The notes below the pieces were generated by a model. That model ran no database searches. It had not been told where the DNA came from and saw only the letters and a program-made list of their open reading frames with translations. Both the position numbers and the translations under genes were made by a program. Of a stretch of DNA of 64,000 bases, positions 1-64,000 are shown piece after piece. Position 1 is the first letter of the stretch. Each line of letters begins with the position of its first letter. Source of the DNA: Cellulomonas iranensis NBRC 101100 = JCM 18110 (GTDB taxonomy: Bacteria > Actinomycetota > Actinomycetes > Actinomycetales > Cellulomonadaceae); assembly GCF_001552375.1 (NCBI RefSeq), contig NZ_BCRB01000004.1:1-64000 (forward strand). Direction: 5' to 3'.

Positions 1-97
1 GGCCGGTCACGGTGTAGGTGACGTTGAAGCGGTCGCCCCAGCTCTCGCCGCGGGTCCAGCTGACGGTGCAGCCGTTGGTGGTGTTGCTGCCCGAGTC
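1..97 (-). repeat. 97-bp exact direct repeat, copy 1 (CBM2b coding)
   Basis: Identical base for base to 1209-1305; divergence starts right after the shared gagtc. It encodes the end of the linker and the first part of the CBM2b in the CE4 gene. The repeat may continue beyond the window start. Identity at synonymous sites points to recent duplication or gene conversion. Confidence 0.97.
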
Positions 98-847
98 CGT
101 GCCGTTGCCGGTGCCCGGGTTCCCGCCGTTGTCGCCGCCGCCGGGCGTGCCGTTGAGCGGCGCGACGGCCCGGCCCGTGGTCGGGGAGATCTGCCCCGCG
201 CACAGGTTGCGCGCCTGCAGGTCCTGCAGGATCCCCGGGAGGGCCTGCACGGTCGCGCCCGGCCAGTCGTGCATGAGGATCACCTGCCCGGGCTGCAGCC
301 GCTGCGCGGCCTGCCGGATCGCGGACGCCGACGCGTTGTTCCAGTCCGCCGAGTCGACGTCCCACGTCACGACAGTGAGCCCGAGCGACGACGCGACCGA
401 GCGGACCGTCTGGTTGACCTCGCCGTACGGCGGGCGGAACACCTGGGGCGTGACGCCCGCGGTCTGCTGCACGACCTGCTGCGTGCGGGACAGCTGCGAC
501 CGCACGTCCGACTCGCTCATGTTCACCAGGTGCGGGTGGTCCCAGCTGTGGTTGCCGATCTGCAGCCCGGCGTTCTTGTACGTCTGCATGAGCGACGCGT
601 TGTTCTGCGCGTTCTGGCCCGTGGGGAAGACGGTCGCCGACGCGCCGTACTGGCGCAGCGTCGAGACGATCTGCGACGTCGTCGCGGCGGTGGGCCCGTC
701 GTCGAACGTCAGCGCGACGTAGCCGGCCGAGCAGGACGCGGCGCTCGCGGTCGGGGCCAGCGCGAGGCCCCCCGCCAGGACGACGCCGACCGTCGCGAGT
801 CCGGACAGCGCACGCAGCGCGCGACGCGGGGAGAGGGTTCGGGACAC
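1..847 (-). CDS. Secreted CE4 polysaccharide deacetylase (NodB fold) with C-terminal CBM2b, cut by window edge
   Basis: Probable acetylxylan esterase or chitin-oligomer deacetylase acting outside the cell. I read it from a GTG at 847 preceded by GAGG nine bases upstream; there is no ATG start. Residues 1-37 are a signal peptide ending TASA-A. The NodB domain (about 41-220) shows TFDDGPT with metal ligand D50, the HSWDH pair H100/H104, RPPYG (138-142) and LMHD. A Gly/Asn linker (234-258) leads into a CBM2b that starts [13 protein letters not shown] and leaves the window after about 24 residues. It lies 188 bp downstream of the GH11 xylanase on the same strand, so the two enzymes probably work together on acetylated xylan. 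The catalytic family is clear; substrate is inferred. Confidence 0.9.
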   Translation of the reverse strand, partial: MSRTLSPRRALRALSGLATVGVVLAGGLALAPTASAASCSAGYVALTFDDGPTAATTSQIVSTLRQYGASATVFPTGQNAQNNASLMQTYKNAGLQIGNHSWDHPHLVNMSESDVRSQLSRTQQVVQQTAGVTPQVFRPPYGEVNQTVRSVASSLGLTVVTWDVDSADWNNASASAIRQAAQRLQPGQVILMHDWPGATVQALPGILQDLQARNLCAGQISPTTGRAVAPLNGTPGGGDNGGNPGTGNGTDSGSNTTNGCTVSWTRGESWGDRFNVTYTVTG

Positions 848-993
848 GGGGGAAGACCTCTTCTCGGGGAGGGGCGCGACGGGTCGCGCACGGGCCAGTA
901 CGACGGTGCTGAATCGCCCTCACATGGTGAGAGTGCGATCCGGTCTGGTTGCGGATGGTGCTGGATTGCGCTCTCGCGGGTGGGGCGGGTGCC

Positions 994-1024
994 GGATCGC
1001 CCTCTCGCGGCGAGAGGGCGATCC
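994..1024 (-). terminator. Perfect hairpin between xylanase and deacetylase genes
   Basis: A 31-nt perfect palindrome with arms GGATCGCCCTCTCGC and its complement, 12 bp after the xylanase stop codon. There is no T-run, so it may be an attenuator or mRNA stabiliser rather than a full terminator. Two degenerate relatives follow in the same gap: one around 912-942 (ATCGC..CTCAC / GTGAG..GCGAT) and a half-copy at 962-979. This gives a small cluster of related palindromes. Confidence 0.6.
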
Positions 1025-1035
1025 AGCGCCCGGCG

Positions 1036-2058
1036 TCAGGAGCAGATGCCCCAGGGGATGTAGCTGATGTTCTGGGAGCCCTTGTAGTAGGTGACGCCGA
1101 AGCTGTTGGAGCCCGACGGGGTGAAGGTGTTGCCGCTGCGGTTGGCGCCCCAGGCGCTCTGGATGGACTGGCCGGTGTTGGGGTACACCGTCACCGACCA
1201 GTTGGACCGGCCGGTCACGGTGTAGGTGACGTTGAAGCGGTCGCCCCAGCTCTCGCCGCGGGTCCAGCTGACGGTGCAGCCGTTGGTGGTGTTGCTGCCC
1301 GAGTCGCCGCCGCCGGTGTTGCCGCCGCCGTTGTTCCCGCCGCCGTTGTCGCCGCCGCCCGTGGTCGAGCCGACCGTGATGTTCGACGAGCCGGACGACT
1401 GGTACCCCTCGGTCGCGAGGATCTGGTAGTTGTGCGTGCCGAGCTGCATGCCCTTCGACGCCCACGCGTTGAAGTGGTTCTGGGCCGTGATCGTGCCGCC
1501 CACGCGCTTGGACTGCCGCACCGACCAGAACTGCTTGAACGTCGAGCTGTTGCCCTCGATCGACGGCGCGTTGTACCGCGTCGTCTCGTAGATGTCGTAC
1601 GTGCCGCCGTCGGACGTGACGGTGCCCTTGAACGTGCCGGTCGGGCGGTACGTGCCCCACGAGTCGACGATGTAGTACTCGACGAGCGGGCCGGTGGTCC
1701 AGCCGTACAGCGTGAGGTACGCGTTGCCGGACGGGTTGAACTGGCCCGAGTAGGAGACGGCGCGGCCGGTGCCCTTCTCCCAGCCCTTGCCGATGACGAA
1801 GTTGCCCGTGTTGGACCACTGCGTCGTGTAGTTGCCGCCGTCGTTCAGGTTGGCGGACACCGTGCCGGGCGAGTCGGTCCAGAAGGAGTACCAGTAGCCG
1901 CCCTGCGTGCCGGTCTTGTTGCTGTTGACGTACTCGGCGGCCGCCGGCGTGGCGAGCGCGACCGTGCCGGCGAGCAGCGCCGCCGAGGCGACGGCGCTCA
2001 CGGCGGAGCGGAACGACCGGCGCTGACGGCGCCGAGCCGGGACGAAAGTATCGGACAT
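1036..2058 (-). CDS. Secreted GH11 endo-1,4-beta-xylanase with C-terminal CBM2b
   Basis: Hydrolyses xylan backbones outside the cell. Start chosen at the ATG with AGGAG seven bases upstream; a longer reading upstream lacks such a site. The 340-residue product has a signal peptide (1-41, TPAAA-E) and a GH11 jelly roll (about 42-228) with catalytic glutamates E127 (VEYYIVD) and E217 (ATEGYQ). A Gly/Asn-rich linker (232-257) precedes a CBM2b (260-340), closed by C261 and C339. The CBM carries the WTRGESW stretch typical of the xylan-binding 2b subfamily. Together with the downstream CE4-CBM2b gene it mirrors, as two proteins, the GH11-CBM2b-NodB-CBM2b order known from C. fimi XylD. Very secure. 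Confidence 0.96.
1209..1305 (-). repeat. 97-bp exact direct repeat, copy 2 (CBM2b coding)
   Basis: Second copy of 1-97, here inside the GH11 gene and covering the linker/CBM2b boundary. See copy 1. Confidence 0.97.
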
Positions 2059-2244
2059 CTCGCGACTCCTTTGTGCGTGCGATCCGGAGGGCCGGGGGAG
2101 GGTGGCTGCGCCTGCGCTGCGGTCCGGCAGGTGCGGGTGGCCGCCCCGGGCGGTGCCACGCGGGACGTCGTCGACCCGCGTGGATACCGTTATCGAGCGA
2201 GTCTGCAACGTGGGAGCGCGACCGCCGCGCCCCGTTCGGGCGAT

Positions 2245-2254
2245 GAAGCGTTTC
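2245..2254. promoter_or_regulatory. Putative LacI-type operator upstream of the xylanase
   Basis: GAAGCGTTTC, about 190 bp upstream of the GH11 start, inside the 316-bp divergent gap 2059-2374. The same core precedes the LPMO (31726) and the expansin (53464, GAATCGTTTC). The gap otherwise holds the AGGAG site of the xylanase and the -10 of the TusA-like gene; I see no other gene in it. Confidence 0.5.
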
Positions 2255-2374
2255 AGTCGGGAGCGTGCGGCGTCGTCGCCGACGCACGCCGGTGAGGAGC
2301 GCGGAGACGTCCGACGTGCTCGAAAGTTGCGAGCCACGTGCGGGGTAGTGCCCGCACACGACTACCGTCGTCCC

Positions 2375-2665
2375 GTGGCGGAGCACGCAGGCGTCGTGAC
2401 GATCGACGGCGGGGACCTGGGCTGCGCGCGCCTCCTGCTGCTGCTGCGCGACCGCGTCACGACGCTCGCCCCCGGCACGGTCGTGCACCTCGTCACCACC
2501 GACCCCGTGGCACCCGTCGACCTGCCGGTGTGGTGCCACATGACCGGGCACGTGTACCGCGGCGTCGTCGCCGGGCCCGACGACCGACCGACCTACGCGG
2601 TCGAGGTCGCGGAGCGTCCCGCGGCTACCGACGCGCGGCACCCGTGGCGGCTGGGCCAGGGCTGA
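2375..2665 (+). CDS. TusA-family sulfurtransferase-like protein
   Basis: Small (96-residue) sulfur-carrier-like protein. The TusA signature is recognisable around residues 11-27 (DGGDLGCARLLL), with the sulfur-carrying position at C17, followed by the usual beta-alpha-beta-beta pattern (VVHLVTTDPVAPVDLPVWCHMTGH). The prolines of the canonical CPxP motif are missing, so activity may differ from E. coli TusA. Start taken at GTG 2375 because TACCGT lies exactly six bases before it, suggesting a leaderless mRNA; a GTG at 2348 is in frame but less likely. It stands alone, convergent with the DoxX gene. The role in sulfur transfer is inferred from family. Confidence 0.75.
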   Translation: MAEHAGVVTIDGGDLGCARLLLLLRDRVTTLAPGTVVHLVTTDPVAPVDLPVWCHMTGHVYRGVVAGPDDRPTYAVEVAERPAATDARHPWRLGQG

Positions 2666-2698
2666 CGGTTCGTCGTCGCGCCGCCGGCCCCGCGCCCG

Positions 2699-3067
2699 TC
2701 AGCCCAGGACGACGACGAACCCCAGCACGGCGCTCACGACGCTGACCGCCAGCAGCGCGACCGCCGGGCCCACCGGCTCGCGCCGCCGCACGTGCACCAC
2801 GACCGCCCCGACCATCGTCACCGCGAGCGCCGTCGCCGCGACCGGGGCCAGCACCGGTGCGATCCCGGTCGCGAGCGGCAGCACGAGGCCGAGCGCCCCG
2901 AGCAGCTCCGCGAGGCCGACGAGCTTGACCGCGGCGGGCGAGAAGTCCTCGACCCACGCGAGCCCCGACGTGCGCAGCGCCTCGCGCGGGCGCACGAGCT
3001 TCATGACGCCGGCGCCCGCGAACGCGAGCGCGAGCAGGCCGTTCACGATCCAGAGCGCGACGGTCAC
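2699..3067 (-). CDS. DoxX-family membrane protein
   Basis: A 122-residue integral membrane protein with about four hydrophobic helices and the early VMKLVRPREAL segment typical of the DoxX/SURF4-like family (functions in thiol or redox homeostasis are reported for some members; not provable here). GTG start with GAGGAG eight bases upstream. Its start overlaps the stop of the upstream VOC gene by GTGA, so the two are translationally coupled and probably one transcript. Confidence 0.82.
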   Translation of the reverse strand: MTVALWIVNGLLALAFAGAGVMKLVRPREALRTSGLAWVEDFSPAAVKLVGLAELLGALGLVLPLATGIAPVLAPVAATALAVTMVGAVVVHVRRREPVGPAVALLAVSVVSAVLGFVVVLG

Positions 3068-3492
3068 GGGGTCTCCTCGGGGTGGGCGGTGGCGGGGGTG
3101 CTCGCGACGAGCTCGACCTCGAACCCCTGCGCGTCCTCCAGGTAGGCCGCGTAGTGGTCCGGGCCGCCCGCCCACGGGTGCCGGTCGGCGAACATCAGGG
3201 ACCAGCCGTGCGCGAGGGCCTCGGCGGTCAACGCGTCCACGTCGGCGGGGGTGCCCGCGTGGAACGCGAGGTGGTTGAGCCCGGGGCGGCGCCGCTCGTG
3301 CGCGCCCGCGACGACGTCGGGCCCCGCCTCCAGCACGACGTACGTGCCGCCGCGGCGCCACGTGCCGCCCGTCGGCCACGCGTCGTCGCGCGCGTACCCC
3401 AGGCGCTCGAGCAGCCACCCGAGCGAGGTGGTGGCCGTCTCGAGGTCGGCCACCCACAGCTCGACGTGGTGCAGGGCCCCGGTCTCGCTCAC
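3064..3492 (-). CDS. VOC-superfamily (glyoxalase/dioxygenase-like) protein
   Basis: A 142-residue protein with two beta-alpha-beta-beta-beta modules. The sequence shows LHHVELWVAD near the N-terminus, LNHLAFHAGTPADVDAL in the middle and DAQGFEVELVA at the end; the histidines and final Glu are the usual metal-ligand positions of the glyoxalase/bleomycin-resistance fold. The substrate cannot be told. GTG start at 3492 with a CACACT box seven bases upstream, consistent with leaderless expression. First gene of a two-gene unit with the overlapping DoxX gene. Confidence 0.8.
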   Translation of the reverse strand: MSETGALHHVELWVADLETATTSLGWLLERLGYARDDAWPTGGTWRRGGTYVVLEAGPDVVAGAHERRRPGLNHLAFHAGTPADVDALTAEALAHGWSLMFADRHPWAGGPDHYAAYLEDAQGFEVELVASTPATAHPEETP

Positions 3493-3637
3493 GAGGTCAG
3501 TGTGCCGCGTCCGTCGGCGAGCCCGACGTCCCCGTCCGGCGCGGCTCGTGCCGTCCGGGTGTCCGCCGGGCGTCGGGCGGACGCCGGGCCTGGGGGCGTC
3601 ACGGGTGCGCCCTGCCGGGTCGTTACCCTCGGTGGCC

Positions 3638-4450
3638 ATGCCGACCGATCCGCGCGCCCGCGTGCGCCGCCTCGTCGAGGCCCGACCGTTCCAGCGCGCC
3701 ATCATCGGCCTCATCGTGCTCAACGCGGTCGTGCTGGGCCTGGAGACGTTCCCGCGCGTGATGGCCACGGCAGGACCCGTGCTGGAGACCGTCAACCACG
3801 TGGTCGTCGGCGTGTTCGTCGTCGAGGTCGTGCTGCGCATCTACGCGGACGGGCGGGCGTTCTTCCGTGACCCGTGGAGCCTGTTCGACCTGTTCGTGGT
3901 CGTGGTCGCGCTGATCCCCGCGAGCGCGGGGTCCGAGGTGCTGCGCGTGCTGCGGCTGCTGCGCGTGCTGCGCCTGCTGTCGACCGTCCGCTCGATGCGC
4001 ATGGTGATCTCGGCGCTCGCGACAGCGGTGCCCGGCATCGCCGCGATCGGCGGGCTGCTGGTGATGGTGGTCTACGTGTTCGCGGTGAGCGCGTCGACGC
4101 TGTTCGCCGCCGAGGCGCCGGAGGCCTTCGGCGACCTGTCCCGGTCGGTGACGTCGCTGTTCCGCATCATGGTCGCCGACGGCTGGGCCGACATCGCGGT
4201 GCCGATCGCCGAGCGGCAGGCGTGGGCGTGGGCGTACTTCATCGGGTTCACGGTCGTGTCGACGTTCGTCGTGCTCAATCTGTTCGTCGCCGTCACGGTC
4301 GAGGCCATGAACCGCAGGCATGACGAGGAGCGCGAGCCCGGCCCCGACGCGGACGCCCGGGTGCTCGCCGAGGTCGTCGCGCTGCGCGCGCAGCTCACTC
4401 GGCTCGAGGAGCGGCTCGCGACGACCCCGGCGCCGCGGGACGGTGCCTGA
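3638..4450 (+). CDS. Voltage-gated cation channel of the bacterial BacNav type
   Basis: A 270-residue six-helix channel subunit that should form tetramers in the membrane. S1-S3 occupy about 20-95. S4 carries arginines at every third position (R103, R106, R109, R112). S5 runs about 130-155, the pore loop 172-186 and S6 198-225. A charged coiled coil (238-262) closes the protein, as in NaChBac, where it helps tetramerise. The selectivity filter reads VADGW (179-183) where NaChBac has TLESW, so the key Glu is Asp and the Ser is Gly. TACCCT eight bases before the ATG suggests a leaderless start. Family secure; ion preference unknown. Confidence 0.88.
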   Translation: MPTDPRARVRRLVEARPFQRAIIGLIVLNAVVLGLETFPRVMATAGPVLETVNHVVVGVFVVEVVLRIYADGRAFFRDPWSLFDLFVVVVALIPASAGSEVLRVLRLLRVLRLLSTVRSMRMVISALATAVPGIAAIGGLLVMVVYVFAVSASTLFAAEAPEAFGDLSRSVTSLFRIMVADGWADIAVPIAERQAWAWAYFIGFTVVSTFVVLNLFVAVTVEAMNRRHDEEREPGPDADARVLAEVVALRAQLTRLEERLATTPAPRDGA

Positions 4451-4512
4451 GCCGGTCGCCGTCGTCCGTCGTCGGGCGCGCCGTCCCGGCGTGCGGCGTC
4501 GGTGCGGGCGGT

Positions 4513-4550
4513 GGTGCCGGACGTCTCCGCGCTCGGGAGCCGCCGGCACC
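4513..4550. terminator. Candidate bidirectional terminator between convergent genes
   Basis: Inverted repeat GGTGCCGG / CCGGCACC with a 22-nt loop, midway between the channel and exchanger stop codons. No T-run; weak but well placed. Confidence 0.4.
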
Positions 4551-4566
4551 GTGCGGCGGGCGGGCG

Positions 4567-5847
4567 TCAGTCCCCGTGCGCGGGAGCCTCGTCGACCGCG
4601 CTGCGGAACGGTGCCGTGAGGGTCGGCAGCAGGTGCCGGCGGTGGTAGGTCGCCGCGGCCGCCGCGATCACCAGGTAGACGCCCGCGAGGACCAGCCGCC
4701 CGTGCGTGCCGGTGACCGGGAACTGCACCGCGAACAGGGCGAGCAGCGCCCACGCCGACCAGCGCGGGAACCGCAGCGCGAGCAGCACGGCGATCCCCAT
4801 GAGGGTCTGCGCCGCGGTCAGCAGCATCTCCTCGGTCTGGCGGGCGTCGAGCACGAGGCTCGCGGTGCCGCCGCCGGCGAGGTACGCGATCGGCAGCGAC
4901 CCGACCAGCAGGGTCCACTGGTTGATCTTCGAGGAGATGAGCGTCGCGATCGCCGCGGTGCCCTTGCCGCGCCACGCGAACAGCACGGCGACGATGAACT
5001 CCGGAGCCTCCGAGGCGAGCGGCGCGAGCCACTGCACCAGCAGGAACTCGTCGACGCCCAGGCGTGTGCCGGACGCGACCAGCGACTCCGCGAACGGTTC
5101 CGCGGACGCGAGGATCACGCCGGCGGCGAGCACGAACAGCGCGACGACGGTGATGCGGCGCGCCCGCCGGGGGAGCGCCCCGACGGCGGCGGCGGTGCCG
5201 ATCAGGTCGGGCTCCTCGGCCTCGCCGCGCGTGAGGCGGACCATGTAGAACGCGAACCACGCGATGAGCGCGAGGCCCAGCACCAGGTGGATGTGCCCGG
5301 TGGCGGGGATGACGAACGCGACGAGCCCCGCGACCAGCAGGAAGCCGAGCTCCAGGCGGTTGCCCTGGTCGAGCGCGAGCTCGCGCACCGGCGCTCCGGT
5401 GGTGCGGGAGGCGACGAACAGCGCGACGAGCACGACGAGCGGCCAGCCCAGGCCCAGCAGCAGGCGGTTGGAGCCCGTCATGTTGGCCGCCGCGTACTGC
5501 ACGTACGTGGGGTCGCTGCCCGCGGTGTAGGCGTAGTACAGGTCGACGGCGTACTCGGGGAGCACCGCGATGAGCGCGAGCACGGCGATCGCCAGCCCGC
5601 CGGACACGTCGACCTGCGCGGCCTCGGCCGCCCACGCGAGCACGAACGATGCCGCGACGACCGCCACGCCGAACACGGCGAGCTGCACGAGCGGGTCGAG
5701 GTGCGCGCCCGAGGCGCGCAGCACGAGCGCGGGCAGCACGAGGGCGACCGCGATCGTGGCGGACCGGGCGAGCGTGCGTACGGCGGCGCGGTCCACCACG
5801 CGCGAGGGCGAGCCGGGCGGCGCGGCGTTGTCGAGGGGTGTCTGCAC
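4567..5847 (-). CDS. CaCA-superfamily sodium/calcium-type cation exchanger
   Basis: A 426-residue membrane antiporter with two homologous five-helix halves. The alpha-1 repeat shows PEYAVDLYYAY and NMTGSNRLLLGLGWP (about 108-145), and alpha-2 shows SEAPEFIVAVLFAWRGKG and SSKINQWTLLVGSLP (about 290-330). These carry the acidic and Asn residues that bind cations. GTG start with GGAGG nine bases upstream. The 5' leader contains a yybP-ykoY riboswitch, which in characterised cases senses Mn2+ and raises expression of exporters. I therefore infer manganese (or Ca2+/Mn2+) efflux rather than uptake. Convergent with the ion-channel gene. Confidence 0.88.
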   Translation of the reverse strand: MQTPLDNAAPPGSPSRVVDRAAVRTLARSATIAVALVLPALVLRASGAHLDPLVQLAVFGVAVVAASFVLAWAAEAAQVDVSGGLAIAVLALIAVLPEYAVDLYYAYTAGSDPTYVQYAAANMTGSNRLLLGLGWPLVVLVALFVASRTTGAPVRELALDQGNRLELGFLLVAGLVAFVIPATGHIHLVLGLALIAWFAFYMVRLTRGEAEEPDLIGTAAAVGALPRRARRITVVALFVLAAGVILASAEPFAESLVASGTRLGVDEFLLVQWLAPLASEAPEFIVAVLFAWRGKGTAAIATLISSKINQWTLLVGSLPIAYLAGGGTASLVLDARQTEEMLLTAAQTLMGIAVLLALRFPRWSAWALLALFAVQFPVTGTHGRLVLAGVYLVIAAAAATYHRRHLLPTLTAPFRSAVDEAPAHGD

Positions 5848-6275
5848 GGTGCTGCCTCCACGTCGGGCGTGGTCGGGCCGTGCGACGGTCAGGGGTCGAC
5901 GGCCTCGACCAGCGGTGTCCACTGGTCGAAGGTCTCGTCCACCGTCGTGGCGCGGTGACCGGGCGTCACCGCCAGCATGTCGACCACCGCTGCCGGCCTC
6001 GCGGCCGACCGGACTACTCCCCTTCGCGACCGCCACGCTAGGCGAGGCGTGGGACCGGGCGGAAGTGCGGGGCCTGTGAGGCTGATCTCGGAAAATCCGG
6101 GTGCCTGACCTGCGAAGACGAGGTTTCGGCGACCCGTGCTCCCGGTCGCCGGACGACCACCGCGCGGCACCTCGGAGACACGGTGCGGGGAGTTGCGGCG
6201 GCCTGGTGACCGCGTCGCCGCACACCACGTCGAGCGTCGGCGGCGGAGGCCGACGCCGGGCCGCTCGGACCTCGC
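5848..6275. other. 428-bp leader and promoter region of the exchanger
   Basis: Holds the yybP-ykoY aptamer (5928-6025), a small hairpin (5906-5928, CGACCAG/CTGGTCG) overlapping its 3' edge that could be the expression platform, and the GGAGG site. Upstream of 6025 I see no gene; the promoter should lie between about 6040 and 6120 on the minus strand. Confidence 0.6.
5928..6025 (-). promoter_or_regulatory. yybP-ykoY (manganese) riboswitch aptamer
   Basis: Read on the minus strand, the leader begins GAAGGGGAGTAG, contains GTCGACATGCTGG in the middle and ends ACGAGACCTTC. GAAGG pairs with CCTTC to close P1, and the GGGGAGTAG and ACGAGACC blocks are the conserved internal loops of the yybP-ykoY class. 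The length of 98 nt fits. A GC-rich stem (GGTCGGCC/GGCCGGC) matches P2. The downstream gene is a cation exchanger, a known partner class. Strong by motif and context; a covariance search was not possible. Confidence 0.85.
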
Positions 6276-7127
6276 TCAGCCCTCGCGCAGCACGTCCGCG
6301 AACGTGATCGGCGGCGCTCCGGTCACGTCCTCGACGTCCTGCGTGACCTGCGCCATGACGTCGCTCGCGATCGCCGTGTACGTCGACACCCACGCGTCGA
6401 CCTGCCAGTCCGGGGCGCCGTAGGACGCGCGCGACGCGTACGCCTCGTCGAGCGTCTCGTCGACGAAGCGCACCGGGCGCCCGCGCACGTCGGAGATGAC
6501 GCGCGCGACGTCGGCGAGCGTGAGCGCCTCGGGGCCCGTGAGGTCGTACGTGCGGCCCGCGTGCGGTGCCGGGTCCCGCAGCACGGTCGCGGCGACCCGT
6601 GCGACGTCCGCGCGGGCGACGAACGCGCAGCGCCCGTCACCGGCCGGGCCGCGCAGCGCACCGTCGGCGCCGACGAAGTCCTCGAGCACGTCGAGGTAGA
6701 ACGTGTCCCGCAGGAACGTCCACGCGACGCCCGACGCGCGCAGGTGCTGCTCGGTCGTGAAGTGGTCCCGCGCGAGCGTGAACGTCGCGTCCGGCGAGGC
6801 CGCCGCGAACGACGTGTAGACGATGTGCCGCACGCCCGCCGCGGCGGCGGCGTCGACGAAGGCCACGTGCTCCGCGACGCGCGTCGCGCTCTCCGACGCC
6901 GAGACCATGAGCAGCGCGTCCACGCCGCGCAGCGCGTCGGTGCACAGCGCTCGGTCGGCGTAGTCGACGCGGGCCACCTCCGCCGGCCGGGCCAGGTGCG
7001 GGAGACGTGCGCTCGTGGGGTCGCGGACCAGCAGCCGCTGCGTCGCGCCGGCCTCGTCGAGCAGCCGCGCGACGCGCGCGCCGACCTGCCCGGTCGCCCC
7101 GGTGACGCCGATCGTGACCGTGCCCAT
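6276..7127 (-). CDS. NmrA/SDR-like NAD(P)H-binding protein
   Basis: A 283-residue atypical short-chain dehydrogenase with the Rossmann motif GVTGATGQVG at residues 6-15 and LLVRDPTSARL, where the Arg often selects NADPH. It lacks a YxxxK catalytic pair, as is usual in the NmrA / quinone-oxidoreductase-2-like group; a conserved VSASES stretch follows the fourth strand. ATG with AGGAGG six bases upstream. The likely role is redox sensing or quinone/aldehyde reduction, but the substrate is unknown. Stands alone, divergent from the lipoprotein gene. Confidence 0.85.
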   Translation of the reverse strand: MGTVTIGVTGATGQVGARVARLLDEAGATQRLLVRDPTSARLPHLARPAEVARVDYADRALCTDALRGVDALLMVSASESATRVAEHVAFVDAAAAAGVRHIVYTSFAAASPDATFTLARDHFTTEQHLRASGVAWTFLRDTFYLDVLEDFVGADGALRGPAGDGRCAFVARADVARVAATVLRDPAPHAGRTYDLTGPEALTLADVARVISDVRGRPVRFVDETLDEAYASRASYGAPDWQVDAWVSTYTAIASDVMAQVTQDVEDVTGAPPITFADVLREG

Positions 7128-7330
7128 GGTGCCTCCTGCGCGTGCCGCGTGGTCGCCGTCCATCCTCGCGCCGCACGGACGGCGGGGCCACCGGCGCCGG
7201 TGCCGGTGGCGGTCCCGCGGGGCGGTCCCCGGGCGCGGGCGTGGGCGGGTTGCCGGTAACGTCACGGTCCGCAGACGCGCCCGCCCACCCCCTCGCCGCG
7301 CGTCGCGCCCGTCCCCCGAGGAGCTCGTCC

Positions 7331-7963
7331 ATGAGGATCGTCCGCACCGGCGTCGCGCTGGCCCTGCTCGGTGCGCTGGGGCTGACCGCGTGCTCGTCGG
7401 GGGCGTCGGGCACGGGGTCGCCGGGCACGGCCGCGCCCGTGGCCGACGCGGTGACGACGCCGGCCGCCCAGCCGACGCTCGCGCCCGTGGCCCAGGCGCC
7501 CGAGGAGTGGCGGACCCTGCCGCTGGGCCCGGTCGTGCTCGACGTCCCGGGCGGGTTCGAGATGGTGCAGGAGCCGGGCGACGACGACGCGCGGACCGCG
7601 TCGTGGGTCGTGCGGCGCGGCGACCAGGACGGCGCGCGGGCCGCGATCTCCGTCGCGCGGGACACCGACCCGACGCGCACGCCGGCGCAGAGCGCGCAGG
7701 CCGCGCTGCGCTCGGAGGAGTCGCAGCGCGGCGCGCACGACGGCGAGCGCACGCCCCTGACGTGGCCGGGCGTGCAGGACGCCGCGCACCTGAGCTACCT
7801 GCAGGACGTGCTGGTCGGCAGCCGCACGGTCGAGCACCGCGCCGAGTGGGTCTACGCCGACCTGCCGGACGGCTCGCAGGTGGCGGTCGGGGTGGTGGCG
7901 CCCGTCGAGATGTTCGACGAGCTCGACCTGCACGAGGTCCTGGAGACCTGGCGCCCCGCGTGA
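7331..7963 (+). CDS. Putative lipoprotein, unknown function
   Basis: A 210-residue exported protein. MRIVRTGVALALLGALGLTAC is a type II signal peptide with lipobox LTAC, followed by a Ser/Gly/Ala-rich tether. The mature part (about 55-210) looks like a small globular domain with alternating strands (LPLGPVVLDVPGGFEMVQ, RAAISVARDTDP), similar in style to actinobacterial LpqN/LpqT-type lipoproteins, though I cannot confirm membership. GAGGAG lies eight bases before the ATG. Convergent with a GNAT gene 37 bp away. Confidence 0.75.
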   Translation: MRIVRTGVALALLGALGLTACSSGASGTGSPGTAAPVADAVTTPAAQPTLAPVAQAPEEWRTLPLGPVVLDVPGGFEMVQEPGDDDARTASWVVRRGDQDGARAAISVARDTDPTRTPAQSAQAALRSEESQRGAHDGERTPLTWPGVQDAAHLSYLQDVLVGSRTVEHRAEWVYADLPDGSQVAVGVVAPVEMFDELDLHEVLETWRPA

Positions 7964-8000
7964 CGGGGTCCGCGCGCCACCGAGGCGCGGGCGGTCCGCG

Positions 8001-8405
8001 TCAGACGAGCCGGACCAGCCCGGCGGCGGTCGGTCGCAGCCCGCACGCGTCCTCGTAGAACGCCACGAGGTGCGGCTCGTCGTCGGCGTGCACCCAGCGG
8101 CACCCGGCGGCGCGCGCCTGCTCGACCGCGGCGGCGACGAGCGCACGGCCGACCCCGCGCCCCCGCACGTCGGGTGCGACGCACGTGTCGAGGAGGATCG
8201 CGTGCACGCCGCCGTCGCCGACGACGTTGACGAAGCCGACGAGCCGGCCGTCGTGCCGCGCGGTGACCCAGGTGAGGCTGTGCTGCGCGAGGCGGCGACC
8301 CCAGGGCGTGGCGCCCGGGTCGTGCCCGAACGCGGTCGCGTGCAGGGCCTCGAGCTCGGCGTCGGTCAGCGCGCCGCGGACGTGCAGCGTGGGGGCGGGG
8401 TCCAT
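8001..8405 (-). CDS. GNAT-family N-acetyltransferase
   Basis: A 134-residue single-domain acetyltransferase. The acetyl-CoA motif A is clear: LLDTCVAPDVRGRGVGRALV, followed by the HADDEPHLVAFYEDACGLRP motif B region. The start is placed at ATG 8405 because CAGGAT lies six bases before it, matching other leaderless starts here; the adjacent GTG at 8408 is the alternative. Acceptor unknown. Confidence 0.85.
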   Translation of the reverse strand: MDPAPTLHVRGALTDAELEALHATAFGHDPGATPWGRRLAQHSLTWVTARHDGRLVGFVNVVGDGGVHAILLDTCVAPDVRGRGVGRALVAAAVEQARAAGCRWVHADDEPHLVAFYEDACGLRPTAAGLVRLV

Positions 8406-8470
8406 CACGTCATCCTGCCTGCGACGTCACGTCGACTCCCGTGCGACCGGCCCCACGGCCCGCCGTGGGC

Positions 8471-9715
8471 TCAGGGTGCGGCGGCCGGCCCGGCGGGGAC
8501 GACGGGCGTCGCGTCGTCGTCCCGCGGCGCACCCGCGACGAGCACGCGCCCGACGCCCGCCACGACGACGCCGGCCGCGACGACGGCGAGCAGCGCGACG
8601 CGCAGGCTCGCGGCGTCCGCGACGACGCCGACCAGGGTCGGGGACACGAGGAACCCGACGCGCAGCAGCCAGCTGACCACGGTGAGCCCGACGCCCGCGG
8701 GCAGCCCGGGCAGCTCGTCGGCGGTGTGCATGACGGCCGGGACGAGCGTCGCGACGCCGAGCCCGGCGAGCGCGAACCCGACGAGCGTGGTCGTGAGCGA
8801 CGGCACCGCGAGCGCCAGGCCCATGCCGCCGGCGATGAGCACGCCGCCGACCCGGGCGACGCGTCGCTGGCCGAACCGGTCGACGACGCGGTCGCCCGTG
8901 AGGCGTCCGACCGTCATGGCGACCTGCAGCGCGACGAACGCGAGGCCCGCGGCGGCGGCGCCGGTGCCGACCTCGCCGCGCAGGTACAGCGCGCCCCACG
9001 ACGAGCCGGCGTCCTCGACGAACGCGGCGGCGGCCGCGAGCACGCCGAGCGCCGCGAGCAGCGCGACGGTGCGCCCGGCGACGTGCCGTAGCGAGCGCGC
9101 GCCGGGGTGCTCGTCGGCGGGGGCGGCGTCGCGCTCGGCGTCCTCGGGGCCGCGGAGCAGGAACCGGTGGGCGACGACGGCGACGACGCTGAAGACGACG
9201 GACGTGACGGCGACGTGCAGCGGCAGCGGGACGTCGAGGCCCGCGGCGACGGAGCCGAGCAGGCCGCCGAGCACGGCGCCGACGCTCCACAGGCCGTGGA
9301 ACGCGTTGACGATGGACCGCCCGTAGAGGCGCTGGACGCGGAACCCGTGGGCGTTCTGCGCGACGTCGACGACCGCGTCGAGCGCGCCGGCGAGCAGGAA
9401 CAGCCCGGCGAGCGCGAACCAGCTGCCGGACAGCGGGATGACGGCGACGGCGGCGGCGAGCGCGACGAGCCCGAACGACGCGACGGCGGCGGACCCGAGC
9501 AGGCGGATGAGCAGCGGTGCGAGCAGCCCGGCGAGCAGCGCGCCGAGCGGCATCGCGGCGATGGCGGTGCCGAGCGCGGCGTTGCTGAGCCCCAGGCCGT
9601 CCTTGACCTCGGGCAGGCGGGGCACGAGGTTGGCGTAGAGCACGGCGTTGACGAGGAAGACGGCCGAGACGGCGACGCGCGCGCGGCGGGCGGTGCGCGT
9701 GACGGGGGCGGGCAT
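8471..9715 (-). CDS. MFS transporter
   Basis: A 414-residue major-facilitator protein with twelve predicted helices. Helix 1 is VAVSAVFLVNAVLYANLVPR, with the motif-A-like loop after helix 2 and a long charged central loop (GPEDAERDAAPADEHPG). The ATG has GGAG four bases upstream. Divergent from the acetyltransferase gene, with a 20-bp near-perfect palindrome in the shared promoter, so the downstream TetR regulator probably controls both directions. Substrate unknown; a drug or sugar efflux role would fit. Confidence 0.88.
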   Translation of the reverse strand: MPAPVTRTARRARVAVSAVFLVNAVLYANLVPRLPEVKDGLGLSNAALGTAIAAMPLGALLAGLLAPLLIRLLGSAAVASFGLVALAAAVAVIPLSGSWFALAGLFLLAGALDAVVDVAQNAHGFRVQRLYGRSIVNAFHGLWSVGAVLGGLLGSVAAGLDVPLPLHVAVTSVVFSVVAVVAHRFLLRGPEDAERDAAPADEHPGARSLRHVAGRTVALLAALGVLAAAAAFVEDAGSSWGALYLRGEVGTGAAAAGLAFVALQVAMTVGRLTGDRVVDRFGQRRVARVGGVLIAGGMGLALAVPSLTTTLVGFALAGLGVATLVPAVMHTADELPGLPAGVGLTVVSWLLRVGFLVSPTLVGVVADAASLRVALLAVVAAGVVVAGVGRVLVAGAPRDDDATPVVPAGPAAAP

Positions 9716-9786
9716 GGGGCTCCGGGTGGTCGTCGACGGGAGGTCGGGGGGGCGGGCGCGCGGTGCTCGACGCCGATGCGGTCGAG

Positions 9787-9806
9787 CGTACGCATCGATG
9801 TGTACG
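9787..9806. promoter_or_regulatory. 20-bp palindromic operator in divergent promoter (probable TetR site)
   Basis: CGTACGCATCGATGTGTACG is symmetric at 18 of 20 positions. It overlaps TACGAT (9803-9808), the -10 box seven bases before the ATG of the acetyltransferase, so a bound repressor would block that promoter directly. The TetR gene starts 600 bp downstream in the same unit. Confidence 0.75.
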
Positions 9807-9815
9807 ATCGTCCAC

Positions 9816-10406
9816 ATGACGACGCGCGACCACTTCGGCGACGACCCGCGCACGAACCGCGAGCGCATGCTCGCGGGCGACCTGTACATCGCCGACGACC
9901 CCGAGAACGAGCGCCTCGCGCGCCGCGCGTTCGCGCTCGCCGACGCCTGCTACCGCGCGACCGTCGCCGGCGACGACGAGGCCGCCCGGCAGGCGCTCAC
10001 CGAGCTGCTCGGGTCGCTCGGCGAGGGCGCGTACGTCAAGCCGCCGCTCGCCGTGGACTACGGCGAGAACGTCCACGTCGGCGCGCGCACGTTCGTCAAC
10101 TCGAACCTCACGGCGCTCGACGTCGCGCGCATCACGATCGGCGAGGACTGCCAGATCGGCCCGAACGTCCAGCTGCTCACGCCGACGCACCCCGTCGACC
10201 CGCAGCCCCGCCGCGACAAGCTCGAGGCCGCGCTGCCCATCGTGCTGGGCGACAACGTGTGGCTCGGCGGCGGAGTCATCGTCTGCCCGGGCGTGACCAT
10301 CGGCGACAACACGGTCGTCGGCGCCGGGTCCGTGGTCGTGCGCGACCTGCCCGCGAACGTCGTCGCCGTGGGCAACCCCGCGCGCGTCGTCCGCGAGATC
10401 GCCTAG
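9816..10406 (+). CDS. Maltose/galactoside O-acetyltransferase-like hexapeptide acyltransferase
   Basis: A 196-residue left-handed beta-helix enzyme of the maltose acetyltransferase group. The N-terminal MAC-type domain shows TNRERMLAGDLYIADDPE. Hexapeptide repeats include VHVGARTFVNSN, ITIGEDCQIGPNVQL, IVLGDNVWLGGGVIV and VTIGDNTVVGAGSVV, with catalytic His in LLTPTHPVD. It uses acetyl-CoA to acetylate a sugar; the exact sugar is not known. Leaderless start after TACGAT. Seven bases separate its stop from the TetR gene, so they are co-transcribed. Confidence 0.92.
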   Translation: MTTRDHFGDDPRTNRERMLAGDLYIADDPENERLARRAFALADACYRATVAGDDEAARQALTELLGSLGEGAYVKPPLAVDYGENVHVGARTFVNSNLTALDVARITIGEDCQIGPNVQLLTPTHPVDPQPRRDKLEAALPIVLGDNVWLGGGVIVCPGVTIGDNTVVGAGSVVVRDLPANVVAVGNPARVVREIA

Positions 10407-10413
10407 GCCCCGC

Positions 10414-10977
10414 GTGGCCGAGCGGCGTGCCCGACGGCACGACCCCCAGCGGCGCGACCGCATCGTCGAGGCGTGCCTGCGGGTGATCGGCGAGGTCGGC
10501 GTGGCCGGCGCCTCGACGCGCCGCATCGCCGCCGCGGCCGACGTCCCCCTCGGGTCGATCACCTACCACTTCGACGACGTCGACGCGCTGCTGCGCGAGG
10601 CGTTCGAGCGCTTCACCCGGCGCGTCAGCGACCGGTTCGAGCACGCGATGGCCGCCGCGCCCGACCGCGCCGCGGCCCGCGACGCCGTGATCGCGCTCAT
10701 CAGCGTCGACGTGCTCACCGACCCGCACGAGCTCGTGCTCACCCACGAGCTCTACACGCTCGCCGCACGCGACCCCGGCTTCCGGCGGCTCACGCACGAC
10801 TGGATGTCACGCAGCCGCCGCGCGCTCGAGCGGCACGTGGACCCGCAGACCGCACGCCTGCTCGACGCGCTCATCGAGGGCATGACGATCCACCGCGCGC
10901 TCGACACCGAGCCGCCCGACCCGTCCGACGTCGCGGTCGCCGTCGACCGCGTGCTCGCGGGTGCACCGTCGCCGTGA
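10414..10977 (+). CDS. TetR-family transcriptional repressor
   Basis: A 187-residue regulator with an N-terminal helix-turn-helix (ASTRRIAAAADVPLGSITYHF, about residues 31-51) and an all-helical ligand-binding half. GTG start directly after the acetyltransferase. Its stop overlaps the MATE transporter start by GTGA. The context (acetyltransferase-TetR-MATE plus divergent MFS, with a 20-bp palindrome at 9787) predicts that it represses its own operon and the MFS gene until an exported compound binds. Confidence 0.9.
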   Translation: MAERRARRHDPQRRDRIVEACLRVIGEVGVAGASTRRIAAAADVPLGSITYHFDDVDALLREAFERFTRRVSDRFEHAMAAAPDRAAARDAVIALISVDVLTDPHELVLTHELYTLAARDPGFRRLTHDWMSRSRRALERHVDPQTARLLDALIEGMTIHRALDTEPPDPSDVAVAVDRVLAGAPSP

Positions 10978-12416
10978 CCAGCGGCGCGGCGCCCGGCGCG
11001 ACCACCGGCGCGACACCCGGCCCGGCGGACGACGCCACGGCCGGCCGCACCGCCGGCCCCGACGCGGGAGAGAGGGTCGCCGCGACGACCGCGCTCGGCA
11101 CACGACCTGTCGGGCGGCTGCTGTGGCACGCGTGCACGCAGACCACGCTCTCGGTGGGCGTGTACGGCGTCTACGCGCTCACCAACGCGTGGTTCGTGGC
11201 ACGCGGCGTCGGGCCGACGGCGGTCGCGGCCGTCAACCTCGTCGCGCCGCTGCTGCTCGCGCTCGGGGCGCTCGCGACCGCGCTCGGCGTCGGTGCCGCG
11301 TCGGTCGTGTCGCGGCGGCTCGGCGCGGGCGACCCCGCCGGAGCGGCACGCGCCACCGGCAACGCGTTCACGGTGTTCTGGCTCGCGGCCCTGACCACGA
11401 CCGGCGTCGGGCTGACGTTCCTCGACCCGCTGCTGCACGCCCTCGGCGCGCGCGGCGCGACCCTGCCGTACGCGCGTGACTACGCCGTGGTCGTGCTCGC
11501 GGGGGCGGTCGTCTCCACAGGGTTCTCGAGCCTCGTGCGCGCCGAGGGGCGTCTGCGGTTCTCGGTGCTGCTGTGGGTCCTGCCGGTCGTCGTGCAGATC
11601 GTGCTCGACCCGCTGCTGATCTACGGCGCGGGGCTCGGCGTGCGGGGAGCCGCGCTCGGCACGGTCGGCGGTCAGGCCGTGTCGGCGGCCATGAGCGTGT
11701 GGTTCTTCTTCCTGCAGCGCGGCCGCCCGTACCGCGTCCGCGCCGCCGACCTGCGCCCGCACGCGCCGACCGTCGGCACGCTGCTGGGCATCGGGTCGCC
11801 GTCGTTCCTCGCGGGCGCGGGCACGACGCTGCTCGTCGTCGTGGTGAACACGGGTCTGTCCCGCGCCGCCGGTGCCGCCGCGCTCGCGGCGTACGCGATC
11901 TGCGCGCGCGTCCAGACGTTCGTGCAGATGCCGCAGCTCGGCATCAGCCAGGGCATGCAGCCCGTCGTCGGGTACAACGCGGGCGCGGGACTCACGGCGC
12001 GGACGTGGCGCGCGCGTGTGCTGACGCTGCGCGCGACCCTGCTGTACGGGCTGCTCGCGGGTGCCGCGACGGCCGCGCTCGCCGAGCCCGTGGTCGCGGC
12101 GTTCGTCGACGCGGGGCCGACGCGGACCGCGGCGGTCGACGCGCTGCGCGTGCTCGCGGTCGGGTTCGCCGCGGCGGGTGTGTCCCCGCTGGTCGCGGCG
12201 TACTTCCAGGCGCTCGGCCGGCCGCGTCCGGCCTACCTGCTCACGCTCGGCACGCTCGTGGTGGTGAAGGTGCCGCTGGTGCTCGGGCTCGGAGCGGTCG
12301 GGCCGGCGGGCACGTGGGTCGCGCTCGCGGCGGGCGAGGTGGTCGGGGCCGTCGTCGCGCTGGTCGTGCTGCGGCTGCGCGACCCGCTGCGGCGCGTGGT
12401 CGACGAGCCGGTGTGA
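10974..12416 (+). CDS. MATE-family multidrug efflux transporter
   Basis: A 480-residue membrane protein with twelve helices in two MATE halves. A low-complexity Ala/Gly/Thr N-tail (1-45) precedes helix 1. Typical features are the VNLVAPLLLALGALATALGVGAASVVSRRLG stretch (family signature near residue 85-115) and the second-half QMPQLGISQGMQPVVGYN. It exports cationic or toxic compounds using an H+ or Na+ gradient. GTG start coupled to TetR by a GTGA overlap. Ends 13 bp from the convergent MFS gene. Confidence 0.9.
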   Translation: MTSGAAPGATTGATPGPADDATAGRTAGPDAGERVAATTALGTRPVGRLLWHACTQTTLSVGVYGVYALTNAWFVARGVGPTAVAAVNLVAPLLLALGALATALGVGAASVVSRRLGAGDPAGAARATGNAFTVFWLAALTTTGVGLTFLDPLLHALGARGATLPYARDYAVVVLAGAVVSTGFSSLVRAEGRLRFSVLLWVLPVVVQIVLDPLLIYGAGLGVRGAALGTVGGQAVSAAMSVWFFFLQRGRPYRVRAADLRPHAPTVGTLLGIGSPSFLAGAGTTLLVVVVNTGLSRAAGAAALAAYAICARVQTFVQMPQLGISQGMQPVVGYNAGAGLTARTWRARVLTLRATLLYGLLAGAATAALAEPVVAAFVDAGPTRTAAVDALRVLAVGFAAAGVSPLVAAYFQALGRPRPAYLLTLGTLVVVKVPLVLGLGAVGPAGTWVALAAGEVVGAVVALVVLRLRDPLRRVVDEPV

Positions 12417-12429
12417 CGCGTCCTGGCGG

Positions 12430-13596
12430 TCAGGCCCGCCCGACCCGCCACGCGACGCCGACCTGCACGGCCGCCAGCGCGGTGAGCACCAGCAGCGCCG
12501 GACGCCACGACCCGGTCGCCTCGGTGAGCACCCCCGCTGCGACGGGCCCGGCGGCCGCGAGCAGGTACCCGAGCGACTGCGCCATGCCGGACAGCCGTGC
12601 CGTCTCGCGCTGGTCCCGCCCGCGCAGCGCGACGAGCGACAGCGCGACCACGAGCGCGGCCCCCTGCCCGAGCCCTGCGACGACGACCCACAGCACCACG
12701 AGGTCGGGCGCGAGCAGCAGCCCCAGCAGCGCGACGAGCGCGGGAGCGCTCGCGGCGACCGCGCCGAGGCGCTCGTCGGGGCCGCGGTGCAGCAGCGCGG
12801 GGACCACGAGCCCCCCGACGATCCCGAGGCCCTGGTAGACGAACAGGTGCACGCCCGCGGTCGTCGCCGTCACGCCCTGCGTGACCTCCACGGTCGGCAG
12901 CCACGTGACCAGCACGTAGAACACCGTGGACTGCAGGCCCATGAACGCCGTGAGCCACCACGCGGTGCCCTGCCGCCACACGCTCGTCACCGGGGCCGCG
13001 TGCGGGTCGACGACGTGCGACGCGGGGGGCCGGGCCCGCCACGCGCGCGGCGCCCACACGGCGGCCACGAGCACCACGAGCCCCGCGGACGACGCGAGCG
13101 CGACCCGCCAGCTCGTGGCGTCCGCGAGCGGAACCGCGAGCGCCGACGCGGTCGCCGCGGCCCCCACGATGCACGCGGTGTACACGCCCGTCGCGAGCGA
13201 GACGCGCCGGGCGAAGTCCCGCTTGACCAGGGCGGGGACGAGCACGTTGCCGACCGCGATCGCCACGCCGATCACGGCGGTCGCGAGCCACAGCCCGGCG
13301 GTGCCGGTGAAGGGGCGTGCGAGCGTCGCGACGCCCAGCGCGAGCAGCGCCGCGAGGATCGCGCGCTCGGGGCCCGTGCGCTCCGACAGCCGGTGCACGA
13401 GCGGCGACGCGGCCGCGAAGGCCAGCAGCGGCAGCGTGCCGAGCAGACCCTGCGCGCCCTCGCCGAGCCCGAGGTCGGGGCCGAGCTGCGGCAGCAGCGG
13501 GCCCACGGCCGTCAGCGCGGGGCGCAGGCACAGCGCGACGAGGAAGACGGTCGCGGGTGCGAGGGTGCGGACGAGCGTGCGCTCGGTGGTGCTCAT
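12430..13596 (-). CDS. MFS transporter, CynX/NimT type
   Basis: A 388-residue major-facilitator protein resembling the cyanate-permease (CynX/NimT) group: FLVALCLRPALTAVGPLLPQL at helix 1, ERTGPERAILAALLALGVATL after helix 2, and GLGQGAALVVALSLVALRGRD in the second half. Substrates of this group are varied (cyanate, nitroimidazole and others), so none is assigned. Divergent from the GNAT-kinase gene and convergent with the MATE gene. Confidence 0.87.
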   Translation of the reverse strand: MSTTERTLVRTLAPATVFLVALCLRPALTAVGPLLPQLGPDLGLGEGAQGLLGTLPLLAFAAASPLVHRLSERTGPERAILAALLALGVATLARPFTGTAGLWLATAVIGVAIAVGNVLVPALVKRDFARRVSLATGVYTACIVGAAATASALAVPLADATSWRVALASSAGLVVLVAAVWAPRAWRARPPASHVVDPHAAPVTSVWRQGTAWWLTAFMGLQSTVFYVLVTWLPTVEVTQGVTATTAGVHLFVYQGLGIVGGLVVPALLHRGPDERLGAVAASAPALVALLGLLLAPDLVVLWVVVAGLGQGAALVVALSLVALRGRDQRETARLSGMAQSLGYLLAAAGPVAAGVLTEATGSWRPALLVLTALAAVQVGVAWRVGRA

Positions 13597-13712
13597 GCGG
13601 GGCGGCTCGTTCCGGTGTGCGCGACGGGGTGCCGCACCTTCCTACACCCGCCCCGGCGCGGCGCCTGCCCCCTCGGCGCGGGACGGTGTGTGGCACGCGT
13701 CATGATGGGCCG

Positions 13713-14711
13713 GTGGACGGCTCGACAGTCATCGAGGACCCGCCCGTGCTGACGGACGGCGTCGTGACGCTGCGCTGCCTCACGGCCGACGACGTCGACG
13801 CGCTGCTCGCGGGCGAGGACGACGACCAGGTCCGCTGGCTGAGCGAGGGCCACCGCTCCGAGCGCCCGCCCACCACCGCGTGGGTCGCGCAGAACCGCGC
13901 GCAGTGGCGCGACGGCGGGCCGCGGCGGCACCTCGGTGTGCTCGACGCCGCGACGGGCGAGCTCGCGGGCACGGTCGAGGCCCACCTCGCGCTGCCGGAC
14001 CTGCCGCGCGGCACGGCGAACGTGTCCTACGCGGTCCTGCCCGCGTGGCGCGGGCGCGGCTACGCGGTGCGCGCCGTGCGCCTGCTGCGCCGCTGGCTCG
14101 CCGAGCGCACCGACGCCACGAGCGCCGTGCTGCGCGTCGACGCCGCGAACGTCCCGTCGCTGCGGGTCGCGCGCGACGCCGGCTGCCTGCCGCCCGAGCC
14201 CGGGCCCGACGGGCTGCTGCACCACGTGCTGCCGTTGCGTGAGCCCGCGCGGGTCGTGCTGGTGTGCGGGCCCGCCGGCTCCGGCAAGTCGACCCACGCG
14301 GCGCGGCTCGCGCGCGCGGGCTGGGCGCACCTCGCGTTCGACGCCGCCGCGTGGGCGGCCGGGCACCGCGAGCACCCGCTCCCGGCCGACGTCGCGGCAC
14401 GCGTCCACGAGGACCTGCGGGCCCGTCTCGTGGGCCTCGTGGGCGACGGCGTGGACGTCGTCGTCGACACGTCGTTCTGGTCGCGTGCCTCACGCGCGTC
14501 GTACCGCGCGCTGCTCGCGCCGCTCGGGGTCGTGCCCGTCACGCACCACCTCGTCACGCCCCGCGCCGAGGTGCTGCGACGCCTGGCGGCGCGCACGGGC
14601 GCCGGCCCCGACGACGTCGTCGTGCCGCCGGACCGCGCCGCCGTCTACCTCGATGGCTTCGAGGACCCGACGCCCGACGAGGGCCCGCTGGTCCGCGTCC
14701 CGCCCGCCTGA
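13713..14711 (+). CDS. Fusion protein: GNAT acetyltransferase plus P-loop kinase
   Basis: A 332-residue two-domain protein. Residues 12-175 form a RimJ/RimL-type GNAT with YAVLPAWRGRGYAVRAVRLL as acetyl-CoA motif. Residues 180-332 form a small P-loop kinase of the AAA_33/zeta-like kind, with Walker A GPAGSGKST (186-194) and VVVDTSFWSRASR as the Walker-B/lid region. Both active sites look intact. GTG start with CATGAT six bases upstream. The two activities in one chain suggest modification of a common small molecule or antibiotic, but the substrate is unknown. Confidence 0.85.
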   Translation: MDGSTVIEDPPVLTDGVVTLRCLTADDVDALLAGEDDDQVRWLSEGHRSERPPTTAWVAQNRAQWRDGGPRRHLGVLDAATGELAGTVEAHLALPDLPRGTANVSYAVLPAWRGRGYAVRAVRLLRRWLAERTDATSAVLRVDAANVPSLRVARDAGCLPPEPGPDGLLHHVLPLREPARVVLVCGPAGSGKSTHAARLARAGWAHLAFDAAAWAAGHREHPLPADVAARVHEDLRARLVGLVGDGVDVVVDTSFWSRASRASYRALLAPLGVVPVTHHLVTPRAEVLRRLAARTGAGPDDVVVPPDRAAVYLDGFEDPTPDEGPLVRVPPA

Positions 14712-14738
14712 CCCACCTCGCCCGACCCGCCCCCGTCG

Positions 14739-14808
14739 CGACGGACAGCGGTACGGCACGACGGACACGAGCGTGCGGCTATCCGTCGTGCCGTGGGCCT
14801 GTCCGTCG
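14739..14808. repeat. Composite double-arm palindrome, element A
   Basis: Outer arms CGACGGACAG (14739-14748) and CTGTCCGTCG (14799-14808) enclose inner arms CGGCACGACGGA (14754-14765) and TCCGTCGTGCCG (14782-14793), all perfect. The same outer arms recur at 17809-17878. It lies between the GNAT-kinase stop and the membrane-protein start. Function unknown: a termination structure or mobile palindrome is possible. Confidence 0.8.
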
Positions 14809-14916
14809 AGGTGGTGGCGGGGCGGCGCCCTCCGGGGCGCGGCGGGGTGCGGACCGGGGGCGGTACCGTGGCGCGCGCCGAACCGACGGCGGCGTGCGCC
14901 GAACCGGAGGAGACCC

Positions 14917-15405
14917 GTGACCGAGCCGACACCGACGGACGCGCCTGCCGACGGCACGCCGCCGACCGCCGACGCGTCCCGCACCGCCGACGCGCCTCGT
15001 CCGGCCGACGCGCCGCAGCGCACCGGCACCGCGTGCCTCGAGATCCACGTGCTGCCGTGGAGGCGACGCACGCGGATGGTCGACTTCGGGCCCATCGGCG
15101 GCATCCCGTCGGTCGACGACGACGTCCTCGGACCCGTCGTCGCGACGCTGTTCACGGTGCTGGGGATCCTGTTCACCGTCGTCGTGGTCGGGTCGGTCGT
15201 GCTCGTGCTGCTCGAGCTGTGGGTGCTGCTCGCGCTCGCGGTCCTGCTGCTGCTCGCGCGGTTCGTCGGGCTGCTGCCGTGGGTCGTCGACCCCGCGACC
15301 GGCGGTCCGCGCGAGCGCTACCGCTGGCTGCCGAACGCCGTGCGCCGCGTGCGCGCGCTCAACGGCGGCGGCCGGGTCCGCGTCCGCTGGTCCTGGGTCG
15401 GTTGA
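14917..15405 (+). CDS. Small membrane protein, unknown function
   Basis: A 162-residue protein with no family I recognise. Residues 1-45 are a disordered Ala/Pro/Thr/Asp tail. A conserved-looking stretch, LEIHVLPWRRRTRMVDFGPI, comes next. Two close hydrophobic helices (about 68-118) follow, then a basic C-terminus (RERYRWLPNAVRRVRALN). GTG with GGAGGAG five bases upstream. Composite palindrome A lies just upstream. A real gene by its ribosome site and codon use. Confidence 0.7.
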   Translation: MTEPTPTDAPADGTPPTADASRTADAPRPADAPQRTGTACLEIHVLPWRRRTRMVDFGPIGGIPSVDDDVLGPVVATLFTVLGILFTVVVVGSVVLVLLELWVLLALAVLLLLARFVGLLPWVVDPATGGPRERYRWLPNAVRRVRALNGGGRVRVRWSWVG

Positions 15406-15492
15406 CGACGCCCGGGCGGCCGCGCGGTCGGTGAGGCGGTCCGCCGCCCGCCGACGCGTCGGTCCGCCCCCCGGCTGTGCGGCGGTGCGGCA

Positions 15493-15520
15493 CCTCACCG
15501 TGCGGTGCGGGAGGGTGAGG
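15493..15520. terminator. Candidate terminator between convergent genes
   Basis: CCTCACC and GGTGAGG arms separated by 14 nt, ending immediately before the stop codon of the minus-strand gene. Modest stem, no T-run. Confidence 0.35.
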
Positions 15521-16015
15521 TCAGGCGTCGCGCAGGGCCGTCCAGCGCAGGTGCACGTCGAGCGGCAGACCGTCCTCGGTGCCCGCGTCGTCGACGAGCT
15601 CGCCGGGCACCGCGCGGCGCATGGCGTCCGGCACGGGCCGCGACACGGGTGCGCCGTAGTCGTCGGTCCAGTCGATCTCGTCGTCGTCGGTCGGGTCGAA
15701 CGCGATGCCGTGGTCGGCCCAGAACCCGGCGGCGTACCGGTCCTCGATCGTGCGCAGCAGCGCGTACGTGCCCTGCTCGTCCTCGGGCACGTCCTCGACG
15801 CGGGCGTAGCGCGCGTAGTAGCTCGCGCCGAGGATCCAGTACGCGCTCAGCGCGGTCGCCCGGTCCGTCGTCGGGTCGTCGAGCACGGCGCGCACCAGGT
15901 GCTCGCCGCGGTCGTAGTCCGCGCGCCGCACGAACGTGTGGCGCTGCTGCGGGGTCGCCGCGGCGAGGAACTCGCGCAGGAACTGGTCCGGGTCGTCGGT
16001 CGCGGGGGAGCTCAC
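15521..16015 (-). CDS. DUF4274-like hypothetical protein
   Basis: A 164-residue acidic cytoplasmic protein. The segment LVRAVLDDPTTDRATALSAYWILGASYYARY resembles the core of DUF4274-type proteins (a helix with a paired aromatic motif), but this is recalled from pattern only. No transmembrane segment or catalytic motif is visible. GTG start at 16015. No operon partner; the next gene on this strand begins 95 bp upstream. Confidence 0.65.
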   Translation of the reverse strand: MSSPATDDPDQFLREFLAAATPQQRHTFVRRADYDRGEHLVRAVLDDPTTDRATALSAYWILGASYYARYARVEDVPEDEQGTYALLRTIEDRYAAGFWADHGIAFDPTDDDEIDWTDDYGAPVSRPVPDAMRRAVPGELVDDAGTEDGLPLDVHLRWTALRDA

Positions 16016-16110
16016 CCGGCGATGCTAGACGCCCGCCCCGAGCCGTGCCCGTGGCCGGCCGCAGCCCGTGCCACCCACCCTGCCACCCGCCTCGCCGGTC
16101 ACCCCGCGAC

Positions 16111-17673
16111 TCACCAGGCGGCGCGCGCGTAGTCCTTGAGGAAGCACCCGTACAGGTCCTCGCCGGCCTCGCCCCGCACGATCGGGTCGTAGACGCGCGC
16201 GGCGCCGTCCACCAGGTCGAGCGGGGCGTGGAACCCCTCCTCGGCGAGGCGCACCTTGGTGTGGTGCGGGCGCTCGTCGGTGATCCAGCCCGTGTCGACG
16301 GCGGTCATGAGGATGCCGTCCTGCTCGAGCATCTGCGCCGCGCTCGTGCGGGTCAGCATGTTGAGCGCGGCCTTGCTCATGTTGGTGTGCGGGTGGCCGG
16401 GACCCTTGTACCCGCGCGAGAACACGCCCTCCATGGCCGACACGTTGACGACGTACGTGCGGCGCGCGGGCGACGCCGCGAGGGCGGGCCGCAGCCGGCT
16501 GATGAGGATGAACGGCGCCGTCTGGTTGCACAGCTGCACCTCGAGCAGCTCCATCGGGTCGACCTGCTCGACCGTCGCGACCCACGAGTTGCTCTCGGCG
16601 ACGTCGGGGATGAGCCCGCCCGCGTCGATCGACGTGCCCGCGACGAGCCGCTCGAGGCTCGCGGCCTGCGCCGTGAGCGACTGCTCGACGAGCTCCTGCG
16701 CGTCCCGCGCGGCGCGCTCGATCGCGAGCGCGGGGCTCGTCAGGTCGCTCACCGACCCGGCGAGCGCGCGCGGGTGGGCGTCGCTCGTGTGCCCGAACGC
16801 GGTGATCATGCGGTCCCCGTCGTCCGGCAGCGGGGACAGCTCGGCGTCGACGAGCCGCGAGTACGCGCCGGGGGATCGCCGTACGGTCTGCGCGGCGTTG
16901 TTGATGAGCACGTCGAGCGGACCCTGCGCGGCGACGTGGTCGGCGAGCTGCACCACCTGCGCGGGGTCGCGCAGGTCGATCCCGACGACGTGCAGCCGGT
17001 CCATCCAGTCCGCGGAGTCCTCCATGGCGCCGAAGCGGCGCACCGCGTCCCGCGGGAACCGGGTCGTGATGGTGAGGTCGGCGCCGTCACGCAGCAGCCG
17101 CAGCGCGATGTACATGCCGATCTTGGCGCGCCCACCCGTGAGCAGCGCCCGCCGCCCGGTGAGGTCGGTGCGCGCGTCGCGCTTGGCGTGGTGCAGCGCC
17201 GCGCAGGCGGGGCAGAGCTGGTGGTAGAACGCGTCGACCACCGTGTAGTCCTGCTTGCAGACGTAGCAGGGGCGCGCGCGCAGCAGCGTCCCCGCCGTCG
17301 CGCCCGTCGCGTTCGACGTCAGCGCGATGCCGCGCGTCTCGTCGTCGATGCGGCCCGGGCTGCCGGTCGCGGTCGCGGCGACCACGGCCGCGTCGGCCTC
17401 GGCGATCGAGCGGCGCCGCTCGAGCCGGCGGTGCTTCTTCGCGGCCTTGAACAGCGCCGAGGCGGCGCGGCGGGCGACCGCGTGCTGCGGGTGGTCCTGC
17501 GGCAGCGCCGCGACCTGGTCGGCGACCCGCAGGAACGTCGCGAGGTCGGCGGGGTCGACGCCGGGGAGCGTGCCGTCGGGCGGGGTGGCGTCGGGCACGC
17601 TGCCGTCGGCGGTCGCGTCGTCGTCGGTCGTCGCGGCGGGGTGCCCCGCGGGGGCCGTGGTGTCCGCGCTCAT
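16111..17673 (-). CDS. SDR-family oxidoreductase with N-terminal zinc-ribbon module
   Basis: A 520-residue protein. Residues 1-40 are disordered and 45-120 helical and basic (KAAKKHRRLERRRS). A CYVC...CPAC four-cysteine module follows (about 135-160). The rest is a short-chain dehydrogenase with GGRAKIGMYIAL as nucleotide-binding loop, LINNAAQT and VNVSAMEGVFSRGYKGPG. At the catalytic YxxxK position it reads TNMSK: the Lys is kept but the Tyr is replaced, so another residue (perhaps the Tyr of GYKGPG) or another chemistry must act. Substrate unknown. Divergent from the DinB gene, with composite palindrome B between them. Confidence 0.8.
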   Translation of the reverse strand: MSADTTAPAGHPAATTDDDATADGSVPDATPPDGTLPGVDPADLATFLRVADQVAALPQDHPQHAVARRAASALFKAAKKHRRLERRRSIAEADAAVVAATATGSPGRIDDETRGIALTSNATGATAGTLLRARPCYVCKQDYTVVDAFYHQLCPACAALHHAKRDARTDLTGRRALLTGGRAKIGMYIALRLLRDGADLTITTRFPRDAVRRFGAMEDSADWMDRLHVVGIDLRDPAQVVQLADHVAAQGPLDVLINNAAQTVRRSPGAYSRLVDAELSPLPDDGDRMITAFGHTSDAHPRALAGSVSDLTSPALAIERAARDAQELVEQSLTAQAASLERLVAGTSIDAGGLIPDVAESNSWVATVEQVDPMELLEVQLCNQTAPFILISRLRPALAASPARRTYVVNVSAMEGVFSRGYKGPGHPHTNMSKAALNMLTRTSAAQMLEQDGILMTAVDTGWITDERPHHTKVRLAEEGFHAPLDLVDGAARVYDPIVRGEAGEDLYGCFLKDYARAAW

Positions 17674-17808
17674 GCGCCGTCCGTCCTGCGTGGGGAAGGG
17701 CCCGTCCGGTCACCGGGGCCCGGAAGATCGTACGCGCTGCCCCCGCGTTGCCCCCGGCACGAGCGCCCGTCCTCGCACCGCTCGCGCGCGCCTGCGTGCT
17801 CCAGTCGT

Positions 17809-17878
17809 CGACGGACAGCCCGACGGTCCCACGGACACCGGCGCGCGCGTGCCCGTGGGACCGGGGCGCTGTCCGTCG
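17809..17878. repeat. Composite double-arm palindrome, element B
   Basis: Outer arms CGACGGACAGC (17809-17819) and GCTGTCCGTCG (17868-17878) match those of element A. Inner arms GGTCCCACGG (17825-17834) and CCGTGGGACC (17853-17862) are different in sequence but equal in layout. It sits in the divergent gap between the SDR and DinB genes, so simple termination does not explain it. Confidence 0.8.
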
Positions 17879-17937
17879 GTGGCCGGGGTGGGGCATGGCT
17901 ACGGTGGTTCGTCGCGTCCGACCGAAGGAGGCCCGCC

Positions 17938-18423
17938 TTGCCCACCTCGCCCGTGTCGTCGCCGGCGTCGTCGTCCGAGCGGACGCTGCTCGAGACGTTC
18001 CTCGACGGCTGCCGGACCGCGCTCCCGGCCACGCTCGACGGCCTCGACGAGGAGCAGGTCCGGCGTCGGCTGGTGCCGTCGCGGACCACCCTGCTGGGGC
18101 TGCTCAAGCACCTGACGTACGTCGAGGCGTTCTGGTTCCAGCACGCCGTCACGGGGGCGTCGCTGCGCGACCTGGGTGTGGCCTCGACGCCCGACCGCTC
18201 GTTCGTGCTGCGGAAGGACGACTCGGCGGCCTCGCTGCGCGCCGCGCACGCGGCGGTGGTCGAGGCGTCCCGCGCGGCCGTGGCGGGGCGTCCGTTCGAC
18301 GAGGTCGTCACGGGTCGCGGGCGGCCCGTCAGCGTCCGGTTCGTGCACCTGCAGGTGCTCAAGGAGTACGCGCAGCACACCGGCCACGCCGACATCCTGC
18401 GCGAGCAGCTGCTCGCGGGCTGA
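17938..18423 (+). CDS. DinB/YfiT-like four-helix protein
   Basis: A 161-residue DinB-superfamily (DUF664-type) protein. The metal-site histidines are visible in LLKHLTYVEAFWFQHA and LQVLKEYAQHTGHADILREQL, the classic three-His arrangement of thiol-dependent S-transferase-like DinB proteins. The start is a TTG at 17938: AGGAGG lies seven bases before it and no ATG or GTG lies nearby in frame. The promoter probably uses TACGGT near 17889. Mycothiol- or bacillithiol-type chemistry is inferred from family only. Confidence 0.82.
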   Translation: MPTSPVSSPASSSERTLLETFLDGCRTALPATLDGLDEEQVRRRLVPSRTTLLGLLKHLTYVEAFWFQHAVTGASLRDLGVASTPDRSFVLRKDDSAASLRAAHAAVVEASRAAVAGRPFDEVVTGRGRPVSVRFVHLQVLKEYAQHTGHADILREQLLAG

Positions 18424-18447
18424 CGGGCACCGGCCGGGGCGGACCCC

Positions 18448-19269
18448 TCAGCGGCGGCGCGCGACGAGCGTCGTGACGACCGGGGCGAGCAGCGCGACGG
18501 CCGACGCGACGAACGCGGCGTTCGCGACGGTCGCGTCGACGAGCGGGCCGTTGGTGCGGCCCAGGCCGATCCATGCCAGGCCCCACGCCATCGCCAGGCC
18601 GATCGGCAGCGCGACCGCGGGCCGCACGCGCGCGAACACGGCGTACGCGACGGACAGCGCCGCGCCCGCGGCGAGCACGACCACGGACCACGTCGTGGCG
18701 CCCAGGCCGAGCTCGCCGATCTCGGCCACCGTGAGGAACGCGGCGACGTTCGCGAGCGTCGCGACGCTCACCCACCCCAGGTACAGGCCGGTCGTCACGT
18801 CGGTCACCGCCGACGGCAGCGCCGCGGTGTGCGACGTACGGACCAGCCGCACGAGCACGACGGACAGCACGACGACCAGCGCGACGATGACGAGCACGCT
18901 GCCGCCCACCGACCCGGCCTGCACGACGCCGATCCACAGGGCGTTGAGCAGCATCGACGCGAGCAGCCACCACGACACGGCCCGCAGCCGCGCGTCGGAC
19001 GCGTACCGCGGCAGCGCCTGCACGACCGCGAACACCAGGAGCGCGGTGTAGATGACGGACCAGATCGAGAACGCGGGGGTGTCCGGCGCGAGCGGGGTCG
19101 CGCTCGCGGACAGCGCGCCGCCCGCGGCGTCGGCGGTCGACTGCCCGCCGAACGCGCCCGACCCGTACGCCGCACCGAGCGCGGCGACGAGCGACCCGAC
19201 GAGGACGACGACCTGCCGGACCCGGTCGCGGGTCGTGGCGGTCCCGGTGGTGGCGGTGAGGGAGGTCAT
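18448..19269 (-). CDS. TspO/MBR-like tryptophan-rich membrane protein
   Basis: A 273-residue membrane protein with about eight hydrophobic helices. FSIWSVIYTALLVFAVVQAL, the WWLLASMLLNALWIG pair and the LYLGWVSVATLANVAA segment are the Trp/Asn-rich signatures of the long TspO-related family. It may sense or bind small hydrophobic molecules such as porphyrins; this is inference. ATG start. Divergent from the alpha/beta hydrolase with only 78 bp between, where CTCAGCCTGCTGAG (12 of 14 symmetric) could be an operator. Confidence 0.75.
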   Translation of the reverse strand: MTSLTATTGTATTRDRVRQVVVLVGSLVAALGAAYGSGAFGGQSTADAAGGALSASATPLAPDTPAFSIWSVIYTALLVFAVVQALPRYASDARLRAVSWWLLASMLLNALWIGVVQAGSVGGSVLVIVALVVVLSVVLVRLVRTSHTAALPSAVTDVTTGLYLGWVSVATLANVAAFLTVAEIGELGLGATTWSVVVLAAGAALSVAYAVFARVRPAVALPIGLAMAWGLAWIGLGRTNGPLVDATVANAAFVASAVALLAPVVTTLVARRR

Positions 19270-19347
19270 GCCCCCAGCGTGCACTTCCTCAGCCTGCTGA
19301 GCATCTTGAACGCCCGCCCGGCTCCGCGGCCTGCCTAGGCTCGTGCC

Positions 19348-20151
19348 GTGACCACCCCCGCGCCCGTCCCCCTGGCCTCGACCGTCGTCGGCGACACCGG
19401 TGCCCCGGTCGTCTTCCTGCACGGCCTGTTCGGGCAGGGGCGCAACTTCACGCAGATCGCGAAGGCCCTCGCGCCGGACGCGCGGTCGCTGCTGGTCGAC
19501 CTGCCGAACCACGGGCGTTCGGCGTGGACCGAGCGGTTCGACTACCTCGAGGTCGCCGACGCGGTCGCGGCGCACCTGCGCGGCGGGTTCGCGGCCGACG
19601 GCCCCGTGCACGTCGTGGGGCACTCGATGGGCGGCAAGGTCGCGATGGTCCTGGCGCTGCGCCACCCCGACGTCGTCGACCGGCTCGTCGTCGCGGACAT
19701 CTCCCCGACCGCGCGTGGCTCGCTCGGGGAGTTCGAGCACCTGCTGGACAGCCTCGCGGCGCTCGACCTGCCGTCGCTGACGCGCCGCTCCGACGCCGAC
19801 GACGCGCTCGCGCAGCGCGTCGACGACCCGCGCGTGCGCGGGTTCCTGCTGCAGAACCTGCGCGCCGACGGCGACACGTTCCGGTGGCAGGCGAACCTCG
19901 CGCTGCTGCGCCGCGACCTGCGCGCGATCGGCGGCTTCCCCGACCTGGGCGACGCGGTCGACGACGGCCCCGTGCTGTGGGTCGCCGGCGAGCGGTCCGA
20001 CTACGTGCGCCCCGAGGACGGCCCGACGATGCGCCGGTACTTCCCGCGCACGACGCTCGTGACGATCAAGGGCGCCGGGCACTGGGTGCACTCGGAGCAG
20101 CCCGCGGCGTTCGTGTCGGTGCTGCGCACGTTCCTCGAGCTCGGGGCCTGA
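19348..20151 (+). CDS. Alpha/beta hydrolase, YbfF-like esterase
   Basis: A 267-residue hydrolase of the YbfF/acyl-esterase kind: oxyanion loop VVFLHGLFGQGRNF, nucleophile elbow GHSMGGK, acid D in the VAGERSDYV region and catalytic His in KGAGHWVHSEQP. Cytoplasmic, no signal peptide. Substrate probably a short-chain acyl or thioester. GTG start with TAGGCT six bases before it (leaderless). Confidence 0.88.
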   Translation: MTTPAPVPLASTVVGDTGAPVVFLHGLFGQGRNFTQIAKALAPDARSLLVDLPNHGRSAWTERFDYLEVADAVAAHLRGGFAADGPVHVVGHSMGGKVAMVLALRHPDVVDRLVVADISPTARGSLGEFEHLLDSLAALDLPSLTRRSDADDALAQRVDDPRVRGFLLQNLRADGDTFRWQANLALLRRDLRAIGGFPDLGDAVDDGPVLWVAGERSDYVRPEDGPTMRRYFPRTTLVTIKGAGHWVHSEQPAAFVSVLRTFLELGA

Positions 20152-20157
20152 CGGCGG

Positions 20158-20254
20158 CGACACCGTCGTCGGTCGCCCCGACGCACGCTTCGGGGCGACC
20201 GAAGACGGTGTCGGTGTGCGTCGGGGGCGACGGACGACGGTGTCGGTGTGCGTC
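20158..20254. repeat. Composite double-arm palindrome, element C, with 19-bp direct repeat
   Basis: Outer arms CGACACCGTC (20158-20167) / GACGGTGTCG (20204-20213), inner arms GGTCGCCCCGA (20171-20181) / TCGGGGCGACC (20190-20200). Its layout matches elements A and B but with new arm sequences. The 19-mer GACGGTGTCGGTGTGCGTC then occurs twice (20204-20222 and 20236-20254). It begins 7 bp after the hydrolase stop. The rest of the gap to 20442 shows only the TACCGT promoter of the next gene. Confidence 0.8.
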
Positions 20255-20442
20255 TCGGTGGTCGGCGCCCTCCTCGGTCTGCGAGCCGTCATCGGTCGGC
20301 CCCCGGTCGCGGCTCGGCGGCGGCCTTCGCCTCGCGGCTCCCGAGGCGCGGGACCCGGGCGACCCGGGCCGCGCGTGGCCCGGCCGCGCGCGGGGTCGTC
20401 GTTCCCGGGACGTGCGCCGCCGTGCGGCACTACCGTGCAGAC

Positions 20443-21042
20443 GTGCCTCGACGCGTGCGTGCCACCCTCCCGTCGGTCGTGCTGCTGACCGCGCTGCTCA
20501 CCGCGCCGGTGCTCACGTCGTGCGCGGGTCTGCGCGCGGCGGACCCGACCGGCGCCGACGACGCCCGCACGGGCGGCGGGTCGACCGCCGACGTCGACGC
20601 GCGTCTCGCAGGGGCGGGCGTCGCGCGCGACCTCGTGCGCGTCACGGACGTCGACGGCTTCACCGTGGCGACGCAGTCCGTCGGGGTGTCGGGTGACGAC
20701 GGCTTCGGCGCGTTCCTGGTCGGTCCCGACGGGGCGCAGCTGCTGCTGCGGACGTCGCGCGCCGCCGACCCGACCGTGGTCGCGTGCGACGACCTGACCG
20801 ACGACGGCGCCGACACGCTGCGGTGCGGGGTCGAGCACGAGGGCGTGCACGTCACGCTCGAGGGCGACGGGGTCGACGCGGCGACGCTGCGCGCGGCTGG
20901 TGCGGCCGTCCGGGTGCCGAGCGGCCGCGAGCTCGCCGCGCTCGTCGTGGACCTGCCCGACCTCGGCGACCAGCCGGTCGAGCGCGGCGACCTGCCCCCG
21001 GGCGACGGCGCTCCGCGCAACGACGTCGGCGAGGGCGGCTGA
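20443..21042 (+). CDS. Putative lipoprotein, unknown function
   Basis: A 199-residue lipoprotein with signal VPRRVRATLPSVVLLTALL and lipobox LTSC. No recognised domain. The mature part is acidic and predicted as small beta strands, with a Cys pair (VVACDDL, LRCGVEH) that may form a disulfide. Starts at GTG 20443 with TACCGT six bases upstream (leaderless). Convergent with the DUF1905 gene. Confidence 0.72.
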   Translation: MPRRVRATLPSVVLLTALLTAPVLTSCAGLRAADPTGADDARTGGGSTADVDARLAGAGVARDLVRVTDVDGFTVATQSVGVSGDDGFGAFLVGPDGAQLLLRTSRAADPTVVACDDLTDDGADTLRCGVEHEGVHVTLEGDGVDAATLRAAGAAVRVPSGRELAALVVDLPDLGDQPVERGDLPPGDGAPRNDVGEGG

Positions 21043-21066
21043 CCCGGGCCGACCGGGCGCCGCGGA

Positions 21067-21510
21067 TCAGTCGGCGGACGGGGCCGTGCTCGCGGCCGGG
21101 TCGAAGTAGTCGTCGTCGTCCGCGGCGTCGTGGTGCGGTGCGGGCGGGCGCGCAGCAGCGGGCGCGCGGTCGTGCGTGACGTCGTCGTCCGCGTCGTGCT
21201 CCCGGGCGTCCGGGTCCTCGACGACCACGACGAGCGTGACGTCGTCGCCCAGCTCGACGCCCTCGGCGCGGCGGGCCGCGACCTTGAGCGGCACGAGGAA
21301 CCCGCCGTCCTTCGGGAAGATCGACGTCGTGAACGTGGTCGCGCCCAGCCTGACGGTCGCGGGGACGCAGCCCCACCCGTAGGTCACGCGCGACGCGACC
21401 ACCCGCAGCCGCTCGGCCTCGGGCCCGGGCAGCGCGACGAAGTGGTGCGGCGCGGGCCCGCGCCACCACACGACCTCACCCGAGAACCGCAGCTCCACGG
21501 CACCGAGCAT
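21067..21510 (-). CDS. DUF1905 domain protein
   Basis: A 147-residue protein whose first 95 residues match the DUF1905 pattern: VELRFSGEVVWWRG, YGWGCVPATVRLGATTFTTS, FPKDGGFLVPLKVAARRAEG and GDDVTLVV. The remaining 50 residues are an acidic, His/Asp-rich tail (HHDAADDDDYFDP), probably disordered. Function unknown in the family. ATG at 21510 is used; a GTG four codons later is possible. Confidence 0.82.
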   Translation of the reverse strand: MLGAVELRFSGEVVWWRGPAPHHFVALPGPEAERLRVVASRVTYGWGCVPATVRLGATTFTTSIFPKDGGFLVPLKVAARRAEGVELGDDVTLVVVVEDPDAREHDADDDVTHDRAPAAARPPAPHHDAADDDDYFDPAASTAPSAD

Positions 21511-21557
21511 GGCAGCGCCCGCCCACAGCCCGCCCGCCCACAGCCCGCACGGCCCCG

Positions 21558-22157
21558 TCAGCCCGCGGCGGCCGTGCGGCGCACGTGCGGGCGGTACGTG
21601 AGCTCGAGCGTGCGGCCGTCGAGCACGCGCGAGTCGAGCAGGTCGAGGTCGAGGTCGGGGGCGCCGCCGAGCACGGGGTCGGTGCCGGTCACACCCGTGA
21701 CCACGGGGAACACGGTCACCTGCACGCGGTCGACCAGCCCCGCGGCGAGCAGCGCGCGGTTGAGCGACAGGCTGCCGTGCGAGCGCAGCGGCACGTCCGA
21801 CTCCTCCTTGAGGCGCGCGACCACGTCCACCGCGGCGCCCGTCGCGACCGTCGCGTCGGGCCAGTCCAACGGGCCCGCGAGCGACGACGACACGACCGTC
21901 GCGGGCTGCGCGCGCATGAGCCCCACCCACGCGTCGAGCGCCTCCGACGGCACGGTCGCGGCCCCGAGCATCGCGACGAACTCGCGGAACGTCGTCGCCC
22001 CGAACACCATGCGCGTCGGCGCGGCGTACAGCGCGCGGCGCCGCTCCAGCAGCTCGGGTCCCTGCTTGCCCCAGTAGCCGCCCCAGTCGCCCGGTGCGCG
22101 GAACGAGCCGAACCCGTCGAGGCTCGTGAAGACGTCGTAGGTGTAGGTCGCGGTCAC
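21558..22157 (-). CDS. RibD C-terminal/dihydrofolate-reductase-fold protein
   Basis: A 199-residue member of the 'dihydrofolate reductase family' (RibD_C) group: YDVFTSLDGFGSF at the N-terminus, MVFGATTFREF, HGSLSLNRALLAAGLVDRVQVTVFPVVTG and FELTYRP-like end. It should bind NADPH and reduce an unknown substrate. GTG start with GAGGAG seven bases upstream. A second member of this family lies at 29470. Confidence 0.85.
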   Translation of the reverse strand: MTATYTYDVFTSLDGFGSFRAPGDWGGYWGKQGPELLERRRALYAAPTRMVFGATTFREFVAMLGAATVPSEALDAWVGLMRAQPATVVSSSLAGPLDWPDATVATGAAVDVVARLKEESDVPLRSHGSLSLNRALLAAGLVDRVQVTVFPVVTGVTGTDPVLGGAPDLDLDLLDSRVLDGRTLELTYRPHVRRTAAAG

Positions 22158-22330
22158 CTGGTGGCTCCTCGGTCGTGGTGGGCGGTGGTGTCGTGGTGGG
22201 CGACGGTGCAGACCGGGCCGGGGTGCGGGACTCGTCGGGAGGGAGGCGCGCGGATCGCACGCGGTGCGTCCGGCACGACGCCGCGCGCCCGTGCGCGGCC
22301 GGCCGCGACGGCGCGGGTAGCGTCGCCGGG

Positions 22331-22352
22331 GTCGACGCGACGTCGCGTCGAC
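22331..22352. promoter_or_regulatory. Perfect 22-bp palindrome upstream of nucleoside hydrolase
   Basis: Two arms GTCGACGCGAC and GTCGCGTCGAC join without spacer. It lies 19 bp before the GTG start and just downstream of a TAGCGT box (near 22318), so a bound protein would sit on the transcription start. Likely operator; the regulator is unknown. Confidence 0.65.
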
Positions 22353-22371
22353 GCGCACGGAGGGTGGCATC

Positions 22372-23403
22372 GTGGCACGAGTCCCGACCGATCGGTTCGT
22401 CGCGCGCGGCCTGCCGCGCTGGCGGCTCGGCGAGCACCCGTGGCTGGCCGACGCGCCGCCCGTGCCGCCGCGGGCGCGCGTGATCGTCGACAACGACTTC
22501 GCGGGCGACCCCGACGACCTGTTCCAGCTGGTGCACCACGTGCTGTCGCCCGCGGTCGAGATCCCGCTGGTCGTGTCGTCGCACCTGCGCCGCGACGCGC
22601 CGGGCCCCGCGACGACCGCGACCGACGGGCTGCGCGTGGTCGAGGACCTGTGCGCGCGCCTGGGGCTCGACGCGGCCGACCGCCTGGTGGCCGGCGCCGA
22701 GGAGCCGCTCGTGGACGTGCGCACGCCGCGCGCGTCGGCGGCGGTCGACGCGATCGTCGCCGAGGCGCTGCGGGACGACCCGCGGCCGCTGTTCTACGCC
22801 GCGGGCGGCGGGCTGACGGACCTCGCGTCGGCGTACCTGCGGCACCCGGAGATCGCGCGCCGGCTCGTGGTCGTGTGGATCGGCGGGTTCGAGCACGATC
22901 CGCTGCCGTGGCTCGACGCGTCGGCGCCCGTGACGGCCGAGTACAACCTGTCGACCGACGTCGCCGCCGCGCAGGTCGTGTTCGACGCGCCCGACCTCGA
23001 GGTGTGGCAGGTGCCGCGCAGCACGTACCGCACGTGCGTCATGTCGGACGCCGAGATGCGGGTGCGCGTGCGCGGCACCGGGCCGCTCGGGCGGCACCTG
23101 TACGACGAGGTGCGCGCCGAGATGGTCAAGCACGCGCACCTGCGGCCGCAGGCCGAGGCGTACGTGCTCGGCGACTCGCCGCTCGTGCTGCTCACGGCGC
23201 TCGCGGACTTCTGGGAGGCGGGGCCGTCGTCGTGCGAGCACGTTCTCGTGCCGAAGCCCGCGCTCCGCGACGACGGCCGGTACGCGCCACGACCCGACGC
23301 GCCGCCGATGCGCGTCTACGGGCGCGTCGACGTGCGTCTCATGCACGAGGACCTGCACGCCAAGCTCGTGCTGTTCGAGCGGTGGCGGGCCGGGGCTGCG
23401 TAG
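22372..23403 (+). CDS. Nucleoside hydrolase (inosine-uridine preferring type)
   Basis: A 343-residue hydrolase with the calcium-binding signature VIVDNDFAGDPDD (a variant of DTDPGxDD) at about 38-50, GGGLTDLASAY and a C-terminal DVRLMHEDLHAKLV that supplies the late Asp ligand. It cleaves the N-glycosidic bond of ribonucleosides for salvage. GTG start with GGAGGG upstream; perfect operator palindrome in the leader. Convergent with MerR gene 16 bp away. Confidence 0.85.
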   Translation: MARVPTDRFVARGLPRWRLGEHPWLADAPPVPPRARVIVDNDFAGDPDDLFQLVHHVLSPAVEIPLVVSSHLRRDAPGPATTATDGLRVVEDLCARLGLDAADRLVAGAEEPLVDVRTPRASAAVDAIVAEALRDDPRPLFYAAGGGLTDLASAYLRHPEIARRLVVVWIGGFEHDPLPWLDASAPVTAEYNLSTDVAAAQVVFDAPDLEVWQVPRSTYRTCVMSDAEMRVRVRGTGPLGRHLYDEVRAEMVKHAHLRPQAEAYVLGDSPLVLLTALADFWEAGPSSCEHVLVPKPALRDDGRYAPRPDAPPMRVYGRVDVRLMHEDLHAKLVLFERWRAGAA

Positions 23404-23419
23404 CGCGCGACCCCGCGCG

Positions 23420-24211
23420 TCACTCCGCGACGCGGAACACGGGCCACCCGACCTCGGTGCGCCACGCGGCGGGGTCGGGCGTGTCCCGCGGCCCGACGAC
23501 GTACGTCTCGCGCACCGGGCCGGCGACGGCGAGCGCGTTCTCGACGACCCACGCGCCGAGCGCGCCGTACGTGACGTCGACGTCGTCGTGCGGGCCGGCG
23601 TGCGTGGTGACCGCGAGCTCGACGGCGGGGAGCGTCGTGGCGTGCACGCGCCCCACGGGCGCCGCGAGGTCGACCGGCCGGTAGACGAGCGCGTGCCCGC
23701 GGCCGTCCTCGAACAGCGCGTTGTCGTACAGGCCGCCCGGCGTCCCGGCGGTGCCGACGACCGCGTCGAGCTCGGCCATCGCGCCCGCGTACCAGGCGGT
23801 GACGGCGTCGTGCGTGACGTGCCCGCCGACCGCGGCGACGGGGGTCGCGGGGACGGCGCGCAGCTCGACCGCGAGCGGCGCGGGCGCGGGCGCCAGCAGC
23901 CGGCGCAGCGACGCGACGGCGGTGCGGGTGCGGTCCAGCTCGTCCTCGAGGCGGGCCAGGTGATCGGCGACGAGCGCGGCGCGGTCCGCCGGGTCGGTCG
24001 CGTCGAGGATCCGCCGGACGTCGGCGAGCGGCACGTCGAGCTCGCGCAGCCGGTGCACGACCTGCGCGGTCGGGATCTGCTCGGGCCCGTAGGACCGGTA
24101 GCCGGTGAGGTCGTCGACCGCCGCCGGCTCGAGGATCCCCGCCTCGTGGTAGCGCCGCAGCGTGCGCACGCTCAGGTGGGTCAGCCGGGAGAACTCGCCG
24201 ATGGTCAGCAC
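23420..24211 (-). CDS. MerR-family regulator with effector-binding (GyrI-like) domain
   Basis: A 263-residue one-component regulator. The winged HTH is LTIGEFSRLTHLSVRTLRRYHEAGIL (residues 2-27). A dimerising coiled coil spans about 70-110. A GyrI/BmrR-type effector domain (120-263) ends ...WRTEVGWPVFRVAE. It probably senses an amphipathic drug-like ligand. GTG start with GACGAT six bases upstream. Divergent from the SnoaL-like gene, its likely target. Confidence 0.88.
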   Translation of the reverse strand: MLTIGEFSRLTHLSVRTLRRYHEAGILEPAAVDDLTGYRSYGPEQIPTAQVVHRLRELDVPLADVRRILDATDPADRAALVADHLARLEDELDRTRTAVASLRRLLAPAPAPLAVELRAVPATPVAAVGGHVTHDAVTAWYAGAMAELDAVVGTAGTPGGLYDNALFEDGRGHALVYRPVDLAAPVGRVHATTLPAVELAVTTHAGPHDDVDVTYGALGAWVVENALAVAGPVRETYVVGPRDTPDPAAWRTEVGWPVFRVAE

Positions 24212-24249
24212 GGCACCATCGTCCCCCCTCCCGCGGGGGGAGACCCGCG

Positions 24250-24289
24250 CGCTTGACCCTCCCGCGGCGCGACGCCGCAGCCTCGGGGC
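24250..24289. promoter_or_regulatory. Candidate MerR operator/promoter
   Basis: TTGACC followed by a GC-rich interrupted palindrome with core GCGGCG-CGA-CGCCGC in the 78-bp divergent gap. Position and layout fit a MerR-type site, but no clear -10 is visible. Confidence 0.35.
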
Positions 24290-24643
24290 ATGACGACACC
24301 GACCAGCATCGCGACCACCGACCTGCCCGCGACCGTGCGGGACTACCTCGCCGCCCACACGGCGCGCGACACCGACGCCGCCCTCGCGGCGTTCGCCCCG
24401 ACGGCCGTGGTCGTCGACGACGGGCACACCTACCGCGGCACCGACGAGGTCCGCGGGTTCCTCGCCGACGCGGGCTCCGAGTTCACGTACACGACCGACC
24501 TGGTCGCCGCGCAGCGCGTCGACGCCGACCGCTGGACCGCGACGCTGCACCTCGAGGGCGACTTCCCCGGGGGCGTCATCGACCTGGTGTACCGGTTCGT
24601 GCTGGCCGACGACCGGATCGCGGAGCTCGTCATCGCGCCGTGA
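24290..24643 (+). CDS. SnoaL-like/NTF2-fold protein
   Basis: A 117-residue protein with the pattern of the SnoaL-like polyketide-cyclase/NTF2 fold: an N-terminal helix pair (VRDYLAAHTARDTDAALAAFAPTAVVVDDGHTY), GTDEVRGFLADAG and a curved sheet (WTATLHLEGDFPGGVIDLVYRFVL). It could bind or convert a small hydrophobic ligand. ATG start. Paired with the divergent MerR regulator. Confidence 0.83.
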   Translation: MTTPTSIATTDLPATVRDYLAAHTARDTDAALAAFAPTAVVVDDGHTYRGTDEVRGFLADAGSEFTYTTDLVAAQRVDADRWTATLHLEGDFPGGVIDLVYRFVLADDRIAELVIAP

Positions 24644-24652
24644 CGCCGCACC

Positions 24653-24687
24653 GCGGGCCGGGGCGCGGCGACGTGTCCCCGGCCCGC
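24653..24687. terminator. Bidirectional terminator hairpin
   Basis: GCGGGCCGGGG (24653-24663) pairs with CCCCGGCCCGC (24677-24687), placed between convergent SnoaL and VanZ genes. Confidence 0.6.
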
Positions 24688-24697
24688 GCGAGCCGCG

Positions 24698-25630
24698 CTA
24701 CCGCCGCACGGCCCACACCAGCAGGTGCGTGCCGTCCACGGGGTGCAGCTCGACCCCGGGCTCGAGGCCGCGCTCGACGTCGTACGGCTGGGCCGCGCCG
24801 ACCTCCCACGTGCCGTCGGGCTGCTCGGACGTCAGCGCGGGGCCCGTCGCGACGTCGTGCGCCACGGCCGTCGCGGTGTCGCCGGACAGCACGCACACCG
24901 ACCCGTCGGTGCCCGCGTAGACGCTCGCACCGCCCGGGAGGGTCGTGACGTCCCCGACGGGGGCCTCGTCGCACGCGAAGGCGGGCGTGGGCAGCGGCGG
25001 CTCGCCCAGCGGGAACGTCGCCGTGCCGGCCCACGCGACCAGCGCGAGCGCGGCGACGCCCGGCAGCAGGCGCCGCGGCTCGGGCAGCGTCGCGCGCCGC
25101 GCGACGAGCAGCCCGAGGCCCGTGATCGCCAGGCCGAGGACGCCGCCGATCGTGTTGAGCAGGATGTCGTTGACGTCGAACGCGCGCCACGCCCACCCGA
25201 CGGACGCGGACACGACCAGCTGGACCGTCTCGATCGTGACCGTCACGGCGAGGCACGTGAGCACGAGCGCCTCGTAGCGCCACCGCACGACGAGCGGCAG
25301 CAGCACGCCCAGCGGCAGCGTCATGAGCACGTTGCGCTGCGCCTCCCAGCCGCCGAGCAGGTCGGGGGCGCGCAGCGTGAGGTCCCAGCTCGGCCCGTCG
25401 CCGTGCGGCACCTGCTCGAACGGCAGCGGCAGGAACGCCGCGGCCGCGAGCACCACGAGGTAGAAGCCGAACATCACGGTCGCGACGAGGCGGACGCGCG
25501 GTGCGCGGTGCGGGCGGTCGGTGGCGCGGCGCGCGGTCGGGGTGCTCGACGCGGCGGACGAGGCCGGCGCGGTGGACGGGCTCGACGCGGTGGTCGGTTC
25601 GGGGCGCTGCTCGACGGGCTGCAGGGTCAC
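24698..25630 (-). CDS. VanZ-family membrane protein with extra C-terminal domain
   Basis: A 310-residue protein. An Ala/Thr/Pro-rich cytoplasmic tail (1-45) precedes a VanZ-like membrane domain with five helices. VanZ features are LGGWEAQRNVLMTLPLGVLLPLV and the FDVNDILLNTIGGVLG motif. A periplasmic C-terminal domain of about 110 residues (LPTPAFACDEAPVGDVTTL...) is not part of classic VanZ. VanZ proteins can give low-level teicoplanin tolerance, but here that is only family knowledge. GTG with CAGGCT six bases upstream. Confidence 0.82.
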   Translation of the reverse strand: MTLQPVEQRPEPTTASSPSTAPASSAASSTPTARRATDRPHRAPRVRLVATVMFGFYLVVLAAAAFLPLPFEQVPHGDGPSWDLTLRAPDLLGGWEAQRNVLMTLPLGVLLPLVVRWRYEALVLTCLAVTVTIETVQLVVSASVGWAWRAFDVNDILLNTIGGVLGLAITGLGLLVARRATLPEPRRLLPGVAALALVAWAGTATFPLGEPPLPTPAFACDEAPVGDVTTLPGGASVYAGTDGSVCVLSGDTATAVAHDVATGPALTSEQPDGTWEVGAAQPYDVERGLEPGVELHPVDGTHLLVWAVRR

Positions 25631-26023
25631 GGCACCAGCCTGGCGCGCTGACCTGCGTCGGCGCGTCCGCCGGGAGCCGGATCATGCCTCCACCCCTGGT
25701 CGGAGGCGGGCGCGCTCAGGCCTCGCCGCTGGGGAGGCTGTGCGAGGTGTCGTAGTGACCGCGGCGGCGGCCTCGGCATCGCTGGCGGCGCACAGCCGGA
25801 TGAGCACGTCGTGCTGGCTGACGGACGCGCGGCCGTCGATCGAGCCGAACCGCAGCATCTCGGCGCGGCGGATCACGGGCGTGAACTGCTCGCCGCCCCC
25901 GACCCCGCGAGCGACGGCCCGGCGAGAGCCGGCGTGGTTCGACCCGCCGGCGGTCCCCCAGGCTGAGCGCAACGACTTGTTGGCGCTGCACTGGGTTCGT
26001 GGCCAGGTGGCCGGAGAGCACCG
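25631..26023. other. Degenerate region at the left edge of a mobile-element scar
   Basis: No convincing intact gene. The minus strand holds an open stretch (about 25686-25890) reading AEMLRFGSIDGRASVSQHD then VLIRLCAASDAEAAAA, which looks like a decayed protein C-terminus. Flanking frames are broken. Confidence 0.4.
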
Positions 26024-26630
26024 GTGAGCGTCGCCGTGCCGGCGCCGACGACGCGCGGCGTGGGCCCGCTGGCAGGCCACGGTCGTGGCCGCGATCGGCG
26101 CCGTGATCCCGACCGTTCTGGCGGCCCAGAGCATGACGTCGCTGGCCGTCGACGTGCTCGGCTTCCTCGTGCTGGCCGCTGCGGCGCTGGCGGCTTCCTC
26201 GAACTCGCGCTCGTCTCGTCGGCGCTGCTGGCGCGCGCCGCGACCCTGGCCGGGCGGCCCGGCGGCGCCGACGCCGTCGCGGTGTGGGTCGTCTCGGCGA
26301 CGTCGGGACTGCTGGCCGGCGTGCACGAGCTGGTCGTCACCACGCCCGTCGGGTCGTCGTGGAGCGTGGAGCCCGGGTCGGTCCTCGCCGCGGCGGTGCG
26401 CCTGGTCGCGCCGCTGGTCGCCGCGTGGCTGTGGGAACGGGTGTTGCAGGCGGCCCGCGCGGAGCAGGCGCACCGCACCCTGGACGATGTACGCCGGGAC
26501 CGGCGTCTGCTCGCGGTGGCTCGCACGGCGCTGCGCGTGCGCCGCCTGGACGCGGCCGGCGCGATCGACCCGCAGCGCTGTGCGCGCTCGTCGACGCCTG
26601 GACCGTGCGCACGTCGCCGCGCTGCGCGTC
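26024..26630 (+). pseudogene. Frameshifted membrane protein of the kind found on actinobacterial conjugative elements
   Basis: The coding signal jumps frames. After GTG 26024 (SVAVPAPTTR) the signal moves near 26055 to a frame reading WARWQATVVAAIGAVIPTVL and SMTSLAVDVLGFLVL. Near 26195 it shifts again to FLELALVSSALLARAATLAG, GLLAGVHELVVTT and VRLVAPLVAAWLWERVL, then RDRRLLAVARTALRVRR. Together these give several membrane helices and a basic tail, resembling DUF2637-like membrane proteins encoded by actinobacterial integrative elements. At least two frameshifts make it a pseudogene unless they are sequencing errors. Confidence 0.6.
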
Positions 26631-26648
26631 GCGCCGCCGGGAAGGCTG

Positions 26649-26684
26649 CCGGTGGGGCCCACCGCATCCGGTGGGCCCCACCGG
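26649..26684. terminator. Strong bidirectional terminator hairpin
   Basis: Perfect 15-bp stem CCGGTGGGGCCCACC / GGTGGGCCCCACCGG with a 6-nt loop, between the pseudogene and the convergent small gene. Confidence 0.8.
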
Positions 26685-26693
26685 CCGGGGAGG

Positions 26694-26804
26694 TCAGCCC
26701 TTCCCGAGGGTGCTGGCGGCCTTGCTCTTGGCCGGCTTGCTGGAGGAGTCGGACGCGAGCGTGCGACCGGCCTTCGACAACTGCGCCTTGGACGGCTTGC
26801 CCAT
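26694..26804 (-). CDS. 36-residue Lys/Ser-rich small protein
   Basis: ATG 26804 to TGA 26694 encodes MGKPSKAQLSKAGRTLASDS and a further 16 residues ending STLGKG; it is basic and probably helical at the N-terminus. A purine-rich AGAGGGGG stretch lies upstream, a near-palindromic operator (26864) precedes it and a strong terminator follows, so it has a full transcription unit of its own. It resembles small 'SKAGxxL' proteins I associate with mobile elements, but no function is known to me. Confidence 0.6.
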   Translation of the reverse strand: MGKPSKAQLSKAGRTLASDSSSKPAKSKAASTLGKG

Positions 26805-26863
26805 GAGGATCGCCCCCTCTTGGGTGGGCTACGCCCACGGTCCCACGCTGCACCGACACACCC

Positions 26864-26879
26864 TCGGACAGGTGTCCGA
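26864..26879. promoter_or_regulatory. Candidate operator for the small protein gene
   Basis: TCGGACAGGTGTCCGA, symmetric at 14 of 16 positions, 60 bp upstream of the 36-residue ORF start. Confidence 0.45.
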
Positions 26880-27263
26880 CATTCGTGCAATGCGACGTCG
26901 TGTCGCTGATCACCAACCGTTCCCGCAAGACCCGTAGCGTGCCCCGCAGGCGCAGCGCGTGGGTGTCGACAGGTGATGCCGGGCTACATCGCCTGAACGG
27001 CCATTGGTTGGCTGCGAGAGCACCGCATGCCGGACCTGCATGTGGGTGTCGCCGTCGATCACCACAACGTCCACGTCGCGCGGGCCACGGCTTGCACGGC
27101 TCGACGAGGTGATGTCCAAGCGCGAGGCGCTCGACGGGCGGCTCTTCTTCAACGGACCTCTGACCCATGTGTCGGCGAGGCGTCGAGACCACCATTGTCA
27201 GATCACCGCCGCGACTGGTGTCATCGAGGACTGCAGCGGGGCCACGCGGAGCGGAGTGAATGA
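26880..27263. other. Region without a confident gene
   Basis: Both strands contain short open frames, e.g. minus-strand RDVDVVVIDGDTHMQVRHAV and plus-strand VMSKREALDGRLFFNGPLTH, but none has a convincing start, length or family. Probably decayed mobile-element sequence plus the promoter of the secreted-protein gene that follows. Confidence 0.45.
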
Positions 27264-28007
27264 ATGACTAGAAGCAGGCACAACCTGGCGCGAGGACTGG
27301 CGGCGTTCGTCGCGACGTGCTCACTATTTCTCCTGGGCGTCCTGCCCTCGGCGTCGGCCTCTCCTGTCGGGACGCTGACGACGGAGCAGGAGAGTCAGAT
27401 TCGGGACGGCCTGGAGGCCTACGGGGTCGGCCAGGACGTCCAGGACTCGCTGATCTCAAAAATCATCGCCGGCGAGACGTGGGATTCTCTGGCGGGCGCC
27501 GAGCCCGTGGCAGTCGAGCAGCGACTCATTCGGGGCGAACTCGTCACGCTTTCGACCTACGCCGATGGCTCCATCACCGCATCCGGCGTCGAACGTGCCA
27601 CCCCTGTGGACCCGGGAAGCATCAGGCCGTTCGATGTGAGCCGTTGCACCTCGAGGCAATCCGGACAGGTTCGCATCAAGACGGGGTGCAATGTCTGGGC
27701 TAGCACCGTCCTCATCACCATGAGTTTCGAGGCGGACTACAACCAGACATTCAGTGCAAGTGACCCTGTCTGGGTAACCGCCGGGTCGATTGTTGCGGTT
27801 CGTTACGCGAACGCCTCCACGCTCGCTGGGACGTACAGCGTCCGCAACTTCGGTCGGACGCAGATCAACGCGACAGCCTCGTCCCCGGCCAAGGCGCGCC
27901 TGACGCTCGATGTCCAGGCAGTCGGGGGCGGTGCTGCAACGACAGTGTGGCTACAGTTGAACGTGCCCACGAACACGTACTCCCTCGGCTACTCCAGCAT
28001 CAACTAG
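27264..28007 (+). CDS. Secreted protein of unknown function with lower GC content
   Basis: A 247-residue exported protein. Signal peptide 1-32 ends PSASA-S. The next 45 residues are helical (TTEQESQIRDGLEAYGVGQD, VQDSLISKIIAGETWDSL); a hinge with SITASGVERA follows. A beta-rich C-terminal domain from about 125 carries a Cys pair (SRCTSRQ, KTGCNVW) and ends WLQLNVPTNTYSLGYSSIN. I do not recognise the family. Codon use includes AAA, ATT, ACA and CTC more often than in neighbours, suggesting transfer. GGAG lies seven bases before the ATG. Nine bases after its stop a micro-gene begins, so they form a two-gene operon closed by a strong terminator. No enzyme motif is visible; a structural, adhesive or toxin role is possible. 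Confidence 0.8.
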   Translation: MTRSRHNLARGLAAFVATCSLFLLGVLPSASASPVGTLTTEQESQIRDGLEAYGVGQDVQDSLISKIIAGETWDSLAGAEPVAVEQRLIRGELVTLSTYADGSITASGVERATPVDPGSIRPFDVSRCTSRQSGQVRIKTGCNVWASTVLITMSFEADYNQTFSASDPVWVTAGSIVAVRYANASTLAGTYSVRNFGRTQINATASSPAKARLTLDVQAVGGGAATTVWLQLNVPTNTYSLGYSSIN

Positions 28008-28016
28008 GAGGACCAG

Positions 28017-28124
28017 ATGACGGCGGCAACTCTGATGCTCGGAGGAGGGCTCGCCCTCTTGGGAGCGCTCGTTGTTGTGATCGTGCGGGCGCTCCGCACG
28101 ACAAGCTCGAAGAAGCAGCGCTGA
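28017..28124 (+). CDS. 35-residue single-helix membrane peptide
   Basis: ATG 28017 to TGA 28124 with a textbook AGGAGG five bases upstream, directly after the secreted-protein stop. The product is MTAATLMLGGGLALLGALVV plus VIVRALRTTSSKKQR: one transmembrane helix (about 5-24) and a basic cytoplasmic tail. The ribosome site, tight spacing and following terminator make it a genuine gene. It may anchor, process, protect against or help export its secreted partner; this is inference. Confidence 0.75.
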   Translation: MTAATLMLGGGLALLGALVVVIVRALRTTSSKKQR

Positions 28125-28137
28125 CGGTGTGAACTCG

Positions 28138-28185
28138 CGAACGCTCCCTTCCGGCCCGCGCCTCTGGGATGGAAGGGAGCGTTCG
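28138..28185 (+). terminator. Strong terminator after the secreted-protein operon
   Basis: Perfect 15-bp stem CGAACGCTCCCTTCC / GGAAGGGAGCGTTCG around an 18-nt loop, starting 13 bp after the micro-gene stop. Confidence 0.8.
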
Positions 28186-28257
28186 GAGCCTTGCTGGCTC
28201 AGAGCCGCAAGGCGCGGAGGCTGCAGCTGCGCATGCCGGGCTCGGTCAGCGGGCCTG

Positions 28258-28350
28258 TCAGCCGTTGAGGAGGGCGGCGATGGCGTCGACGCGGGTCACA
28301 GATGCGGGAGCGTCGTTCTGCACACCTAGGCGCGTAGCGCGAACGATGGC
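28258..28350 (-). pseudogene. C-terminal remnant of an unknown protein
   Basis: A minus-strand frame reads AIVRATRLGVQNDAPASVTR then VDAIAALLNG and stops at 28258. It looks like a real protein end, but upstream the frame loses coding character and meets a stop near 28400. Flanking sequence up to 28500 holds no gene I can support. Confidence 0.35.
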
Positions 28351-28499
28351 CCCAGCCCGACCGGTGTGGGCCCCTCGTTCATGACACGCTGCTACGTCGC
28401 CACCTCACCCGACCGTCCTTGCCTACGCATGTCGGGAACATCCCCATCGGTGGTGCGACGTACGGCACCGGCTCGCCCGGCTTGCACAAGTCCTGAACG

Positions 28500-29385
28500 C
28501 GGGTCGTGGGCAGTGGGTGAGGTCCGTACCGCGTCCGCCTGCGGGCCGGTCATCCACGGCTGGGTGCAGATCAGTGTGGGTCGTGCGCCGGAGCACAGGA
28601 CGACCGCGCGGCCCTTGGGCGTCGCCGCGGGGTCGGCGACGTCGAGGATTCGCTCGCGGTGCAGCTGCTGGGACACGGTGCGGTGACCGCGCCCCGTTGA
28701 CCGTCGACGACGAGAGTCGGTCGTAGTCGCCGATGATTCGGGACAGGTCCTCGAGGAACGCGCCCTCGGAGACGCCGCCGCCGTAGACCTTCAGTTGGAT
28801 GCGGACCACAGCTTCTTCATGCCGGACTCGCCCCAGACCTCCGCGCCCCTGGGACCAGGACTGCAAGATCGTCATGAGGACGATCCCGCGCGAGCCGTAG
28901 TGCGAGTACAGGTTGGGCAGCTCGCGCCACCGACAGACGTTCGCAGCCCCGTCGAGGACCCCGAGCAACGGGGTGGTCAGCCGGCCGCCGGCTGCGAGGG
29001 CGGCCAGTTCCTCGGCGGCCTCGACGACGGCGACGGTCGGCGCGGTGACCACGGCGCGCGCGGTGCCACGACCCTCTTTGGACAGCGAGTACAGGGTGCC
29101 GCCGTCGACGCGTACGAAGTCCTGCGGGTTGAGCTGCGGCTGGGCGTCGGCGGGTCCTTGCGGGGTGACCCATGCGGCCACCTTCTGGTTCGTCAGGCAG
29201 GAGGCCATCTGTTGGGCCGTGCCGACGACGCCGTCGGCGGCCTGGTCGGCGGTCAGCGGGAAGCCGTGGTCGCGCAGGATGTCGACGGCGGGTTCAACTG
29301 TGGGCCGCATCTGCCGCGTGTAGACGTCCGCCGGTCCGACGTCGTCGCGGACCTGGTACGGGAGGCCGCGCGCGTCACGGCCTGA
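28500..29385 (-). pseudogene. Broken conjugation coupling ATPase (VirD4/TraG/TcpA-like)
   Basis: Homology runs across several frames. From about 29330 the product reads GVVGTAQQMASCLTNQKVAA, then TLYSLSKEGRGTARAVV, the Walker-B-like TPLLGVLDGAANVCRWREL and YSHYGSRGIVLMTILQSWSQ. Near 28850 the frame shifts to EVWGESGMKKLWSASN, near 28793 back to KVYGGGVSEGAFLEDLSRII, and near 28695 again to RERILDVADPAA and TLICTQPWMTGPQADAVR. At least three frameshifts and a lost Walker-B acid (LDG where LDE is usual) show it is dead. It marks a former conjugative element. Confidence 0.8.
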
Positions 29386-29469
29386 CGGCCTCGCTCCGCG
29401 ACCTGCCCCGACGAGTTCCGCCGCCGGGGCCGGTCGACACCCGGGACACCCGAGCACGGAGGACCCGCG

Positions 29470-30036
29470 ATGCCTGACGTCACCTACTCCCTGACCGCCT
29501 CGCTCGACGGCTACGTCATCGGTCCCGACGGCCGGTTCGATTGGGCCGCGCCCCCGCCGGACGTGTTCGCGCTCGCCACCGACGAGGTCCGCGGCCTGGG
29601 GGTGCACCTGCTGGGCCGGCGGCTCTACGAGACGATGGAGTACTGGCGCGACGTCGACCCCGCGTCGCTCGACGACGCCGAGCGTGAGTTCGCCGCGCTG
29701 TGGAACGCGCTGCCGAAGGTCGTGTTCTCGCGCACCCTGACGTACGTGCGCGGCCCGGCGCGGCTCGCGACCGGTGACCTGGCCGTCGAGGTCGCCCGCC
29801 TGCGCGACGAGGTCGACGGCGACATCGGCATCGGCGGCGCCGACCTCGCGCACCAGGCCGCGGGCCTCGGCCTGATCGACGAGTACCGCGTGCGCGTCCT
29901 GCCCGTGCTCGTGGGCGGCGGCACGCCGTACTTCGCGCACGACGCGCGGCAGGTGCGGCTGCGGCTCGTCGAGTGCCGCACGTACGACGAGGGCGTCGTC
30001 TACCTGCGGCACCGCGTGGTGCGCGACGACGCGTGA
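29470..30036 (+). CDS. RibD C-terminal/dihydrofolate-reductase-fold protein
   Basis: A 188-residue reductase-fold protein: VTYSLTASLDGYVIGPDGRF at the start, GVHLLGRRLYETMEYW, IGIGGADLAHQAAGLGLIDE and PVLVGGGTPYF. It is intact and lies just outside the right edge of the mobile-element scar. GGAGG lies nine bases before the ATG. NADPH-dependent reduction of an unknown substrate is the family role. Confidence 0.87.
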   Translation: MPDVTYSLTASLDGYVIGPDGRFDWAAPPPDVFALATDEVRGLGVHLLGRRLYETMEYWRDVDPASLDDAEREFAALWNALPKVVFSRTLTYVRGPARLATGDLAVEVARLRDEVDGDIGIGGADLAHQAAGLGLIDEYRVRVLPVLVGGGTPYFAHDARQVRLRLVECRTYDEGVVYLRHRVVRDDA

Positions 30037-30071
30037 GCGCGCGTCCGGCCGCGCGTCGGGGACCATGGGGC

Positions 30072-30821
30072 ATGCGCTCCGCCGCCCCCACCCCCGCCGT
30101 GCTGCCCGGCCGCCCGCGCCGCCGCGCCCGTTCCGCGCTCGCCGCGCTGCTGCTCGTCGCACCGCTCGCGGCCTGCGGCGGCGGTGACGAGGAGGCCGCC
30201 CCGGCCGCGTCGAGCACGCCGCCCGTGACGCCCAGCGCGTCGCCCACCCCGACGCCGGGGCCCACGCCCACCGAGCCCGTCGAGGTCGGCGCGCGCCGGG
30301 AGATCACCGCGCCCGGCGCCGTGCTGGGCGTGGGCGACGCGGCCGTGATCGAGATGCACAACGGGTTCGACCCCGCGGGGCCGGCGTACTCCGAGGCTCA
30401 GGTCACGTCCCGGTTCGTGGGCGTCACCGTCGCCGACCCGGCCGACCTCGCCGGCGTCGACCTGGACACGCCGATCGACCCGGCCGCCGAGACGGTCTAC
30501 TACGTCCGCACGCAGCACACCCTGGAGTGGGCGCGGGGCTTGAGCCTCGTCTCGGTGTCGCCGCCGCACGTGCGGGCCTGGGACGTCGACGGCGCCGGGG
30601 CGTCGGACCTGCTGGTGTTCGGGGTGTTCCCGGCCTGCCAGTCGGGCCGGTTCGCCGAGCACACCCCAGGCGAGACCGTCGAGGCCTGCGACATCGTGGT
30701 GCTGCCGAGCGCGCAGACCCTCGGGTACGTCGGCGTGCCGGAGAACCCGCAGCTCACGCGCGACGCGCACGAGCAGTACGAGGTGCAGCCCGTGCTGTGG
30801 CAGGTGCCGGCCGCGGGCTGA
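30072..30821 (+). CDS. Putative lipoprotein, unknown function
   Basis: A 249-residue lipoprotein: basic N-terminus, hydrophobic ALAALLLVAPLAAC with lipobox LAAC, then a Thr/Pro/Ser tether (about 38-70). The mature domain (75-249) is predicted beta-rich (GDAAVIEMHNGF, VTSRFVGVTVADPADL, YYVRTQHTLEW) with two Cys in FPACQSG and VEACDIV. This pattern recalls small actinobacterial extracellular domains of the Mpr/DUF4352 kind, but I cannot confirm it. GACCAT lies just upstream of the ATG. Confidence 0.72.
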   Translation: MRSAAPTPAVLPGRPRRRARSALAALLLVAPLAACGGGDEEAAPAASSTPPVTPSASPTPTPGPTPTEPVEVGARREITAPGAVLGVGDAAVIEMHNGFDPAGPAYSEAQVTSRFVGVTVADPADLAGVDLDTPIDPAAETVYYVRTQHTLEWARGLSLVSVSPPHVRAWDVDGAGASDLLVFGVFPACQSGRFAEHTPGETVEACDIVVLPSAQTLGYVGVPENPQLTRDAHEQYEVQPVLWQVPAAG

Positions 30822-30869
30822 GGTCGGCACTGCGCCGCGCGCGGAGCCGGAGGCCGGAGCGCGCCGAGG

Positions 30870-31670
30870 TCAGAGCGTCCGGTAGTGGTCGACCGCGGGC
30901 ACCAGCTCGACGGGCACCTCGGGCAGCAGGTCGACGAGCCAGCGCGCCATCTCCGCCATGCCCTGCTCCTCCGACGGCATGTGCCCCACGACCACGAGCC
31001 CCGCGCTCACGCCCGCCGCGACCGCGTCGGCCGCGTACTCGCCGGTCTCCCACTCGTGGCCCTCGCCGATCACGACCACGTCGACGTCGGGGCGGGCGAG
31101 CAGGGCCCGGTTCTTGGCGAAGCCGAGGAAGCCGGGCTGCAGCGCGACGCTCGCCACGCGGGTCGCCGGGTCGCCCACGTACCGCAGCGCGCGGGCGCCC
31201 AGGCGGTCGGCCACGTGCGCGGCGAGCTCGCCCAGCGTCGTCGGCGCCAGGTCGAAGACGCCCGGCTCGCCCGGGCGCTCGGCGTCGAGCCAGCCCAGCG
31301 CGCGTGCCTGGCCGGTGAGGACGCCGTCGGGCTCGCGGTCGTGCCACTGGTCGTGCTGGCGCAGCACCCGCAGCCCGTGCTCGGCGACGAACGCCGCCTT
31401 GGCGCGGTGCACCGGGTCGTCCTCGGCGAGGAGCGTCGACTCGGACGTGCCCGCGTGGTCGAAGTACAGCGGCTCGTGCGTGATCACCAGGTCCAGGCCG
31501 CGCTCGACGGCCGTGCGCAGCACGTCGAACGTCGCCATCACCGTCACGGCCACGCCCCGCACGGGTGCGTCGGGGTCGCCCGCGAGGAACCCGTCCACCG
31601 TCGTCGCCCGCAGCGGCACGCCCACGTGCTCGACGATCCGCTCCGCCACCTGCCGTGCCGTCACAGCCAT
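30870..31670 (-). CDS. Nif3/YqfO-family dinuclear-metal protein
   Basis: A 266-residue member of the NIF3-like family. Metal-binding motifs are ITHEPLYFD (residues ~64-72) and the C-terminal VVGHMPSEEQGMAEMARWL, with TVDGFLAGDPDAPVRGVAVT in the first strand region. Some members are reported to act as GTP cyclohydrolase-like or nucleotide-handling enzymes, but the role is unsettled. ATG with TAGGGT six bases upstream (leaderless). Divergent from the LPMO gene. Confidence 0.85.
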   Translation of the reverse strand: MAVTARQVAERIVEHVGVPLRATTVDGFLAGDPDAPVRGVAVTVMATFDVLRTAVERGLDLVITHEPLYFDHAGTSESTLLAEDDPVHRAKAAFVAEHGLRVLRQHDQWHDREPDGVLTGQARALGWLDAERPGEPGVFDLAPTTLGELAAHVADRLGARALRYVGDPATRVASVALQPGFLGFAKNRALLARPDVDVVVIGEGHEWETGEYAADAVAAGVSAGLVVVGHMPSEEQGMAEMARWLVDLLPEVPVELVPAVDHYRTL

Positions 31671-31725
31671 CGCGCCACCCTAGCGACGCGGCGACGTCGG
31701 GGGAGCGTGGTCCGGCGGACGCGAC

Positions 31726-31735
31726 GAAGCGTTTC
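31726..31735. promoter_or_regulatory. Putative LacI-type operator upstream of LPMO
   Basis: GAAGCGTTTC inside a 20-bp imperfect palindrome (GCGACGAAGCGTTTCGACGC, 16 of 20 symmetric), 69 bp before the LPMO ATG. Same core as upstream of the xylanase. Confidence 0.6.
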
Positions 31736-31803
31736 GACGCCTGGTGCGCGGGGCCGCGCCGACGAAGGGTGCACGGACCACCCGTCGTCACCGAGGAGCA
31801 CCC

Positions 31804-32874
31804 ATGACCCGCACCCCGCCCCTGCGCCGCGTCGCCGCGGTGCTCGGCGCCCTCGCGCTCGGAGCCGGCATGGCCGCCGGCTCGGTCGCGCTGGCCGCGC
31901 CCGCCGCGGCGCACGGCGCCGTGTCCGACCCGCCCGCGCGCGTCTACGGCTGCTGGGACCGCTGGGCCGGCAACCACACCAACCCTGCGATGCAGACGCA
32001 GGACCCGCAGTGCTGGGACGCGTGGCAGGCGAACCCGCAGGCCATGTGGAACTGGAACGGCATCTACAAGGAGGGCGCCAACGGGAACCACGAGCAGTCG
32101 GTGCCCGACGGGCGTCTGTGCTCGGCGGACAACGACCTGTACGCGGCGGCCGACGACCCCGGCCCGTGGCGCACGACCCCCAAGCCGTACGACTTCCGGC
32201 TCACGGTCCACGACCCGTCGAACCACGGCGCGGACTACCTGAAGATCTACGTGACCAAGCAGGGGTACGACGCGCTCACCGAGCCGCTCACGTGGGCGGA
32301 CCTCGAGCTCGTCAAGACCACCGGGCGGTACGCGCCGTCCAGCCCGTACGTGACCGACGTGAGCATCCCGCGCGATCGCACGGGGCACCACGTCGTCTTC
32401 ACGATCTGGCAGGCCAGCCACCTCGACCAGCCGTACTACCAGTGCAGCGACGTGACGTTCGGCGGCACGACGACGCCGACGCCGACACCCACCCCGACGG
32501 CGACGCCCACGCCGACCCCGACCGTGACCGTGACGCCCACGCCCACACCCACCCCGACCACGACCCCCGGCCCGACGCCGACGCCCACGCAGCCGCCCGC
32601 CGGCGCGTGCACCGCGACGGTCCAGGTCGTCAGCACGTGGACCGGCGGCTACCAGGCCACCGTGACCGTCACGGCGGGCGCGTCCGCCATCGGCGGCTGG
32701 AAGGCCACCGTGGCCGGCGCGACCATCACGCAGGCGTGGAACGGCACGGCCTCCGGCAGCACGATCAGCTCGGCGTCGTGGAACGGCGCCCTCGCACCCG
32801 GGGGCACCGCGTCCGCCGGGTTCCTGGGCAGCGGCAGCCCCAGCGGGCTGACCGCGACCTGCAGCGCGACCTGA
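31804..32874 (+). CDS. Secreted AA10 lytic polysaccharide monooxygenase with CBM2
   Basis: A 356-residue copper enzyme that oxidatively cleaves crystalline cellulose or chitin. The signal peptide (1-36) ends APAAA so that H37 becomes the N-terminal His of the copper brace; H141 (PSNHGADYLKIY) is the second, and the YYQCSD Tyr lies at the axial site. A Thr/Pro linker of about 40 residues (222-262) connects to a CBM2 (264-354) beginning CTATVQVVSTWTGGYQ, closed by two Cys. GAGGAG lies seven bases before the ATG. The overall pattern resembles cellulose-active CelS2-type enzymes, so cellulose is the likelier target. Confidence 0.95.
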   Translation: MTRTPPLRRVAAVLGALALGAGMAAGSVALAAPAAAHGAVSDPPARVYGCWDRWAGNHTNPAMQTQDPQCWDAWQANPQAMWNWNGIYKEGANGNHEQSVPDGRLCSADNDLYAAADDPGPWRTTPKPYDFRLTVHDPSNHGADYLKIYVTKQGYDALTEPLTWADLELVKTTGRYAPSSPYVTDVSIPRDRTGHHVVFTIWQASHLDQPYYQCSDVTFGGTTTPTPTPTPTATPTPTPTVTVTPTPTPTPTTTPGPTPTPTQPPAGACTATVQVVSTWTGGYQATVTVTAGASAIGGWKATVAGATITQAWNGTASGSTISSASWNGALAPGGTASAGFLGSGSPSGLTATCSAT

Positions 32875-32898
32875 CCGGTCTGCACCGACCGGCCGACG

Positions 32899-32935
32899 AC
32901 GGGGCCGCACGTCCGAGGCGGGCGTGCGGCCCCGT
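32899..32935 (+). terminator. Terminator after LPMO gene
   Basis: 13-bp perfect stem ACGGGGCCGCACG / CGTGCGGCCCCGT with 11-nt loop, 25 bp after the stop. Confidence 0.75.
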
Positions 32936-32955
32936 CCGCCTGCCATGATCGGCCG

Positions 32956-33972
32956 GTGCTCGCCGATCGCCGTGCCCGCCACGACCGGGTCGCGGCCGCC
33001 CTCGCGGCGCTCGACGACGACGCGCTGGGCGCGCTGCTGGCCGACGGCACCGACGGCTCGGTGGGCGTCGGCGGCGGCACGTCGGTCGTCGACGTCGACG
33101 GGGTCGCGGTCTTCGCCAAGCGCGTGCCCGTCACGGCGCGCGAGCTCGCGCACCCGGGCAGCACCGCCGACCTGCACGGTCTGCCGATGGCCTGCCGGTA
33201 CGGCATGTTCCCGCTGGCCGGGCCGGGCGTCGGCGCGTGGCGCGAGCTGGCCGCGAACCGGGTCGTCACCGCGGGCGTGCTTGCCGGCGAGGCGCAGGGG
33301 TTCGCGCTGCTGCACCACGGGCGCGTGCTGCCCGGCCGCCCGCCCGTCGCCGACGAGCAGCGCGACGTCGACGCCGTCGTCGCGCAGTTCGGCGGGTCGC
33401 CGGCCGTGCGCGAGCGGCTCGAGGAGCTCGCGGCCGCGACGTCGAGCCTCGTGCTGCTCTCCGAGCACGTGCCGTCGCCCCTGCTCGACACGGTGCCCGA
33501 CCCCGTGGCCGCGGCGGAGCGCGTCGAGCGGCAGCTCGGCGACGTCGTCGCGTTCCTCCGTCGCCACGCGCTGCTGCACCTCGATGCGCACCTGGGCAAC
33601 CTGCGCGCCGACGGCGACCGGCTCGCCCTGGTCGACTTCGGCCTCGCGACGTCGGCCCGGTTCGAGCTGGACGACGACGAGCGTGCGTTCGTCGCCGCGA
33701 ACGTCGACCACGACGCCGACTACGTCGCCATGCGCCTGGTGAACTGGCTGGTCACGACCGTGTGCGGGGTGCCGGGTCCGACGGCCGGGCCACCGGTCGA
33801 GCGCAACGCGTACGTGCGGCGGTGCGCGACGCACGGCGTCCCGCGCGACGTCCCGGCGCCCGTGGCGGGCGTCCTCGCGCGGCACGCGGCCGCGGCGGCC
33901 CGCATGAACGCGTTCGTCGCACGGCTGCACGACGGCGACCTCGACGCCCGGTACGCCCCGACGCGCCGCTGA
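32956..33972 (+). CDS. Kinase-like (APH/protein-kinase fold) protein
   Basis: A 338-residue protein with a small-molecule or protein kinase fold. It shows a VAVFAKRVPVT strand with the ATP-binding Lys, the catalytic loop LLHLDAHLGNLRAD (an HxDxxxxN motif) and the metal loop LVDFGLA. A Gly-rich GVGGGTSVVDVDG precedes the Lys. No membrane or sensor domain. GTG start with CATGAT six bases upstream (leaderless). The substrate is not evident. Confidence 0.82.
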   Translation: MLADRRARHDRVAAALAALDDDALGALLADGTDGSVGVGGGTSVVDVDGVAVFAKRVPVTARELAHPGSTADLHGLPMACRYGMFPLAGPGVGAWRELAANRVVTAGVLAGEAQGFALLHHGRVLPGRPPVADEQRDVDAVVAQFGGSPAVRERLEELAAATSSLVLLSEHVPSPLLDTVPDPVAAAERVERQLGDVVAFLRRHALLHLDAHLGNLRADGDRLALVDFGLATSARFELDDDERAFVAANVDHDADYVAMRLVNWLVTTVCGVPGPTAGPPVERNAYVRRCATHGVPRDVPAPVAGVLARHAAAAARMNAFVARLHDGDLDARYAPTRR

Positions 33973-34293
33973 CCGGCAGCCCCGCCGGGCATCGTCCAGA
34001 TCGTGGGACACGCCCCGCGCGAGACCGGGCTCGGTGGCCTCCTGCCGCCGGTGAGCGCCGTCAGCCCGGTCTCGACGAGGGCGTCGTCCACGGGGTGGGA
34101 CCTGTTGCCAGCCCCGAGGTGTCTCGTGCCCGCCAGCGCCGCACCCGAGGGGTGCGGTCGCGGGGCGCCGCATCGGGGTACGACGGGCAGCCGACGTCGA
34201 GCCCGCCGCCCCGAGGCGGTCCGGCCTCGTCCTGCGCGAGGGCCGAGCGGTGCCCGTGGCGGGCGCGGTGGTGCGCCCGCCACGGGCGGCCGG
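33973..34293. other. 321-bp intergenic region with two hairpins
   Basis: No gene seen. A 12-bp inverted repeat (CGAGACCGGGCT 34020-34031 / AGCCCGGTCTCG 34063-34074) encloses 31 nt, and a very strong hairpin lies at 34252. The rest is unremarkable. Confidence 0.5.
34252..34287. terminator. Strong bidirectional terminator
   Basis: Perfect 15-bp stem GCCCGTGGCGGGCGC / GCGCCCGCCACGGGC with a 6-nt loop between convergent genes. Confidence 0.8.
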
Positions 34294-34602
34294 TCACGCG
34301 TCGTACTGCGCCGCGACCGTGTAGAGGCCCGGTCGTGCGTTGGCGATGGCGGCGGTGCGGGCTGCGTACTCGGCCGCGGCCGGGTCGGCCTGCGTCGCCC
34401 GCACGTCGTCCGCGCTGCGCCAGCGGGCGAGGTTGACGACGCGCGAGCCGTCCGCGCTCGCGAGCAGGGTCAGGGAGACGAACCCGGGGCGGTGCCGGAT
34501 CACGCGCTCCGCTCCTTCCTGCAGCAGGGCCACCAGCTCGGCCTGCCGTGCGGGGTCGACGTCGACGACGTTGACGAAGGTGATGCCGTTGTCGGTGGTC
34601 AT
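34294..34602 (-). CDS. Antibiotic-biosynthesis-monooxygenase (ABM) domain protein
   Basis: A 102-residue dimeric alpha/beta-barrel-type protein. The ABM pattern is clear: TFVNVVDVDPARQAELVALL, RHRPGFVSLTLLASADGSRV and VNLARWRSADDVRATQADP. Members act as cofactor-free monooxygenases or haem-degrading enzymes; which applies is unknown. ATG with a GGAAGGA stretch upstream. Divergent from an ECF41-like sigma factor, so it may be that factor's partner or target. Confidence 0.83.
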   Translation of the reverse strand: MTTDNGITFVNVVDVDPARQAELVALLQEGAERVIRHRPGFVSLTLLASADGSRVVNLARWRSADDVRATQADPAAAEYAARTAAIANARPGLYTVAAQYDA

Positions 34603-34827
34603 GGACCACGTCCTTCCTGCCGGGTGCGGGCCGTGGCCGGTCCGCACGTCGTGGGTGGCCGCGGGGCGGCCGTGCGCACCGCCGGGCGACGGCGCTCACG
34701 CACGTCATGACGAGGCAGGACCCCGGGACGTCAGGACGGACGGGCCGCTAGCGTGGCGTGGGCACAGGTCCGCGCCCCGACGCGGTGCGGCGGTGCGACA
34801 CGGCGAGCCGCGACGGCAGGGGGCCGG

Positions 34828-35778
34828 GTGCACGACGACCGAGACGCACCGGGGGTGCTGCCGGACGGTACGCCGAGCGCGGCGCCGGTGGAGGCGCCGC
34901 GCCCCGACGACGACCGGCGGCTGCTCCTCGACGTCGCGTACCGGCTGCTCGGGTCGGTCGCGGAGGCCGAGGACGCCGTGCAGGAGACGTACGCGCGGTG
35001 GTTCGCGATGCCCGCGGCCGAGCGCGCCCGGGTCGTGACACCCACGGCGTGGCGCGTGACGGTGTGCAGCCGACTGTGTCTCGACGTGCTGCGGTCGGCG
35101 CGCGTGCGGCGCGAGCGCTCCGCAGGGACGTGGCTGCCCGAGCCGCTGCCGGCGCCCCGGTGGAGCAGCCGTGCGGCGTCGCACGGCGCGCACGACCCCG
35201 CCGACCTCGTGACGGCCGACGAGTCGCTGCGCACCGCGTTCCTCGTGGTCCTCGAGCGCACCACGCCGGCCGAGCGGGTCGCGCTCGTGCTTCACGACGT
35301 GCTCGGGTACGCGTTCGCCGAGGTCGCGGACGTGCTCGGACGCACGCCGCACGCGTGCCGGCAGCTCGCGTCGTCCGCGCGCCGCCGGGTCGCTGCCGGG
35401 CCCGTGCGTCCCGTCCCGGTCGACGACGCGGCCGTGGCGGCGTTGCAGGACGCCTGGCGCCGCGGCGACGTCGGCGCGCTGGTGGCGGTCCTGGACCCCG
35501 GGTGCGTGGCCGTGGTCGACGGCGGTGGCGTCGTCAGCGCCCCGGCCGCACCCGTGCGCGGGGCGGCGGCCGTCGCCGGGCTGCTCGCGGGCGTGGCCGA
35601 GCGGGCGCCCGGGCTCACGCTGGTTCGGGTGGTCGCCAACGGCGAGCCCGCGCTGCTCGCGCACGCCGGTGGCCGGGCGCTCGCGGTCGTCGCGCTGGGG
35701 CTGCGCGACGGCCGCGTCGCCGACCTGTGGGTCGTGCGGGACCCCGCGAAGCTGCGCGGCTGGCGCGTGCCCGCCTGA
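34828..35778 (+). CDS. ECF41-like sigma factor with C-terminal SnoaL-like domain
   Basis: A 316-residue extracytoplasmic-function sigma factor. Region 2 reads LLLDVAYRLLGSVAEAEDAV and QETYARWF; region 4 reads ERTTPAERVALVLHDVLGYA followed by FAEVADVLGRTPHACRQLAS. After residue 200 a SnoaL_2/NTF2-like domain of about 110 residues follows, the hallmark of ECF41/SigJ-type factors, where the extension replaces an anti-sigma factor. GTG start with AGGGGG upstream. The adjacent divergent ABM gene takes the place of the usual COE-type partner. Confidence 0.87.
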   Translation: MHDDRDAPGVLPDGTPSAAPVEAPRPDDDRRLLLDVAYRLLGSVAEAEDAVQETYARWFAMPAAERARVVTPTAWRVTVCSRLCLDVLRSARVRRERSAGTWLPEPLPAPRWSSRAASHGAHDPADLVTADESLRTAFLVVLERTTPAERVALVLHDVLGYAFAEVADVLGRTPHACRQLASSARRRVAAGPVRPVPVDDAAVAALQDAWRRGDVGALVAVLDPGCVAVVDGGGVVSAPAAPVRGAAAVAGLLAGVAERAPGLTLVRVVANGEPALLAHAGGRALAVVALGLRDGRVADLWVVRDPAKLRGWRVPA

Positions 35779-35829
35779 CGTGTCCGCCGCGCCCGGGCGT
35801 GCGCGGCGTCCGGTGCGTCCGGTCGGGTC

Positions 35830-36114
35830 CTACGCGAGCGACAGGAACAGCTTCTCGAGCTTCGCGACGTCGAGCGTCGGGTCCTGGTCGGCGTCCTCGT
35901 CCGTGCCCGGAGGTCGCGTGAGGCACTGCTTCATGCCGGACGCGATGATCGCGAACCCGGCGCGGTCGAGCGCGCGGGACACGGCCGACAGCTGCACGAC
36001 GACGTCCTCGCAGTCGGCGCCCTCGTCGATCATGCGGATCACGGCGGTCAGCTGCCCCTGGGCGCGCTTGAGCCGGTTGCCGACCTTCGTCATCTCCGTG
36101 GGGTCGAGCTCCAC
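35830..36114 (-). CDS. CsoR/CstR-family repressor, probably persulfide sensing
   Basis: A 94-residue all-helical DUF156 repressor. C35 (ADCEDVVVQL) and C64 (MKQCLTRP) are the two conserved cysteines, but the His that copper-sensing CsoR proteins carry four residues before the second Cys is Gly here (G60). This Cys-Cys-only pattern is that of CstR, which forms disulfide or trisulfide bridges with persulfides. GTG with AGGAGG upstream. It is the last gene of an operon of rhodanese and CoA-disulfide-reductase genes with a perfect operator at 38404, which it should bind. Confidence 0.85.
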   Translation of the reverse strand: MELDPTEMTKVGNRLKRAQGQLTAVIRMIDEGADCEDVVVQLSAVSRALDRAGFAIIASGMKQCLTRPPGTDEDADQDPTLDVAKLEKLFLSLA

Positions 36115-36145
36115 GAGGTCCTCCTGTCGCCGGTGGGGTGCCGCG

Positions 36146-36262
36146 TCAGCGGCAGGTGCACTGCTGGTCGCGGGGCACGTCGGCCATGACGGCGTCGACG
36201 TGCTGGCCGCAGCCGGTCCAGGTGACCTTGCCGCAGGTCTCGCAGGTGGCGGGGCTGCACAT
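36146..36262 (-). CDS. 38-residue cysteine-rich microprotein in the persulfide operon
   Basis: ATG 36262 to TGA 36146 encodes MCSPATCETCGKVTWTGCGQ and HVDAVMADVPRDQQCTCR. Six Cys (2, 7, 10, 18, 35, 37) and H21 give a likely Zn- or sulfur-binding knuckle (CETCGK) and a CTC tail. GGAAGGA lies about nine bases upstream. It lies between rhodanese (57 bp) and the CstR-like gene (31 bp) in the same orientation, so it is certainly co-transcribed. A persulfide carrier or metal chaperone role is inferred. Confidence 0.82.
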   Translation of the reverse strand: MCSPATCETCGKVTWTGCGQHVDAVMADVPRDQQCTCR

Positions 36263-36319
36263 GAGGGGAGTCCTTCCGGTGGGGGGTGGGGTGAGGGTAC
36301 GTCGTGGGTCGGCGGCGGG

Positions 36320-36682
36320 TCAGCGGCGGACGGCGCCGCCGGCCGCCTGCCAGGCGCCGATGCCGCCCGACAGGCTCGTGGCCGCGATCCCCGCGGCGCG
36401 CAGCTGCTTGGCGGCGGTGCGCGAGCGCATGCCCGACGCGCACATCACCACGACGGGCGTGCCCGCGGTGAGGCGGCGGGGTGCGTTGGCGACGTCACCG
36501 AGCGGCACGTGCACGGCCTGCGGCGCGTGACCGGTGCGCCACTCGGCGCGCTCGCGGACGTCGAGCAGCTGGGCTCCCTCCCGCACGAGCGCGACGGCGC
36601 GCGGGCCGTCGACCGTGGTGGGCAGGGCGCCGTCGTCGGGGGTGCGGCCGCGCAGGCGGTCGAGGACGTCGCGCAGGCTCAT
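36320..36682 (-). CDS. Single-domain rhodanese
   Basis: A 120-residue sulfurtransferase. Active-site loop CASGMRS with catalytic C81; DVRERAEWRTGHAPQAVHVP is the standard rhodanese CH2A region. It moves sulfane sulfur between persulfides, thiosulfate and thiols. Its ATG overlaps the stop of the CoA-disulfide reductase gene (ATGA), so translation is coupled. Confidence 0.92.
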   Translation of the reverse strand: MSLRDVLDRLRGRTPDDGALPTTVDGPRAVALVREGAQLLDVRERAEWRTGHAPQAVHVPLGDVANAPRRLTAGTPVVVMCASGMRSRTAAKQLRAAGIAATSLSGGIGAWQAAGGAVRR

Positions 36683-38394
36683 GAGCGGGCTCCTTGGAGG
36701 GGACGGACGAGGTCGGGGTGGGTGAGGACGAGGCTGAGCCAGCCGCCCGAGAGGTTGCGTGCCTCCAGGCCGGCGTGCAGCAGCACGCGGGTCGCGATGT
36801 GCGCGCGGACGCCGCTCTGGCAGTGCACCGCGACGGGCCGGCCGGCCGCTGCCGCGCGCACCTCGTCGAGGCGGTCGCGCAGCTCGGTGTGCGGCACGTG
36901 CAGCGCCTCGTCGAGGTGGCCGCGCGCGTGCTCGGCGGCGGTGCGGACGTCGAGCACGAGGTGCGTCGCGCGCACGGCGTCGAGGTCGGCGGCGTGCCAC
37001 TGCGGCATCGTGCCGTCCAGGACGTTCTGCGCGACGAACCCGAGCATGTTCACGGGGTCCTTCGCGGCGCCGTAGGGCGGCGCGTACGCGAGCTCGAGCT
37101 CGGCGAGGTCGTCGGCGGTCATGCCCGCGCGCAGCGCGGTCGCGAGCACGTCGATGCGCTTGTCGACGCCCGCGCGGCCGACGGCCTGCGCGCCGAGCAG
37201 GCGGCCGTCGGGCGCGAACGACGCGACCAGGTGCACGGCTTGCGCGCCGGGGAAGTACCCGGCGTGGTGCCCGCCGTGCACGCGCACGACCTCGTGCTCG
37301 ATGCCCGCACGGGCGAGCGCGGCCTGGCTCGCGCCCGTGACGGCGGCGGTGAGGCCGAACACGCGGACGATCGCGGTGCCGAGCACGGGGGCCTGCGGCG
37401 TGGTGCGGCGGCCGAGCATCGCGTCGGCGGCGCGGCGGCCCTGCCGGTTGGCGGGGCCCGCGAGCGGGACGGGGCCGACGGCGCCGGTCACGGCGTGCGT
37501 GACCTCGACCGCGTCGCCGACGGCCCACACGTGCGGGTCGGACGTGCGCTGGTCGGCGTCGACGATGATCGCGCCGGTGGCGCCGAGCGTGAGGCCCGCG
37601 TCGCGCGCGAGGTCGCTCGCGGGGCGCACGCCGACGTTGACGACGACGAGGTCGGCCGGTACCCGGGTGCCGTCGGTGAGCGTGACGAGCGCGGCGCCGT
37701 CGGCGCCGGTCGTGACGGACCGGGCGGCGACGCCGAGGTGCAGCGCGACGCCGTGCGCGCGCAGCTCGTCGGCCAGCAGCGGGGCGAGCTCGGGGTCGAG
37801 GGGAGGCAGCACGTGGTCGGCGAGCTCGACGAGCGTGACGTCCAGGCCGCGGTGCGCGAGCGCCTCGACGGCCTCGAGGCCGATGAACCCGGCGCCGACG
37901 ACGACGGCCCGGCGCGGGCGGTCCGCGGGCAGGGCCGCGACGCGCGCCGTGAGCGCGTCGAGGTCGGGGACGGTCCGCAGCGTGTGCACCGCGGGGTGGT
38001 CGAGCCCGTCGACGGGCGGCCGGACGGCCATCGCGCCGGGGGCGAGCAGCAGCGCGTCGTAGGGCAGGTCGTACGTGCCGTCGGCGGTGGCGACGGCGAC
38101 GGTGCGGGCCGCGCGGTCGATCGCGGTGACGCGGTGGCCGGTGCGCACGTCGAGCGCGAGGGCGGCGTGCAGCGACGCGGGGGTGTGCAGCAGCAGGGCG
38201 TCGCGGCTCTCGATCTCGCCGGACAGGTGGTACGGCAGGCCGCAGCTGGCGAACGACACGTGCGCGGACTGCTCGAGGACGACGATCGACGCGGACTCGT
38301 CGAGCCGGCGGGCGCGCGCCGCGGCGCTCATGCCGCCGGCGACGCCGCCGACCACGACGAGGCGTCGCGGTGCGGGTTCCGGGGTGGGGGACAT
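36679..38394 (-). CDS. FAD-dependent CoA-disulfide reductase-rhodanese fusion
   Basis: A 571-residue flavoprotein. FAD domain motif VVVGGVAGGMSAAARARR (about 13-30); redox C51 in HVSFASCGLPYHLSGE; NAD(P)H domain VVVGAGFIGLEAVEALAH; second FAD motif VWAVGDAVEV. A C-terminal rhodanese (about 465-571) carries VHCQSGVRAHIA. Known relatives (CoADR-RHD/Npsr type) reduce CoA persulfide or polysulfide. First gene of a four-gene operon; the perfect CsoR/CstR operator lies 10 bp upstream of its ATG. In the cytoplasm it should drain excess persulfide. Confidence 0.93.
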   Translation of the reverse strand: MSPTPEPAPRRLVVVGGVAGGMSAAARARRLDESASIVVLEQSAHVSFASCGLPYHLSGEIESRDALLLHTPASLHAALALDVRTGHRVTAIDRAARTVAVATADGTYDLPYDALLLAPGAMAVRPPVDGLDHPAVHTLRTVPDLDALTARVAALPADRPRRAVVVGAGFIGLEAVEALAHRGLDVTLVELADHVLPPLDPELAPLLADELRAHGVALHLGVAARSVTTGADGAALVTLTDGTRVPADLVVVNVGVRPASDLARDAGLTLGATGAIIVDADQRTSDPHVWAVGDAVEVTHAVTGAVGPVPLAGPANRQGRRAADAMLGRRTTPQAPVLGTAIVRVFGLTAAVTGASQAALARAGIEHEVVRVHGGHHAGYFPGAQAVHLVASFAPDGRLLGAQAVGRAGVDKRIDVLATALRAGMTADDLAELELAYAPPYGAAKDPVNMLGFVAQNVLDGTMPQWHAADLDAVRATHLVLDVRTAAEHARGHLDEALHVPHTELRDRLDEVRAAAAGRPVAVHCQSGVRAHIATRVLLHAGLEARNLSGGWLSLVLTHPDLVRPLQGARS

Positions 38395-38403
38395 GGCTCC
38401 AAG

Positions 38404-38419
38404 ATACCCCCGGGGGTAT
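38404..38419. promoter_or_regulatory. CsoR/CstR-type operator
   Basis: ATACCCCCGGGGGTAT is a perfect 16-bp palindrome of the TACCCC-GGGGTA class bound by CsoR/CstR proteins. It lies immediately upstream of the persulfide operon, whose last gene encodes such a repressor, so autoregulation is expected. Confidence 0.9.
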
Positions 38420-38468
38420 ATCTGGCCAAGTGCGCAGGTCGCGCCGCGGACCCGCCCGCCGCTCGCGC

Positions 38469-38858
38469 TCAGTCCCGGGCGCGCACCTTGATGCCGCACC
38501 CCAGCCAGCGCCCGTCGACGTCCTCCAGCACCAGGTCGACGTTGCCGTAGTCGGTCAGGCCCGGCGCGCGCACCACCCGCACACCCGCCGCGAGCAGCTC
38601 GGCGTGCAGGCCCGCCGCGTCGTCGGTGATGACGTACGCGTCGTACCCGAAGCCGTACCGCTCGCGGTGCGGCACCACCGGCACGCCCGGCGCGGACGTC
38701 AGGACGATCTCGATGCCGTCCCGGTACAGGCACACGTGCGGCTCCGCGGCGTCCAGGTACTCCACCACCCGGAACCCCAGGCGGTCCCGGTACCAGGCGG
38801 CCGTCGCCGCGACGTCGGGGACGGGGAAGACGGGGTGGGTCGCCTGCAGCGTGGCCAT
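38469..38858 (-). CDS. VOC-superfamily protein
   Basis: A 129-residue glyoxalase/bleomycin-resistance-fold protein with HPVFPVPDVAATAAWYRDRL, RVVEYLDAAEPHVCLYRDGI and NVDLVLEDVDGRWLGCGIKV. GGAGG lies just upstream of the ATG. Ligand unknown. Likely independent of the persulfide operon, since the operator lies between them. Confidence 0.85.
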   Translation of the reverse strand: MATLQATHPVFPVPDVAATAAWYRDRLGFRVVEYLDAAEPHVCLYRDGIEIVLTSAPGVPVVPHRERYGFGYDAYVITDDAAGLHAELLAAGVRVVRAPGLTDYGNVDLVLEDVDGRWLGCGIKVRARD

Positions 38859-38968
38859 GGGAACCTCCGGTCCGAGGGGTCGGTGCCGCCGACGCTAGGG
38901 CGGCCGTCGGCCCTCTCACCAGGGATTTCGACGCGTCCGGCGAGGACGTGGGTGCTCGGTGCCGGCGG

Positions 38969-40180
38969 TCAGCGGCCCGTCGAGAGCGGGTCGGCGAGCA
39001 CGTCGCGCAGCACGAGCTGCGCCGCGCCGACCGCGAGCAGGTCCGCGCCCAGCGCGGCCGTCACGACGCGGGCGTCCTCCCGGGCACCTGGCAGCGCGCG
39101 CGCCAGGTGGGCGTCGAGCGCGGCGGTCCCACGCGTGCGGACGAGCGCGGCGAGGAACCCGCCCAGCACGATCCGCTCGGGGTTGAGCACGTTGACGACC
39201 GTGCGCAGCGCGACGCCCAGGTACCCCAGCTGCCGGTCGATCTCGGCGAGCGCCGTCGACGGGCGCGCCGCGACGACGCGCGCGAGCGTGGGCTCGAGCT
39301 CGGAGGCGGGCACGTCGCCCAGCGCCGCGAGCAGCCGCGCGCGCGACACCTCGGTCTCGAGGCAGCCGTCCGCGCCGCAGTGGCACGGGCGGCCGTCGGA
39401 CCGGACCAGCGTGTGCCCGATCTCGCCGCCGAACCCGTGCGCCCCGACGGTCGGCGTGCCGCCGTCGGCCACCGACCCGCCGATGCCCGAGGCGCCGCCG
39501 TTGAGGTAGACGACGGCGCGCGCACCGCGGCCCGCGCCGAACAGCGCCTCGGCCACCACGCCGCAGTTGGCGTCGTTGTCGACCGTGACCGGTGCGTCGA
39601 GGGCCGCGGCGAGCAGCGGGCCGAGCGGGACGTCGCGCCAGCCGAGGTGCGGTGCGACGACGACGTGCCCGGTGCGGCGGTCGACGAGCCCGGGCGCTGC
39701 CACGCCCACGCCGCGCAGCGGACCGGTCGGCGCGAGCCGGTCGCGGAGCTCGCGCGCCGCGGCCAGCACGTCGTCGGGGGTGGGCGGTGCGTCGTGCGGG
39801 ACGCGGGCGCGCGCGAGCACGCGGCCGCCCAGGCCGACGAGCGCGCCGTGCGTCGCGTCGAGCTCGGGGTGCAGCGTGAGCACGCGGGTCGCGTCCGTCG
39901 CGTGCACGCGCGGGCTCGGGCGGCCGACGCCGCCCGACGGTGCGGGCAGGTCCTCCGTGACGATCCCCGCGCGGACCAGCTCGGCGACCAGCGCCCGCAC
40001 GGTCGAGCGGTGCAGGCCGGTCTCGCGCGTGAGGTCGGCGCGCGTGCTGCCGTCGCGCAGGTGGACGGCCTGCAGCACGGCGGCGAGGTTGCGTCGGCGC
40101 AGGTCGTCGCGGTCGCTGCCGGACGGGTCGGGCGCGCCGCCGGCGGGGTGCGCGGGCGGCGTCGGCGGGCGGGGGGTCAT
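38969..40180 (-). CDS. ROK-family transcriptional repressor (NagC/XylR type)
   Basis: A 403-residue regulator. A winged HTH (RRRNLAAVLQAVHLRDGSTR and ADLTRETGLHRSTVRALVAE) precedes a ROK sugar-binding domain with VTVDNDANCGVVAEALFGAG, GGEIGHTLV and the zinc motif CHCGADGCLE. It should sense a sugar or sugar phosphate. ATG chosen because TACGAT lies eight bases upstream. Divergent from a sugar acetyltransferase gene, its probable target. Confidence 0.9.
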   Translation of the reverse strand: MTPRPPTPPAHPAGGAPDPSGSDRDDLRRRNLAAVLQAVHLRDGSTRADLTRETGLHRSTVRALVAELVRAGIVTEDLPAPSGGVGRPSPRVHATDATRVLTLHPELDATHGALVGLGGRVLARARVPHDAPPTPDDVLAAARELRDRLAPTGPLRGVGVAAPGLVDRRTGHVVVAPHLGWRDVPLGPLLAAALDAPVTVDNDANCGVVAEALFGAGRGARAVVYLNGGASGIGGSVADGGTPTVGAHGFGGEIGHTLVRSDGRPCHCGADGCLETEVSRARLLAALGDVPASELEPTLARVVAARPSTALAEIDRQLGYLGVALRTVVNVLNPERIVLGGFLAALVRTRGTAALDAHLARALPGAREDARVVTAALGADLLAVGAAQLVLRDVLADPLSTGR

Positions 40181-40262
40181 CGCGTCCGATCGTAGGTCGC
40201 GCGGTCCGGCCGGTGGCCCTGGCCGGGTGGGTCTTGTGGCACGGCTGTCGCGGTCCCTAATA

Positions 40263-40279
40263 TGTTTTGCATGACAACA
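40263..40279. promoter_or_regulatory. Candidate ROK operator over the acetyltransferase start
   Basis: An AT-rich interrupted palindrome TGTTTTGCATGACAACA in an otherwise GC-rich context. It covers the start codon and lies next to the TAATAT -10 box (40258-40263), resembling NagC/Mlc/XylR-type sites. Confidence 0.55.
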
Positions 40280-40915
40280 AATCGACGGGACGAGCACGTC
40301 GCGACGCTCGTGGCCCAGCACGACGACGTGCGCGACCAGTTCGCGGGCGACTGGATCCGGTACCGCGTCTCGCCCGCGCTGCAGCGGCTCTCGTGGGAGA
40401 CGCAGTCCGCCTGCGCCCGCATCAGCCGGCTCTTCTACGACGACCCCGACGAGGCCCGCCGCCAGTTCCGCGAGCTCGTGCCCGGCGCCGGTGACGGCAT
40501 CGACCTGCGCCCGCCGTTCGCGCTCGACTACGGCGTAGGCCTGAGCATCGGCGACCGCACCTTCATCAACAAGGACTTCCTCGTCACCGGCGGCGGGCGC
40601 ATCACGATCGGCGCCGACTGCCTCATCGGCCCCCGGTGCAGCATCTACACGCCCAACCACGCCGAGGGCCGCGTGCGGCGCCTCGAGGGCTGGGAGCGCG
40701 TCAGCCCCGTGACCATCGGCGACAACGTGTGGATCGGCGGCTCCGTCACGATCCTGCCCGGCGTCACCATCGGCTCCGACGCGATCATCGGCGCCGGGTC
40801 CGTCGTGACCCGCGACGTCCCGCCCGGCGTCGTCGCCGTCGGCAACCCGTGCCGCGTGCTGCGCCCGATCACGCAGGACGACGAGCTCGCGCGCACCGCC
40901 GAGGAGACGGCGTGA
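40271..40915 (+). CDS. Sugar O-acetyltransferase, hexapeptide type
   Basis: A 214-residue left-handed beta-helix acetyltransferase of the maltose/galactoside acetyltransferase group. It shows LSIGDRTFINKDFLVTGG, ITIGADCLIGPRCSIYTPNH (catalytic His), VTIGDNVWIGGSVTILPG and VTIGSDAIIGAGSVVTRD. Start at ATG 40271 because TAATAT lies seven bases upstream. Its stop overlaps the next gene by GTGA. Probably regulated by the divergent ROK repressor; natural acceptor unknown. Confidence 0.9.
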   Translation: MTTNRRDEHVATLVAQHDDVRDQFAGDWIRYRVSPALQRLSWETQSACARISRLFYDDPDEARRQFRELVPGAGDGIDLRPPFALDYGVGLSIGDRTFINKDFLVTGGGRITIGADCLIGPRCSIYTPNHAEGRVRRLEGWERVSPVTIGDNVWIGGSVTILPGVTIGSDAIIGAGSVVTRDVPPGVVAVGNPCRVLRPITQDDELARTAEETA

Positions 40916-41130
40916 GCTGCCACGAGTGCGCCGCGAGCGGCGGCGCCCCGCGCCCCGCGACCGCCGTGTGCTCCGGCTGCGGCGCCGGCACCTGCCCCGA
41001 GCACACGCACGAGACCGTCGACGTCGTGCGCGTCAGCAGCGTCGGCAACCCCGTCGAGCGCCGCACGCGTCGTCTGACGTGCACGGCGTGCGCTCGCGCC
41101 GCAGCGGTACGCGCCGGCGGGGTGGCCTGA
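40912..41130 (+). CDS. DUF2180-like zinc-ribbon protein
   Basis: A 72-residue Cys-rich protein: SCHECAASG, AVCSGCGAGTCPEHTHETV and LTCTACARAAAV give four CxxC-like pairs and two His, the pattern of DUF2180-type zinc fingers. GTG start with GAGGAG five bases before it, coupled to the acetyltransferase by a GTGA overlap. Molecular role unknown. Confidence 0.8.
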   Translation: MSCHECAASGGAPRPATAVCSGCGAGTCPEHTHETVDVVRVSSVGNPVERRTRRLTCTACARAAAVRAGGVA

Positions 41131-41352
41131 CCGGTCGGTCGCCCGCCCTCGCCGGCCCGGTCCCGGGGACGGCAGGCAGGAGTGTCACCCGCCCGGCGTG
41201 GCAGACTCGGCGGGTCGTGCCCGCGTGAACGGGCCGGCAGGTCCGCGGCGAGCCGCACAGCGTGGGCCGACCGTCTCCGCGCGAGGCGGCCCCGACGGCA
41301 GGCGTCGGCGACACTGGACGGCAGCAACCGCGTTTTTCGTCGAGGAGTCGTC

Positions 41353-42438
41353 ATGCCCCAGGCCACCGTCCGTTGGTTCGACACCGAGCGAGGCTTCGGC
41401 TTCCTCGCGCTCGAGGACGAGGGCGACGACCTGTTCGTCCACGCGTCCGAGATCGTCGGCGACTCCTCGCGCGGCCTGCGCGAGGGCCAGGCCGTCGAGT
41501 ACGAGCTCGGCGAGGGCGACCGCGGCCCCGTCGCCCGCAAGGTCCGCGTCACGGGCGACGTCCTGGCCGACGCGTCGCTCGGGCGGCTCGGCACCGTGAG
41601 CTGGTACGAGCCGACCAAGGGCTACGGGTTCGTCACGCCCGACGGCGACGGCGCCGAGATCTTCCTGCACTCGTCCGCGATCGTCGGCGGCGGGGTCGTC
41701 ACCGAGGGTCAGCGCGTCGCGTTCCTCGTCGTCCCCGGCGAGAAGGGCCCGCAGGCCGACCACCTGCTGCCGCTCGGCCCCGACGCGGCACCCGCGGGTG
41801 CCGGTGCCGCGAGCAAGGACGACGGCGCCGACGGCACCGTCACGTTCTACGACGCCGACAAGGGCTTCGGCTTCGCGACGGTCGACGACGGCAGCGAGGA
41901 CGTGTTCGTGCACGCCCGCATGCTGCAGGGCGTCACCGAGCTCGCCGAGGGCGACCGCATCAGCTTCACGGTCGTCGCGGGCGAGCGCGGCCCGCAGGCC
42001 ACCGACGTGCGCCTCGTGGGCGGGACGCGCCCGCGCCGGTCGTCGGCCCCCGCGGGTCGCGGCCAGGACCGCGGCCGCTCGGGCGGGTTCGACCGCGGGT
42101 CCGACCGCGGTGGCTACGACCGGGGCGGCGACCGTGGGCGCTCCGACCGCGGCGGCTACGACCGGGGCGGCGACCGTGGGCGCCCCGACCGCGGTGGCGA
42201 CCGCGGCTCCGACCGCCGGTCGTCCGGTGCACCCGCGCGCGGCGGCGAGGGCGTCGTCGCGCGCTACGACGCCGACCGCGGCTTCGGCTTCATCCGCCCC
42301 GACGCGGGCGGCGACGACCTGTTCGTGCACGTGTCCGTCGTCCGCGGCGGCGAGGCGCTCTACGAGGGCGACCGCGTGCGCTTCAAGGTCCGCCAGAGCG
42401 ACCGCGGCCCGCAGGCCGACGGCGTCGAGCTGCTCTGA
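41353..42438 (+). CDS. Four-domain cold-shock protein with RGG-like linker
   Basis: A 361-residue nucleic-acid-binding protein with four cold-shock domains. Domain 1 (1-67) starts ATVRWFDTERGFGFLA; domain 2 (about 76-140) GTVSWYEPTKGYGFVTP; domain 3 (about 157-222) GTVTFYDADKGFGFATV; domain 4 (about 295-361) GVVARYDADRGFGFIRP. All keep the RNP1-like GFGF/GYGF and LFVH-type RNP2 motifs. A 70-residue Arg/Gly/Asp linker with 14-residue repeats (GGYDRGGDRGRSDR) precedes domain 4. Normal bacterial Csp proteins have one domain. AGGAG lies six bases before the ATG; the 220-bp upstream gap could hold a thermoregulated leader. An RNA chaperone role is inferred. Confidence 0.9.
   Translation: MPQATVRWFDTERGFGFLALEDEGDDLFVHASEIVGDSSRGLREGQAVEYELGEGDRGPVARKVRVTGDVLADASLGRLGTVSWYEPTKGYGFVTPDGDGAEIFLHSSAIVGGGVVTEGQRVAFLVVPGEKGPQADHLLPLGPDAAPAGAGAASKDDGADGTVTFYDADKGFGFATVDDGSEDVFVHARMLQGVTELAEGDRISFTVVAGERGPQATDVRLVGGTRPRRSSAPAGRGQDRGRSGGFDRGSDRGGYDRGGDRGRSDRGGYDRGGDRGRPDRGGDRGSDRRSSGAPARGGEGVVARYDADRGFGFIRPDAGGDDLFVHVSVVRGGEALYEGDRVRFKVRQSDRGPQADGVELL
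42109..42192 (+). repeat. Tandem 42-bp coding repeat
   Basis: Two copies (42109-42150, 42151-42192) encode GGYDRGGDRGRSDR and GGYDRGGDRGRPDR in the Arg/Gly linker; they differ at two or three bases. Confidence 0.9.
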
Positions 42439-42443
42439 TCGTC

Positions 42444-42478
42444 CCGTCGGTGGGTGCCCTCGCGGCACCCACCGACGG
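42444..42478 (+). terminator. Strong terminator after cold-shock gene
   Basis: Perfect 15-bp stem CCGTCGGTGGGTGCC / GGCACCCACCGACGG with 5-nt loop, six bases after the stop. Confidence 0.9.
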
Positions 42479-42601
42479 CTCTCACGTCTCCAGCTCGATC
42501 TCGACGGCGTACCCGGTCGGGTCTCCGTCGAGGTCCTCCCCGACGTCCGCACCGTCCTCTCCCGAGGGCGGGGGTGGCGGGGGCGCCTGCCGGGGGACGG
42601 G

Positions 42602-42621
42602 TCTCCTCCCGTGGGAGGAGA
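42602..42621. promoter_or_regulatory. Palindromic operator upstream of ABC/two-component operon
   Basis: TCTCCTCCC-GT-GGGAGGAGA: 9-bp perfect arms around a 2-bp centre. It lies about 56 bp upstream of the TAGCGT -10 (42678-42683), where a LuxR/NarL-type activator would bind. The operon encodes such a response regulator. Confidence 0.6.
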
Positions 42622-42729
42622 AGGGTGCCCCCGCGGTCTCCTCTCGCGGCAGGTGCTGGCGCACCCCCGCGTCTCCGTAGCGTCGCCGACGGACGCCCCA
42701 CGAGGGGCCGGCACGGGCGAGGAGACGTG

Positions 42730-43656
42730 ATGATCGAGGTCGAGGCGCTGACCAAGCGCTACGGGAGCACGACGGCGGTGGACGGGCTGACGTTCACCGC
42801 GCGGCCGGGCACGGTGACGGGGTTCCTGGGCCCCAACGGTGCGGGCAAGTCCACGACCATGCGCGTCGTCGTCGGGCTGGAGCGTGCGACGTCGGGCACG
42901 TCGCGCGTCGACGGGCGCCGGTACGCGGACCTGCCGGCGCCGCTGCACGCGGTCGGCGTGATGCTCGACGCGCGGTCGGCCCACCCCGGGCGCACGGCGT
43001 ACAAGCACCTGCTGTCGCTCGCGCAGACGCACGGCATCGGCAGGGCGCGGGTCCGCGAGGTCCTGGGGCAGACCGGGCTGGAGGCCGTCGCGCGCCGCCG
43101 GGCGGGCACGTTCTCGCTGGGCATGGGCCAGCGGCTCGGCATCGCGGGTGCGCTGCTGGGCGACCCGCGGACGCTCGTCCTCGACGAGCCGGTCAACGGT
43201 CTCGACCCCGACGGCGTGCTGTGGGTGCGCCGCCTGGTGCGCGAGCTCGCCGCGGAGGGCCGCACGGTGCTGCTGTCGTCGCACCTCATGCACGAGCTCG
43301 CGCTGTGCGCCGACCGCGTGGTCGTCATCGGCCGCGGGCGGCTGCTCGCCGACGCGTCGGTGCAGGAGGTCGTCGACCGCTCCGAGCGCGCCGGCACGGT
43401 GCGCGTGCGCACGACCGACCCCGAGCGCCTCGCTCGTGAGCTGCTGGCCGCCGGCGCCGAGGTGACTCCCCAGGAGGGCGGTGCGCTGCACGTGCGCGGC
43501 GCCACGGTCGACGACGTCGGCACGGCCGCGCAGCGCTGCGGTGCGGCGGTCCTCGAGCTGGCTGCCGAGCAGGTGTCGCTGGAGGACGCGTACCTGCAGC
43601 TCACGGCCGACGCGGTCGAGTACCGGGCGGCCGGGGCCTCGGGCGGTGCGCGATGA
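42730..43656 (+). CDS. ABC transporter ATPase
   Basis: A 308-residue ABC-2-type exporter ATPase of the drug/lantibiotic-resistance kind. Walker A FLGPNGAGKSTT, signature SLGMGQRLGIAGALLG, Walker B TLVLDEPVNGLDPDG and the H-loop SSHLMHEL; the last 90 residues form an accessory domain. GAGGAG lies six bases before the ATG. First gene of a five-gene operon with two permeases, a histidine kinase and a response regulator, all overlapping or abutting. Confidence 0.92.
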   Translation: MIEVEALTKRYGSTTAVDGLTFTARPGTVTGFLGPNGAGKSTTMRVVVGLERATSGTSRVDGRRYADLPAPLHAVGVMLDARSAHPGRTAYKHLLSLAQTHGIGRARVREVLGQTGLEAVARRRAGTFSLGMGQRLGIAGALLGDPRTLVLDEPVNGLDPDGVLWVRRLVRELAAEGRTVLLSSHLMHELALCADRVVVIGRGRLLADASVQEVVDRSERAGTVRVRTTDPERLARELLAAGAEVTPQEGGALHVRGATVDDVGTAAQRCGAAVLELAAEQVSLEDAYLQLTADAVEYRAAGASGGAR

Positions 43657-44516
43657 GCGCGGCGGTGGCCGCGCCCGGCGTGCGGTCCGACGCTCGCCGC
43701 GGGCCGACGTTCCCGCGCGTGGTGGCCTCCGAGTGGACGAAGCTCGTGTCGCTGCGCGCGCCCTGGTGGACGGGCGGCGTGACCGTCGTCGTGGCCGGGG
43801 TCATCACGTACCTCAGCGCGCAGGCGTCCTCGGTGGACCTCGGGTTCGACCCGGTCGACTCGCTGGGCACGGGTCTCGCTCTCGCCCAGGTCGGGGCGCT
43901 CGTGCTGGGGGTCCTCGCGGGCGCCGGCGAGTTCCGCACGGGTGCCGCACGCACCACGTTCACGGCGGTGCCGCGTCGTTGGCCCGTCGTCGCGGCGCAG
44001 GCGCTCGTGACCGCCGCGTTCGCGGCCGTGGTCGCGGTGCTGAGCGTCGCCGCGAGCGTCGTGGGCATCCTGCCCCCGGCCGCGCGCCGCGGCATCGAGG
44101 TCGACCTCTGGGCCGGCGAGACCCCGGGCGTCATGCTCGGCATGGGCCTGTTCGTCGTCGGGCTGACGCTGCTGGGCCTCGCGATCGGCGTGCTGCTGCG
44201 CCGGACCGTCCCGGCGATGGTCACGACGCTCGTCGTCGCGCTGGTCCTCCCGGTGCTGCTGACGATGGTGGGCCCGCCGCCGCTCCCCGCCGACCCGGCC
44301 GTGCTGGAGCCCGTCGCGCAGGTGACGGTCGGCGGCACGCTCATGGTCCTGTCGCCCGGCGGCGCCGCGCAGCTCATGACGTTCCCCGCGTCGTCCGGCC
44401 CCATGGAGGGCGGCCCGGACATCGGCCCCGTGGGCGGTGGCCTCGTGCTGGCCGCGTGGGTGCTCGTGCTGCTCGTCGCGGCGGCGCTGCGGCTGCGGCT
44501 GCGGGACGTGCGATGA
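43653..44516 (+). CDS. ABC-2-type permease, first subunit
   Basis: A 287-residue membrane protein with six helices. GPTFPRVVASEWTKLVSLRAPWW is the amphipathic N-terminus common to these permeases; AGEFRTGAARTTFTAVPRRW follows helix 2. Start overlaps the ATPase stop (ATGA). Partner of the ATPase and of the next, homologous permease. Confidence 0.9.
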   Translation: MSAAVAAPGVRSDARRGPTFPRVVASEWTKLVSLRAPWWTGGVTVVVAGVITYLSAQASSVDLGFDPVDSLGTGLALAQVGALVLGVLAGAGEFRTGAARTTFTAVPRRWPVVAAQALVTAAFAAVVAVLSVAASVVGILPPAARRGIEVDLWAGETPGVMLGMGLFVVGLTLLGLAIGVLLRRTVPAMVTTLVVALVLPVLLTMVGPPPLPADPAVLEPVAQVTVGGTLMVLSPGGAAQLMTFPASSGPMEGGPDIGPVGGGLVLAAWVLVLLVAAALRLRLRDVR

Positions 44517-45355
44517 CGGCGCTGGTCACCGGGCGACGTGCGGACGGGGGTGCCGTGCGCGGCGCCCCCGCCCGCCGCGGGCCCACGTTCCCGCGTGTGC
44601 TGCGCTCGGAGACGACCCGGTTCACGAGCCTGCGCACGAACGGCTGGCTCGTGCTCGGCACGGTCGCCGCCGCCGCGGCCGTCGCGTACGGGCTGGGGCT
44701 GTTCGTGCGGCCCGACGACGGCCGGTCCGGCTCGTGGGTGGTCACGTCGGGGTTCGTGCTCGCGCAGCTCGGGTTCCTCGTGCTCGGGGCGCTCGTCGCG
44801 ACGGCCGACCACACGACGGGCACGGCCCGCACGACGTTCACGGCCGTGCCGCGGCGGCTGCCCGTGCTGCTCGCGCAGGTGGTCGTCACGACCGTCGTCG
44901 CGCTGGTCACCGGGGCGCTCGCGCTCGTCGCGTCGTGGGTCGCGACCGTCCCGGTGCGCGCGGCCGACGCCCCCGCGCTCGACCTCGCCGTGCCCGGCAC
45001 CGCGCGGGCGCTGCTCGGCCTCGTGCTCGCCGGGGTCGGCGTGGCGCTGCTCGGCCTCGGGCTCGGCGCGCTGCTGCGACGCCCCGCCGGTGCGATCGTC
45101 GGCGGCCTGGTGCTCGTGCTCCTCGCCGACCAGCTGCTCGCCGCCAACCCGGGCCGGTTCACCGACACGCTGCGCGCGTCCCTGCCGTCCGCGGGGGCGC
45201 GCCTGCTGCAGGACGACGCCACGCTCGCGGCCCTCGACGCCACCACGCGCGGCCCGCAGCTGGGCGTGTGGGGCGGGGGCGCCGTGCTCGCGGTGTGGGT
45301 CGTGGTCGTGCTCGCCGCCGCCGGGTACCGCCTGGTGCGGCATGACGTCCGCTGA
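44513..45355 (+). CDS. ABC-2-type permease, second subunit
   Basis: A 280-residue membrane protein homologous to the gene before it: RGPTFPRVLRSETTRFTSLR at the N-terminus and TTGTARTTFTAVPRRLPVLL after helix 2 are shared. The pair looks like a tandem duplication that now forms a heterodimer. ATGA overlap upstream; its end overlaps the kinase start by 14 bp. Confidence 0.9.
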   Translation: MTALVTGRRADGGAVRGAPARRGPTFPRVLRSETTRFTSLRTNGWLVLGTVAAAAAVAYGLGLFVRPDDGRSGSWVVTSGFVLAQLGFLVLGALVATADHTTGTARTTFTAVPRRLPVLLAQVVVTTVVALVTGALALVASWVATVPVRAADAPALDLAVPGTARALLGLVLAGVGVALLGLGLGALLRRPAGAIVGGLVLVLLADQLLAANPGRFTDTLRASLPSAGARLLQDDATLAALDATTRGPQLGVWGGGAVLAVWVVVVLAAAGYRLVRHDVR

Positions 45356-46886
45356 CCGGGCGCGCCCGCCGACGGGCGGCGTGCCCGTCGCTCGGCCTGG
45401 CGTCGCGCCGGGCGTCCGCCGCGAGGTGGCGCCCGTCGTCCCGCCCGGGCACGACCCCGCGCGGGGGTGGGAGAGTGGGCGCGTGGTGGTCCGACGCGCG
45501 CCGGCGACGCAGCCCGTCGCACCCGCGTCGGCGCCGCTCACCGAGGAGCAGGTCGGCGACGGCACCGCGCTCGCGCGGCTCGTGCGCGCGAGGCCGTGGC
45601 TCGTCGACGTCGTGGTCGTCGTCCTCGTGGTGGCCGTCGGGCTCGTCGGTGCGGGCTTCGGGTGGGAGGGGGCCGCGGGGGCGCGGTACCTGGGGCTGTA
45701 CCCGCGGGACTCGGGCATCGAGCGCACGGTGGCCTGGACGTGGGTGGCCGGGACGGTCCTGGGTGCCGCGGTGCTCGTGCTGCGTCGCACGCGCCCGCTC
45801 GTCGCGACCGTGCTGCTCGTCGGGCTGTCGATCGCGTCGCTGCTGGTCGCCGGCGTGCTCGGCGTCCTGGGGCTGTGCCTGGCCGTCGCGCTGTCGGGCG
45901 TCGCGGCCACCCGCGAGCCCCGCACCACGTGGGCCGTCACGGGCGGCGTGCTCGTCGTGGTCGTCGGGGCCGTGTGGCGCTGGCAGGACCTCGGCCTCAT
46001 CGAGATCCTCGCGTGGGCGGGGTCGGTGCCCTACCCGCTGTGGGAGCCGCAGCAGTTCCTCGCGCAGCCGAACTTCTCGCCCGGGCGCCGGATGGGCTCG
46101 GTGCTGCTGCTGCTCGTGCTCGTCCTGCTCGGCGTGGCCGTCGGGTCCGCGACGCGCTCGCGGCGGCTGCACGTGCAGGAGCTCGTCGAGCGCTACCGCG
46201 CGCTCGCGCGCGAACGTGACCAGAGCGCCGCGCTGGCCCGCGCGGCCGAGCGCGCGCACATCGCGCGCGAGATGCACGACGTCGTCGCGCACAACGTGTC
46301 GGTGATGGTCGCGCTGGCCGACGGCGCCGACGCCGCGTTCGAGCGCGCGCCGGACCGTGCGCGCGACGCGGTGCGGCAGGTCGCGCGCACCGGCCGGGCG
46401 GCGCTGGGGGACATGCAGCGCGTCCTCGGTGCGCTGGGGCCGGCCGCGACGGAGCCGGTGCCCGGTGGTGGCGACCAGCCGCAGGACCCCGCCGAGGTGG
46501 GTCTCGCGACGGTCGTCGAGCGCTTCGGCGCGACGGGCCTGGCGGTCACCGCGACGGGCCTGGACACGCCGCTGCCACAGGACACCGCGGTGCGGCTCGC
46601 GGTGCTGCGGATCCTCGGCGAGGCGCTGACCAACGTGCTGCGGCACGCCCCGGGCGCCCCGTCGGTCGAGGTGGCGGTGCGCCGCACGCCGACGGCCGTG
46701 GAGGTGGACGTGCTCGACTCGGGCGGCACGCGCCCGGGCGACGGGCCCGGGTCGGGCCGCGGCGTCCTCGGCATGCGCGAGCGCGCCGCCCTGCTCGGCG
46801 GGACCGTCGACGCGGGCCCGCGCCCCGGCGGCGGCTGGCGCGTGCACGCGGTCCTGCCGTGGCACGACGACGACGGAGGTGCGTGA
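45342..46886 (+). CDS. Histidine kinase, NarL/DesK type
   Basis: A 514-residue sensor. A long Pro/Ala N-tail (1-80) precedes six or so helices (about 86-285). The HisKA_3 phospho-acceptor motif is AHIAREMHDVVAHNVSVMV, and the HATPase block includes ILGEALTNVLRHAPG and GRGVLGMRERAALLGG. ATG 45342 is used; GTG 45483 is an alternative that would remove most of the tail. It should sense the compound exported by the ABC transporter of the same operon and phosphorylate the next gene product. Confidence 0.9.
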   Translation: MTSADRARPPTGGVPVARPGVAPGVRREVAPVVPPGHDPARGWESGRVVVRRAPATQPVAPASAPLTEEQVGDGTALARLVRARPWLVDVVVVVLVVAVGLVGAGFGWEGAAGARYLGLYPRDSGIERTVAWTWVAGTVLGAAVLVLRRTRPLVATVLLVGLSIASLLVAGVLGVLGLCLAVALSGVAATREPRTTWAVTGGVLVVVVGAVWRWQDLGLIEILAWAGSVPYPLWEPQQFLAQPNFSPGRRMGSVLLLLVLVLLGVAVGSATRSRRLHVQELVERYRALARERDQSAALARAAERAHIAREMHDVVAHNVSVMVALADGADAAFERAPDRARDAVRQVARTGRAALGDMQRVLGALGPAATEPVPGGGDQPQDPAEVGLATVVERFGATGLAVTATGLDTPLPQDTAVRLAVLRILGEALTNVLRHAPGAPSVEVAVRRTPTAVEVDVLDSGGTRPGDGPGSGRGVLGMRERAALLGGTVDAGPRPGGGWRVHAVLPWHDDDGGA

Positions 46887-47602
46887 TGGCCGGCACGACG
46901 ACGAGCGACGACGGGCGGCCCGCGACGACGGTGCTGCTCGTGGACGACCAGGCGCTCGTGCGCGTCGGGTTCCGGCTGGTCATCGAGTCCGAGCCGGACC
47001 TCGTGGTCGTCGGGGAGGCGTCCGACGGCGGCGCCGCGCTCGCGCAGGTCGCGGCCCTGACGCCGGACGTGGTCCTCATGGACATCCGCATGCCCGGCGT
47101 GGACGGCATCGAGGCGACGCGACGCGTCGTCGCCGAGCACCCCGGGTCGCGCGTGCTGGTCCTCACGACGTTCGACGTCGACGACCTCGCGTTCGCCGCG
47201 CTGCGCGCCGGTGCGAGCGGGTTCCTGCTGAAGTCCGCCGCCCCCGGCGAGCTCGTCGACGCGATCCGCACGGTCGCGGCCGGCACCGCCGTCGTGGCGC
47301 CGCGCGTGCTGCGCCGCATGCTCGACCTGTTCGCGCCGCACCTGCCCGCGTCCGGCGAGGTCGCCCAGCCGGGGGAGGACCCGCGCCTGAGCGTGCTCAC
47401 GCCGCGCGAGCTCGACGTGCTGCGGCTCATCGCCGCGGGTGCGTCGAACTCCGAGATCGCCACCGAGCTGTACGTGTCCGAGACGACCGTGAAGACCCAC
47501 GTGGGCAACGTGTTCGCCAAGCTCGGCGCGCGCGACCGCGTGCAGGCCGTGATCATCGCCTACGAGTGCGGGCTGGCCGGCAGCGCGACGCGCCGCGCCT
47601 GA
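46886..47602 (+). CDS. LuxR/NarL-type response regulator
   Basis: A 238-residue regulator. The receiver domain has TVLLVDDQALVRVGFRL and the phospho-acceptor Asp in VVLMDIRMPG. The C-terminal HTH is LTPRELDVLRLIAAGASNSE and IATELYVSETTVKTHVGNVF. Its ATG overlaps the kinase stop by one base. Probably binds the palindrome at 42602 and activates its own operon. Confidence 0.93.
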   Translation: MAGTTTSDDGRPATTVLLVDDQALVRVGFRLVIESEPDLVVVGEASDGGAALAQVAALTPDVVLMDIRMPGVDGIEATRRVVAEHPGSRVLVLTTFDVDDLAFAALRAGASGFLLKSAAPGELVDAIRTVAAGTAVVAPRVLRRMLDLFAPHLPASGEVAQPGEDPRLSVLTPRELDVLRLIAAGASNSEIATELYVSETTVKTHVGNVFAKLGARDRVQAVIIAYECGLAGSATRRA

Positions 47603-47660
47603 GCCGCCGGCGCGGCGTCCTCTACGGAGGCCGCAAGACCACCGCAGACCATGCTGGTGC

Positions 47661-47673
47661 TGTGATTGTCACA
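47661..47673. promoter_or_regulatory. Candidate AbiEi operator
   Basis: TGTGA-TTG-TCACA, a perfect 5-bp inverted repeat 22 bp before the AbiEi start and just upstream of its TACATT -10 box. Confidence 0.5.
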
Positions 47674-47695
47674 CCCCAGGCGTTACATTTGCAGC

Positions 47696-48793
47696 ATGCG
47701 CACGTCCGATCTCGCGACGCTCACCGAGCTCGCCGCTGCGCAGTGGGGGCTGGTGACTACCGCCCAAGCGCAGGAGGTCGGGGTCTCGCGCATGACGCTG
47801 GCCCGTCTGGTCGACGCCGGCATCCTTGATCGGGTCGCGCACGGCGTGTACGCCACCCCGGCGGTCCTGGGCGACGAGCTGCTCGGGCTGCGGACGGCGT
47901 GGGTCGCGCTGCAGCCGCGCCGTGCCGTAACCGATCGCCTGGCGGACCCGATCGGCGCCGGCGTCGTCTCGCATGCCTCCGCCGCGCAGCTGCACGGCCT
48001 CGGCGACCTGCTTGCCGACGAGCACGAGCTCACCCTGCCGACCCGCTACCAGTCCACACGCCCCGGCGTGCGAGTGCACCGCGCGACCCTGGCGCCGGCC
48101 GACGTCACCGTGGTGGCAGGTCTGCCCGTCACCACAGCGGCGCGTACGGTCGCCGACCTCCTGGCCGCCGGCCACGACGTCGAACACGTCGGCCAGGTCG
48201 CGGCCGACGCCGTGCGTCAGGGATCGGCCGACGGCCGAGCGCTCGTGCGCGCGCTCGAGCCTGTCGCGCGACGCCACGAGTCCGGTGACGTTGCCGCGCT
48301 GACGACCCGGCTGCTGCAGGCAGGGGGTCTGGCCCCGCGTGAGCTCGGGGACCGCCTGATCGGCTCCGACGTCGGCGTCGACCTGGTCGCCCGCTCCCTG
48401 AACGACCGCCTGGTCCTGTCTCCCGAGAGCGTCAAGCTCGTCGAGGACCTCGTCACGCTCGTCGGCGTCGTAGCGAGCAACCCCGAGGTGCGTGCCCGTC
48501 TGGCCAGCATGGCCGAGCGAACCCGAGCGAGGGTTGCGCCGATCAACGAGGCCATCACCGGCACGCTCCTGCCCGGCGTCGACGCTGCGCGCGCCCGGAT
48601 CGCGGCCGCCCTGCCGAGCCCGGAGACCCGCCAGCGGATGGCGACCTGGTTCGAGGACCCGGAGAACCAAGCCGCCCTGCAGCAGATCCTGCTCGCGCTG
48701 CAGACCGCCGCCCAGACCACGGCCGCGGTTGCCGACGGCGACGTCCACGAGCACGACGACGACGAGCACGACGAAGACGAGGATCAGCTGTGA
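47696..48793 (+). CDS. AbiEi-type antitoxin
   Basis: A 365-residue antitoxin of a type IV toxin-antitoxin/abortive infection pair. The N-terminal winged helix reads LTELAAAQWGLVTTAQAQEV and GVSRMTLARLVDAG, and the AbiEi core YATPAVLGDELLGLRTAWVAL and VVSHASAAQLHGLGDLLADE. The last 180 residues are longer than a minimal AbiEi and end in an Asp/Glu/His tail. ATG with TACATT six bases upstream. The adjacent, coupled toxin gene is frameshifted. Confidence 0.85.
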   Translation: MRTSDLATLTELAAAQWGLVTTAQAQEVGVSRMTLARLVDAGILDRVAHGVYATPAVLGDELLGLRTAWVALQPRRAVTDRLADPIGAGVVSHASAAQLHGLGDLLADEHELTLPTRYQSTRPGVRVHRATLAPADVTVVAGLPVTTAARTVADLLAAGHDVEHVGQVAADAVRQGSADGRALVRALEPVARRHESGDVAALTTRLLQAGGLAPRELGDRLIGSDVGVDLVARSLNDRLVLSPESVKLVEDLVTLVGVVASNPEVRARLASMAERTRARVAPINEAITGTLLPGVDAARARIAAALPSPETRQRMATWFEDPENQAALQQILLALQTAAQTTAAVADGDVHEHDDDEHDEDEDQL

Positions 48794-49703
48794 ACGTCAC
48801 CGGGTACCGCGACGGCGTCGCGATGTGGCGCGCCATCAGCGATCGCGCACGCGTCGCCTCCAAGGAGACAGGGCGCCCGACGAACGAGCTGGTCCGCCGG
48901 TTCGTCTACGACCGCTTCCTCGCCCGCGTGTTCGCCGACCCCAGCTCGCCCTGGGTGCTCAAGGGCGGCACCGCCGTGCTCGCGCGCGTGAACGACGCCC
49001 GGCACAGCAAGGATGTCGACCTCCTGCGCAGCCTCGGCAACATCGACGACGCGCTCGAGGCGCTGCGCGCGGCCGTGGCCGTCGACCTCGAGGACCACTT
49101 CCGGTTCGTGGTCGGCACCGTGCGTCCCGTCGGCGGGCCGGCCAGCAGCCCGACGTCGCGGGCCACCGCGTGCAGATCGACGCGTACTGCGGCACCCGCA
49201 GGTGTGAGGCATTCGGGGTCGACCTGGTCACCGGCTCGCTGATGACTGCCGAGCCGGAGGTCGTGCGCTCGAGCCTGCCGCTGGAGCTGCCGGGTGTGCA
49301 GGCGCCGACGGTGCGGGCCTACCCCGTCGTCGATCACGTCGCCGACAAGCTCGCCGCCACCGAGACCGTCTACGCCGACGGCGCCCGCTCCAGCCGCGCG
49401 CGCGACCTCGTCGATCTCGTCGTGTTCGCCCGGACCCAGGCCGTCGACGGCGAGGCGCTGCACAACGCGATCGTCGCCGAGCGCCTGCACCGGCGGCTGC
49501 CGGCCAGCGAGACCTTCGCCGTCCCGCCGGCCTGGGCGACCACCTACCCGCCACTGGCAGCCAAGACGCCTCACTGCGACGGGCTCCACGACCTCGAGGC
49601 AGCGGTCAGCCTCGTCGCGGCATTCCTCGAGCCGGCCCTGACCGACGCGGCCACAGGTCACCGCTGGGACCCGGACGGTCAGGTCTGGAGCCCGCTCGGC
49701 TGA
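48790..49703 (+). pseudogene. AbiEii-type nucleotidyltransferase toxin interrupted by a frameshift
   Basis: GTG 48790 overlaps the antitoxin stop. The first frame carries WVLKGGTAVLARVNDARHSK then DVDLL, the AbiEii nucleotidyltransferase GG...DxD core. Near 49135-49150 the signal moves by -1 to a frame reading VAGHRVQIDAY, VDLVTGSLMTAEPEVV and VVDHVADKLAATETVYADGA, running to a normal end at 49703. Left uncorrected, the first frame stops at 49242 as a 150-residue fragment. One missing base, a sequencing error or programmed slippage would explain it; I see no classic slippery heptamer. Confidence 0.8.
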
Positions 49704-49909
49704 CACGGGGCAGGGGCCGCGGTTCAGCGGCCGCTGGCATCCCCGACGACGCTGCGCGGGTCGGTGTTCCGCGGACACTGCGAGGTCACGCGAAGCCACG
49801 CACGAGCGGCTCCGGCAGTCGGCCCGCGACGTCGGGTGTCTGGTCCACGAGGTCCCCGTCGTCGCGGTCACGACCCGCACGAACTCGCCTGCGGGTTCCG
49901 CCGGCCCGG
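49704..49909. other. Short gap, possible remnant
   Basis: No intact gene. The minus strand holds an open stretch with GEFVRVVTATTGTSWTRHPT that may be a relic, consistent with the foreign character of the AbiE region. Confidence 0.3.
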
Positions 49910-51037
49910 TCAGGGCCGCGGGGCGGGTGTGTGGAGGTGCGCGACGTCGCCGACGGTGACGACCGCGCGGTTGTGGAAGAACCCGTCCTCGCGCAGCGTC
50001 GTGATGCTGCCCGACGGCACGGGGAACGCGACGTGCCCGGCGGACGCGACGGGCATGCCGATCCACGCCGCGACGAGCAGCCCGGCGGTGAAGCCGTGCG
50101 TGACGACCACGAGGTGGTCGACGTCGAGCGTCAGCAGGTCGGTCAACGCGGCGTACGCGCGCACGGCGAGGTCGAGGCGCGTCTCGGCGCCGGGCACGCC
50201 CTCGTCGTGGCGCAGCCGGTCGCCGACGGCGGGCGGCGGCACGAAGCGCGCGTCGAGCCACGCCTGCGGGCGGCCGCCCGCCTCGCCGTAGGACTTCTCG
50301 CGCAGCCGCGCGTCGAACGTGGGGGTCACGGCGAGCGCCGAGGCGACGACCTCGGCGGTCCGGCGGGTGCGCAGCAGGTCCGACGACGCGACGGCGACGC
50401 CCGCCCCCGCGGTGATGCGCGCCCGCAGCGCCGCCCCGATCGCCGCCGCCTGGCGCTCGCCCAGCGGTGTGAGGTCGGAGTCGAACTGCCCGCCGACCAG
50501 GCCGTCGACGTGGTGCGTCGCCTCGGGGTGCGTGACGACGTGCACGGTGCGCTCGCGCACGGGGACGCGGCCGGGCACGGGTGGCAGCGGCACGGGGTCC
50601 GCCGCCACGGGCGGCGCGGCGTAGATCAGCTCGGGGTCGCCCTCGTCGAGCCCGTCGACGACGCCGACGCACGCCCACCCGGCCGCGTCGAGCACCGCCT
50701 GCATGGGTCGGTTCGACAGGTTCGTCGACGTGAAGACCTTCGGCGTCGCGCGCGTGCCGGACGCGTGCGCGAGCAGCGCCGTCGCGACGCCGCGGCGCCG
50801 TGCGGCGGGCGCGACCTTGACCAGCTCGACGAGGTCGTGGCCGAAGAAGTGCGGCACGACGACCGCGAACCCTGCGACCTCGCCGGCCGTCCCGGCGACG
50901 CGCAGCGCACCCGTCGATGCCCACGCGGCCACGTCGTCGCCGCTCAGGGTGCCGCCGGTCGCGTGGTCGAGGTCGAGGACGGCGGGCACGTCCGCGGGCG
51001 TGGCGCGGCGGGTCTGCGGAGTCGGGTGGGCGCTCAC
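49910..51037 (-). CDS. Fusion protein: GNAT acetyltransferase plus histidine phosphatase
   Basis: A 375-residue protein. Residues 8-140 are a GNAT (ELVKVAPAARRRGVATALLA). Residues 165-375 are a phosphoglycerate-mutase-like domain whose usual RHG box reads THP (HVVTHPEATHHVDGLVGG), with VVVTHGFTAGLLVAAW supplying the second His. The catalytic His remains, but the Arg is changed, so activity is open. GTG with TAGCGT six bases upstream (leaderless). Joint function unknown. Confidence 0.85.
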   Translation of the reverse strand: MSAHPTPQTRRATPADVPAVLDLDHATGGTLSGDDVAAWASTGALRVAGTAGEVAGFAVVVPHFFGHDLVELVKVAPAARRRGVATALLAHASGTRATPKVFTSTNLSNRPMQAVLDAAGWACVGVVDGLDEGDPELIYAAPPVAADPVPLPPVPGRVPVRERTVHVVTHPEATHHVDGLVGGQFDSDLTPLGERQAAAIGAALRARITAGAGVAVASSDLLRTRRTAEVVASALAVTPTFDARLREKSYGEAGGRPQAWLDARFVPPPAVGDRLRHDEGVPGAETRLDLAVRAYAALTDLLTLDVDHLVVVTHGFTAGLLVAAWIGMPVASAGHVAFPVPSGSITTLREDGFFHNRAVVTVGDVAHLHTPAPRP

Positions 51038-51172
51038 GCGGGCACGCTAGCGACGGCCGTCGCGTCGGGCCAGGGGGATCGTGCCGTCCGTACCGGGCGG
51101 CACGCCCGTCGCCGTCCGCGAGCGCACGTCGGTCTGGTGCGCACCACACGGCCCGTCACGCGAGTCGCCGCG

Positions 51173-51904
51173 TCACGACCCCGCGCGGCGCAGCAGCACG
51201 ACCCGCTCGTCGTCGGCGGGCACCTCGACCCGCTCGACCGTGAGCCCCGCGCCCTCGGCCAGCAGCCGGAAGCCGTCGTCGGTGTACCAGTGCATCACCC
51301 AGTCGCGGTCGGCCTCCTGCACGCCGTCGGGGCCGTCGAGCCGGTAGCGCACGTGCGTCGTGCGCGTCCGTGCGGCGGCGTCGTACTCCTCGCCGACGAC
51401 GTGGAACCGCGCCTGCCGGCCCTGCTCGGTGACGGCCTCGCGGACCCGGCCGATCTGCTCGGCGGGAGTCGGCGGCGGCGACCACAGCGGCACGAGCGCC
51501 GCGCCGCCGGGCAGCAGGTGCCGCGTGATCGACAGCAGCGCGGCCGCCGCGGTCGCGTCGTCGGGCAGCAGGTTGAACGTCGCGCCCGCGAGGTACACCG
51601 ACCGGAACCGCCGCGGCAGCGCGAGGTCCTCCATGCGCTGGTGGTGCACGGTGGCGGTCAGCCCCTGCGCGGCGGCCTTCTCGCGGCAGCGCCGCACCAT
51701 GTCGGCCGACGAGTCGACGCCCTCGACGTCGATCCCCGCCGCCACCAGCTCGAGGAACGGGCCGACGTCGCCGCAGCCCAGCTCGAGCGCGGGCTCACCC
51801 TCCGCGCGGACGAAGTCGAGGTACGGACCGGCCTCGACGACGTCGCCCCGCAGCGGCCCGTAGGCCTCGGCGACGATCCCGGTGTAGAAGTCCGCAGCGC
51901 GCAT
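51173..51904 (-). CDS. Class I SAM-dependent methyltransferase
   Basis: A 243-residue methyltransferase: motif I PALELGCGDVGPFLELVA, acidic loop VEGVDSSADMVRRCRE, MEDLALPRRFRSVYLAGATF as motif II region. N-terminal YTGIVAEAYGPLRGD is typical of small-molecule methyltransferases. ATG with TAGCGT six bases upstream (leaderless). Acceptor unknown. Confidence 0.9.
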   Translation of the reverse strand: MRAADFYTGIVAEAYGPLRGDVVEAGPYLDFVRAEGEPALELGCGDVGPFLELVAAGIDVEGVDSSADMVRRCREKAAAQGLTATVHHQRMEDLALPRRFRSVYLAGATFNLLPDDATAAAALLSITRHLLPGGAALVPLWSPPPTPAEQIGRVREAVTEQGRQARFHVVGEEYDAAARTRTTHVRYRLDGPDGVQEADRDWVMHWYTDDGFRLLAEGAGLTVERVEVPADDERVVLLRRAGS

Positions 51905-51997
51905 GGCGGCACGCTAGTGAGGCGTCCACGGCCGCGACCAGGGGATTCGACGCGCGGTCGCCGAGGGCGCCACCGGCCCGCCCGACCGGGCAGCCCC

Positions 51998-53374
51998 TCA
52001 CGACGCGCAGGCGACCTGCGGCGTCCCCGGCGTCCCGGTGGCGATGAACCCGAACGTCGTCGTCCCGCCCGCCGCGAGGGCGCCGTTGTAGGGCGCGTTG
52101 CTCACGACGACGCTCGTCCCGGACGTCGTCTGGACGCCGTTCCACAGCGTGCTCACGGTCGCGCCGGTCAGCGTCACGCGCCACGACGTGAGCGCCGCCG
52201 CACCCGCCGTGACCGTGACCTCGCCCTGGTAGCCGCCCGACCACGTGCTGACGGCCCGGAACGTCGCGGTGCACGCGGCACCGGGCGTCGGGGTGGTCGT
52301 CGGCGTGGGCGTGACGGTCGGGGTGGGCGTCGGAGTCACGGTGGGCGTGGGCGTCACGGTCGGCGTCGGCGTCGGCGTCGGTGTGGGCGTCGTGCCGCCG
52401 CCGGACGTCGTGTACGGGACGACCGTCCGCGGTGCGGAGCACTTGCCGCCGCACGCGGCGGGCAGCGAGAACGCGTACTCGCGCCCGCCGAAGAGGTAGG
52501 CGTCGGTGACGTCCTTGACGCGGATCCGGTAGTCGGTGCCGCCGGGCGTGGTCGGCTTCACCAGGAACGACTGCCCCATGTCGGTGTTCATGGGGGTCGG
52601 GACCCACGCGCCGTCGGCGTAGTGCTCGACGCCGTGGATGCCGTTGGGCAGGTGGTTGATGGACACCCCGGCCCACCAGCGCTCGGATCCCTGGATGAAC
52701 CCGATCTCGATGTCCCCGGTGTAGTGCGGGGCCTCGATGAACTCCCAGGTCACCTTGCGGTTGCCCCAGTGCGCGGGCTCGAGGTCGCCGACCGCGGCGC
52801 CGTCCTTCACGAACCGGTTGATGGCGGCGTGCGCGAGGTCGAGGTGGTACGGGTCGTCGCGGCACCACGCGTTGGGGTCGCCGCAGCTGTCGGCGACGAG
52901 CATGTCGAGCGTCGCGCCGTTGTACCTGTCCTCGACCCACGCCCCGTTGCGGCAGAACGCCTGCCCGGCGGCGCCGTCGTTGAGTCCCGTGCAGTAGTCG
53001 TCGATGGTCACGCGCACCCACCGGCCGCAGTTGCGGCCGTTGTCCCACATGCCCGTCTTCGGGTCGCCGGTGGCCATCGGGCGCGGGTACATGGCGTAGT
53101 CGCCGGGGGTGTGGAACACGTTGAGCGCGATCCAGTTCTGCGTCTCCAGCTGGTCCTGCGGCAGCCCGCAGCCGCCGTAGGGTGCGCCGAGGTTGTCGAA
53201 CCACGTCGCGTTGCCCGTCACGGGTGCGGGCTCGCCGCCCGGGGTGATGGCCTGCGTGGTGGGCGCCTGCCTGGCGACGGCCTGCGCCCCGGAGGGGGCC
53301 GCGACGAGCGCGGCACCCGTCAGCAGCACGGCGAGCACGTGGCTCCACGACCGGAGCAGCCTCTGCGCGGACAT
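51998..53374 (-). CDS. Secreted bacterial expansin with CBM2
   Basis: A 458-residue non-hydrolytic wall-loosening protein. Signal peptide 1-32. The double-psi barrel D1 shows ATWFDNLGAPYGGCGLPQDQ, GRWVRVTIDDYC, LVADSCGD and HLDLAHAAINRFVKDG, with the key Asp at 179. D2 follows (about 215-305) with aromatic residues in GSERWWAGVSINHLPNG. A Thr/Pro linker (about 325-365) leads to a CBM2 (368-458, CTATFRAVSTWSGGYQ). ATG 53374 preferred over the GTG one codon earlier because AGAGGG then has good spacing. Should open cellulose for the other enzymes. Confidence 0.88.
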   Translation of the reverse strand: MSAQRLLRSWSHVLAVLLTGAALVAAPSGAQAVARQAPTTQAITPGGEPAPVTGNATWFDNLGAPYGGCGLPQDQLETQNWIALNVFHTPGDYAMYPRPMATGDPKTGMWDNGRNCGRWVRVTIDDYCTGLNDGAAGQAFCRNGAWVEDRYNGATLDMLVADSCGDPNAWCRDDPYHLDLAHAAINRFVKDGAAVGDLEPAHWGNRKVTWEFIEAPHYTGDIEIGFIQGSERWWAGVSINHLPNGIHGVEHYADGAWVPTPMNTDMGQSFLVKPTTPGGTDYRIRVKDVTDAYLFGGREYAFSLPAACGGKCSAPRTVVPYTTSGGGTTPTPTPTPTPTVTPTPTVTPTPTPTVTPTPTTTPTPGAACTATFRAVSTWSGGYQGEVTVTAGAAALTSWRVTLTGATVSTLWNGVQTTSGTSVVVSNAPYNGALAAGGTTTFGFIATGTPGTPQVACAS

Positions 53375-53463
53375 CACGGTCCCTCTCGGTGGGCGACGGG
53401 TCGCGCCGAGTGTGCTCCTGCTGCGGGCCCGGCGGGCGGGGGTCGGGCGTCGTCCGGGGCTGC

Positions 53464-53473
53464 GAATCGTTTC
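53464..53473. promoter_or_regulatory. Putative LacI-type operator upstream of expansin
   Basis: GAATCGTTTC, 90 bp before the expansin start; same core as at 2245 and 31726. Confidence 0.5.
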
Positions 53474-53509
53474 CGACGACGGACGGGCCCGCCCGACCCC
53501 GTCAGGCGC

Positions 53510-54160
53510 TCACCGCAGCCGCGTCCACGTCCCCTCGGAGACCACCTCGACCACGCCGTCGACGACCGCGATCGCCGTCTGCTCGTCGATCGCGTACGCG
53601 GGGACGTCGAGGTCGGCCGCCCACCGTTCCGCGTCGGCCGGGGTGTTGGTCGGGAACGCGTTCAGGTGCGGGAAGATCGCGAAGTCGACGAGGCCCAGCG
53701 TGCGGTCGTCCGGTGCGGACGGCCACTCGACGAAGGACGGGCCGATGCGCGGCGTCAGCACCATGCTTCCCGCGCTCACGCCCACCCACACCGTGTCCGT
53801 CAGCGACGGCAGCAGCTCCGCGACGCCCGACGCGCGCAGCCAGTGGGCCAGGTAGGTCGCGTCGCCGCCGTCGACCAGCAGCACGTCGGCCTCCCGCAGC
53901 CACGTCTCCCAGCGCCGTGAGCCCGTCGACGGCAGCGCCGTCAGCTCCAGGACGCCGAGCGACGCCCACCCCAGACCCGTCAGGTGCGCGTCGCCCGCGA
54001 CGACGCGCCGCACCGACGCCGGCCCGCACATCGGGTGCCCCCACTGCGCGGTCGGGATGCACAGCGCATGCGCCTCGGCGACGGGCTTGCCGAGCAGCCG
54101 CACGAGCGCGTCGTGGATCGACGGGTTGGTGACCCCGCCCGACGTGAGCAGCAGCTTCAT
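53510..54160 (-). CDS. Peptidase E-like (S51, class I glutamine-amidotransferase fold) protein
   Basis: A 216-residue Ser peptidase-like protein. Nucleophile elbow VWVGVSAGSMVLTPR, VLLVDGGDATYLAHWLR as the Gly-rich strand, and FPHLNAFPT where a catalytic His is expected. Family members hydrolyse Asp-X dipeptides or cyanophycin fragments. GGAGG lies just before the ATG. Confidence 0.85.
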   Translation of the reverse strand: MKLLLTSGGVTNPSIHDALVRLLGKPVAEAHALCIPTAQWGHPMCGPASVRRVVAGDAHLTGLGWASLGVLELTALPSTGSRRWETWLREADVLLVDGGDATYLAHWLRASGVAELLPSLTDTVWVGVSAGSMVLTPRIGPSFVEWPSAPDDRTLGLVDFAIFPHLNAFPTNTPADAERWAADLDVPAYAIDEQTAIAVVDGVVEVVSEGTWTRLR

Positions 54161-54291
54161 GGCACCTCCGGGTCGGCGTGGACGTCCTGGTCCGACCGAC
54201 CGCCGGGAGCGCCGAACCTCATCGGGGTGCGCGGACCGGCTCTCGGGCGGGTCGCCGGTGGTGGCGGGGTCGCGACTCCTACGCTGCCGCC

Positions 54292-54726
54292 ATGGCCCGC
54301 CCCACCCGCCGCGTCCAGGTCGCCCGCCGCCGACGGCGCCGGCTCGCCCGGGTCGACAACGACCTCACCGACCTGGAGTGGGGCGCGCTGCGGGACGCGT
54401 GGGGCGGCTGCGCCTACTGCGGCGCGGCCGACCGTCCGCTGCAGCGGGACTGCGTCCTGCCGATCTCGCGCGGCGGTCGCTACACCGTCGACAACGTCGT
54501 GCCCGCGTGCGGGGCGTGCAACGCCAGCAAGTGCAACACCGAGGTCGTGTCGTGGCTGCGCCGCAAGAAGCTCGACGAGCGCGCGTTCCTGCTGCGGCAC
54601 GCGACGATCCGCCGGGCGCTGGGTGCGCCGGCGTCGGCCGAGGTCCCGGTGCCCGCCGACGTGCCGGTGCCGACCGCCGTCCCGGTGCCGGCTGAGGTCC
54701 CGGTGCCGGCCACGCCGTCGGCCTGA
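54292..54726 (+). CDS. HNH endonuclease-domain protein
   Basis: A 144-residue protein. Basic N-terminus; HNH-type zinc/metal core CAYCGAADRPLQRDCVLPIS, YTVDNVVPACGACNASK (DNVVPAC and CNxxK are typical) in residues 36-83. The tail consists of PVPA(E/D)V repeats. The first catalytic His of HNH appears as C/L here, so nuclease activity is not certain. ATG with TACGCT six bases upstream (leaderless). It stands alone. Confidence 0.83.
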   Translation: MARPTRRVQVARRRRRRLARVDNDLTDLEWGALRDAWGGCAYCGAADRPLQRDCVLPISRGGRYTVDNVVPACGACNASKCNTEVVSWLRRKKLDERAFLLRHATIRRALGAPASAEVPVPADVPVPTAVPVPAEVPVPATPSA

Positions 54727-54740
54727 GCGTGCCGCGCCGA

Positions 54741-54770
54741 CGTCCGGGTGCGCGCGGTCGCACCCGGACG
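54741..54770. terminator. Bidirectional terminator
   Basis: Perfect 12-bp stem CGTCCGGGTGCG / CGCACCCGGACG with 6-nt loop between convergent genes. Confidence 0.75.
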
Positions 54771-54794
54771 CCGGCCCGGTCGTGAGGGCAGAGC

Positions 54795-55976
54795 TCAGCC
54801 GACCTTCACGAGCTGCCACTGCTGGTTGGCGCCGTTCCAGTCGCTGTACTGCACGACGTTCGCGCCGTCGGCGGTGGAGGCGCCCTGCACCTCGACGGCC
54901 TTGCCGCTGTTGCGGTTGATCAGCTGCACGTAGCCCTCGATGGTCTGGAGGCTGAACTGCTGGTTGGTGCCGTTGTTGTCGGTCCACTGCTGGATCGTCG
55001 CGCCGTCGGCGGTGGACTTCGCGGCCACGTCGAGCACCTTGCCCGACAGCCGCGACCTCAGCTTGTAGTAGCCGTTGCCGGCGTCGACGAACTGCCACTG
55101 CTGCTGGTTGCCGCCGTTGCGGGACCACTGGGCGATGCGCGCACCGTCCGCGGTGGACAGGTTGTACACGTCGAGGGCCTTGCCGCTGTTGCGGTTGACG
55201 AGCGTGTACCAGGCGGAGGTGTCGACCGTGCCGGGGGTCCCGGGGTTGCCCGGGTTGCCGGCGGGGTTGCCGATGCTGCCGGGCACGGAGCGCAGCGCCG
55301 CGAACCAGGCGGCGGCCATCTTGTCGTAGCCCGCCGCGTTGGGGTGCACGCCGTCGGGCAGGTCGGCGGTGCTGACCGCCCGGTACATGTCGACCAGGTG
55401 CACCTTCTTGCCCGCGGCGGCGCGGCTCTGCACGAGGCCCGGGATCGCGGAGTTGTAGGCGCGGACCTGCGCGTCGGCGAACGACACGGGGATCAGGGTC
55501 GCGACGAACACGTCGGTCTGCGGGGACGTGCTGGTGATCTTGTCGACGACGGACGCGAGCCGCGCGGGCGCGTTGGCGAGGTCGCGGTTCTGGGTGATGT
55601 CGTTGGTGCCGATGTGCAGCAGCACGGTGCGCGGCTGGTACGTGCGCACCCAGCTGACGACGTTGGCGTCGATCTGGTCGATCCGCCAGCCGGAGTGGCC
55701 CTCGTGGTCGTGGTCGCCGAGGCTGCCCGGCCCGTTGAAGCCCGACCCGACGAAGTCCGTCGTGTAGCCGTTCTGCGCGAGGCGCTGCCAGAGCCCGACG
55801 CGGTACCCGCCGCCGCCGGTCATGCCGACGCCCTCGGTGATCGAGTCGCCCAGCGGCATGACGCGCGTGCCGCCGTTGCTCTCGGCGGACGCCGGCACGG
55901 ACGTGGCGACGACACCTCCGGCCAGCGCGAGGCTGAGCGTGACGGCCACGAGGAGCCGTCGGGCGAGTCGGTGCAT
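54795..55976 (-). CDS. Secreted SGNH/GDSL esterase with ricin-type (CBM13) domain
   Basis: A 393-residue exported esterase. Signal peptide 1-31. SGNH blocks are MPLGDSITEGVG with S45, GNGPGS-like Gly in FNGPGSLGDHDHEG, GTNDITQNRD and the C-terminal DGVHPNAAGYDKMA (Asp/His). After a Gly/Pro/Asn linker a ricin-type beta-trefoil of about 135 residues shows three QQW repeats (GNQQQWQFVD, TNQQFSLQ, ANQQWQLVKVG). It probably removes acetyl or feruloyl groups from plant polysaccharides. AGGAGG eight bases before the ATG; a LacI-type operator lies 45 bp upstream. Confidence 0.92.
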   Translation of the reverse strand: MHRLARRLLVAVTLSLALAGGVVATSVPASAESNGGTRVMPLGDSITEGVGMTGGGGYRVGLWQRLAQNGYTTDFVGSGFNGPGSLGDHDHEGHSGWRIDQIDANVVSWVRTYQPRTVLLHIGTNDITQNRDLANAPARLASVVDKITSTSPQTDVFVATLIPVSFADAQVRAYNSAIPGLVQSRAAAGKKVHLVDMYRAVSTADLPDGVHPNAAGYDKMAAAWFAALRSVPGSIGNPAGNPGNPGTPGTVDTSAWYTLVNRNSGKALDVYNLSTADGARIAQWSRNGGNQQQWQFVDAGNGYYKLRSRLSGKVLDVAAKSTADGATIQQWTDNNGTNQQFSLQTIEGYVQLINRNSGKAVEVQGASTADGANVVQYSDWNGANQQWQLVKVG

Positions 55977-56020
55977 GGCGTCTGCCTCCTGTGATCGCGG
56001 CGCTGCGGTCGACCGCCGAT

Positions 56021-56032
56021 GTGAGCGTTCAC
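56021..56032. promoter_or_regulatory. Putative LacI-type operator upstream of SGNH esterase
   Basis: GTGAGCGTTCAC, symmetric at 10 of 12 positions, 45 bp before the start codon. A second related half-palindrome CAAACGATTA lies at 56084-56093. Confidence 0.6.
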
Positions 56033-56164
56033 GTGGCGGATCCGGTCACTGTGGCACGCGCGCGGCGGGCCGGGCGATCAGCACAAACGATTAGGTGCGG
56101 TCGTCGCTCAGAGCTCGCGGAGCATCGTGTCCGAACCCGTCCGCGAGGGTGGCACGATCGCCGC

Positions 56165-56680
56165 ATGGCACCGATGCCCGTGCCGGACCTGCTCGAGACC
56201 GATCGCCTCGTGCTGCGGCCCCGCCGGGCCGAGCACGCGGCGACGTACCGCCTGCTGTGGACCGAGCGGGACCCGCGGGTGCCGGAGCACCGGCGCATCG
56301 ACGCCCACGGTCGGCCCACCGTCGCGGACGTGGCCGCGCGGCTCGGCGACGAGCCCGGACTCCTCGCCGTGCACCGCAGGGACACCGACGAGGTCGTCGG
56401 GTACTGCGGCCTGACGGGGTGGGGGAGCCCGCCGCCCGACGAGCCCGAGCTGGTGTTCGAGCTGCTGCGTGCCGCGCAGGGCCGCGGCTACGCCACCGAG
56501 GCGGGACAGGCGGTCGTCGCGTGGGCGCGTGAGTCGGGCTGCTCGCGGCTGCGGGCGACGGTGTGGGACTGGAACGTGGCCTCCCGCCGGGTGCTGGCGA
56601 AGCTCGGGTTCCGCGAGACGGGCGACGTGGTGGCACGGTCCGCCGCGGGCTGCAGCCTGCTGACGGTTCGGGACCTCTGA
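56165..56680 (+). CDS. GNAT acetyltransferase, RimJ/RimL type
   Basis: A 171-residue acetyltransferase: LLETDRLVLRPRRAEHAATY at the start, VGYCGLTGWG, AAQGRGYATEAGQAVVAWA (acetyl-CoA motif) and WDWNVASRRVLAKLGFRE at the end. ATG 56165 with CACGAT six bases upstream (leaderless). Acceptor may be a protein N-terminus or small amine. Confidence 0.9.
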   Translation: MAPMPVPDLLETDRLVLRPRRAEHAATYRLLWTERDPRVPEHRRIDAHGRPTVADVAARLGDEPGLLAVHRRDTDEVVGYCGLTGWGSPPPDEPELVFELLRAAQGRGYATEAGQAVVAWARESGCSRLRATVWDWNVASRRVLAKLGFRETGDVVARSAAGCSLLTVRDL

Positions 56681-56846
56681 GCGGGTCGGCGCGCTGCCGC
56701 GAGCGCTGGTGGCCAACCCTCGTGCCCACTCGACCGACCTCCGCGGCCAGGAGAACACGCTCGCCGTCTCACCGAGCTGTCCGGATCCTCGTCGTGCGCG
56801 CCGCCGTCAACCACGGCTGCTCTCGCAGGCCGTCGGTGAGCTCACG

Positions 56847-57539
56847 TCACGCGGCCGACCGAGATTCCTCTTCGAGTCGTCCATCGAGCATCCGGACCGT
56901 CCGGTCGACCGAGTCGAGTGTCGAGGCGTCGTGCGAGACGACGAGTGTCGCCGCGTCGAGCTCACGGGCGAGGCGGGTGATGAGGTCGATGACCTGGGTG
57001 CCGCGGGCGTGGTCGAGCGCCGATGTCGGTTCGTCGACCAGGAGGACCTGCGGTGCGCCGATGAGCGCGCGGGCGATCGCCACCCGCTGGCGCTGCCCGC
57101 CGGACAGCTGAGCGGGTCGCTTGTGCGCGTGGTCGCTCATCCCCACCTCGGCGAGGAGGTCCAGGGCCTGCGTTCGCACGCTGGCGGGCCGGTTGCCGCG
57201 CAGGTGTGCGTGGAGCTCGAGCTGCTCGAGCGCGGTCAGGGATCCCAGCAGCTGGGGCGACTGGAAGACGATGCCGATCCGGTCGAGACGTGTCCTGGTG
57301 GCTGCCGCGACGCCCGTGCCCGGGTGGAAGACGACGTCCTGGCCGATCCGGACGGTGCCGGTCGTGGGCCGGGTGAGGCCACCGGCCACGGCGAGCAGGC
57401 TCGACTTGCCGGAGCCGGACGGTCCCAGCAGGGCAGTCGTGGTGCCCGACGGGATGGTCAGGTCGAGGTCCTCGACGGCGGTGAGGGTCGAGTCGCCGTC
57501 CGGGTAGACGAGGGTGACGGCGTCCAGGTGCAGGTTCAT
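56847..57539 (-). CDS. ABC transporter ATPase, LolD/MacB type
   Basis: A 230-residue ATPase: Walker A LLGPSGSGKSSLL, Q-loop IVFQSPQLLG, signature LSGGQRQRVAIARALI, Walker B VLLVDEPTSALD, H-loop VVSHD. GGAGG lies upstream of the ATG. It follows the FtsX-like permease with a 17-bp gap; the pair forms an extrusion complex acting on membrane or periplasmic substrates. Divergent from a two-component system that probably controls it. Confidence 0.93.
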   Translation of the reverse strand: MNLHLDAVTLVYPDGDSTLTAVEDLDLTIPSGTTTALLGPSGSGKSSLLAVAGGLTRPTTGTVRIGQDVVFHPGTGVAAATRTRLDRIGIVFQSPQLLGSLTALEQLELHAHLRGNRPASVRTQALDLLAEVGMSDHAHKRPAQLSGGQRQRVAIARALIGAPQVLLVDEPTSALDHARGTQVIDLITRLARELDAATLVVSHDASTLDSVDRTVRMLDGRLEEESRSAA

Positions 57540-57556
57540 GGTGTGTCCTCCGGTGC

Positions 57557-58651
57557 TCAGCGTGCGGCGAGAGCGGCGTGGGGGTCGATGGTGGTGATGC
57601 GGGCGATGGCCATGACTGCGCCGATCAGACCGAGGGAGATCAGGGCCGCCGCCGGGATCAGCGTCGTCGTGGTGGTGACGACCACGGGGACGACCCCGGA
57701 CAGCAGGGTGGCGCCGACGGTGGCCAGCCCGGTGCCCAGGCCGACCCCGAGCAGCAGGACGACCAGCGCTTGGCCGATGGCGTCGCGCAGCAGGTAGCGG
57801 GTGGAGGCGCCGAGCGCCTTGAGGACGGCGATGTCGCCGAATCGGCTGATGGTCCAGACGGTGAAGAACGCGCCGACCACCAGCGCCGAGATCGCGATCA
57901 GGAACGCCTGCATGGTCAGCAGCGAGCCGTTCTCGGACGAGAACGAGCTGATCGCGGCGCGTGCCTCGCCGACACCCAGCGTCGTGGTGCCCGCGCCGGC
58001 GTCGGTGCGGCGGACGGTGTCGTCGTCGACGGCCCCGGTCACCGCGACGACGGTCGCGGTGTCCCCCTCGTCGGACGCGGGTGCTCGCCCGCCGATCGTC
58101 TGCCAGTCGGCCAGCGCGACCCACACGACGGGGGTGTGGGCGTAGGAGGCGTCGACGTCCAGGACCCTCTCCACGCGCAGGTCATGGCCCCCCAGGCTCA
58201 CCGTGTCGCCGGCGGCCACCGACAGGGTGTCGGCAGCGCCCCGGGACACGGTCACCGTCGCACCGGTCGGCGCGGGCGTGTCGGCGGGCAGCAGGGTCGA
58301 TCCCGGCTCGACGCCGAACGCGGTGACGGCGGCCGTCGTGGCCGCCGACTGCGCGCGTGTGGTCGCCACGCCGAGGAGCTCGGCGCCCTCGACACCGGCC
58401 GCTGCGGACCAGACGTCCCTCTGGGCGGAGGTGACGGTGGACGCGGTGAAGTCCGGGCTGCCGTCCGCCTCGGGCGTCGTGAACGCGAGGTGGTCGACCG
58501 GCAGGTCTGTGACGGCCGACGTCGACTCCCGAGCGAGGCCGGCGGTCAGCGAGGAGAGGAACGTGACGAGGAACGTGATCAGCGTGATCACGACGAGCAT
58601 GAGGGCGAAGCGGCCACGGGCGTGGCGCAGGTCGCGCAGCGCGACGAACAT
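57557..58651 (-). CDS. FtsX-like ABC permease
   Basis: A 364-residue permease with helix 1 (residues 15-40, FALMLVVITLITFLVTFLSS), a large extracytoplasmic MacB-like domain (about 45-240) and three C-terminal helices (FLIAISALVVGAFFTVWTIS, VVLLLGVGLGTGLATVGATL, ALISLGLIGAVMAIARI). GGAGG lies three bases before the ATG. First gene of the two-gene exporter unit. Confidence 0.92.
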   Translation of the reverse strand: MFVALRDLRHARGRFALMLVVITLITFLVTFLSSLTAGLARESTSAVTDLPVDHLAFTTPEADGSPDFTASTVTSAQRDVWSAAAGVEGAELLGVATTRAQSAATTAAVTAFGVEPGSTLLPADTPAPTGATVTVSRGAADTLSVAAGDTVSLGGHDLRVERVLDVDASYAHTPVVWVALADWQTIGGRAPASDEGDTATVVAVTGAVDDDTVRRTDAGAGTTTLGVGEARAAISSFSSENGSLLTMQAFLIAISALVVGAFFTVWTISRFGDIAVLKALGASTRYLLRDAIGQALVVLLLGVGLGTGLATVGATLLSGVVPVVVTTTTTLIPAAALISLGLIGAVMAIARITTIDPHAALAAR

Positions 58652-58802
58652 GGGACCTCCTGGTCTGCGGGCTGCCACCAGCCTGCGCGGATCGGCGGTC
58701 CGGTCCATCGGCCCCCGGGGCGCACGTCCGCCGACGAAGGGTGGCCGCCCGGCTCCACCTTTCGGCCGATGCCTCACGCCTGGCCGTGGCTACCGTGGGG
58801 AG

Positions 58803-60113
58803 ATGCGTGCGCAGACCCTGCCGTCGGTGACCCGGCGCCTGCTCGTCGGGCTCGACGTCCTGGTGGCCGGCCTGCTCGTCGTCGCGGTGCTGCGGACCTC
58901 CGACCCGGTCCCGCCGTGGGTCACCGTGCTGCCCATCGCGGTGTTCGCGGCCCTGTACGGGACGGGACGCGCCACGATCCGGGTCCACGACACCCCCCTG
59001 GACGCAGCTCGGGGCCGCTGGTGGCCGGCGGGCGCCTGGATCACCGCGCTGATCGTCTCCTGGGCCCTCCTGCTGCAGCTGAGCGAGGGTGCCCTGTGGA
59101 TCGCCTTCCCCCTGATGCTGCTGCAGATGCACGTCCTCGGACCGCGCCGCGGGGTGCTCGCGGTGGTCGTCACCACCGTCGTCGCGGGCATCGACGGCAT
59201 GCTGCAGCGCGCGCCCACGGACGCCTCCGTCGCCCCGGTGATCGGCCCCGTCGTCGGGGCGGGCGTCGCCGTGGCCGTCGTCCTGGGCCTCGAGGCGCTC
59301 GTGCGCGAGTCCCAGGAACGGCAGCGGATGCTCGAGGAGCTCGCCCGCGCCCGCGACGACGTCGCCGCCGCCGAGCGGGAGGCCGCGGTCGCGACCGAGC
59401 GGGAACGCCTGGCACGCGAGATCCACGACACCCTCGCGCAGGGCTACTCCGCGATCGAGCTCCTCCTGCGGGCAGCAGGGGGGAGCGTGGGGCACGACGC
59501 GACCCGCGCGCGCGCCTACATCGACCAGGCGCGCAGCACCGCACAGGAGAACCTCGCCGAGGCCCGCCGGTTCGTCCGCGCGCTCGCCCCGGCGGACCTG
59601 GACGGCACGACACTCCTCGCGGCGCTGCACCGCATCGCGGACAGGACCCGGGCGGCGGCGGTCACGTCCCCGGCCGCCGAGCACGAGCCTGCGGGGGCGG
59701 CGCCGGGATCGCTGATCGTGCGTGTCCGGACCTCGGGCAGGCCCCGGCCCCTTCCGGTGCAGGTCGAGGCCGCGCTGGTGCGCGTCGCCCAGTCGGCCCT
59801 GGCCAACGTCGTCCAGCACGCCGCCGCCCGGCACGCCACCCTCACTCTCAGCTTCCTGCCCGACGAGGTCATCCTGGACGTGGTCGACGACGGGCGCGGC
59901 TTCGACCCGGACCGGCAGGCCCCACCCGACCGGCCCGGCGGGTTCGGCCTCACCGCGATGCACTCCCGGGCGCGCGAGCTCGGCGGCTCCCTCACGGTCG
60001 AGGCCGGCCCGGGTGACGGCACCGCCGTCGCCGTCCGCATCCCCGTCCACGACGAGGACGACGCCGATACGGCCGCACCCACCCGCGCGACGCAGCACCA
60101 GGGGGACCGGTGA
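58803..60113 (+). CDS. Histidine kinase, NarL/DesK type
   Basis: A 436-residue sensor with about six helices (14-165) and a coiled coil (170-200). HisKA_3 motif RERLAREIHDTLAQGYSAIE, then HATPase blocks including VAQSALANVVQHAAARH, VDDGRGFDPD and GFGLTAMHSRARELGG. TACCGT six bases before the ATG (leaderless). Its stop overlaps the regulator gene by GTGA. It probably controls the divergent exporter. Confidence 0.93.
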   Translation: MRAQTLPSVTRRLLVGLDVLVAGLLVVAVLRTSDPVPPWVTVLPIAVFAALYGTGRATIRVHDTPLDAARGRWWPAGAWITALIVSWALLLQLSEGALWIAFPLMLLQMHVLGPRRGVLAVVVTTVVAGIDGMLQRAPTDASVAPVIGPVVGAGVAVAVVLGLEALVRESQERQRMLEELARARDDVAAAEREAAVATERERLAREIHDTLAQGYSAIELLLRAAGGSVGHDATRARAYIDQARSTAQENLAEARRFVRALAPADLDGTTLLAALHRIADRTRAAAVTSPAAEHEPAGAAPGSLIVRVRTSGRPRPLPVQVEAALVRVAQSALANVVQHAAARHATLTLSFLPDEVILDVVDDGRGFDPDRQAPPDRPGGFGLTAMHSRARELGGSLTVEAGPGDGTAVAVRIPVHDEDDADTAAPTRATQHQGDR

Positions 60114-60736
60114 TCGACGTCGTGCTCACGGACGACCACCCGGTCGTGCGCGCCGGCCTGCGGGCGGTCATCGAGAGCGAGCCCGACATGCACGTCGTCG
60201 AGGAGTTCAGCACCGCCGAAGCGCTCCTGGCCCACATCCGCAGCGGCGGACGGGCCGACGTGCTCCTCCTCGACCTCCAGTTCGGCCCGGGCCACCTCGG
60301 CGGCGCGGACGCCACCCGGCAGATCGTCCAGGCCGGCGGCCCACCCGTGCTGATCCTGACGACCTACGGCTCCGACACCGACATCCTCACCGCCGTCGAA
60401 GCGGGAGCGACCGGGTACCTCCTCAAGGACGCCCCCACCGACGAGCTCACCTCCGCCGTCAGGGCCGCCGCCGCCGGATCCGTGACGCTCGGCCCGGCCG
60501 TCCAGGCGCGGCTCGTGGACCGCATGCGCCGCCCTGGCGTCTCCCTCACGCTGCGCGAGCTCGAGATCCTCCGCATGGTCGCGCTCGGCCGCTCCAACGA
60601 CGCCATCGCACGGGAGCTCTTCATCTCCCGTGCGACCGTGAAGTCCCACCTCGCCCACACCTACGACAAGCTCGGCGTCCAGTCGCGGACCGAGGCGGTC
60701 GCTCGTGCTCGCGAACGCGGCATGCTCCCGGGCTGA
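60110..60736 (+). CDS. LuxR/NarL-type response regulator
   Basis: A 208-residue regulator: receiver VVLTDDHPVVRAGLRAVIES, phospho-acceptor Asp in LLLDLQFGPG, and HTH LTLRELEILRMVALGRSNDA then IARELFISRATVKSHLAHTY. The residues after the acceptor Asp (LQFGPG) differ from the usual MxMPG, but the Asp is kept. GTG start coupled to the kinase gene. Confidence 0.93.
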   Translation: MIDVVLTDDHPVVRAGLRAVIESEPDMHVVEEFSTAEALLAHIRSGGRADVLLLDLQFGPGHLGGADATRQIVQAGGPPVLILTTYGSDTDILTAVEAGATGYLLKDAPTDELTSAVRAAAAGSVTLGPAVQARLVDRMRRPGVSLTLRELEILRMVALGRSNDAIARELFISRATVKSHLAHTYDKLGVQSRTEAVARARERGMLPG

Positions 60737-61040
60737 CGCGGGCACGCAGCGTCTGGGGTCCCCTCGGCGTCGGGGCCATGACCTTCGCCCTGACACGGAG
60801 GTGAGACGGCGGCACGATCACCCTGGTGATCCTCAACCGCTCGACCAGCGCGGTGAACGGCGCCGTCGTCCAGGTGCCGCAGCTGGTCAGGTCGGCGCTC
60901 CACACGATGACGTCGTAGTGCTCCAGCCGGGCGCCCCGCACCACGGCCGTCAAAGGCAGCCAGGTGACGGTCGACGTCCACGACGGCTCGACGTGGAGCA
61001 TCGTCGCCGGGTCGGGCGTCTTGCCGCCCGCCCTCGATCA
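60737..61040. other. 304-bp region with a possible decayed enzyme end
   Basis: No intact gene. The plus strand reads GTITLVILNRSTSAVNGAVV near 60812-60880 and, after a stop, AVKGSQVTVDVHDGSTWSIV near 60948-61010, patterns seen at the C-termini of some glycoside hydrolases. It looks like a broken remnant; family not assigned. Confidence 0.35.
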
Positions 61041-61056
61041 GACTAAATTCTTGGTC
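61041..61056. promoter_or_regulatory. Toxin-antitoxin operator/promoter
   Basis: GACTAAATTCTTGGTC, half-sites GACYAA and TTRGTC, containing TAAATT (61044-61049) as the -10 box eight bases before the antitoxin ATG. An AT-rich island in GC-rich surroundings; autorepression by the TA complex is expected. Confidence 0.6.
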
Positions 61057-61057
61057 T

Positions 61058-61333
61058 ATGGATCAGGTCTCGCTCTCGGACGCCAAGGTCCACCTGAGCG
61101 CATACGCGCTTGATGTCGTGAACACGCACAACAGGCTCTCGATCACACGTCACGGACGCCGGGAGCTCGTTCTCATCAGCGCAGACGACCTGGACGCGCT
61201 CGAGGACACCCTCGAGATCCTGGCGTCCGAGCGGCTCATGGCGGACGTGGACCGCGCGCGTCAGGAGCTTGCGCGCGGCGAGGTCGACTTCGAGCGCCCG
61301 GACTGGTCCGACGTCTCCGACGACGCCACGTGA
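61058..61333 (+). CDS. Phd/YefM-type antitoxin
   Basis: A 91-residue antitoxin: VSLSDAKVHLSAYALDVVNT is the DNA-binding Phd/YefM fold, LSITRHGRRELVLISADDLD the following strand-turn-strand, and the acidic C-terminus (RPDWSDVSDDAT) is the toxin-binding tail. ATG, probably leaderless. The toxin start overlaps its stop by GTGA. Confidence 0.9.
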   Translation: MDQVSLSDAKVHLSAYALDVVNTHNRLSITRHGRRELVLISADDLDALEDTLEILASERLMADVDRARQELARGEVDFERPDWSDVSDDAT

Positions 61334-61596
61334 GCTACCGCGTCGGGTGGACGCCGACGGCGAAGAAGGGCATGAGGGGGTTGCCGCCGAAGATCAGGGA
61401 CGCGGTGGACTCCTTCATCTACGGGCCGCTGGCAGACAACCCGCAACGTGTCGGCAAGCGCCTGCGTTCACCGCTGGAGGATCAGCACAGCGCCCGGCGT
61501 GGTGAGTACCGCGTGCGGTACGTCATCCACGAGGACGAGCGCACGGTCACCATCATGGGGGTCGACCACCGACGCGACGCGTACCGCCCGCACTGA
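61330..61596 (+). CDS. RelE/ParE-family toxin
   Basis: An 88-residue toxin of the RelE type: YRVGWTPTAKKGMRGLPPKI, GKRLRSPLEDQHSARRGEYR and VRYVIHEDERTVTIMGVDHR then RRDAYRP. The Lys/Arg-rich active face and final HRRDAYR are those of mRNA-cleaving RelE proteins. GTG start coupled to the antitoxin. Confidence 0.9.
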   Translation: MSYRVGWTPTAKKGMRGLPPKIRDAVDSFIYGPLADNPQRVGKRLRSPLEDQHSARRGEYRVRYVIHEDERTVTIMGVDHRRDAYRPH

Positions 61597-61741
61597 CCCG
61601 AGTCACGCGAGAAGGTGCGCCTCTGACCACTGGCCGGCCGATCGACATGGGTCCCCGTTGCTCACGCCCCCACGGGAGAACCGCCTCGACCTCGCAGTGA
61701 CCAGCGCATGGGCCTGATGCACGAGTGGGCGACAGGCGGTC

Positions 61742-61925
61742 TCAGGCGGCGAGTGCGACCTGAGTGGTCATGATGGTCTCGAGCTCGATGGGTGCCAGCC
61801 GTCCGAGTAGGCGTTGTCGCCGGCGGAGGCGACGTGGCCCATCGATCCGATCAGGTCGTGGCCGCCCAGGACGCGGGCCACCTTGCGGCTGCGGAACTGG
61901 CTGCGGCCTTGGTCCCGGGATCCGA
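61742..61925 (-). mobile_element. IS3-type transposase remnant
   Basis: Minus-strand frames carry RDQGRSQFRSRKVARVLGGH and DLIGSMGHVASAGDN, matching the catalytic region of IS3-family OrfB (DxGSQF..., GSMGRVGxxGDN). They then jump frame straight to LLGRLAPIELETIMTTQVAL-AA, the usual OrfB C-terminus. About 45 residues in between are deleted and no terminal repeat is visible. The stretch 61597-61741 before it shows nothing I can assign. Confidence 0.75.
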
Positions 61926-61955
61926 CCGAGCGGGAACAACGACAAGTGCGTCAAG

Positions 61956-61976
61956 GTTGAGCCCAGCAGACTCAAC
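61956..61976. promoter_or_regulatory. HAIR operator 1 (HspR site)
   Basis: GTTGAGC-N7-ACTCAAC, close to the HAIR consensus CTTGAGT-N7-ACTCAAG, 120 bp before dnaK. Confidence 0.85.
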
Positions 61977-62019
61977 TTCTCCCGCCTCGACTTGTCGAAC
62001 GACGCGACGCCGTCGCAGA

Positions 62020-62040
62020 CTTGAGCCAGGCGGGCTCAAG
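62020..62040. promoter_or_regulatory. HAIR operator 2 (HspR site)
   Basis: CTTGAGC-N7-GCTCAAG, a perfect inverted repeat 57 bp before dnaK. Two HAIR sites mean heat-shock control by HspR, whose gene should lie downstream of the window. Confidence 0.93.
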
Positions 62041-62096
62041 ACGTCGAGCACTCCACGCAGCAGGAGCCCGCGAGGTTCCGGAAGGAAGGCACGCAC

Positions 62097-63956
62097 ATGG
62101 CACGAGCAGTCGGCATCGACCTCGGCACCACCAACTCCGTGGTCGCCACCCTCGAGGGCGGCGAGCCCACGGTCATCGCGAACGCGGAGGGGTCGCGCAC
62201 GACTCCGTCCGTGGTGGCGTTCTCCAAGACCGGCGAGGTGCTGGTCGGCGAGGTCGCCAAGCGCCAGGCCGTCACCAACGTCGACCGCACCATCTCGTCC
62301 GTCAAGCGCCACATGGGCACGGACTGGACGACGACGATCGACGACAAGAAGTACACCGCGCAGGAGATCAGCGCCCGCATCCTCGGCAAGCTCAAGCGTG
62401 ACGCCGAGGCGTACCTGGGTGAGCCCGTCACCGACGCGGTCATCACCGTCCCGGCGTACTTCAACGACGCCGAGCGCCAGGCCACCAAGGACGCGGGCAC
62501 CATCGCGGGCCTCAACGTCCTGCGCATCATCAACGAGCCCACCGCCGCGGCCCTGGCCTACGGCCTGGAGCGCGGCAAGGAGGACGAGAACATCCTCGTC
62601 TTCGACCTCGGCGGCGGCACGTTCGACGTGTCCCTCCTGGAGGTCGGCAAGGACGACGACGGCTTCTCGACCATCGAGGTCCGCGCGACCGCCGGCGACA
62701 ACCGCCTCGGCGGCGACGACTGGGACGCCGCGATCGTGGCGCACCTGGTCACCGAGGTGAAGAACACCACGGGCGTCGACCTGTCGAAGGACAAGATCGC
62801 GCTGCAGCGTCTGCGCGAGGCCGCCGAGCAGGCCAAGAAGGAGCTGTCGTCCGCGACCAGCACCAACATCTCGCTGCAGTACCTCTCGATGAGCGAGAAC
62901 GGCCCCATCCACCTCGACACCAAGTTGACGCGCGCGCAGTTCCAGCAGATGACGCAGTCGCTGCTCGACCGCGTGAAGGCGCCGTTCCACCAGGTCATCC
63001 GCGACGCGGGCATCTCCGTGAAGGACATCGACCACGTGGTCCTCGTCGGCGGCTCGACCCGCATGCCCGCGGTGTCCGAGGTCGTCACCGAGCTGACGGG
63101 CGGCAAGGAGCCCAACAAGGGCGTCAACCCGGACGAGGTCGTGGCCGTCGGCGCCGCGCTGCAGGCCGGCGTCATGAAGGGCGACCGCAAGGACGTCCTG
63201 CTCATCGACGTCACCCCGCTGTCGCTCGGCATCGAGACCAAGGGCGGCGTGATGACCAAGCTCATCGAGCGCAACACGGCCATCCCCACCAAGCGGTCCG
63301 AGATCTTCTCGACGGCCGAGGACAACCAGCCGTCCGTGCTGATCCAGGTCTTCCAGGGCGAGCGCGAGTTCGCGCGGGACAACAAGCCGCTCGGCACGTT
63401 CGAGCTCACGGGCATCGCGCCCGCGCCGCGCGGCGTGCCGCAGATCGAGGTCACGTTCGACATCGACGCGAACGGCATCGTGCACGTGTCCGCCAAGGAC
63501 CGCGGCACGGGCAAGGAGCAGTCGATGACGATCACCGGCGGCTCGGCCCTCCCCAAGGAGGACATCGACCGCATGGTCAAGGACGCCGAGGAGCACGCCG
63601 CCGAGGACAAGAAGCGCCGCGAGGAGGCCGAGACCCGCAACACCGCGGAGCAGCTCGTCTACCAGACGGAGAAGCTGCTGGCCGACAACGGCGACAAGCT
63701 GTCCGACGACGTCAAGGGCGAGGTCTCCGGTGCGGTGACCGACCTCAAGACGGCGCTCGAGGGCACCGACCTCGACGACGTCAAGGCCAAGCACGCGGCC
63801 CTGCTGACCGCGAGCCAGAAGATCGGCGAGGCGCTCTACGCCCAGCAGGACGCCCCTGCCGCCGACGCCCCCGCGGGTGACGCGGCCGGCCAGACGGCGT
63901 CCGACGAGGACGTGGTCGACGCCGAGATCGTGGACGACGAGGACGACAAGAAGTGA
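62097..63956 (+). CDS. dnaK: Molecular chaperone DnaK (Hsp70)
   Basis: A full-length 619-residue Hsp70. ATPase motifs [18 protein letters not shown] (6-23), [16 protein letters not shown] and [16 protein letters not shown]; the interdomain linker includes [16 protein letters not shown]; the substrate domain and helical lid follow, ending in an acidic [14 protein letters not shown] tail. It refolds and protects client proteins with DnaJ and GrpE. GGAAGGA lies nine bases before the ATG. Two HAIR sites upstream show HspR control. The next gene starts inside its stop codon (GTGA). Confidence 0.99.
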
Positions 63957-64000
63957 CCGACGACCAGCACCCCTCGGGGTCGGGTGCGCCCGACCCCGAG
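63953..64000 (+). CDS. grpE: GrpE nucleotide exchange factor, 5' end only
   Basis: GTG 63953 overlaps the dnaK stop. The 16 visible residues ([15 protein letters not shown] after the start) are an acidic disordered N-terminus, as in actinobacterial GrpE. Assignment rests on the conserved dnaK-grpE-dnaJ-hspR order, not on a domain. Confidence 0.8.

Follow-up and report, generated by a model that had tools for sequence, protein, structure and literature searches.

The question raised by this locus is what its composite palindromes are, and whether they represent one kind of element. An earlier note on this DNA had described three intergenic elements, A, B and C, sharing a single design in which an outer perfect arm encloses an inner one around a loop. 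In the window (the whole 64,000-nt stretch of Cellulomonas iranensis DNA that was analysed), these three places alone have nested arms 9 bp or more in length, and the window hairpins have folding energies 5 to 9 standard deviations under those of shuffled sequences. The common design holds for two of the three: A and B are exact nested palindromes, present as described, with outer and inner arms of 10 and 13 bp in A and of 11 and 11 bp in B, and belong to a dispersed family built from a 9-bp box, CGACGGACA, whereas C is one stem without boxes. The features of A and B are as follows.

14739..14808, unstranded: element A, four-box palindrome of 70 bp (exact pattern match; covariance model 83.7 bits; fold -48.5 kcal/mol, z -5.4)
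14739..14747, + strand: A box 1 (outer left), CGACGGACA (sequence; alignment A2)
14759..14767, + strand: A box 2 (inner left), CGACGGACA (sequence; alignment A2)
14780..14788, - strand: A box 3 (inner right), + strand reads TATCCGTCG, one substitution (sequence; alignment A2)
14800..14808, - strand: A box 4 (outer right), + strand reads TGTCCGTCG (sequence; alignment A2)
14679..14738, unstranded: left flank of A, C-rich, within the skew domain (A's switch of 0.96; family means)
14809..14868, unstranded: right flank of A, G-rich (skew profiles)
17809..17878, unstranded: element B, four-box palindrome of 70 bp (pattern match; covariance model 77.3 bits; fold -55.7 kcal/mol, z -6.2)
17829..17837, + strand: B box 2, variant CCACGGACA (alignment A2)
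17850..17858, - strand: B box 3, + strand reads TGCCCGTGG (alignment A2)

As the note had it, B lies in a divergent gap, between an SDR-domain gene ending at 16111 (-) and a mycothiol-S-transferase-like gene starting at about 17938 (+), named from the Pfam matches of the neighbours, and both A and C follow gene 3′ ends. There is no T-run, and hence no U-tract, on either side of A or B, and neither matched an Rfam family.

The third element differs from these two in both sequence and form.

20158..20213, + strand: element C, single near-perfect hairpin of 23-24 bp (arm search, fold; not matched by the family models)

C starts 6 bp past an alpha/beta-hydrolase-like gene, whose stop codon is at 20151. 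One mismatch breaks its stem, the pattern of its outer arm occurs just once in the genome, and C is missing from the sister genome Cellulomonas sp. B6, where the orthologous gene has a different downstream sequence. Given this, and the fact that neither family model (R1 or R2) matched it, we do not count C among the family. The best reading is a terminator-like hairpin of the ordinary sort that lacks a U-tract. Rfam returned only sub-threshold plant-miRNA matches for it. A 19-bp direct repeat, GACGGTGTCGGTGTGCGTC, at 20204-20222 and 20236-20254, overlaps and then follows the hairpin, and a few other hairpins in C. iranensis (for example at C19:38660 and C134:4711) bear a weak partial likeness to it.

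Further copies of A and B were sought across the whole C. iranensis genome (3.97 Mb in 201 contigs). The pattern CGACGGACAGN{35,65}CTGTCCGTCG gave five matches against none for the reversed control, so that A and B are indeed multi-copy, and with a covariance model trained on these five matches, 19 loci were located in C. iranensis, one of them truncated where a contig ends, and 26 in B6. Box pairs numbered 38 in C. iranensis, 60 in B6 and 57 in C. composti, with 0, 2 and 3 in the respective reversed controls. A number of copies coincide with a contig end or stand no more than about 60 bp from one, both in C. iranensis (C3:10; C69:21148, where the contig ends at 21185; C81:61; C112:9337, where it ends at 9452) and in B6 (C180 and C132), which suggests that short-read assemblies break at the hairpins, the copy numbers then being lower bounds.

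Alignment of 41 copies explains the nested arms of A and B: the same box is used four times in mirror order (two forward, loop, two reversed) at a spacing of 19-20 bp, occupying columns 1-9 and 21-29, with its complement at columns 42-50 and 62-70. A frequent variant is C[G/C]ACGGACA, and it is the common C at position 2 (CCACGGACA) that gives the inner arm of B its different appearance. The proposal that halves are swapped between elements thus does not survive: the inner arms of both A and B carry the outer-arm box, and only the spacers differ, drifting in place in orthologues. Apart from the boxes, a GCRYGC centre is conserved between variable spacers, and conservation reaches three bases beyond the ends, as CGY...RCG. 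The base at position -1 is C in 40%, T in 37% and G in 23%. The ends often read CGTC (cgt|CGACGG). The whole element, a hairpin of 69-70 nt with a stem of about 30 bp and a centre of 10-12 nt, folds strongly (-35 to -61 kcal/mol, mean z -5.5), whereas the folding of half-elements does not surpass that of shuffled sequences (mean z +1.06). The covariation that the note had proposed to look for in the inner arms turned out to be weak, with 84.1% of spacer cells paired against 82.7% in shuffles. We therefore discarded the idea of an RNA structure kept through compensatory change; the marginal excess implies that box sequence has been preserved more than base pairing has.

Comparison of 12 orthologous pairs between C. 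iranensis and B6 gave the same picture, with mismatches at 5.3% of positions in boxes, 13.2% in loops, 16.2% in spacers and 25.1% in flanks (boxes versus spacers, P=5e-6). The boxes are conserved while spacers and flanks drift, which may reflect constraint or concerted evolution, since the boxes could likewise stay similar through conversion between copies. Identity between copies within a genome reaches a maximum of 88.6%, and this lack of near-identical copies implies that there was no recent burst. Copies have nonetheless been gained or lost between the sister species: the site at C17:24480 is filled in C. iranensis and missing from B6, and the reverse is true at C33:563 and several further B6-only sites. 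At one B6-filled site (L046) C. iranensis has an unrelated 17-bp hairpin at the same spot (L115), and at another (L121) it has three boxes in direct orientation and no inverted arm. Empty sites lie in diverged intergenic DNA, giving no clean junction at which a target-site duplication could be read.

All 44 copies examined are intergenic, none overlapping a called gene (genes were called with a simple codon-position score, making their starts approximate). At the majority of classified copies at least one neighbouring gene ends towards the element, often with its stop 20-60 bp before it, and yet the family is not limited to transcript 3′ ends: the 38 copies with genes on both sides, orthologues being counted twice, comprise 24 in tandem, 8 in divergent and 6 in convergent gaps. 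Neither of the outcomes that the note had named as refuting it, a lack of further copies or a restriction to transcript 3′ ends, was thus observed. Judged by the window, in which gaps of at least 110 bp sum to 4354 bases in tandem, 6165 in divergent and 924 in convergent orientation, divergent gaps appear to be under-used. Neighbouring genes have no function in common, and a regulon was set aside on those grounds. Two side observations concern the surroundings of particular copies. In B6, two family members flank a short array resembling a type I-E CRISPR (L041 on C224, 518-1372; repeat like CTCATCCCCGCTCGCGGGGAGACGAC). In addition, an unrelated hairpin common to C. iranensis and B6, CGACGGCCCCGGTCCCCTCG, with an arm of 19 bp, has a member of the family some 0.8-0.9 kb away (L067 1089-1130 and L059 2845-2886).

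Each copy also lies at the centre of a compositional domain of about 190 bp that changes from C-rich to G-rich and extends about 60 bp into the flank on each side. The outward-read strand is G-rich on both sides, with a skew of 0.34 at 1-20 bp that declines to about 0.07 by 60-80 bp. The switch across the element has a mean of +0.57 and is present in every gene-orientation class, whereas intergenic regions free of the element give 0.03 at their midpoints (P=2.5e-12); in a comparison with the ordinary intergenic hairpins that these genomes carry, the family scores 0.31 against 0.06 (P=6e-6). Within the window, no C-to-G switch taken across a 70-bp gap is stronger than that of A (0.96). By eye, a similar switch seems to be present at no fewer than two empty sites (L118 and L122), and the skew may thus precede or outlive the palindrome. 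Extended pairing of the C-rich with the G-rich flanks was rejected, true partners pairing no better than mismatched ones, as was a 20-bp periodicity of the flanks, which is not general; an in-phase third box scored z 3.5 at the 19-bp offset, with two other offsets scoring similarly.

The family is narrowly distributed. Model R1 gave no match or weak single matches in 22 further genomes of the genus (B6 and C. composti aside), and model R2 found no further carrier among 150 genomes of the bacterial family, a sample without B6. The four-box pattern, run over 84,980 species genomes, had matches in B6 and C. composti and otherwise in just a few distant MAGs. C. composti carries a diverged tandem form, with arrays of 19-bp box units in mirror order (L096 4130-4850 and G010:C4:248778-249290) and up to about seven successive boxes in one direction; four copies at 162-bp spacing lie between genes that read, from their translations, as MFS-like and purA-like. 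The distant MAGs carry CACGGAC repeats, at a spacing of about 10 bp in three of them; in those from Acidobacteria, Spirochaetia and Lentisphaerae (L089, L094, L101) these form hairpins with three to four repeats per arm. They are probably separate families. Viral contigs gave no match that would point to a phage origin. In our literature search we met no account of repeats like these from Cellulomonas, and as far as we could find this family of roughly 70-base repeats is previously undescribed.

RAYT transposases are the usual explanation for palindromic intergenic repeats. The associated transposase that the note had suggested looking for did not emerge: the Y1_Tnp domain (PF01797; RAYT/IS200) had no match in C. 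iranensis, B6 or C. composti and was detected in five control genomes, there was no transposase among 30 neighbours, and the surroundings of ten rve-domain genes held no box pairs and one single box only. The results above establish the repeat family, the conservation of its boxes, its position between genes and its skew. Taking the evidence together, we think it reasonably likely that A and B represent a REP/MITE-like family, non-coding and restricted to this lineage, whose boxes are read by a protein and whose hairpin has a role in transcripts. The boxes would be recognition sites for a protein encoded elsewhere that moves or maintains the element in trans. The hairpin, transcribed from either side after a C-rich stretch, could end transcripts, cause pausing or affect mRNA stability whatever the direction of transcription, a role that would explain why copies are tolerated near gene 3′ ends. 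Against this account stand the failure of the searches above to turn up an enzyme, the lack of near-identical copies and the eight copies in divergent gaps, for which a terminator role is not obvious.

The copies might instead be plain transcription terminators of this lineage that share their stem sequence by chance. Their frequent position just past a stop codon, the C-rich stretch that precedes the hairpin on both strands, and the unrelated hairpin at L115, which occupies the place of a B6 copy, would all fit. We nevertheless regard this as rather unlikely: the ordinary intergenic hairpins of these genomes have neither boxes nor skew, A and B have no U-tract, a few dozen copies would serve a genome of thousands of genes, and eight copies lie in divergent gaps. 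The conservation of boxes over spacers, with its weak spacer covariation, would also fit operator or architectural sites for a DNA-binding protein, whether of a regulon or chromosome-organising, the palindrome being a binding dyad and not mobile. The fixed spacing of about two helical turns agrees with this, as do the direct box arrays at 19-bp spacing in C. composti and the three direct boxes at L121. Such sites would, however, have to come and go between sister species, be absent from nearly all other Cellulomonas genomes, sit in many cases at gene 3′ ends and keep company with genes of unrelated function, and we judge the explanation unlikely.

That the elements are REPINs, in which two REPs in inverted order are mobilised together by a RAYT transposase, is the reading to which we give least credence. 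In their length of about 70 nt, inverted design, extragenic position and conserved ends with variable spacers they match the published description (PMC3116915). No Y1/RAYT gene was found in any of the three carrier genomes, however, which contradicts this reading unless the search overlooked a diverged HUH enzyme; the halves do not fold alone, so that there are no single REPs; and the profile of ends and flanks showed no GTAG tag (CGY..RCG is found instead) and, given the mixture of bases at position -1, no strict CGTC tag. Returning to the protein-read, REP/MITE-like family that we favour, a bolder version of it would make this a new class of repeat, in which mirror-image box arrays with a 19-20 bp period are spread and maintained through a dedicated non-RAYT protein that reads the boxes and the skew marks a direction-independent, possibly Rho-linked, transcription boundary; we consider this speculative and improbable.

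Among known systems, MITEs have terminal inverted repeats, a target-site duplication and an autonomous parent with the same ends. The Cellulomonas elements are likewise small, non-coding, almost fully palindromic, intergenic and present or absent between relatives, and their outer 9 bp, nearly invariant across the 41 copies, form terminal inverted repeats; unlike MITEs, they carry boxes in tandem within each arm. No parent was found among the rve-domain genes or the 30 neighbours. Integron attC sites, which have an AAC/GTT core in their R boxes and occur in cassette arrays, similarly combine variable spacers with inverted boxes in two pairs, but the Cellulomonas box (CGACGGACA/TGTCCGTCG) has no such core, and its copies are scattered single sites outside any cassette array. 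The likeness to REPINs and GTAG-tagged REPs extends to being short, dispersed, species-restricted palindromes that form extragenic hairpins of about 70 nt with conserved ends and variable spacers (PMC3116915, PMC3733652), and the Cellulomonas family is indeed extragenic, dispersed and an inverted-repeat hairpin (44 of 44 intergenic; 19 and 26 loci; mean z -5.5). It differs from them in its RAYT-free genomes, non-palindromic halves and lack of the GTAG tag, as well as in having four direct and inverted box copies, far fewer copies and skewed flanks. Since the RAYT, palindromic halves and tag that define REPINs are missing, we file it under palindromic repeats and not as a REPIN. CGTC-tagged REPs, including dRS3 of Neisseria, have a stem of 8-9 bp, a loop of 4-5 bp and a CCA tail, and the CGTC type is noted as being without a dedicated enzyme, in a paper that makes no mention of Actinobacteria (PMC3733652). 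The present elements are likewise palindromic without a dedicated transposase and often end in CGTC, although their tag is not conserved, their stem is some 30 bp long and their centre is 10-12 nt. What the comparison leaves is a RAYT-free family in high-GC Actinobacteria with a four-box architecture, filled and unfilled sites between sister species and a composition switch at each copy, and thus a small, tractable case in which to ask what moves or maintains RAYT-free palindromes.

Follow-up and report, generated by a model that had tools for sequence, protein, structure and literature searches.

Cold-shock proteins of the CspA/CspB type (PDB 1mjc, 1csp, 5o6f) consist of a single OB-fold cold-shock domain (CSD) of about 70 aa with an FGF and FxH core. 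Bacterial cold-shock proteins (Csps) are described as single-domain in the abstract of PMC7825780, and the two-CSD CspD of Caulobacter crescentus is an exception to this rule (PMC4830024, in excerpt). In animals, Unr/CSDE1 forms a multi-CSD array; according to the excerpted text of PMC7383231, its five RNA-binding CSDs alternate with four non-binding CSDs that lack FGF and (F/Y)FH. A search of open-licence PubMed Central full text turned up no bacterial protein described as having at least three CSDs. Here we examined a protein of Cellulomonas iranensis that shares the OB-fold domain and the FGF and FxH core of the CspA/CspB type but has four diverged domains, loss of the outer aromatic residues and an Arg-rich linker. 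CspD, also from a bacterium, likewise goes beyond a single CSD; it has two domains and no Arg-rich linker reported in the excerpt of PMC4830024, a distinction drawn from its description rather than its sequence.

The window, a 64,000-nt stretch of the C. iranensis genome, carries an unbroken open reading frame at 41353-42438 (+), from the ATG at 41353 to the TGA at 42438, which encodes a 361-aa protein (P0001) with no internal stops. A GAGGAG ribosome-binding site precedes the ATG (41342-41347, +), and GAGGAG or AAGGAG is found at the same place in most orthologs. The Pfam CSD family (PF00313) matched the protein in four separate stretches, with an E-value of 3e-76 for the whole protein. Eight CSDs were found in a search of the 3.97-Mb genome: four in separate single-domain genes and four, each above the family cut-off, in the 361-aa protein. 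The search placed the four domains at 41359-41550 (d1), 41590-41766 (d2), 41830-42015 (d3) and 42247-42429 (d4), all on the forward strand. An Arg/Gly/Asp-rich linker of 73 aa, with a net charge of +9, separates d3 from d4 (42022-42240, +). Within it a repeat search located a 42-bp tandem repeat encoding SDRGGYDRGGDRGR units (42100-42198, +; 2.4 copies, 94% matches, score 184). The first-pass annotation had described one protein with four cold-shock domains and 42-bp DNA repeats, and both parts of that description were confirmed.

Relatives were collected in a contig scan that returned 261 encoding stretches, and the best 80 of the 261 loci were analysed. A CSD profile made from d1-d4 of the window protein was used to count domains in 118 loci. 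Five of these come from the window; four others are single-Csp loci, with one CSD apiece, and in L099 d4 is on a separate contig. Among the best 80 of 261 loci, 79 carried four CSDs in order; the remaining locus, L063, was truncated by a contig end and had three. The 80 proteins referred to below are the window protein and those of 79 loci, with L063 left out, and they do not represent 80 independent observations: close relatives are among them, and one genome contributes both L074 and L075. These two copies (Cellulomonas sp. HZM contig4; G023) face opposite ways at a distance of about 45 kb, with flanks that match over the compared part, and the pair may be either a duplication or an assembly artefact.

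The earlier annotation had raised a frameshift joining separate genes as a finding that would overturn it. Such errors do occur, as d4 was in another reading frame in two genomes (G088, locus L135, and G199, locus L157). With the four-domain ORF present at 79 of the 80 homologous loci and truncated by a contig boundary at the other, chance or a frameshift is excluded, and the window's own ORF has no stop. Frameshift or misassembly of separate genes is therefore an exceedingly improbable source of the array.

Among genomes of the genus, 65 of 72 (own included) had a multi-domain match with a best E-value below 1e-40, as did 5 of 46 genomes of other families in the same order sample. A wider order sample gave 24 matches below 1e-40 in 149 genomes; of these, 10 came from the 11 genomes of the same family and 14 from six further families. 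Two of the 24 are G088 and G199, where the shifted frame of d4 may reflect either sequencing error or decay. In the class sample, 4 of 148 genomes passed 1e-40 (G000, G293, G237, G306) and G238 fell just short at 3.1e-40; G306 and G238 carry a divergent multi-CSD type, which leaves orthologs in 3 of 148. Only the C. iranensis genome itself reached an E-value of 1e-20 or better in the phylum sample (1 of 119). The four-CSD protein is thus frequent in the window's own family and its neighbours, occurs sporadically in the rest of the class and was not seen beyond the class in our sample.

The gene is absent from 7 of the 72 genus genomes (two of them 61% and 67% complete), indicating that the protein is dispensable. 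The genomes without it include G004, G031, G036, G047 and G071, which are 97-100% complete, and several of these are small (2.5-3.7 Mb). Where present, it is under purifying selection, with pN/pS of 0.39-0.51 against six orthologs (six of the 21 in alignment A1). Carriage on a mobile element was considered and rejected: 80% query coverage was reached in 0 of 64 matching phage records and 0 of 1126 matching plasmid records, and the matches were to single CSDs.

The gene is flanked by a hexapeptide acetyltransferase on one side and an ABC transporter operon on the other. An operon with the downstream transporter was rejected as a family trait, since any ABC ATPase match was present at 7 of 79 loci and at the same place only at L049, the one locus of 79 with the downstream transporter region in common. 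The four-CSD gene is self-standing and has no conserved neighbours. Its share of C-ending codons was 0.69, compared with 0.45-0.47 for the neighbouring ABC genes; however, the upstream acetyltransferase (0.64) and two single Csps (0.46-0.62) had shares that preclude any conclusion about expression from codon bias.

Upstream regions of the orthologs were mutually dissimilar except for one element, GCGACACTGG in the window (41308-41317, +; family form GGGACAcTGG), found by upstream comparison. A motif of this kind anchored 79 of 80 upstream regions and lay 39-45 nt before the start in 77; the two anchored exceptions were at 18 and 54 nt, and L030 has a variant that the anchor missed. The anchor columns were chosen by the motif search itself, and the exact-pattern count is the fair measure: exact GGGACA[AC]TGG precedes the gene at 48 of 79 loci, and the 837,506 bases of these loci contain just two further copies. 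An extended form of the pattern occurred once in the 3.97-Mb genome, at the four-CSD gene. By eye, the element was not seen at the four single-Csp genes of the same genome. We propose that this promoter-like element is a promoter. Within it, GACACT (41310-41315, +) has the second-place A and sixth-place T that would fit a -10 box, but the first base is always G, and no -35 conservation is visible. As a -10 box it would give a leader of about 30 nt; cold-induced Csps have a long 5' leader. A consensus scan of the window for sigma-70 promoters and T-run terminators returned nothing, and an Rfam search of the window found no RNA family. A shared 5' palindrome, GACA...TGTC, was visible by eye in some relatives but absent from the window and was dropped. 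Past the stop codon by 5 nt, the inverted-repeat listing gave a perfect 15-bp GC-rich hairpin with a 5-nt loop (42444-42478, +), a possible terminator without a T run. As a family terminator it was rejected, with a stem of at least 10 in only 7 of 80 orthologs. L009 likewise has a hairpin after the stop (13 bp), in surroundings of different sequence.

The first-pass annotation had called for a phylogeny of the four domains. A first domain tree contained the domains of 28 of the 80 proteins and the four single Csps of the same genome; a second combined the domains of 12 proteins with 16 singles and 21 domains taken from other multi-CSD proteins. Both were built on about 67-69 columns and have many unresolved forks and unsettled bootstrap values. 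In the first tree d1, d2, d3 and d4 each formed one group on one side of a branch, with supports of 72/74, 100/99, 90/87 and 100/98; the support for d1 is moderate. In the second tree d2, d3 and d4 were again single groups (100/100, 96/92 and 99/93), and a long-branch single Csp, L006, fell inside the d1 group. Because the groups are position-specific across species, the four-CSD array predates the sampled genera. The array is thus old, and its domains do not homogenise. Mean identity was 83% for d4, which is among the most conserved domains and yet sits on a long branch. L006, from the window's genome, is a 127-aa protein with a CSD and a 60-aa C-terminal part without a Pfam match, similar in size to the 134-residue M. 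tuberculosis CspB entry 9xw3.

These comparisons bear on whether the array is a gene-dosage device, that is, four Csps fused for co-expression with a function no greater than that of single Csps. The domains are ordinary CSDs by their identity to the genome's single Csps (42-54% for d1 and d3, 38-50% for d2, 44-46% for d4). However, the genome also has four single-CSD genes, and the four domains share only 33-50% identity with each other and carry invariant position-specific changes, unlike a uniform dosage array. We regard a dosage role as quite improbable.

Residues were numbered as in a single Csp of the window's genome. In each of the four domains, F/Y28 is present in 100% of the 80 proteins and F/Y15, F17 and H30 in 99-100% of them. 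All four domains therefore have the FGF/YGF and FxH core, and none of d1-d4 is a pseudo-CSD of the Unr kind. Position 8 was W in every d1 and d2, W (78%) or F (22%) in d3, with F in the window, and R in d4 of all 80 proteins. R7 is invariant in d1, and d2 has the YGF form and a short L3 loop. At position 31, after FVH, d1 has A, d2 has S, d3 has V or A (an aromatic in 2%) and d4 has V, and the loop aromatic at position 39 was replaced or deleted in the array domains. In the window protein both positions are non-aromatic in all four domains. At least 11 of the examined singles keep aromatics at 31 and 39; L006 does not. All four domains have thus lost the two outer aromatics found in ordinary Csps. 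With four CSDs in 361 aa and no aromatics at 31 and 39, the protein falls outside the single-domain Csp class. The fold and the FGF/FxH core bear out the first-pass description of four intact domains, whereas not all nucleic-acid-binding residues do. Each domain may be a weaker binder than a single Csp because it would make fewer aromatic contacts, judging from the stacking mode described in the excerpt of PMC7825780.

AlphaFold2, from a 22-row alignment, predicted four confident five-strand barrels (mean pLDDT 79.7, pTM 0.34) and gave pLDDT below 50 at linker residues 229-292. The model shows little fixed arrangement between domains; with so shallow an alignment, the low pTM gives no confident arrangement in which to look for the rigid contacts between neighbouring CSDs that mark Unr. 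The top four Foldseek matches were Drosophila Unr arrays (CSD789, CSD456 and CSD12, with CSD456 second; E 1.6e-11 to 4.3e-7). The TM-scores by query length were 0.18-0.27, showing that the matches are domain-wise without a shared arrangement. Like Unr, the protein is a multi-CSD array; unlike Unr, whose non-canonical CSDs are described in the excerpt of PMC7383231, it keeps the core in all four domains, and the arrangements are not superposable (rmsd 9.9 at TM 0.27). Matches 5 and 7 were bS1 and CvfB-like S1 arrays (PDB 9gut, 3go5), tandem OB-fold beads that unwind mRNA and resemble the four-CSD layout. They belong to another sequence family: Pfam S1 scored 19 bits on the four-CSD protein against a cut-off of 22. 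Descent from a eukaryotic array was rejected, as it had no support in either domain tree and the domains were closer to bacterial Csps. The likeness to eukaryotic multi-CSD proteins noted earlier did not hold as homology to Unr, given the bacterial-Csp-like domains, actinobacterial position-specific clades and absence of a pseudo-CSD. The protein appears to descend from bacterial Csps and not from the Unr array.

Linker lengths differed with position in the array. Across the 80 proteins, the d1-d2 linker was 8 aa in 78 (7 aa in two), the d2-d3 linker 9-28 aa and the d3-d4 linker 19-73 aa, with a median of 27. A length of 73 aa was found only in the window and L009 (Cellulomonas sp. B6); the other 78 of 80 had 19-51 aa. 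The proposed comparison of linker length between strains thus revealed variation across the family and none between the window and L009, where 19 synonymous and 5 non-synonymous codon differences were seen. The d3-d4 linker averaged 22.6% R, 22.2% G, 16.2% A, 13.5% P, 12.4% S and 0.2% K, with 545 R and 4 K in total over the 80 linkers. Its net charge was at least +2 in 77 of 80 proteins and zero or below in 2, and aromatics were rare (Y 0.1%, F 0.2%). R, G, A and P together made up 74.5%; GC-rich DNA favours these residues anyway, so that drift could account for some of the Arg content. The d2-d3 linker of the same proteins had 5.3% R and a net charge of -1.2, and this contrast, together with the loss of Lys, would argue for selection on linker charge. 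The CSDs together are acidic, with a charge of about -20.

The window's d3-d4 linker contains 27% R, 29% G and 15% D and five RGG. At least two RGG were present in the linkers of only 6 of 80 proteins (mean of 2.0 RG per linker), and a conserved run of RGG/RG repeats, the hallmark of RGG-box proteins, was absent as a family trait among the 80 linkers. The 42-bp repeat was seen in the window and one near relative only among 80 loci; several lineages have repeat units of their own in the linker (L010, L021, L046, L055). The RGG-like linker of the first-pass annotation is thus partly upheld: an Arg-rich, nearly Lys-free, basic, disordered linker belongs to the family, and the RGG/YDRGGDR repeat does not. 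The long repeat is a local expansion of the family-wide Arg-rich linker. Y-box proteins such as YB-1 have one CSD beside an Arg-rich disordered region, a tail with charged clusters. The four-CSD protein resembles them in having a CSD adjoining an Arg-rich disordered segment; YB-1 differs in its single CSD and in having the Arg-rich part as a tail.

Multi-CSD proteins outside the orthologous family were also found in the class and order samples, with four CSDs in L139, L140 and L141 and three in L142, L143 and L156. All nine linkers of at least 25 aa in these six proteins had 18-31% R, at most one K and a net positive charge. L139-L143 are divergent, with Arg/Asp-rich repeat linkers and one CSD each with a shortened ITPDDVFVH-like loop. 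L156 (G143:C2:322800-324700) has three CSDs and two GYDRGGDDRGYDR / poly-Gly linkers that are strikingly similar to the window's linker and share its GYDRGGDR wording. Its domains 2 and 3 grouped with a single Csp in the second tree, which suggests separate assembly. One row from the other multi-CSD proteins joined d4 in that tree (97/89); on reading of the sequences it is probably L142 d2, a likely sister of d4. Arg at position 8 was found in L142 d2 and also in L140 d3.

The recurrence of Arg-rich linkers in six separate multi-CSD proteins, including the shared wording of L156, is in keeping with a condensate scaffold, as the first-pass annotation had suggested, in which multivalent CSDs and an Arg-rich disordered linker drive RNA-dependent phase separation into RNP bodies under stress. 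The linker, however, is short in most orthologs and almost free of aromatics, the CSDs are acidic, and no report of such behaviour by a bacterial Csp was found in open-licence PubMed Central full text; we consider a scaffold unlikely. An Unr-like, target-specific post-transcriptional regulator, in which the different domains recognise a set succession of motifs on a small number of mRNAs and d4, with its W8-to-Arg change, provides specificity or binds a protein partner such as RNase or the ribosome, is somewhat more plausible but still doubtful. Residues fixed by position over 80 proteins, the conservation of d4 on its long branch and the W8-to-Arg domains in L140 and L142 point towards regulation; the generic binding core kept in all four domains and the lack of any operon or partner gene travelling with the four-CSD gene point away from it.

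We favour a conserved, self-standing RNA chaperone or single-strand nucleic-acid-binding protein that engages long single-stranded RNA multivalently, which is the probable role of the protein on the features described. Four CSDs of different fixed character would be strung as beads on spacers of about 8 aa, 9-28 aa and a flexible Arg-rich linker. Each domain would bind a few nucleotides with lower affinity than a single Csp does, and the avidity of four sites with the basic linker would give a tight grip on long unstructured RNA, whether mRNA or nascent transcript, keeping the bound RNA single-stranded. The linker would set the spacing between two RNA segments and add charge contacts, its exact length and sequence being free to drift. 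Four points count against a chaperone: d4, having lost W8 and the outer aromatics, could serve protein contacts rather than RNA; the strong acidity of the CSDs would be unexpected in a general RNA binder; some of the linker's Arg content could come from drift in GC-rich DNA; and the gene is dispensable.

A broader and rather speculative suggestion is that actinobacteria have several times built Unr-like arrays of three to four specialised CSDs with Arg-rich disordered linkers, which would bind long RNA multivalently, form stress RNP condensates and be a bacterial counterpart of eukaryotic mRNP packaging. The four-domain form, fixed in most genomes of the Cellulomonas group, and the other multi-CSD proteins with similar Arg-rich linkers in the rest of the class would show that bacteria use multivalent CSD arrays. 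Such arrays would offer a simple, soluble and genetically tractable system in which RNA affinity, unwinding and possibly condensation can be related to the number and specialisation of the domains and to an Arg-rich linker.
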